NCBI GenBank assembly: GCA_030428695.1
Contig: JAUIEM010000185.1
Coordinates: 1-18,824, forward strand
DNA length: 18,824 bases
Direction of reading: 5' to 3'
DNA from: a bacterium
Lineage (GTDB): Bacteria; Planctomycetota; J058; JAJDCP01
In this document: positions 1-18,824 of the stretch, one piece after another
Numbering within the stretch: position 1 is the stretch's first letter
How the letters are laid out: the number at the start of each line of letters is the position of its first letter
Translations under genes and position numbers: made by a program
Notes under the pieces: generated by a model
The model's input: only the letters and a program-made list of their open reading frames with translations
Told to the model about the DNA's origin: nothing
The model's database searches: none

Positions 1-47
1 GTCCGTAATCGCCGCAAGATCCTCCGTTCGTTCTTCTCGTGCCTTGG

Positions 48-296
48 TTAGGAACTTATGCGGAGGTCAGTATTCCCATCCACGAAAGGGTGATTCCGAG
101 TTATGTGATAAATATACGCGGCCGCTTGCTCAAGAAGATTTTCGTGGAAGAAAGCGTCGGAGCTTCCTGCTTGCGGCATCGCAATTGCCGACTCCAATAG
201 TCCAAGATCCCGCACACCTTCAGTGCCGCCGTAGAGTTCGAGTTGGTTCGCGTGTGCCCTGAGGACTTCACGAAGGTTAAGGAACTCTGGCTTCAT
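48..296 (-). pseudogene. doc: Truncated Doc/Fic-family (death-on-curing) toxin
   Basis: The 82-residue product begins MKPEFLNLREVLRAHANQ, the typical start of chromosomal Doc toxins. It keeps the Fic-fold helices with YGGTEGVRDLGLLESA and AAAYIYHITRN. It runs into the catalytic loop HPFVDGN, but the next residues should be K/R-R-x-G and a further 40-50 residues; instead the frame reads TDLRISS and stops. The stretch after GN does not resume Doc in another frame, so this looks like a recombination breakpoint near position 69 rather than a one-base slip. Doc of phage P1 transfers phosphate from nucleotides to EF-Tu using this loop; without its end and the C-terminal helices the protein should be inactive. 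It starts 6 bases after the antitoxin stop, so it is the second gene of a toxin-antitoxin operon. Family assignment is strong; inactivity is inferred. Confidence 0.85.
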
Positions 297-302
297 GGCG
301 GA

Positions 303-542
303 TCACTCGGCCAGACGCTTGAGCGCCTTTCCGTGGCGCGCATTCACGCGGCTCAACGACTCTTCGAACTTGCGCATCCGCTCACGGTCTTCGGCGGACT
401 CCCGAACGGGGACGATGATGAGGGCCTTCCCATCGGTGGTAATCTCCAAAGGGGTTCCTGCATCGATCTTCAGCAGGCTCAAGATCGCCTTGTCAATCAC
501 CAGCGCCAAGCTGTTTCCATGCCTCGAAAGCTGCTTGATCAT
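303..542 (-). CDS. AbrB/MazE-family antitoxin
   Basis: The 79-residue protein starts MIKQLSRHGNSLALVIDKAI and continues with LLKIDAGTPLEITTDGKALIIVPV, the swapped-hairpin AbrB/SpoVT/MazE DNA-binding domain (roughly residues 1-46). A charged helical tail (about 47-79) would bind and cover the toxin. Proteins of this kind are commonly encoded directly upstream of doc, and here the toxin fragment follows after 6 bases. The start is supported by GGAGG at 549-553 and by a well-placed promoter. Such antitoxins repress their own operon; a TAACG direct repeat on the - strand lies between the -10 box and the RBS and could be the operator. The antitoxin looks intact although its toxin is broken. The base composition is clearly less GC-rich than the genes from 1000 onward, which suggests acquisition by transfer. 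Confidence 0.85.
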   Translation of the reverse strand: MIKQLSRHGNSLALVIDKAILSLLKIDAGTPLEITTDGKALIIVPVRESAEDRERMRKFEESLSRVNARHGKALKRLAE

Positions 543-548
543 GTTGCA

Positions 549-553
549 CCTCC
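549..553 (-). promoter_or_regulatory. Ribosome binding site of the antitoxin gene
   Basis: The - strand reads GGAGG followed by six bases and the ATG at 542, a strong Shine-Dalgarno match with near-ideal spacing. Confidence 0.75.
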
Positions 554-573
554 GTTACTACCGACGTTATCAC

Positions 574-602
574 ATTGTAGCAACGCTCAGACGGCGATTC
601 AA
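574..602 (-). promoter_or_regulatory. Sigma70-type promoter of the toxin-antitoxin operon
   Basis: On the - strand TTGAAT (597-602) is separated by exactly 17 bases from TACAAT (574-579), five and four-plus matches to the vegetative consensus. It lies 32 bases upstream of the antitoxin ATG. Between the -10 box and the RBS is a direct repeat of TAACG that could be an antitoxin operator. Identified by eye. Confidence 0.65.
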
Positions 603-899
603 TGCCAGCGCAAGCCCTTGGGTTGGAAGGCCGATCAGGCCTGGCTTGCCCTGGTGTCCCACTGCCCCATCGGCGAGCCTCATCCGCCGGACGAGCTCGA
701 CACCCGCGTCCAGGCCGCGGGCAACTTCCTGGAGCTGCGGCCACCGGAACACGAACGCGAGTCGGCCGACGGCGTCGGGCTGGTGGTGCGCCTCCTGGCG
801 ACGCCGGTCACCGTGGCCGCCGACCTCGTCACCCTACCCGTGCAGGCCTCTATCCTGATCTGGCTGAGCACACAGAGGATCATCCCGGGGAAACGCTGA
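603..899 (+). pseudogene. 5'-truncated gene remnant (hypothetical)
   Basis: Read in frame from 603, this stretch shows strongly G/C-biased third codon positions for about 98 codons, like true genes of this genome, and ends in TGA at 897-899. The product ends with a hydrophobic segment containing VVRLLATPVTVAADLVTLPV, which faintly resembles the conserved end of YceK-type small lipoproteins ("P-L-x-V-A-D-x-x-x-L-P"). There is no plausible start with a signal peptide: upstream, the same frame runs antisense into the AT-richer antitoxin gene and loses the codon bias. I therefore read it as the 3' half of an older gene cut off where the toxin-antitoxin island was inserted. It could instead be a non-coding GC-rich stretch; the function is unknown. 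Confidence 0.4.
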
Positions 900-937
900 T
901 CGCACCCGAGGGCCCGTCACACACTCTCGTGCCCGAT

Positions 938-971
938 CAACAAAACAACACGGGGAGGGTCGCCCCTCCCC
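938..971 (-). terminator. Rho-independent terminator after the selenoprotein gene
   Basis: On the - strand a perfect 8-bp stem (GGGGAGGG pairing with CCCTCCCC, at 964-971 and 952-959) with a 4-base loop is followed by GTGTTGTTTTGTTG, a T-rich tail. It sits 27 bases beyond the stop codon at 998. Confidence 0.7.
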
Positions 972-997
972 GGTCCGGTCACTGCATCAGCCCGCCG

Positions 998-1993
<996 letters not shown>

Positions 1994-1996
1994 GTC

Positions 1997-2003
1997 TTCC
2001 TCC
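1997..2003 (-). promoter_or_regulatory. Ribosome binding site fixing the selenoprotein start
   Basis: The - strand reads GGAGGAA, then GAC and ATG at 1993. This fixes the start so that the signal peptide is complete, and supports translation starting here rather than at the GTG (1777) inside the hairpin. Confidence 0.75.
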
Positions 2004-2070
2004 GTTGTTGGAGCTCCCCGTAGCGGAATTCCATACGTACAGACTACGGGGTGTATAGGGATGACGTTGG

Positions 2071-2088
2071 GTGAGGAAAGATCCTCAC
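2071..2088. repeat. Inverted repeat in the rsmG-selenoprotein gap
   Basis: GTGAGG and CCTCAC, separated by six bases, form a 6-bp stem with a 6-nt loop, the same stem sequence as the hairpin after the Sec codon. On the + strand a T-rich stretch follows (GATTAATTTATTTT), and on the - strand the repeat lies 10 bases past the rsmG stop. It may be a weak terminator or an operator for the downstream gene. No convincing promoter is visible in this 104-base gap; TATACA (2057-2052, - strand) is a possible -10 box with a poor -35. Confidence 0.4.
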
Positions 2089-2097
2089 GCGATTAAT

Positions 2098-2793
2098 TTA
2101 TTTTCCGATCGGTGACTTCGCAGCCTTGCCCGGCTTGCGCGGGAAACGCTCGGGCGTCGGCTTGCGCTTGACCAGCCGCAGGATCGCCCGCGGAATCCCG
2201 TCCGCCAGCCGGTAGGCCGCCCGCCCCTGCGTCGCCCAGCCGAGGGTCTCGGCGGCCGGCAGGGCCTGCAGCAGCTCGTCGTCCGCGCGGCTGCCCTTCC
2301 ACGCGAGCAGCAGCCCGTTGAGCCGGGTCAGGGGCGCCGCGAGCTCGAGCAGGCTGGCGAGCGGGGCGAGGGCCCGCGCGCTCAGCTGGCCGTAGGCCTC
2401 GCGGTGCAGCTCTTTGCGGCCCAGGGACTCGGTGCGCTCGTTCAGCACGTTGACGCGGTCGAGCTCGAGAACCTCCGCCGTCTTGCGCAGGAAGCTCGCC
2501 TTGCGCTGGCTCGCCTCGACCAGGGTGACCGGCAGGAGAGGGATGCAGCAGGCGAGCACCAGACCGGGAAAGCCCGCGCCGGAGCCGAGGTCGAGCAGCG
2601 GTAGCGTCTGCAGGGCCTGCAAGCCCTCCAGCGAGTCCGCGATGTGGCGCTCGATCACCCGCTCGCGGTCGTGCCGCGAGACGAGGTTGTGCGGCGCCGC
2701 CCGTACCCGCTCGGCGTAGGCTTGGAGGCGTTCGGCGACGCCGGGCTCGAGGCTGTGTTGCTCGGCGAGGGCCGCCAGGGAAGGCTCAATCAT
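2098..2793 (-). CDS. rsmG: 16S rRNA (guanine527-N7)-methyltransferase RsmG (GidB)
   Basis: RsmG methylates N7 of G527 in the 530 loop of 16S rRNA with S-adenosylmethionine; loss gives low-level streptomycin resistance. The 231-residue product shows the family order: N-terminal helices, HNLVSRHDRERVIERHIADSL, then the SAM motif LLDLGSGAGFPGLVLA, the VTLVEASQRKASFLRKTAEVL strand-helix, and QLSARALAPLASLL. The start chosen (MIEPSLAALAEQ, ATG 2793) gives the usual length. It overlaps the end of the zinc-ribbon gene by eight bases (ATGATTGA), so translation is probably coupled. A longer frame to 2829 adds only 12 Pro/Arg-rich residues inside that gene. The lysine-rich C-terminal tail (KPGKAAKSPIGK) is a little extended. 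Unlike the usual gidA-gidB-parA setting, it follows two unrelated membrane proteins here. Confidence 0.95.
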   Translation of the reverse strand: MIEPSLAALAEQHSLEPGVAERLQAYAERVRAAPHNLVSRHDRERVIERHIADSLEGLQALQTLPLLDLGSGAGFPGLVLACCIPLLPVTLVEASQRKASFLRKTAEVLELDRVNVLNERTESLGRKELHREAYGQLSARALAPLASLLELAAPLTRLNGLLLAWKGSRADDELLQALPAAETLGWATQGRAAYRLADGIPRAILRLVKRKPTPERFPRKPGKAAKSPIGK

Positions 2794-3649
2794 GGGGCGC
2801 CAGGGTGTCAGCGGGCGGGGCGGTCCCACCCAGGGTGTCGGCGGGCGGCCGGAGCCACCCGCGTTCGGCGAGCTGCGTCAGGCCGCGCTCGACCGTCTGC
2901 TCGCAGCGCTCGATCCAGCCGCCGAGCGAGCCCTGCCGGGCGAAGCCGTCGGCGGGCAACGTCCCCGCGAGCAGGGCGCCCGCGAGCGCGAGTGGCAACA
3001 CGACGGCGATGATCAGGAGCACGCGCGGCCAGCGCCGGCTCCGGGGAAGCGGAGCGAACGCGGCGTCGCTCGACTCTTCGGGGGCGGACTCCTGCGGAAG
3101 GTCCTCACTCTCGGGCGCCGGCGTCGGCTCGGCGCGCGCGGCCTTGCGCTTCGAGGAGATCCCGCGCCGGGTCGGCGCCTTGCGCCGCGCGACCGCCTGC
3201 TTCGTGCGCCCGCTGGAGGGGGCCGGCGGGGGCTGCCGCTCTTCCTCCGACGACTCCTCGAGCTCGAGCTGCAGATCCTCGCCCGCCAGGTACTCGTCGA
3301 CCTGCGCCGAGCTCCCGTCGCCGGGATCGACCGGGCCCGACGCCAGGGCCTCGGTGCGGCCGTCGGGATGCAGGGTCTGCATCGTCTCGCAGCTCGGACA
3401 CTTGATCGTCTTCGCGGTCGCGACCCGTTTCCGCCGGAGCTGCCGCTTGCAGCCGATGCAGCCGAACTTCACGTCCTCGCCGAGGGCGCCCTGGCGCTTC
3501 ATCTCCAGCCCGGAGTCGGAGCCCGAGGCGACGACCGCCTTGCGGTTCTCGAAGCAGCGCGGACAGATGAACGCGAAGGTAGCATCGGCGCGGCGCGCCT
3601 CCTTCGCGGGGATCAGGGCTCCGCACACCTCGCAGTAGCGCAGCGCCAT
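2786..3649 (-). CDS. Double zinc-ribbon protein with a single transmembrane segment
   Basis: The 287-residue protein starts MALRYCEVCGALIPAKEA. It carries two CxxC-n-CxxC zinc ribbons: Cys6/9/29/32 and Cys64/67/84/87 (FGCIGCKR...KCPSCETM). A disordered acidic, Pro- and Lys/Arg-rich stretch follows (about 100-205), then one hydrophobic span (about 210-229, VLLIIAVVLPLALAGALLAG) and a C-terminal tail with PPADTL twice. Ribbons in the cytoplasm and tail outside would be the simplest topology. The start ATG overlaps the stop of the upstream membrane protein by one base (TGATG), so the two are coupled; a longer frame reaching 4276 is antisense-like Arg/Pro noise and is rejected. Function unknown. 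Zinc ribbons also dominate the GTPase protein of the divergent operon, which hints at a shared adaptor role; this is inference. Confidence 0.8.
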   Translation of the reverse strand: MALRYCEVCGALIPAKEARRADATFAFICPRCFENRKAVVASGSDSGLEMKRQGALGEDVKFGCIGCKRQLRRKRVATAKTIKCPSCETMQTLHPDGRTEALASGPVDPGDGSSAQVDEYLAGEDLQLELEESSEEERQPPPAPSSGRTKQAVARRKAPTRRGISSKRKAARAEPTPAPESEDLPQESAPEESSDAAFAPLPRSRRWPRVLLIIAVVLPLALAGALLAGTLPADGFARQGSLGGWIERCEQTVERGLTQLAERGWLRPPADTLGGTAPPADTLAPHD

Positions 3650-4134
3650 CAGCCCCCCAGTCCCAGCGCGAGGCTGGTGCCGAACAGGCCGAGCGCGAGG
3701 GCCTGGCACAGGCTGGCGGGGACGAGCAGGCGCGCGGAGCGCTGCTCCTGCAGCCAGGCCCAGAGCAGGCAGAGCAGCCCGGCGAGCGCCTCGCCGGCGC
3801 CGACGACATAGACCGGCAGCACCCAGGCCGCGAGGTCGCCGCGCTGCCACACGTACAGGAGCGCGATCCAGCTGAGGGCCGCGGCGACCGAGAGGGCGAG
3901 GCACAGCCAGTTGAACAGCCGGATCGGGGCGGCCCCGAACAGCCCACAGGCCGCGTGCAGATAGAGCAGCAGGAGCGCGCCGGCCAGGGGCAGCAGCGCC
4001 AGCACCGGACGCTGCAGGGGAGCGAGCAGCGGCTCTCGCCAGGCCCCGACCCACGCGCCGCTCGCGAAGAGGTAGAGGAGTCCGCAGCCGAGCACGAGCC
4101 CGGACAGGCTGAGCACACGCTTGAACACCGGCAC
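3649..4134 (-). CDS. Small multi-pass membrane protein, function unknown
   Basis: About 161 residues, with hydrophobic helices near VLSLSGLVLGCGLLYLFASG, PVLALLPLAGALLLLYLHAA, LFNWLCLALSVAAALSWIAL, VLPVYVVGAGEALAGLLCLL and LLVPASLCQALALGLFGTSL, that is five predicted membrane spans. I do not recognise the family. The start is uncertain: GTG at 4134 or GTG at 4128 both follow AGGAG on the - strand (4 or 10 bases away), while an ATG at 4233 would add a Pro/Arg-rich leader with no coding look. Its stop overlaps the start of the zinc-ribbon membrane protein, so it is the first gene of a three-gene operon ending in rsmG. It could form a membrane complex with its neighbour. Confidence 0.7.
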   Translation of the reverse strand: MPVFKRVLSLSGLVLGCGLLYLFASGAWVGAWREPLLAPLQRPVLALLPLAGALLLLYLHAACGLFGAAPIRLFNWLCLALSVAAALSWIALLYVWQRGDLAAWVLPVYVVGAGEALAGLLCLLWAWLQEQRSARLLVPASLCQALALGLFGTSLALGLGG

Positions 4135-4271
4135 GACTCTCCTCGGACCTCCCCGCTCGGCCCCCGGCGGGTGGCAAGCCGCGTACCGGCCGCGCGAGGC
4201 GCCGCGCCGGGGACACGGGATTCTCCGTCCCACACGACGAAACCGACGGCAGGGGACGCAAACGAACGCCT

Positions 4272-4301
4272 ATCATAGTAGAGCGCGCGGAAGAACGCCA
4301 A
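4272..4301 (-). promoter_or_regulatory. Sigma70-type promoter of the membrane protein-zinc ribbon-rsmG operon
   Basis: On the - strand TTGGCG (4296-4301) and TATGAT (4272-4277) are 18 bases apart. This is an AT-rich island in very GC-rich sequence, about 140 bases upstream of the first start codon. Identified by eye. Confidence 0.5.
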
Positions 4302-4474
4302 TGCTCCCGCCGACGCCCGCGAGCCCGGCCGCGGCGGGCACTTCCGGGGCGTGAAGGAGGCCCGCACGGGACGTCGCGGCGCGGCGCTGTTACACTGCAG
4401 AGGGGGTGGCCGCGCGACGCCGGAATCCCTCCGATCCACGGCTTCCCCGCGCGCCGTCGAGCTTCGGGAAGTCT

Positions 4475-4503
4475 TTGCAGTTTGCCGGGTTGCCTGCTAC
4501 GAT
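4475..4503 (+). promoter_or_regulatory. Sigma70-type promoter of the GTPase/coiled-coil operon
   Basis: TTGCAG (4475-4480) is separated by exactly 17 bases from TACGAT (4498-4503), giving a transcript start near 4510 and a leader of about 60 bases before ATG 4573. Its position rules against the in-frame start at 4351. Confidence 0.6.
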
Positions 4504-4572
4504 CGCAGCTCTCCCAGGGCGGGCGCGCCCCCTGGATGGTGCGACCGAGGGCACCCCCGCCGAGGCCGGTCC

Positions 4573-6189
4573 ATGGAGAAGCAGAACACCGCGGAGTTCC
4601 TCCCGCATCTGTTGCAGAGCTCGATCTGCTTCCCTCCCGGCATCTGCCTGCTCGGCAGCCACCTCCGTTACCTCGATGAGCGCGTGCTCGAGCTCAACCA
4701 GCGCAAGCATCTCAGCCTCGGCAACCTGCTCGACCAGACCCCGCCGCGCTGGGTGTACAGCGACTGGTTCCAGATCGGCGGGCGCATGGTCAGCAACGGC
4801 GAGTACCTGCAGTTCCTCCACGACCGCGAGCGCGATCCCCTGACGGGCAGTGAAGGCGAGCGCCTGTTCGACGGCCACGAGATGTGGCGCTACCTCTGGA
4901 CCGACCTGAAGTACGGCATCGAGGTCGTCAACGCCCAGGTGCAGCGGCCCGACGGCACGATCATGGTCACCGAGGAGAACTACCGCCGCATCGACAACTT
5001 CGTCGAAGCCTACCTCGAGTCGCTCAAGCTCGAGATCGACCGCCAGCTGATGGTGATCGAGGCGGACGGGGGCGAAGAGGAATCCGACCGCTTCCAGGTC
5101 CAGCGCCCCGAGACCGAGACCGGCGTGATCGCGGCCCGCAAAGACCGCAACGTGCACAAGCTCTTCCTCTACTTCAAGTACGCCCTGCGCGACTCGATCT
5201 GCAACCCCGAGCAGCAGGAAGAGAAGCTGTTCACCGACCGCGAGAAGTCGACCCTGAGCAGCTACCTGGCGAGCGAGAACCGCAACCAGGACATCCTCCG
5301 GGACATCGACCAGCTGTTGCTCAAGCTGCGCCGCATCTACGGCCACGTCGAGCGCAGCAACCCGAAGAGCTTCGTCGAGCCGATCACCTTCCTCGAGCGG
5401 GCCAAACGCCAGCTCCGCCGCCAGACCGAGGTGCTGACGCCGATCCCGCTGCACACCGTGCTCTACCCCCGCGGCTGGAACAGCTCGGCGGGCGAGGGCC
5501 AGGCGCGCGGCTTCGTCGGCCCGAACGTCCCCTGGCTGCAGCGCCCGGTCACCGGCGTCAGCCTGTACGAGGCCCTCGGCTTCTGCACCTGGCTGTCGAC
5601 CAAGATCGGCTGGGAGTACTCGGTCACGCTGCCGAACGAGGCGGAGTTCGAGCGCGCCGCCAGCTGGCCCCGCGACGTCGTCGACGAGCGGCCGGCCGAG
5701 GTGATGGTCGACCCGCGCATGAAGGACGTGTTCCCCTGGCAGCGCACCTCCGAGCACGACTTCAACTACTACTTCGGGCGCGAGGGCCAGGAGCTCGACA
5801 CCCTGTACAGCAACAAACGCCGCTACCAGCAGGTGTTGGAACAGACCGCGCGGGTCGTCTCGAACAACGAGAAGCTGTACATGCTGCTCGGCTACGGCTG
5901 GCAGTGGACGCTCGACCGCTTCCAGCAGAACGAGCGCAAGTACAACCGCTTCGAGGACATCGACTACCGCCGCTACACCGAGCGGAAGTACAAGGATGTC
6001 GACCGCACCGACCGTCCGCTCGAGGTCTTCCTGTACGAGGCGAACAAGAACCAGAAGAACTCCTACTTCGTCGCCCGCGGCGCGCCGGACATCATCGGCG
6101 GCCCCGGGCTGACCACCCGGCGCTTCGCGCTCTACCCGCTGCGCGGCTACCACAACGTCGGCTTCCGCTGGGTGATGAAGAAGAACTGA
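4573..6189 (+). CDS. SUMF1/FGE-fold protein split by a helical insertion, probably non-catalytic
   Basis: The 538-residue product shows the two halves of the formylglycine-generating-enzyme (SUMF1/EgtB/PvdO) fold. The N-terminal part has ICLLGSHLRYLDE and FQIGGRMVSNGEYLQFL, the usual "V-T-N-x-E-Y" position. The C-terminal part has PVTGVSLYEALGFCTWLS (from residue 325), LPNEAEFERAASWPRD (from 353), GYGWQWTLDRF and the family ending RRFALYPLRGYHNVGFRWVM. About 200 charged, mostly helical residues (roughly 100-300) lie between them, far more than in FGE. The Cys pair that binds copper in true FGEs is absent from the C-terminal half, so a binding or scaffold role is likelier than sulfatase activation. 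No signal peptide: cytoplasmic. It is the first gene after the promoter at 4475, 40 bases ahead of the GTPase gene. The start is set by the promoter and by GAGG at 4562-4565. Confidence 0.8.
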   Translation: MEKQNTAEFLPHLLQSSICFPPGICLLGSHLRYLDERVLELNQRKHLSLGNLLDQTPPRWVYSDWFQIGGRMVSNGEYLQFLHDRERDPLTGSEGERLFDGHEMWRYLWTDLKYGIEVVNAQVQRPDGTIMVTEENYRRIDNFVEAYLESLKLEIDRQLMVIEADGGEEESDRFQVQRPETETGVIAARKDRNVHKLFLYFKYALRDSICNPEQQEEKLFTDREKSTLSSYLASENRNQDILRDIDQLLLKLRRIYGHVERSNPKSFVEPITFLERAKRQLRRQTEVLTPIPLHTVLYPRGWNSSAGEGQARGFVGPNVPWLQRPVTGVSLYEALGFCTWLSTKIGWEYSVTLPNEAEFERAASWPRDVVDERPAEVMVDPRMKDVFPWQRTSEHDFNYYFGREGQELDTLYSNKRRYQQVLEQTARVVSNNEKLYMLLGYGWQWTLDRFQQNERKYNRFEDIDYRRYTERKYKDVDRTDRPLEVFLYEANKNQKNSYFVARGAPDIIGGPGLTTRRFALYPLRGYHNVGFRWVMKKN

Positions 6190-6229
6190 GAGCGGCCCGC
6201 TCCCCTGAGCCGGGGCCGCAAGGCGAACG

Positions 6230-9190
6230 ATGAGCCAGAGCAGCTGTTTTGTATGCCACTCACCGCTGACGCAGCAGTCGCGCCAGTTCGCGCGCTGCAC
6301 GAACGAGAGCTGCCCCGAGGGCACGCTGTTCGTTCACTGCGGCTACTGCAAGCAGTTCTCGGTGACGGTCGGCGCGGACAACAAGGGGCCGCTGATCTGC
6401 CGCAACCCGCGCTGCAAGATGCACGGCCTGCCGCGGACGGTCTGCCCGAGCTGCCAGAAGTACAGCCTGTCCGAGGTCGGCAGCGCGAAGATCTGCATCT
6501 CGCGCAGCTGCCCGAGCAACCAGTCGATCCTGCGCACCTGCCACTTCTGCAACAACGCCGCCTTCCTGCAGAGCCGTGAGACCAACTTCTGCACCAAGGG
6601 CGACTGCGAGTACCTGCTCGTGCGCATGGAGCGCTGCGGGGCCTGCGCGAAGATGACCCTCGACGTCGGCGCGAGCAAGTGCCGGAACCGCGACTGCAAG
6701 CGCTTCAACCACCTGGTCGAGACCTGCCCCACCTGCGGGCAGCTCAGCCAGGTCGACGGCATGTGCGAGAACGCCGACTGCACGAGCAACGCGGGAGGCA
6801 GCGGGCACTTCCAGGAGACCCTGATGGGGGACATCCTCGGTGAGCTGCGCGACGTGCTGCCGGCGATGGGCGGAGGAACCGACGAGCGCGCGCGCCCCCG
6901 GCCGATCAAGCCGCCGCCGGCCAACGACCTGACCGGCAGCTGGGAGCAGCCGGAGTGGGACGGCGGGCTCGGCACCGGGATGCCCCCGAAGCCGACGGCG
7001 CAACCCGCCGCTGCGGGCGCGCGGCCGAAGAAGAACCGGAAGGCGACGCTCAACGACTTCTCGCCCTTCGACATGCTGCCCGAGGCACCGCGCGGACCCG
7101 ACGGGGCGCCGCTCGACCTGTTCACCCAGGCGAAGCCGGGCAGCAGCGAGCCGGTCGAGACCGGGCGCACCGCCGACGTGATCAAGACGGTCGGGCCGAG
7201 CCTGTTCTCCGGACCGAAAGAGACCGACGCCGGCTTCCCGCGTTTCCCACAGAGCGAACCGAAGCCCGCGCCGCCGCCGGCCGACCTGTTCAAGGCTCCG
7301 GGCCCCGCGCCCGCGCCGGCTCCCGCGCTGTTCGGCCAGCCGGCGGCGCCGCCCCCCGCGCCGACGCCGGCGCCGACTCCCGCGCCGCTGCCGGCTCCCA
7401 CGGGGTCGAGCCTGTTCCCGCCGCGCAAGAAGCCGAGCATCGAGCCGCCGAGCAAGCCGGCTCCGCAGCTCGACCTGTTCGGCAGCAGCCGGCGGACGCG
7501 GCGCGCGCCGCGGCGCGGTCCGGCGCCGAAGCTGTTCGGACAGTCGAGCCAGCCGGGGGCCGACCGCTTCTCGCTCGACACCGACGAGAGCAAGGCGCTG
7601 CCGGCGGCTCGGGACACCGACGCGGTGTTCCCGGTGCCGGCGATCGGTCAGGAGCCGACCAACCCGAAGGAGGTCGGCTTCGCGGAAGCCTACGAGTTCG
7701 TGCTCAAGCACATCCTGACCGGCTCGGACGGCAAGACCTCGCCGCTGCTGCTGGTCATCGGCCTGTCCGGCGCCGGGAAGACGACCTTCCTGACCGTGCT
7801 CGGCGACATCCTCGCCTTCCGCAAGTCGAAGTACTACTTCCCCTGGGAGGGGCTCGAGGTGCGGCGCATCGACGTCGACGCGGTGCTGTCGCGCGGCTTC
7901 GAGTTCCGCCAGACCCCCGAGCCGGTGCGCAAGAAGCTGCGCGAGCAGTACAAGGGGCACGTCAAGGACCTGGTGTTCGAGTACAGCCAGGAGTACTTCA
8001 GCAAGTACCTCGGACGCGAGCACTGGGCGCCGCCGACCGCCAAGGGCGAGACCTACTTCCTCGCGACCGAGCTCGAGCACCGGCAGCGCAGCCTGGCGAA
8101 GATCGTCACCCTCGAGACCGCCGGCGAAGACTGGAAGTCGCTCCTGTACTCGCTGGCGGGCCGGCGCATGAGCGGTGCGGACGAGAAGCGCCTCAGCACC
8201 CTGCGCCAGCTGCTCAACACCGCCGAGGGCCTGATCGTCCTGCTCGATCCGGCGGACGACAAGACCGACGACATCTACCAGAACTTCTTCCTGATCCTGA
8301 AGGAAGCGGTCGGACCGCGGGCCCGCAACAAGGCGCGCGAGCTGATCCGCGAGCGCCTGCACGGCGGCGAGGAGCCGGCCGAGGTGCAGCGCCGCGCCGG
8401 GCCCCTCGACTTCCGCAACCTGCAGGGCAGCCTCAAGCAGCAGCTCGAAGACCAGCTGCGCAAGCAGCGCGAGAAGGAGGCCTTCCGCACCGAGCTGCGC
8501 ACCAAGATCCAGAACACCGCCCGGCGCCTCGAGCTGCGCGGCATCGAGGGGCTGCCGCGCGAGGACACCGAGTTCATCCAGCAGCTGAAGACGCTGTTCT
8601 ACCGCCTCGACCCGAAGAACGTCGAGCAGGCCGAGCGCTACCTCGAGGACCACAACTACAGCAAGGACGCGCTGATCAAGTTCAGCCGGCAGATGCTCTC
8701 GCGGGCGGAGAAGATCCTCGAGAAGCTCGTCGAGCTGCGCTTCGAGGGCTCCGGCGGCGGGCTCTCCGAGTCGCAGCTGACCGAGGAGGAGCAGCGGGTG
8801 CGCACGGCCTGGCAGGAGATCTGTCGCGAGCGCAAGCTCGGCGACAACCCGCGGGTCGACGTGCGCGCCGACAACCTCTACCACAACGAGGCGATCAGCG
8901 ACTTCCCCTGCCTGAAGAACGTCGCGATCGTCGTGACCAAGACCGACATGTACCCGATCGTCTACCCGCCCGAGCGCTATCCGGAGGTCAAGCTCCCGAA
9001 GTCGAAGCAGCACATCGGCCCGCTCGCGACCTACCTCAAGCTCCTCGACGGGGGCATCTGCTACTACAACTCCTCGGCCACCGGCTACTCGGTCACCCGC
9101 AACGGGCGCCCGCTGCCTGGCATGGAGAACACGCTCTGTCCGATCAACATCATCGAGCCGATCATGGACATGCTCGAGATGCCCGAATAG
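6230..9190 (+). CDS. Six-zinc-ribbon P-loop GTPase-like protein
   Basis: The 986-residue protein opens with six tandem zinc ribbons of form C-x2-C...C-x4-C: Cys6/9/23/28, 37/40/57/62, 72/75/89/94, 104/107/121/126, 136/139/151/156 and 166/169/179/184. Then comes a Pro/Ala-rich disordered linker (about 200-480) with recurring short LF-containing motifs (LDLF, SLFSG, DLFKA, ALFGQ, KLFGQ), possibly binding peptides. The NTPase domain has the P-loop GLSGAGKTT (511-519), a G3-like ETAGEDW (629-635) after a beta strand, LIVLLDPADD near 670, and a G4-like TKTD (903-906). This is the order expected of a TRAFAC-type GTPase with a long helical insertion (about 690-890) before G4. It resembles the "double-GTPase"-type proteins found beside GAP1 proteins, which fits the next gene. 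Cytoplasmic. Nucleotide specificity and the exact family are inferred. It lies 22 bases upstream of the GAP1-like gene. Confidence 0.8.
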   Translation: MSQSSCFVCHSPLTQQSRQFARCTNESCPEGTLFVHCGYCKQFSVTVGADNKGPLICRNPRCKMHGLPRTVCPSCQKYSLSEVGSAKICISRSCPSNQSILRTCHFCNNAAFLQSRETNFCTKGDCEYLLVRMERCGACAKMTLDVGASKCRNRDCKRFNHLVETCPTCGQLSQVDGMCENADCTSNAGGSGHFQETLMGDILGELRDVLPAMGGGTDERARPRPIKPPPANDLTGSWEQPEWDGGLGTGMPPKPTAQPAAAGARPKKNRKATLNDFSPFDMLPEAPRGPDGAPLDLFTQAKPGSSEPVETGRTADVIKTVGPSLFSGPKETDAGFPRFPQSEPKPAPPPADLFKAPGPAPAPAPALFGQPAAPPPAPTPAPTPAPLPAPTGSSLFPPRKKPSIEPPSKPAPQLDLFGSSRRTRRAPRRGPAPKLFGQSSQPGADRFSLDTDESKALPAARDTDAVFPVPAIGQEPTNPKEVGFAEAYEFVLKHILTGSDGKTSPLLLVIGLSGAGKTTFLTVLGDILAFRKSKYYFPWEGLEVRRIDVDAVLSRGFEFRQTPEPVRKKLREQYKGHVKDLVFEYSQEYFSKYLGREHWAPPTAKGETYFLATELEHRQRSLAKIVTLETAGEDWKSLLYSLAGRRMSGADEKRLSTLRQLLNTAEGLIVLLDPADDKTDDIYQNFFLILKEAVGPRARNKARELIRERLHGGEEPAEVQRRAGPLDFRNLQGSLKQQLEDQLRKQREKEAFRTELRTKIQNTARRLELRGIEGLPREDTEFIQQLKTLFYRLDPKNVEQAERYLEDHNYSKDALIKFSRQMLSRAEKILEKLVELRFEGSGGGLSESQLTEEEQRVRTAWQEICRERKLGDNPRVDVRADNLYHNEAISDFPCLKNVAIVVTKTDMYPIVYPPERYPEVKLPKSKQHIGPLATYLKLLDGGICYYNSSATGYSVTRNGRPLPGMENTLCPINIIEPIMDMLEMPE

Positions 9191-9200
9191 CCCATCCCCC

Positions 9201-9206
9201 GGGGAG
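9201..9206 (+). promoter_or_regulatory. Ribosome binding site deciding the GAP1-like start
   Basis: GGGGAG lies six bases before the ATG at 9213. An in-frame TTG at 9210 is only three bases away from it, so the ATG is preferred. Confidence 0.55.
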
Positions 9207-9212
9207 CCCTTG

Positions 9213-10451
9213 ATGGTCAGACTGGAATTGAAACACCACGTCTACAGCTCCATCGAAGGCTACCAGAGCATCTTCGCCTCGAAGGGTCTGCCCCAGGAGG
9301 TGATCGAGCGCGTCGAGGAGTGCTCGCGCCTGCTCTACCCCCGCCTGTACGGACCCGGCACGCGCAGCATGTTCCCGGTCTGCGGCTACTTCTGCCACAG
9401 CCGCGTGTTCCGCTACGGCCTCGACCACGTCGGCCGGCCGCGCACCTGCGTCCACAACATCCTCGTCGACCTCAGCCTGCAGGACAGCTCCCTCGACCCC
9501 TACGGGCTCGGGCCGCAGGCCTTCCTGTCGCCGGACGTCCCCGACCAGGACATCGGCTACGAGCTCGCCGAGGCGTACAACTGGCCGACGACCAGGGAGA
9601 CGATGAGCGAGCGCGTCCAGTACCTGCTCGGCAACGCCGAGGCGGCGCGCTGCTTCCCGGCCGTGCTCAGCCTGCTGCAGTTCGGCCAGCCCTGGGTGCT
9701 GCGGGCGCGCTCCCAGGAGGGCTTCGATCTGGTCAGCAGCGTCGGGGCCTTCCTGCCGCCGGTGTTGCAGCGGCGGCTCGCGATCGTCTCCGGCACCAAG
9801 CTCGCCAACGCCCAGGTGACCGTGCTGTCCCCTTCCACCGACCTCGAGAGCATAGACGCCGAGTGGACCCTCGACTATCCGGCCGATCCCGCGCGCTTGC
9901 CGGGCTGCAGCGAGTACGCCGCGCTGATCGCGGAGTACCTGTTCAACCGCCAGGACCTCGCGACCCTGCACCTGATCCACGACTTCCTCGCGACCTACGA
10001 GGAATCCGAGCGCGACCAGTACGCGGCCCTCGACCGCTTCGCGAAGGTGTTCCGGGCGACCGAGCGCTACATCGACCGCGAGTACGGCGGGCTGCAGATC
10101 GACGCCCACAGCCTCGAGACCTTCATCAGCGCGGTGCCCGAGCTGCACCTGGCCGGCTTCTCGCGGCTGGCCGAGAGCGTGCTCGACTGGTGCTTCGACC
10201 ACCTGAACCAGTCGAAGGATCTGCGGAAGATCGCCGAGGGCCTGAAGCTCTTGCGCAAGAGCCTCGAGGCCGAGCCGCTCAGCTCGCGGGACGTCAGCTC
10301 CTTGCGGAGGATGATCCAGCCGCGCATCTACGAGCTGATGGCGCCGAAGAAGACGATCCGCATCCGCGGGGTCGAGGACTTGACAAACAAATCCAATATC
10401 GCTTCTGATCTGAAGGCGATCGTGGCACTTCTAGCGTCTGCAGGGAGTTAG
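9213..10451 (+). CDS. GTPase-associated protein 1 (GAP1)-like protein
   Basis: The 412-residue product starts MVRLELKHHVYSSIEGYQSI and continues with FASKGLPQEV, a YGPGTRSMFPVCGYFCHSRVF region and GRPRTCVHNILVDLSLQ. This order (Y-x-S-x-x-G-Y-Q near the start, then G-R-P...H-x-L-x) matches what I recall of the N-terminal domain of bacterial GAP1 proteins, which accompany GTPases in predicted conflict and signalling systems. Residues 230-412 are mostly helical (for example EYAALIAEYLFNRQDLATLH) and carry no motif I recognise. No signal peptide or membrane span. The gene sits 22 bases after the GTPase gene and 7 before the first coiled-coil gene, so all are co-transcribed. A regulator or partner of the GTPase is the likely role. 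The family call rests on pattern memory, not on a search. Confidence 0.55.
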   Translation: MVRLELKHHVYSSIEGYQSIFASKGLPQEVIERVEECSRLLYPRLYGPGTRSMFPVCGYFCHSRVFRYGLDHVGRPRTCVHNILVDLSLQDSSLDPYGLGPQAFLSPDVPDQDIGYELAEAYNWPTTRETMSERVQYLLGNAEAARCFPAVLSLLQFGQPWVLRARSQEGFDLVSSVGAFLPPVLQRRLAIVSGTKLANAQVTVLSPSTDLESIDAEWTLDYPADPARLPGCSEYAALIAEYLFNRQDLATLHLIHDFLATYEESERDQYAALDRFAKVFRATERYIDREYGGLQIDAHSLETFISAVPELHLAGFSRLAESVLDWCFDHLNQSKDLRKIAEGLKLLRKSLEAEPLSSRDVSSLRRMIQPRIYELMAPKKTIRIRGVEDLTNKSNIASDLKAIVALLASAGS

Positions 10452-10458
10452 GTCAGCT

Positions 10459-12843
10459 ATGTCCGACGACAAAGTGGAAGGGGCGATCCGCAGGCTGAAG
10501 GACGACCTCGGTCGCACGATGCTGCCGACGGACCTGAAGAAGAAGATGCGGGTCGTCAAGGCGAAGGACATCCGCCGGCTGATCGAGGATCTGCTCAAGG
10601 ACTACGAAGGCCTCGAGCACAAGGACCTGATCCTCAAGCTGACCGAGCAGGAGGTCCGCGCCTCGAACTTCGACCGTCAAAAGGAAAAGTACAAGGACCA
10701 GATCGCCGCCCTGAAGGACGACCTCGACCACGAGCGCAGCCGCCACCGGCAGACCATCGAAGCGCTCGAGATGAAGTCCCGCGACCTCGGCCGGCTCAAG
10801 AACCTCGAGCAGGAGCTCGACGCGCTGCGCCTGCAGCTCGACAAGCAGAACCGGGCGGTGCGCGACAAAGACCGCGAGCTCGAGGCCCTGCGCCACCAGT
10901 CCCTGGCGATCCAGCAGGACCGCTCCCAGGAGACCGGCCGCTACCGGCACCAGATCGAAGAGCTCAAGGGGGCGCTGGCCGAGCGCGAGCGCGACGCCCT
11001 GAGCCGGCTCGAGGAGCTCAAGGCGCGGCTCGCCGCCCTCGGCGAGGAGAAGGCGCGCTTCGAGCAGGCGGTCGCCGCCCGCGACGACGCCCTCGCCCAG
11101 CGCGACAGGCTGCTCGAGGAGGCGCAGGCCGCGATCGCCGAGCGCGACGCGAAGCTCGAGCAAGTGCTCGCCCAGGTCAAGTCCGACCACCAGCGCTTCG
11201 CGGAGATCAGCGGCAAGGGCAACGCCCAGGTGCGCGAGCAGGCCGAGCAGATCAGCGCCCTGAAGACCGCGCGCCAGGCCCTGGAAGAGGAGCTGACCCA
11301 GGCCCGCAAGCAGCTCGAGGCGCTCGAGCAACAGCGCAGCCTCGAGCGCGAAGAGCTCGAGGCCGCGCTCGCCGAGCTGCAGAAGCAGCTGCAGGCCTCG
11401 CAGGCCGAGGCCCAGGCGCAGGCCGACAAGATCGCCGAGCTGATCGCCCAGACCGAGGAGATGGTCAAGGGCGCCGAGGCGCGCTTCCATGAGTCGTCGA
11501 GCGAGGCCTCGAAGCTGCAGGCCGAGCTCCAGGCCCGCAACGACGAGCTCGAGGCCGCACGCAAGCGCGCCGCCGAGCTCGAGGCGAAGCTGGCGGCGAG
11601 TGAGGAGGAAGCGGAGAAGCGGGCCGCGGCGATCGCCGCCCTCGAGAGCTCCGCCCAGGAAGCCCAGGCGAAGTCCGACGACGCCCAGCGCACGCTGGAG
11701 GAAGAGCTCAGCGCGGTCAAGAGCCGCCTCGCCGAACAGGAGGAGCGCGCCGCGACGGCCGAGGCCGAGCTCGAGGCGAAGAACTCCCGCCTCGGCGAGG
11801 TCGAGCAGGCCCTCGAGGAGCTCAAGGCCGAGCTGGAGAAGGAGCGCCGCGAGGCCGAGGAGGCGGAAGAGGCGGCGAAGGCCTCGAGCGCGACCGCTCT
11901 CGAGGAGGCGACGGCGGCCCACGCCAAGGCCCTCGAGGAGGCGCGGGAAGCGCACGAGCAGAGCCTGGTCGAGCTGCGCGCCGCCCACGACGAGGCGCTC
12001 GCCAGCCTGCGCTCCGAGCACGAGGCGGCCCTGGAGGCCGAGCGCGAGGCGGCCGAGCAGCGGGCGCAGGAGCACGCCGAGGAGCTCGAGCGGCTGAACG
12101 CCGAGCTCGCCGCGGCCCGCGAGGAGACCGAGGCGGCCGAGCAGCGGCTGGTCGAGGCGCGGGAAGAGGACCGCGCGCGCATCAGCGAGCTCGAGGCGAG
12201 CCTGAAGACTTCCCAGGAAGAGGCCGAGACGCGGGCGAGCCGCATCGAAACCCTCGAGAACCAGCTCCTCGCCCTCGAGCAGGCCAAGCGAGCGGTCGAG
12301 GAAGAGCTCGGCGCCGAGCTGCGGGCCGTGCGCGCCGAGTTCGCGGACTTCAAGGAGAAGGCGGGCCAGGCCGTCGAGCGGGTCGCCGAGCTCGAGGCGG
12401 AGATCGAGCGGCTGACGAGAGACTACGAAGAGCAGCTCGCCCAGCTGCGCAAGTCGGTGCGGGCCCTGCAGGTCGAGCTCAAGGGCGCGTACCTGTACGA
12501 GGATCCCGACCTCAAGGCGGCGAAGAACGACGCGAAGACGCTGACGAAGGCGGTGACCGCGGTCGGGCGCAAGCTGAAGACGCGGATCGAGGGCGACCCC
12601 GCGAAGAAGGCCCAGTTCGACGCGCTCAAGGAGCTGTCCGAGGAGACCAAGGGCTTCGCGAGCGCCCTGGCCGGCAACGCGAAACGGGCCGACGAGTTGA
12701 TCGCGCTGATGGGACAGCGCAAGATGTCCCTGGAGGCCTTTGTCGAGATCCAGACCCTGGCCAACTGGACCGAGCGCATCGGCCAGGAAGTGAAGAACCT
12801 GAACACGGCCTTCGACATCGTGCAGACGAGTCTGAAGGAATAG
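10459..12843 (+). CDS. Long coiled-coil protein 1 with paralogous terminal domains
   Basis: The 794-residue protein has a short N-terminal helical domain (about 30-70, KDIRRLIEDLLKDYEGL then KDLILKLTEQE). A very long Glu/Ala/Arg/Leu-rich heptad region follows (about 70-660), then a C-terminal helical domain starting ELKGAYLYEDPDL (673-685) and ending KNLNTAFDIVQTSLKE. Both end domains have counterparts in the next gene product, so the two arose by duplication. No signal peptide, membrane span or enzyme motif. The rod would be tens of nanometres long, and together with its paralogue it probably forms a filament or scaffold for the GTPase/GAP1 pair. Generic similarity to SMC, myosin or motility coiled coils is expected from composition alone and carries no functional weight. 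It starts 7 bases after the GAP1-like gene. Confidence 0.85.
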   Translation: MSDDKVEGAIRRLKDDLGRTMLPTDLKKKMRVVKAKDIRRLIEDLLKDYEGLEHKDLILKLTEQEVRASNFDRQKEKYKDQIAALKDDLDHERSRHRQTIEALEMKSRDLGRLKNLEQELDALRLQLDKQNRAVRDKDRELEALRHQSLAIQQDRSQETGRYRHQIEELKGALAERERDALSRLEELKARLAALGEEKARFEQAVAARDDALAQRDRLLEEAQAAIAERDAKLEQVLAQVKSDHQRFAEISGKGNAQVREQAEQISALKTARQALEEELTQARKQLEALEQQRSLEREELEAALAELQKQLQASQAEAQAQADKIAELIAQTEEMVKGAEARFHESSSEASKLQAELQARNDELEAARKRAAELEAKLAASEEEAEKRAAAIAALESSAQEAQAKSDDAQRTLEEELSAVKSRLAEQEERAATAEAELEAKNSRLGEVEQALEELKAELEKERREAEEAEEAAKASSATALEEATAAHAKALEEAREAHEQSLVELRAAHDEALASLRSEHEAALEAEREAAEQRAQEHAEELERLNAELAAAREETEAAEQRLVEAREEDRARISELEASLKTSQEEAETRASRIETLENQLLALEQAKRAVEEELGAELRAVRAEFADFKEKAGQAVERVAELEAEIERLTRDYEEQLAQLRKSVRALQVELKGAYLYEDPDLKAAKNDAKTLTKAVTAVGRKLKTRIEGDPAKKAQFDALKELSEETKGFASALAGNAKRADELIALMGQRKMSLEAFVEIQTLANWTERIGQEVKNLNTAFDIVQTSLKE

Positions 12844-12861
12844 TCGACGCGGCGAGCTGAG

Positions 12862-12867
12862 AAGGAG
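12862..12867 (+). promoter_or_regulatory. Ribosome binding site of coiled-coil gene 2
   Basis: AAGGAG lies five bases before the ATG at 12873, the strongest RBS within the operon. Confidence 0.7.
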
Positions 12868-12872
12868 CCTCC

Positions 12873-15335
12873 ATGGCGGATCAGAAACGCGACCTCAAGT
12901 CCTTGATCAATCAGCAGCTGCAGACCAAGGAGGTGTCGGGCAAGCGCGCGGTCATCTCCCGGCAGGGCATCCGCAAGATCATCGACGCGCTGCTCGAGAC
13001 CTACGGGGCCCTCGATAAGAAGGACCTCATCGCGAAGATGACCGAGATGGAGCTCGCCTCGCAGAACGCGAAGAACAAGGCGGCCTCCCTCAAGGAGCAG
13101 CTGCTCCAGGCGATGAAGATCCAGGAGGCGCAGCAGGCCGAGCTCGAGCGGCTCAAGGGCGAGCTGGAGGGCAAGGACGGGCAGCTCGCCGAGCTGCAGG
13201 CCGCCCTGGCCGCCAAGGACCAGGAGCTCGAAGAGCTGCGCCGCCAGCTCGCCGAGCAGGCCGAGCAGATGCAACGCGCCCTCGAGCAGAACGCCGCCGA
13301 GCTGCAGAACCAGATGGCCGCCGACGCCGCCGGCCGCGACCAGCAGCTCGCCTCCGCCCAGGCCGAGGCCCAGGCGGCGCTCGCCGCCAAGGACCAGGAG
13401 CTCGCCGCCCTGCGCGAGGAGTACGAGCGCCGGCTCGCCGAGATGGAGCAGCGCCTCGCCGCCGGCGACCAGGGCATGCAGCAGGCCCTGGCCGAGAAAG
13501 ACCGGCAGCTGCAGGCCCGCGAGGCCGAGCTCCAGGCGATGATCGCCGACCTCCAGCACCAGCTGCAGCAGCTCGCCGCCCAGCACGAGGCCGAGCGTCA
13601 GCGCTGGGCCGCGGAGATGGAGCAGTACAAGGGCCAGACGGTGATGTTCCTGGACAACGAGAAGCAGCGCATGATCCAGGAGCTGAAGAACGGGGTCAAC
13701 CGCGCCCAGGAGGACGCCGACGGACGCTGGCAGCAGCGCTGCGACGAGCTCGCCCAGCTCGCCCGCACCGCCGAGGCCCGCGAGCACGCGCTGAAGAAGC
13801 GCATCGCCGAGCTCGAGAAGCTGCTCGGCGACAAGGACGCCGAGAAGGGCGAGCTCGCGCGGCAGATCGACAGCCTGAACGGCAAGCTCGGCGCCCACGG
13901 GCTCAAGCGCAGCGAGGCGATCGACCGCATCCACGAGCTCGAGGAGCAGCTCCGGCAGCTGCGTGACGAGCTCGCCCGCAAGGAGAAGCTGCTCGGCGAC
14001 CGCATCCAGTACCTGACCACCGAGCTGAAGTACGCCGAGCTGATCGAGGAGCCAGAGCTCGCCAGCCTGCAGGACAACTGCGAGAAGGTGTACGCCGAGA
14101 TCGCCTCGCTGGTCGCCGGCCGCCACGAGGACGAGCTGCCCGAGAATCTGCGCCACCTGCAGCGCGAGGCCGACTGGCTGGACAAGCGGACGCGCGAGGC
14201 GCTGCACGACTACCCGGTGCTGCTCAACGCGATGAACGAGCGCAAGGGCACCATCGAGGTGGTCAGCCGGCTCGGGCGCGTCGCGGCCCTCGGCGATCCC
14301 TACGAGAAGCTGCGCCAGAACCTGCTGCGTCTGACGACGGCCGGCAAGTCGCTGCCCGAAGACTCCCCGGACTACCTGCTCGCCAAGCCGAAACCCCGGC
14401 CCCAGGCTGCGGCCGCCGCCGAGCCGGCGATCGCGACCAACGAGCCGCCGCCGGTGACCGGCTCCTTCCTCAGCCCGACGCCCTCGGCGCTGATGCCCGC
14501 CTCGATGCAGGCGGAAGTCGCCGCCGCTCGGGCCGAGGGCCAGGCGCTCCCGCCGCCGGCGAAGGCCCAGGACGGTGTGCTGGCCGCACCCTCCGGGCCG
14601 CTGCCGGGGCCGCCGCTGGGCGGCGCTCCGGCTCCGGCTGCCCCGGCTCCGTCGGCAGCGCCTTCGCCGGCCCCAGCCGCTCCGACCCCTCCGGCCGCGG
14701 CGGCGCCGGCCGCGCCGGCTCCGGGTCAGCCCTCGGCGCCGCCCGCCGGCAGTGGCTACGCGCCGCACGGCTCCCAGCCGCATCCGGGCTACCCGCCCCA
14801 GGGCTACGCCCCGCATCCGGGCTACCCGCCCCAGGGCCAGCCGCCGCAGGGCTACGCCCCGCAGACCGGCTACGCCCCCCACGGCTACGCGCCGCCACCA
14901 GGCCAGGCTTCCGGCTACGCCCCCCAGGGCTACGCGCCGCCTCCGGGAAGCTACCGCGCACCCGGCCAGCCGGGCGCGGCCCCGCCCCCCGGCAGCTACC
15001 GCGCGCCGGCGGGGGCGCCTCCTCCCGGCTCCTACGTCGCGCCGCCGAGCGCCGCGCCGGCCCCCTCCGCCGGCGCCCCCGCGCCCGGAGCGATGCAGCC
15101 CGCGCCGCCGGTCCCCGCGCCCGACGGGATCGCGCCGGCCGGCTCCTTCCTCGCCCCGCCCGCGCGGCCGCTGCCGCCACCGGGCCTCGGGGCGCCGCCT
15201 GTCGAGGCCCGGCTGACCGATCAGCCCCCGCCGGACGACTCGAAGACCGTGATCCAGAGCTCGCCGGTGTTCGACGCCTCCGACGGCACCAAGCGCCTCG
15301 GCGAGGACGAGCTGGCCGCGCTCGGCGAGGACTGA
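12873..15335 (+). CDS. Coiled-coil protein 2 with a long Pro/Ala/Tyr-rich tail
   Basis: Of 820 residues, the first part mirrors coiled-coil protein 1. It has an N-terminal domain (about 30-75, RQGIRKIIDALLETYGAL then KKDLIAKMTEMELA), a Glu/Gln/Ala heptad rod (about 75-380), and a C-terminal helical domain starting TELKYAELIEEPEL (383-396) and running to about 500. It then adds a disordered tail of about 315 residues rich in Pro and Ala. The tail contains Tyr repeats of the type GYAPQ, GYAPH and PGYPPQ (about 628-706), then PPGSYRAP/PPGSYVAP copies. It ends acidic: DDSKTVIQSSPVF then KRLGEDELAALGED. Tyr/Pro-rich low-complexity tails of this kind often mediate phase separation or surface adhesion, and the Thr-containing end could be a phosphorylation or FHA-docking peptide; both are inference. 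Cytoplasmic as far as visible. It is followed after 5 bases by the NTF2-like gene. Confidence 0.85.
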   Translation: MADQKRDLKSLINQQLQTKEVSGKRAVISRQGIRKIIDALLETYGALDKKDLIAKMTEMELASQNAKNKAASLKEQLLQAMKIQEAQQAELERLKGELEGKDGQLAELQAALAAKDQELEELRRQLAEQAEQMQRALEQNAAELQNQMAADAAGRDQQLASAQAEAQAALAAKDQELAALREEYERRLAEMEQRLAAGDQGMQQALAEKDRQLQAREAELQAMIADLQHQLQQLAAQHEAERQRWAAEMEQYKGQTVMFLDNEKQRMIQELKNGVNRAQEDADGRWQQRCDELAQLARTAEAREHALKKRIAELEKLLGDKDAEKGELARQIDSLNGKLGAHGLKRSEAIDRIHELEEQLRQLRDELARKEKLLGDRIQYLTTELKYAELIEEPELASLQDNCEKVYAEIASLVAGRHEDELPENLRHLQREADWLDKRTREALHDYPVLLNAMNERKGTIEVVSRLGRVAALGDPYEKLRQNLLRLTTAGKSLPEDSPDYLLAKPKPRPQAAAAAEPAIATNEPPPVTGSFLSPTPSALMPASMQAEVAAARAEGQALPPPAKAQDGVLAAPSGPLPGPPLGGAPAPAAPAPSAAPSPAPAAPTPPAAAAPAAPAPGQPSAPPAGSGYAPHGSQPHPGYPPQGYAPHPGYPPQGQPPQGYAPQTGYAPHGYAPPPGQASGYAPQGYAPPPGSYRAPGQPGAAPPPGSYRAPAGAPPPGSYVAPPSAAPAPSAGAPAPGAMQPAPPVPAPDGIAPAGSFLAPPARPLPPPGLGAPPVEARLTDQPPPDDSKTVIQSSPVFDASDGTKRLGEDELAALGED

Positions 15336-15340
15336 GCGGC

Positions 15341-15745
15341 GTGAGCGATCACCGTCCGATCCTGCTCGCCAACCGCGCCTTCTACGTCGCCTTCGGGAGC
15401 GCGGACTTCGCGGCGATGGACGCGCTCTGGGCGCAGCGCTCGCCGGTCAGCTGTGTGCACCCCGGCTGGGGCGCGCTGTTCGGGCGCGAGCAGGTGATGC
15501 GCAGCTGGAAGGCGATCCTCGGCAATGCGCGGCCCACCGACATCGTCTTCTCCAACCCCGCGGTGCAGCGGCTCGAGGACATCGCCCTCGTACTCTGCAC
15601 CGAGCGCGTGTTCGCAAGCGAGCTGTGCGCGACCAACACCTTCGTGCTCGAGGACGGGGCGTGGAAGATGGTGCATCACCACGCCAGCCCGGTGACGACC
15701 TCCGAGCCGCGGCACATCGTCACGATGCCGGTGGGGTTGAACTGA
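15341..15745 (+). CDS. NTF2/SnoaL-like small protein
   Basis: The 134-residue product (GTG start, five bases after the previous stop) has the SnoaL/NTF2-like pattern. This comprises an N-terminal helix ending ANRAFYVAFGSADFAAMDALW, then SPVSCVHPGWGALFGREQVMRSWKAIL, a strand run, and a C-terminal NTFVLEDGAWKMVHHHASPV. Related small proteins ("nuclear transport factor 2 family", DUF4440) often stand alone and bind small hydrophobic ligands or act as accessory subunits; substrates are usually unknown. Length is typical. The tight spacing makes it the sixth gene of the operon, though it may simply ride along. A repeat-rich gap follows. Confidence 0.8.
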   Translation: MSDHRPILLANRAFYVAFGSADFAAMDALWAQRSPVSCVHPGWGALFGREQVMRSWKAILGNARPTDIVFSNPAVQRLEDIALVLCTERVFASELCATNTFVLEDGAWKMVHHHASPVTTSEPRHIVTMPVGLN

Positions 15746-15767
15746 CGGGGCTGCCCCTGTCTGGTTT

Positions 15768-15802
15768 CCATCGGGATCGGGATCGGAGTCGGGATCGGAA
15801 CG
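15768..15802. repeat. Hexamer array of type ATCGGG/ATCGGA
   Basis: A run of imperfect copies of ATCGGG, ATCGGG, ATCGGA, GTCGGG and ATCGGA. The same motif family recurs near 15886-15926, 16334-16361 and 16419-16445. Confidence 0.75.
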
Positions 15803-15827
15803 ACCTCACCATGGCCGCTCCTGGACG
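15794..15827 (+). repeat. 34-nt direct repeat, copy 1
   Basis: This unit begins ATCGGAACGACC and ends CGCTCCTGGACG. It is identical to the stretch at 15920-15953, 126 bases further on. Both copies are preceded by the same kind of GGRATC hexamer array, so the duplicated unit is longer but imperfect. Confidence 0.85.
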
Positions 15828-15919
15828 GCTGACTTCCGACCTCTGATTCCCCGTCCTTCCGCTCCCAGTGTTGCGCGCATCGGAATGGGATCGGGATTGG
15901 AAGCGGAGTCGGAGGCGGA

Positions 15920-15953
15920 ATCGGAACGACCTCACCATGGCCGCTCCTGGACG
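15920..15953 (+). repeat. 34-nt direct repeat, copy 2
   Basis: Identical to 15794-15827. The preceding array here is more degenerate (ATCGGA, ATGGGA, TCGGGA and GCGGAG-type units). Confidence 0.85.
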
Positions 15954-16028
15954 CATGACTCCATCCCGGAGGGCGGCGTCGGCGGAAGAACTCCCTCTCT
16001 TCCTTCCCTCTTCCTTCCCTTCCCTCTT

Positions 16029-16057
16029 CTTGGCGTCTTGGCTCCTTGGCGTCTTGG
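16029..16057. repeat. Two copies of CTTGGCGTCTTGG
   Basis: The 13-mer occurs at 16029-16041 and 16045-16057, within the polypyrimidine-rich tract. A "gcc-aag-acg" repeat of this style, like the unit at 16243, is something I recall from intergenic regions of several distant bacterial genomes; that recollection is unverified. Confidence 0.6.
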
Positions 16058-16074
16058 CGATTGGTCTTCTTCCC

Positions 16075-16179
16075 TTCTTCCCTCTTCCCTTCTTCCCTCT
16101 TCCCTTCTTCCCTCTTCCCTTCTTCCCTCTTCCCTTCTTCCCTCTTCCCTTCTTCCCTCTTCCCTTCTTCCCTCTTCCC
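16075..16179 (+). repeat. Minisatellite: seven perfect copies of a 15-bp polypyrimidine unit
   Basis: The unit TTCTTCCCTCTTCCC is repeated seven times without a mismatch, flanked by degenerate C/T-only sequence from about 15986 to 16213. The strand asymmetry (all C/T on +, all G/A on -) could favour triplex DNA. Because the unit is a multiple of three, the flanking frames stay open, which explains the spurious repetitive ORFs. Confidence 0.95.
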
Positions 16180-16242
16180 TTCTTCCCCCTCCTCCCTCTT
16201 CTTCCCCCTCTTACGACCCGCATCCGCCGGCAGAGGCCCGCT

Positions 16243-16276
16243 CCGCGCCTCTGCGCCTCCGCGCCTCTGCGTTAAA
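16243..16276. repeat. GCGCCTCTGCGCCTCC-type interspersed repeat
   Basis: Repeated CGCCTC/CGCCTCTG units ending in GCGTTAAAA. On the - strand it begins TTTTAACGCAGAGGC. A similar sequence is familiar to me from intergenic regions of unrelated genomes, but I could not check it. Confidence 0.55.
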
Positions 16277-16333
16277 ATCCCCTTTGCGAGCGGAGCGGCT
16301 CGTGCGGTCAGGACCATTCCGACCGCTGTTCCC

Positions 16334-16361
16334 ATCGGAATCGGAATCGGAATCGGAATCG
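16334..16361. repeat. Hexamer array (ATCGGA)n
   Basis: ATCGGA is repeated four times perfectly, followed by ATCG. Confidence 0.85.
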
Positions 16362-16418
16362 AACGAACCAGTCGAAGACCCAGCGCATGTGTGCGGCTCT
16401 CTTGCGGTCGTTTCCGAG

Positions 16419-16445
16419 CCCGACCCCGATCCCGATCCCGATCCC
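16419..16445 (-). repeat. Hexamer array forming a G-quadruplex motif
   Basis: On the - strand three GGGATC units are followed by GGGGTC and GGG: five runs of three or more G with 2-3 base loops. It begins 11 bases after the stop codon of the O-antigen ligase gene, so it would lie in the 3' end of that transcript. Confidence 0.75.
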
Positions 16446-16455
16446 GAGCGGGACC

Positions 16456-18824
16456 CTACTCCCAGAACACCTCGACCCCGGTCACCTGCACCGCCCGCCG
16501 CGGGGTGTGGGGGTGGGTCGCCGGAAACAGCTCGAGCTCGGCGCCCGGCAGGGCGGGCAGGGCGACCACCCACTCCTGCACGAAGTCGTCCGCGAGCAGG
16601 TGACGCACCGCCGACCGCCCGAGCCGCACGCCGAGCAACATCGGGCCGTCGGGGCTACGCGCGCGGATCCGGACGAAGACGCGCGCGGCGGCGTCGGGCA
16701 CCAGCACCCGCGTGCCGAGCCGGCTCCGGAGCTCGAGGCGCCAGCCCCCCGCGGGAGGGGGAGCCGGGGCCTGGTCCCGCCACCAGACCGGGATGTCCAG
16801 GCGCTGGGCCGTGTCCGGGACCGTCAGGCGCTCTCGTGTGTAGGCTTCCCATGCGCCGCCCCCGGCCTCGAGGGCGGAGCAGGCGTCGAGGGCGCGAGCG
16901 GCCTCAAGCCAGCGGTGGCTCCTCGCCAGCCCGGCGGCGAAGCGCTGCCAGGTGTCGAGCCTCGCGGGCAGCGCGGCGGCGAGCCGGGGCAGGAAGCCGC
17001 CCGCCAGCGCACGCGCGGTCGCCGGACCGATCGCGGAGGGGACGGCGGCGAGCACCGCGCGCAGGGTCTGCCCGGCCTCATCGATGAGGTCTGCGGGCAG
17101 GACGCTCCTGCGCGCGAGCACCGCGCAGGCGACCGGCAGCCGCAGGCCGGCGTCGCGCGGGGCGAGCCGCGCGACCGCCCGGGCCGCGCGCTCGAGACGG
17201 GCCAGGCCGTCCGGCAGCGCCTCGGGGTCGTCGCTGAGCCAGCCCGCCAGGGCGGCGTGCAGCTGCGGAGCGGCCGGCTCGGAGAGCAGGGCGCGCTCGA
17301 CCGTGCGGCAGGCTTCGCGCAGCACCGCCCGGGTCGAGTCGCGCTGGGCGCGGACGAAGGCGCGCTCGATCGCCCGCTGCCGGGCGGTGACCTGCTCGCC
17401 GCGGCCGGAGTGGAGGCGCGCGGCCGCTTCCAACGTGTCGGTCCAGACCTCGACCCGGGTCTGGGCGAGCCGCAGGAGCAGCTCGGGATGCTCCGGCCGC
17501 AGGGCGAGGGCCGCCTCGATCCGCTCCAAGCGCACAGCCGGCGGCTCGAGCTCGCGGCTGCGCACGACATCTGGCCAGGCGAGCCTGTCGGTCTCGTACA
17601 CCGTCAGCGCCCCGGGCACCAGCAGGCAGCAGCCGAGCAGGGCCAGCCCCGCGCGTCCGCCTTTGCCCCCCTGAGACAGCTGCACGCAGGCGAGGGCCGT
17701 GCCGGCGAGGCAGGCGGCGAGCAGCAGCGGCCCGGTCAGCTGCAGGTCGAAGTCGAACAGGCTGCGGACGGCGATCGGCACCAGGGCGGCGCCGAAGCCC
17801 GCGAGCAGGCAGCGGTCGGCGCCGGTCGCGCGCCGCAGCGCCCGCAGGACCGACAGCCCCAGCCAGGCGAGCGCGCCGTAGGCGAGCAGCGCCGCCGGCC
17901 AGCCGAGCTCGGCGGGCACCTGCAGGAAGTCGCAGTGGGCGTGGTACACCGCCCGGTCGGGGGGCAGGGGCGGCGCGAAGCGGGGGAAGGTCGAGCGGAA
18001 GCCGCCGAGCCCGACGCCGGTCCACGGCGCCTCCGCCCCGAGCGCCGCGGTGCCCTCGATCAGCGCGACCCGGGTGACCGGCTCGCCCTCCTCGAGCTTC
18101 GCGGCGAGCTGCCGCAGCCGCTCGCCGAGGTGGCCGCTCGCGTAGCCGACGAAGCCGAGCCCGACGACCCCGAGCAGCACCCCGGCGGCGAGGACCGCGA
18201 GCGGCCAGCGGGGCCGCTGGCGGGCGGTCCCGGCGAGGGCGAGGAAAAGCCCGAAGCTCGCGATGCCGAGCAGCGCGGCGGCGAAACCTCCGCGGGAGGC
18301 GGAGTCGGCGATGCCGCCGAGCATCAGGAGCGCGCTGGCGAGCAGCAGCACCGCCTTCCAGAACCGGTCCGAGGCGAGGTAGCCGCCGATCCGCAGGCTC
18401 CTGCGCCGGCGCGCGCGCTGCCACAGGCCGCTGACCGCGCAGGCCAGGCCGAGGGCGACGGGGATCAGCGCGGCGAGCAGCCCGGCGAGCTGGTTGCGGT
18501 TGACGAAGGTGCCGGTCGCGACGTCGAGGGCGCCGGTGTCGCGGACCCAGCCCCAGATCTCGTGCCGACCGCTCGCGTTCTGTACGATCCCGTAGCCGGC
18601 CTCGAAGCCGCCGAGCAGCACCAGGCCTCCCCCGAGCAGCCAGATGGGCCCGCGCCGGCGACCGAGCGCGCCGGCGATGCAGAGCACGAGCAGCGCCGCC
18701 GCCAGGGGCAGCAGCTGCTCGCGCCCGCGCTCGGGAGCGAGGGAGAGCGGCCCCGCGCCGGCGCCGGTCGCGAACGCGCGGGTGTCCGCGGCGAAGGGCG
18801 ACAGGCTCTCGAGGGTCCCGGCGT
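16456..18824 (-). CDS. O-antigen ligase/Wzy-type polymerase family protein with C-terminal TPR-like extension (5' end outside the window)
   Basis: The frame is open to the window edge, so 788 codons are visible and the start lies beyond 18824; the GTG at 18687 is internal. The membrane part carries the Wzy_C family marks: GTFVNRNQLAGLL (about 18500), SASRGGFAA (about 18290), then the periplasmic loop WTGVGLGGFRSTFPRF and YHAHCDFLQVPAELGW (about 18030-17910), with hydrophobic spans around them. Members join or polymerise lipid-linked glycans at the periplasmic face. After about 17600 a soluble tail follows: helical TPR-like repeats (ERIEAALALRPEHPELLLRLAQ) and a final beta-rich domain (WRLELRSRLGTRVLVPDAAARV to the end) that may bind glycan. 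Whether it is a ligase, a polymerase or an O-oligosaccharyltransferase cannot be told. It converges on the + strand operon across the repeat region and is probably unrelated to it. Confidence 0.85.
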   Translation of the reverse strand, partial: AGTLESLSPFAADTRAFATGAGAGPLSLAPERGREQLLPLAAALLVLCIAGALGRRRGPIWLLGGGLVLLGGFEAGYGIVQNASGRHEIWGWVRDTGALDVATGTFVNRNQLAGLLAALIPVALGLACAVSGLWQRARRRRSLRIGGYLASDRFWKAVLLLASALLMLGGIADSASRGGFAAALLGIASFGLFLALAGTARQRPRWPLAVLAAGVLLGVVGLGFVGYASGHLGERLRQLAAKLEEGEPVTRVALIEGTAALGAEAPWTGVGLGGFRSTFPRFAPPLPPDRAVYHAHCDFLQVPAELGWPAALLAYGALAWLGLSVLRALRRATGADRCLLAGFGAALVPIAVRSLFDFDLQLTGPLLLAACLAGTALACVQLSQGGKGGRAGLALLGCCLLVPGALTVYETDRLAWPDVVRSRELEPPAVRLERIEAALALRPEHPELLLRLAQTRVEVWTDTLEAAARLHSGRGEQVTARQRAIERAFVRAQRDSTRAVLREACRTVERALLSEPAAPQLHAALAGWLSDDPEALPDGLARLERAARAVARLAPRDAGLRLPVACAVLARRSVLPADLIDEAGQTLRAVLAAVPSAIGPATARALAGGFLPRLAAALPARLDTWQRFAAGLARSHRWLEAARALDACSALEAGGGAWEAYTRERLTVPDTAQRLDIPVWWRDQAPAPPPAGGWRLELRSRLGTRVLVPDAAARVFVRIRARSPDGPMLLGVRLGRSAVRHLLADDFVQEWVVALPALPGAELELFPATHPHTPRRAVQVTGVEVFWE

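Follow-up and report, generated by a model that had tools for sequence, protein, structure and literature searches.

What kind of system is formed when a GTPase carrying an array of zinc ribbons is encoded next to a GAP1-like protein and two long coiled-coil rods, and is it new or a variant of something already known? The question arises from six same-strand open reading frames (ORFs) at 4573-15745 on the + strand of the window, by which is meant the whole 18,824-nucleotide stretch of planctomycete DNA that was analysed. The reading favoured here, at a probability of roughly 0.55, is that the six genes make up a divergent planctomycete version of the conflict systems of the GAP1-N2 DO-GTPase type, in which a GTPase switch would be set by sensing and reset by GAP1, and to which the rods would be recruited.

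Organisation of the operon and its flanks

The six ORFs are separated by 40, 19, 7, 29 and 5 bases, where the gap between the GTPase and GAP1 genes is 19 bases if counted from a TTG at 9210 and 22 bases from an ATG at 9213. The latter start is favoured because it is supported by a 73%-identical relative (P0008), and with it the gaps become those of the first-pass annotation (40, 22, 7, 29 and 5), whose cluster of six genes agrees with the ORF map. The single promoter that it had placed ahead of them was not recovered: a scan of 4200-16400 for the sigma-70 consensus only gave no site on the + strand and two on the - strand.

The flanking - strand genes include rsmG and an O-antigen-ligase-type gene, the RsmG of the window showing at most 44% identity to the RsmG of the 70 matching genomes among 294 sampled. 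At 48-296 (-) a short ORF ends with HPFVDGNT and a few further residues, an ending that presumably recalls the Fic/Doc motif, and at 998-1777 (-) an ORF has a start that looks thioredoxin-like by eye and an end with TPR matches below cut-off. Overlapping ORFs cover 2786-4276 (-) upstream of the operon; they include a stretch that carries CxxC pairs and leads into a membrane-like segment, and also a distinct ORF of membrane-like character at 3649-4233 (-). On its other side, before the O-antigen-ligase-type gene, the operon is followed by a perfect tandem array of eight copies of a 15-base unit (16068-16187).

Related loci and gene order

Relatives were sought by a protein search of 5.8 billion sequences, in which the best 7,996 or 7,997 word-sharing candidates were scored. 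Among these best-scored candidates the GAP1-like protein has one close relative at 73% identity and five more via a GAP1 alignment, and the GTPase core has seven at 31-37% identity. When genome contigs were scanned with the GTPase alignment, nine loci (L001-L009) emerged; seven of them carry the name Planctomycetota, one that of Candidatus Kuenenia stuttgartiensis, and the last is labelled simply 'bacterium'. A sample of 246 genomes of the phylum contributed one more (G025, locus L027), a count that is no prevalence figure because the sample already contains the nine known genomes.

Six-frame translations scanned with profile HMMs show an FGE gene directly upstream of the GTPase in eight of the ten related loci (L002-L008 and L027), there being no room for it in L001 and none present in L009. 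A GAP1-like gene lies directly downstream in nine, the exception being L027, and both neighbours are present in seven. Conservation of the gene neighbourhood, which had been suggested as a check, is thus borne out. The operon is a real, conserved system, and its constant core is the FGE-fold protein, the zinc-ribbon GTPase and the GAP1-like protein.

The genes around this core vary. HSP70 is encoded upstream in L003 and L008, i.e. in at least two of the ten loci (20 chosen neighbours were scanned); L003 also has a GrpE-like gene, below cut-off, and L008 a vWA gene as well as, on the downstream side, genes for a kinase and for an NHL propeller. In the canonical planctomycete locus L063 a coiled coil, an FGE protein (1.1e-39), a DO-GTPase2 protein (6.8e-15) and a GAP1-N2 protein (1.8e-17) stand in a row, the last three in the gene order of the window. 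Both L063 and the HSP70/GrpE-like neighbours of L003 and L008 echo the FGS and HSP70/GrpE themes found in the available part of Kaur et al. (PMC7159879).

The zinc-ribbon GTPase

P0002 (986 aa, 6230..9190, +) is built from zinc ribbons, then a proline-rich linker, then a P-loop core. The six-ribbon array (6245..6784, +) has CxxC pairs at residues 6, 37, 72, 104, 136 and 166; the N-terminus holds six CxxC and six CxxxxC pairs in all, with 24 cysteines within residues 1-482. Among the 16 aligned members of the GTPase family at least six CxxC pairs are present in nine, four or five in five, and one or none in two. Family alignments place the GTPase core at 7676..9187 (+), with G1 (GLSGAGKT) at 7760-7783, a G3-like ETAGE at 8114-8128 and G4 (TKTD) at 8936-8947, all on the + strand. 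Residues G511, G516, K517, E629, G632, E633, T903 and D906 are invariant (16/16), and the two glutamates of the ETxGE motif, E629 and E633, supply the conserved glutamate of Walker B. In 13 canonical neighbours the D, A, G and E of a DxAGE motif are invariant.

How does this core relate to the DO-GTPases? P0002 itself matches the DO-GTPase2 profile at 0.39, below cut-off. Matches at E <=1 occur in 13 of the 16 members including P0002 (best 1.4e-6), the cut-off is exceeded by one of ten members scanned singly, and in profile-profile comparison the alignment is confined to the P-loop. On these profiles P0002 likely belongs to the DO-GTPase2 family. Its structural model has a GTPase fold that matches YcjX (PDB 6nz4) at 17% identity, YcjX not being retrieved from the PDB by the GTPase sequence profile at E <=0.1. 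A GTPase-like protein with six zinc ribbons had been described at first inspection, and the ribbons with their 24 cysteines and the fold of the model agree with this. A second, different DO-GTPase2-type protein is encoded in genome G007 (1108 aa, L015 5619-8945, -; PF19993 1.7e-9), on a different contig from the L007 operon.

The GAP1-like protein belongs with GAP1-N2

Taken alone, P0003 (9213..10451, +) falls below the threshold of the GAP1-N2 profile (E 0.057, 13.9 bits against a 24-bit cut-off), and its assignment comes through its relatives. GAP1-N2 is matched at E <=1 by four of eight family members, the best at 2.9e-5, and GAP1-M by one member at 4e-4; in a GAP1-N2 search of nine relatives' genomes, four match at E <=0.01, two of them above the cut-off, and five are missed. 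In the reverse direction, an HMM of the P0003 family, built without any canonical GAP1-N2 member, was run on 14 canonical planctomycete loci and found 11 proteins (E 3.6e-6 to 0.0084) in 10 of them, with no match in L051, L060, L061 and L063; the 14 had been drawn from a set of 21 matches, which came from 17 of 294 genomes. In L064 the protein retrieved is a second GAP1-like one instead of the canonical one; at 11545-14793 (-) the gene of this second protein adjoins another P-loop protein, near the canonical GAP1-N2 pair.

Profile-profile alignment (hhalign) of the P0003 family against canonical GAP1-N2 gave 97% probability and E 9e-11 over 226 columns, the target being nine canonical sequences of which eight had previously been retrieved by the family HMM. 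At the level of sequence profiles, homology of the P0003 family to GAP1-N2 is regarded as established. The GAP1 relation on which the first-pass annotation had staked its proposal holds by way of this alignment and of the relatives' matches.

A predicted longin-DENN-like fold with a candidate arginine finger

The AlphaFold2 model of P0003 (pLDDT 84) has a predicted longin-like N-domain, an alpha/beta middle and a helical C-terminal part. Its best Foldseek match, at 3.2e-4, is a chain of the C9orf72:SMCR8:WDR41-ARF1 complex. The P0003 sequence profile retrieved no longin or DENN protein from the PDB at E <=1, and the model had no match in a viral structure library at E <=0.001. In the secondary structure of the model, from which the loop was assigned rather than by superposition, residues 72-76 connect strands 60-71 and 77-87, which become strands 4 and 5 in the domain's order if 3-13 is taken as one strand.

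Within this loop lies the candidate arginine finger, R76 (codon 9435-9437, +; numbering counts the TTG at 9210 as residue 1). D72, H73, R76 and R78 are invariant in 12 of 12 aligned family sequences. The held-out members of L003, L004 and L009 all keep D72 and R76, with the histidine missing from L003 and R78 replaced by lysine in L009. The canonical GAP1-N2 proteins of the 14 loci, 15 in number, likewise all have an arginine at the R76 motif, nine by alignment, one read from the alignment after a pattern had missed that protein, and five by a pattern search that itself contained arginine, such that these five show only that an arginine-bearing motif exists. The arginine is kept in the 15 P0003-family members and the 15 canonical proteins examined.

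What might such an arginine do? As far as the available parts of the sources go, C9orf72:SMCR8 is an ARF GAP with SMCR8 Arg147 as its finger (PMC8213707), and candidate DENN GAPs are defined in a 2026 preprint by an arginine finger between longin strands 4 and 5 (PMC12803157). Because of the predicted longin-DENN-like fold and the conserved arginine at the finger loop, it is proposed that the GAP1-like protein may literally be a GTPase-activating protein. By analogy with DENN GEFs and scaffold longins, GAP1 could instead be a guanine-nucleotide exchange factor or a passive GTPase platform, a rather unlikely alternative given that the top structural match comes from an ARF GAP complex and that the conserved arginine lies between the strands counted as 4 and 5, a position that the preprint (PMC12803157) makes diagnostic of DENN GAPs. 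For the GAP reading, a wider and more tentative form can be put forward: the GAP1 proteins of DO-GTPase systems may be longin-DENN GAPs with an arginine finger, bacterial counterparts of FLCN, SMCR8 and Avl9, whose target here would be a YcjX/Arf-like GTPase with zinc ribbons, in control of rod assembly.

To our knowledge, the longin/DENN/d-DENN module is known only from eukaryotes. If the proposal is true, the counterpart of GAP1-N would be longin, that of GAP1-M DENN and that of GAP1-C d-DENN, and a DENN-like GTPase regulator in bacteria would bear on the origin of the eukaryotic regulators of membrane-traffic and nutrient-sensing GTPases. Longins have been derived from prokaryotic roadblock GAPs, and GAPs and GEFs termed eukaryote-specific, in the available part of Zhang et al. 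(2012, PMC3521125). Kaur et al. 2020 (PMC7159879) make no mention of longin, DENN, roadblock or MglB, and no proposal of a DENN-type GAP1 was recognised in titles and abstracts of the open-licence literature among the matches listed. GAP1 was named merely for its association with GTPases, and the predicted fold with its arginine would turn it into a regulator open to testing across all DO-GTPases; this longin-DENN reading, with the conserved arginine, is the strongest new lead.

The FGE-fold and NTF2-like proteins

The first and last genes had been called SUMF1-fold and NTF2-like, and both names are upheld by Pfam matches above cut-off. P0001 (538 aa, 4573..6189, +) matches FGE-sulfatase (1.3e-11) over residues 323-462 (5539-5958, +). 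A formylglycine-generating enzyme requires active-site cysteines, and the alignment of five P0001-family members has no cysteine column common to all five; an active enzyme of this kind was rejected on this ground, and the domain is therefore probably a binding domain without catalysis. When four of the six proteins were searched against PHROGs, the single match was of the P0001 FGE region to phrog_18508 (4.2e-6). P0006 (15341..15745, +), which starts 5 bases after the second rod, matches SnoaL_3 (1.6e-26) and is probably an accessory component.

The rod proteins

The two genes between GAP1 and P0006 encode coiled coils, rod protein 1 (P0004, 794 aa, 10459..12843, +) and rod protein 2 (P0005, 820 aa, 12873..15335, +). 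Leave-one-out HMMs place a shared N-terminal domain at about residues 15-61 of P0004 (10501-10641, +) and 10-56 of P0005 (12900-13040, +). With N-terminal segments of 70-82 residues, positioned by eye round a motif, each held-out rod outranked every other non-training entry in a set of 2,113 ORFs (E 1.2e-12 to 3.5e-4), the next best being 0.41 or worse and the training set retaining the held-out rod's same-locus paralogue. When the segments were cut to 47 residues, every one of the eight rods kept the top rank; E was 0.87 for the long L002 rod and <=0.0018 for the other seven. For the rods of the window, P0004 was the top non-training ORF at 1.9e-6 (70 residues) and 0.0018 (47 residues), and P0005 at 1.1e-6 (70-82-residue segments) and 0.0015 (47 residues). 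Of the eight, two from L003 and one from L004 were already known from earlier HMMs, three in all. A C-terminal domain was retrieved in six of the eight leave-one-out runs, those of P0004 and the long L002 rod being the exceptions.

The common N-terminal domain confirms the earlier claim that the two coiled coils are paralogous. A Tyr/Pro-rich tail, also claimed, is present in P0005, by composition a Pro/Ala/Gly/Tyr-rich stretch from about residue 501 (14373-15332, +), and was not seen in six other rods; part of the Gly-Tyr-Pro-rich tail is encoded by DNA tandem repeats at 14777-14940. A crescentin or intermediate-filament identity was rejected, P0005 scoring 20.1 bits against a cut-off of 100 for Rod_CreS and 9.6 against 40 for Filament, and P0004 giving no match.

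Are the rods part of the system, or are they, with the SnoaL gene, passengers beside a conserved trio? No match to the SnoaL_3/NTF2-like gene at E <=1 was found in the called ORFs of L001-L009, where ORF calling is incomplete, and rods were not found in L005, L006, L007 and L027, L007 having a TPR protein with a coil-like stretch in the rod's place. Such a loose association is nevertheless improbable, since rods with the common N-terminal domain come after GAP1 both in the window and in four of the ten related loci, as pairs in the window, L002 and L003 and singly in L004 and L008, and the rod genes of the window are preceded by gaps of only 7 and 29 bases. The rod N-terminal profile had no match at E 0.05 in the 14 canonical GAP1-N2 loci, and the planctomycete clade contributes a rod family seen here only beside a GTPase-GAP1 switch.

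A switch for defence or for structure?

In the mechanism proposed, a ligand or an invader would be sensed by the zinc-ribbon array together with the FGE-fold domain, which is probably without catalysis, upon which the YcjX/Arf-like GTPase would stay GTP-bound. The rod family is computed; its assembly would follow if the rods are recruited or arranged into a scaffold or barrier by the GTPase in its GTP-bound state, via their common N-terminal domain. GAP1, for which homology, fold and arginine are computed, would then stimulate hydrolysis through the arginine of the beta4-beta5 loop and reset the switch.

The same genes could have a structural role, the GTPase and GAP1 controlling a rod-based intracellular scaffold that would serve cell shape, the envelope or a compartment and play no part in immunity. 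This would suit the wide variation in rod ORF length (244-1101 residues) while the N-terminal domain is kept, the description of the fold match YcjX as a stress protein, to judge by a reference title (PMC11237479), the lack of a clear PADLOC match, and the lack of relatives in viral contigs (P0003, P0002, A1 and A3) or phages (P0002). An accessory system is a better fit to the rarity of the family, with one genome beyond the nine already known among the 246 sampled, to accessory genes that differ by locus (HSP70, GrpE-like, vWA, kinase, TPR), and to the homology with predicted conflict systems. The structural role is accordingly judged doubtful, and the conflict-system variant, in which defence may be the function, is preferred.

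Comparison with known systems

A known defence system was rejected, PADLOC giving nothing clear (P0002 round the P-loop at 0.03-0.04, one match of P0003 at 0.041, and otherwise the coiled coils of P0004 and P0005). A phage or mobile origin was rejected likewise, as P0003, P0002, A1 and A3 have no relative in viral contigs; a plasmid search for P0003 relatives and a phage search for P0002 relatives also gave none. YcjX is not known to have a zinc-ribbon array or a GAP1 partner. TagF (PDB 9t0n), which has a role in type VI secretion, is similar in fold to the P0003 model, differs from it in sequence (10-14% identity), and from this resemblance may be a further bacterial longin-DENN-like protein. 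With the longin-DENN regulators (SMCR8-C9orf72, FLCN-FNIP2, DENND1, DENND10 and Avl9) GAP1 shares a longin-like N-domain by prediction, followed by an alpha/beta middle that may be the equivalent of DENN and by C-terminal helices, as well as the arginine of the beta4-beta5 loop and a GTPase neighbour; unlike them it is bacterial, and its partner is a zinc-ribbon GTPase.

The closest known systems are those of Kaur et al. (2020, eLife, PMC7159879), the available part of which describes GAP1-N2 DO-GTPase systems whose zinc ribbons, at the N-terminus, number one or two; FGS (SUMF1-type) domains occur in some of those from planctomycetes, and HSP70 and GrpE in others, mainly from actinobacteria and firmicutes. 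This agrees with the first-pass statement that GTPase and GAP1 pairs are known from predicted conflict systems, and the window resembles these systems in its zinc-ribbon GTPase followed by GAP1, its FGS/SUMF1-type component and, in some related loci, HSP70, GrpE-like, vWA or kinase neighbours. Pfam gave no FNIII match in the six proteins, tubulin being likewise absent among the six genes, and since there is no FNIII component the operon is filed as a variant and not as a plain member. It differs further in that its GTPase core scarcely matches DO-GTPase2 outside the P-loop and its FGE protein is divergent. The claim of an undescribed system can be kept only in part: the kind is already known, and what is new, being absent from the available part of Kaur et al., are the arrays of typically six zinc ribbons in place of one or two, and the one or two rods with a common N-terminal domain.
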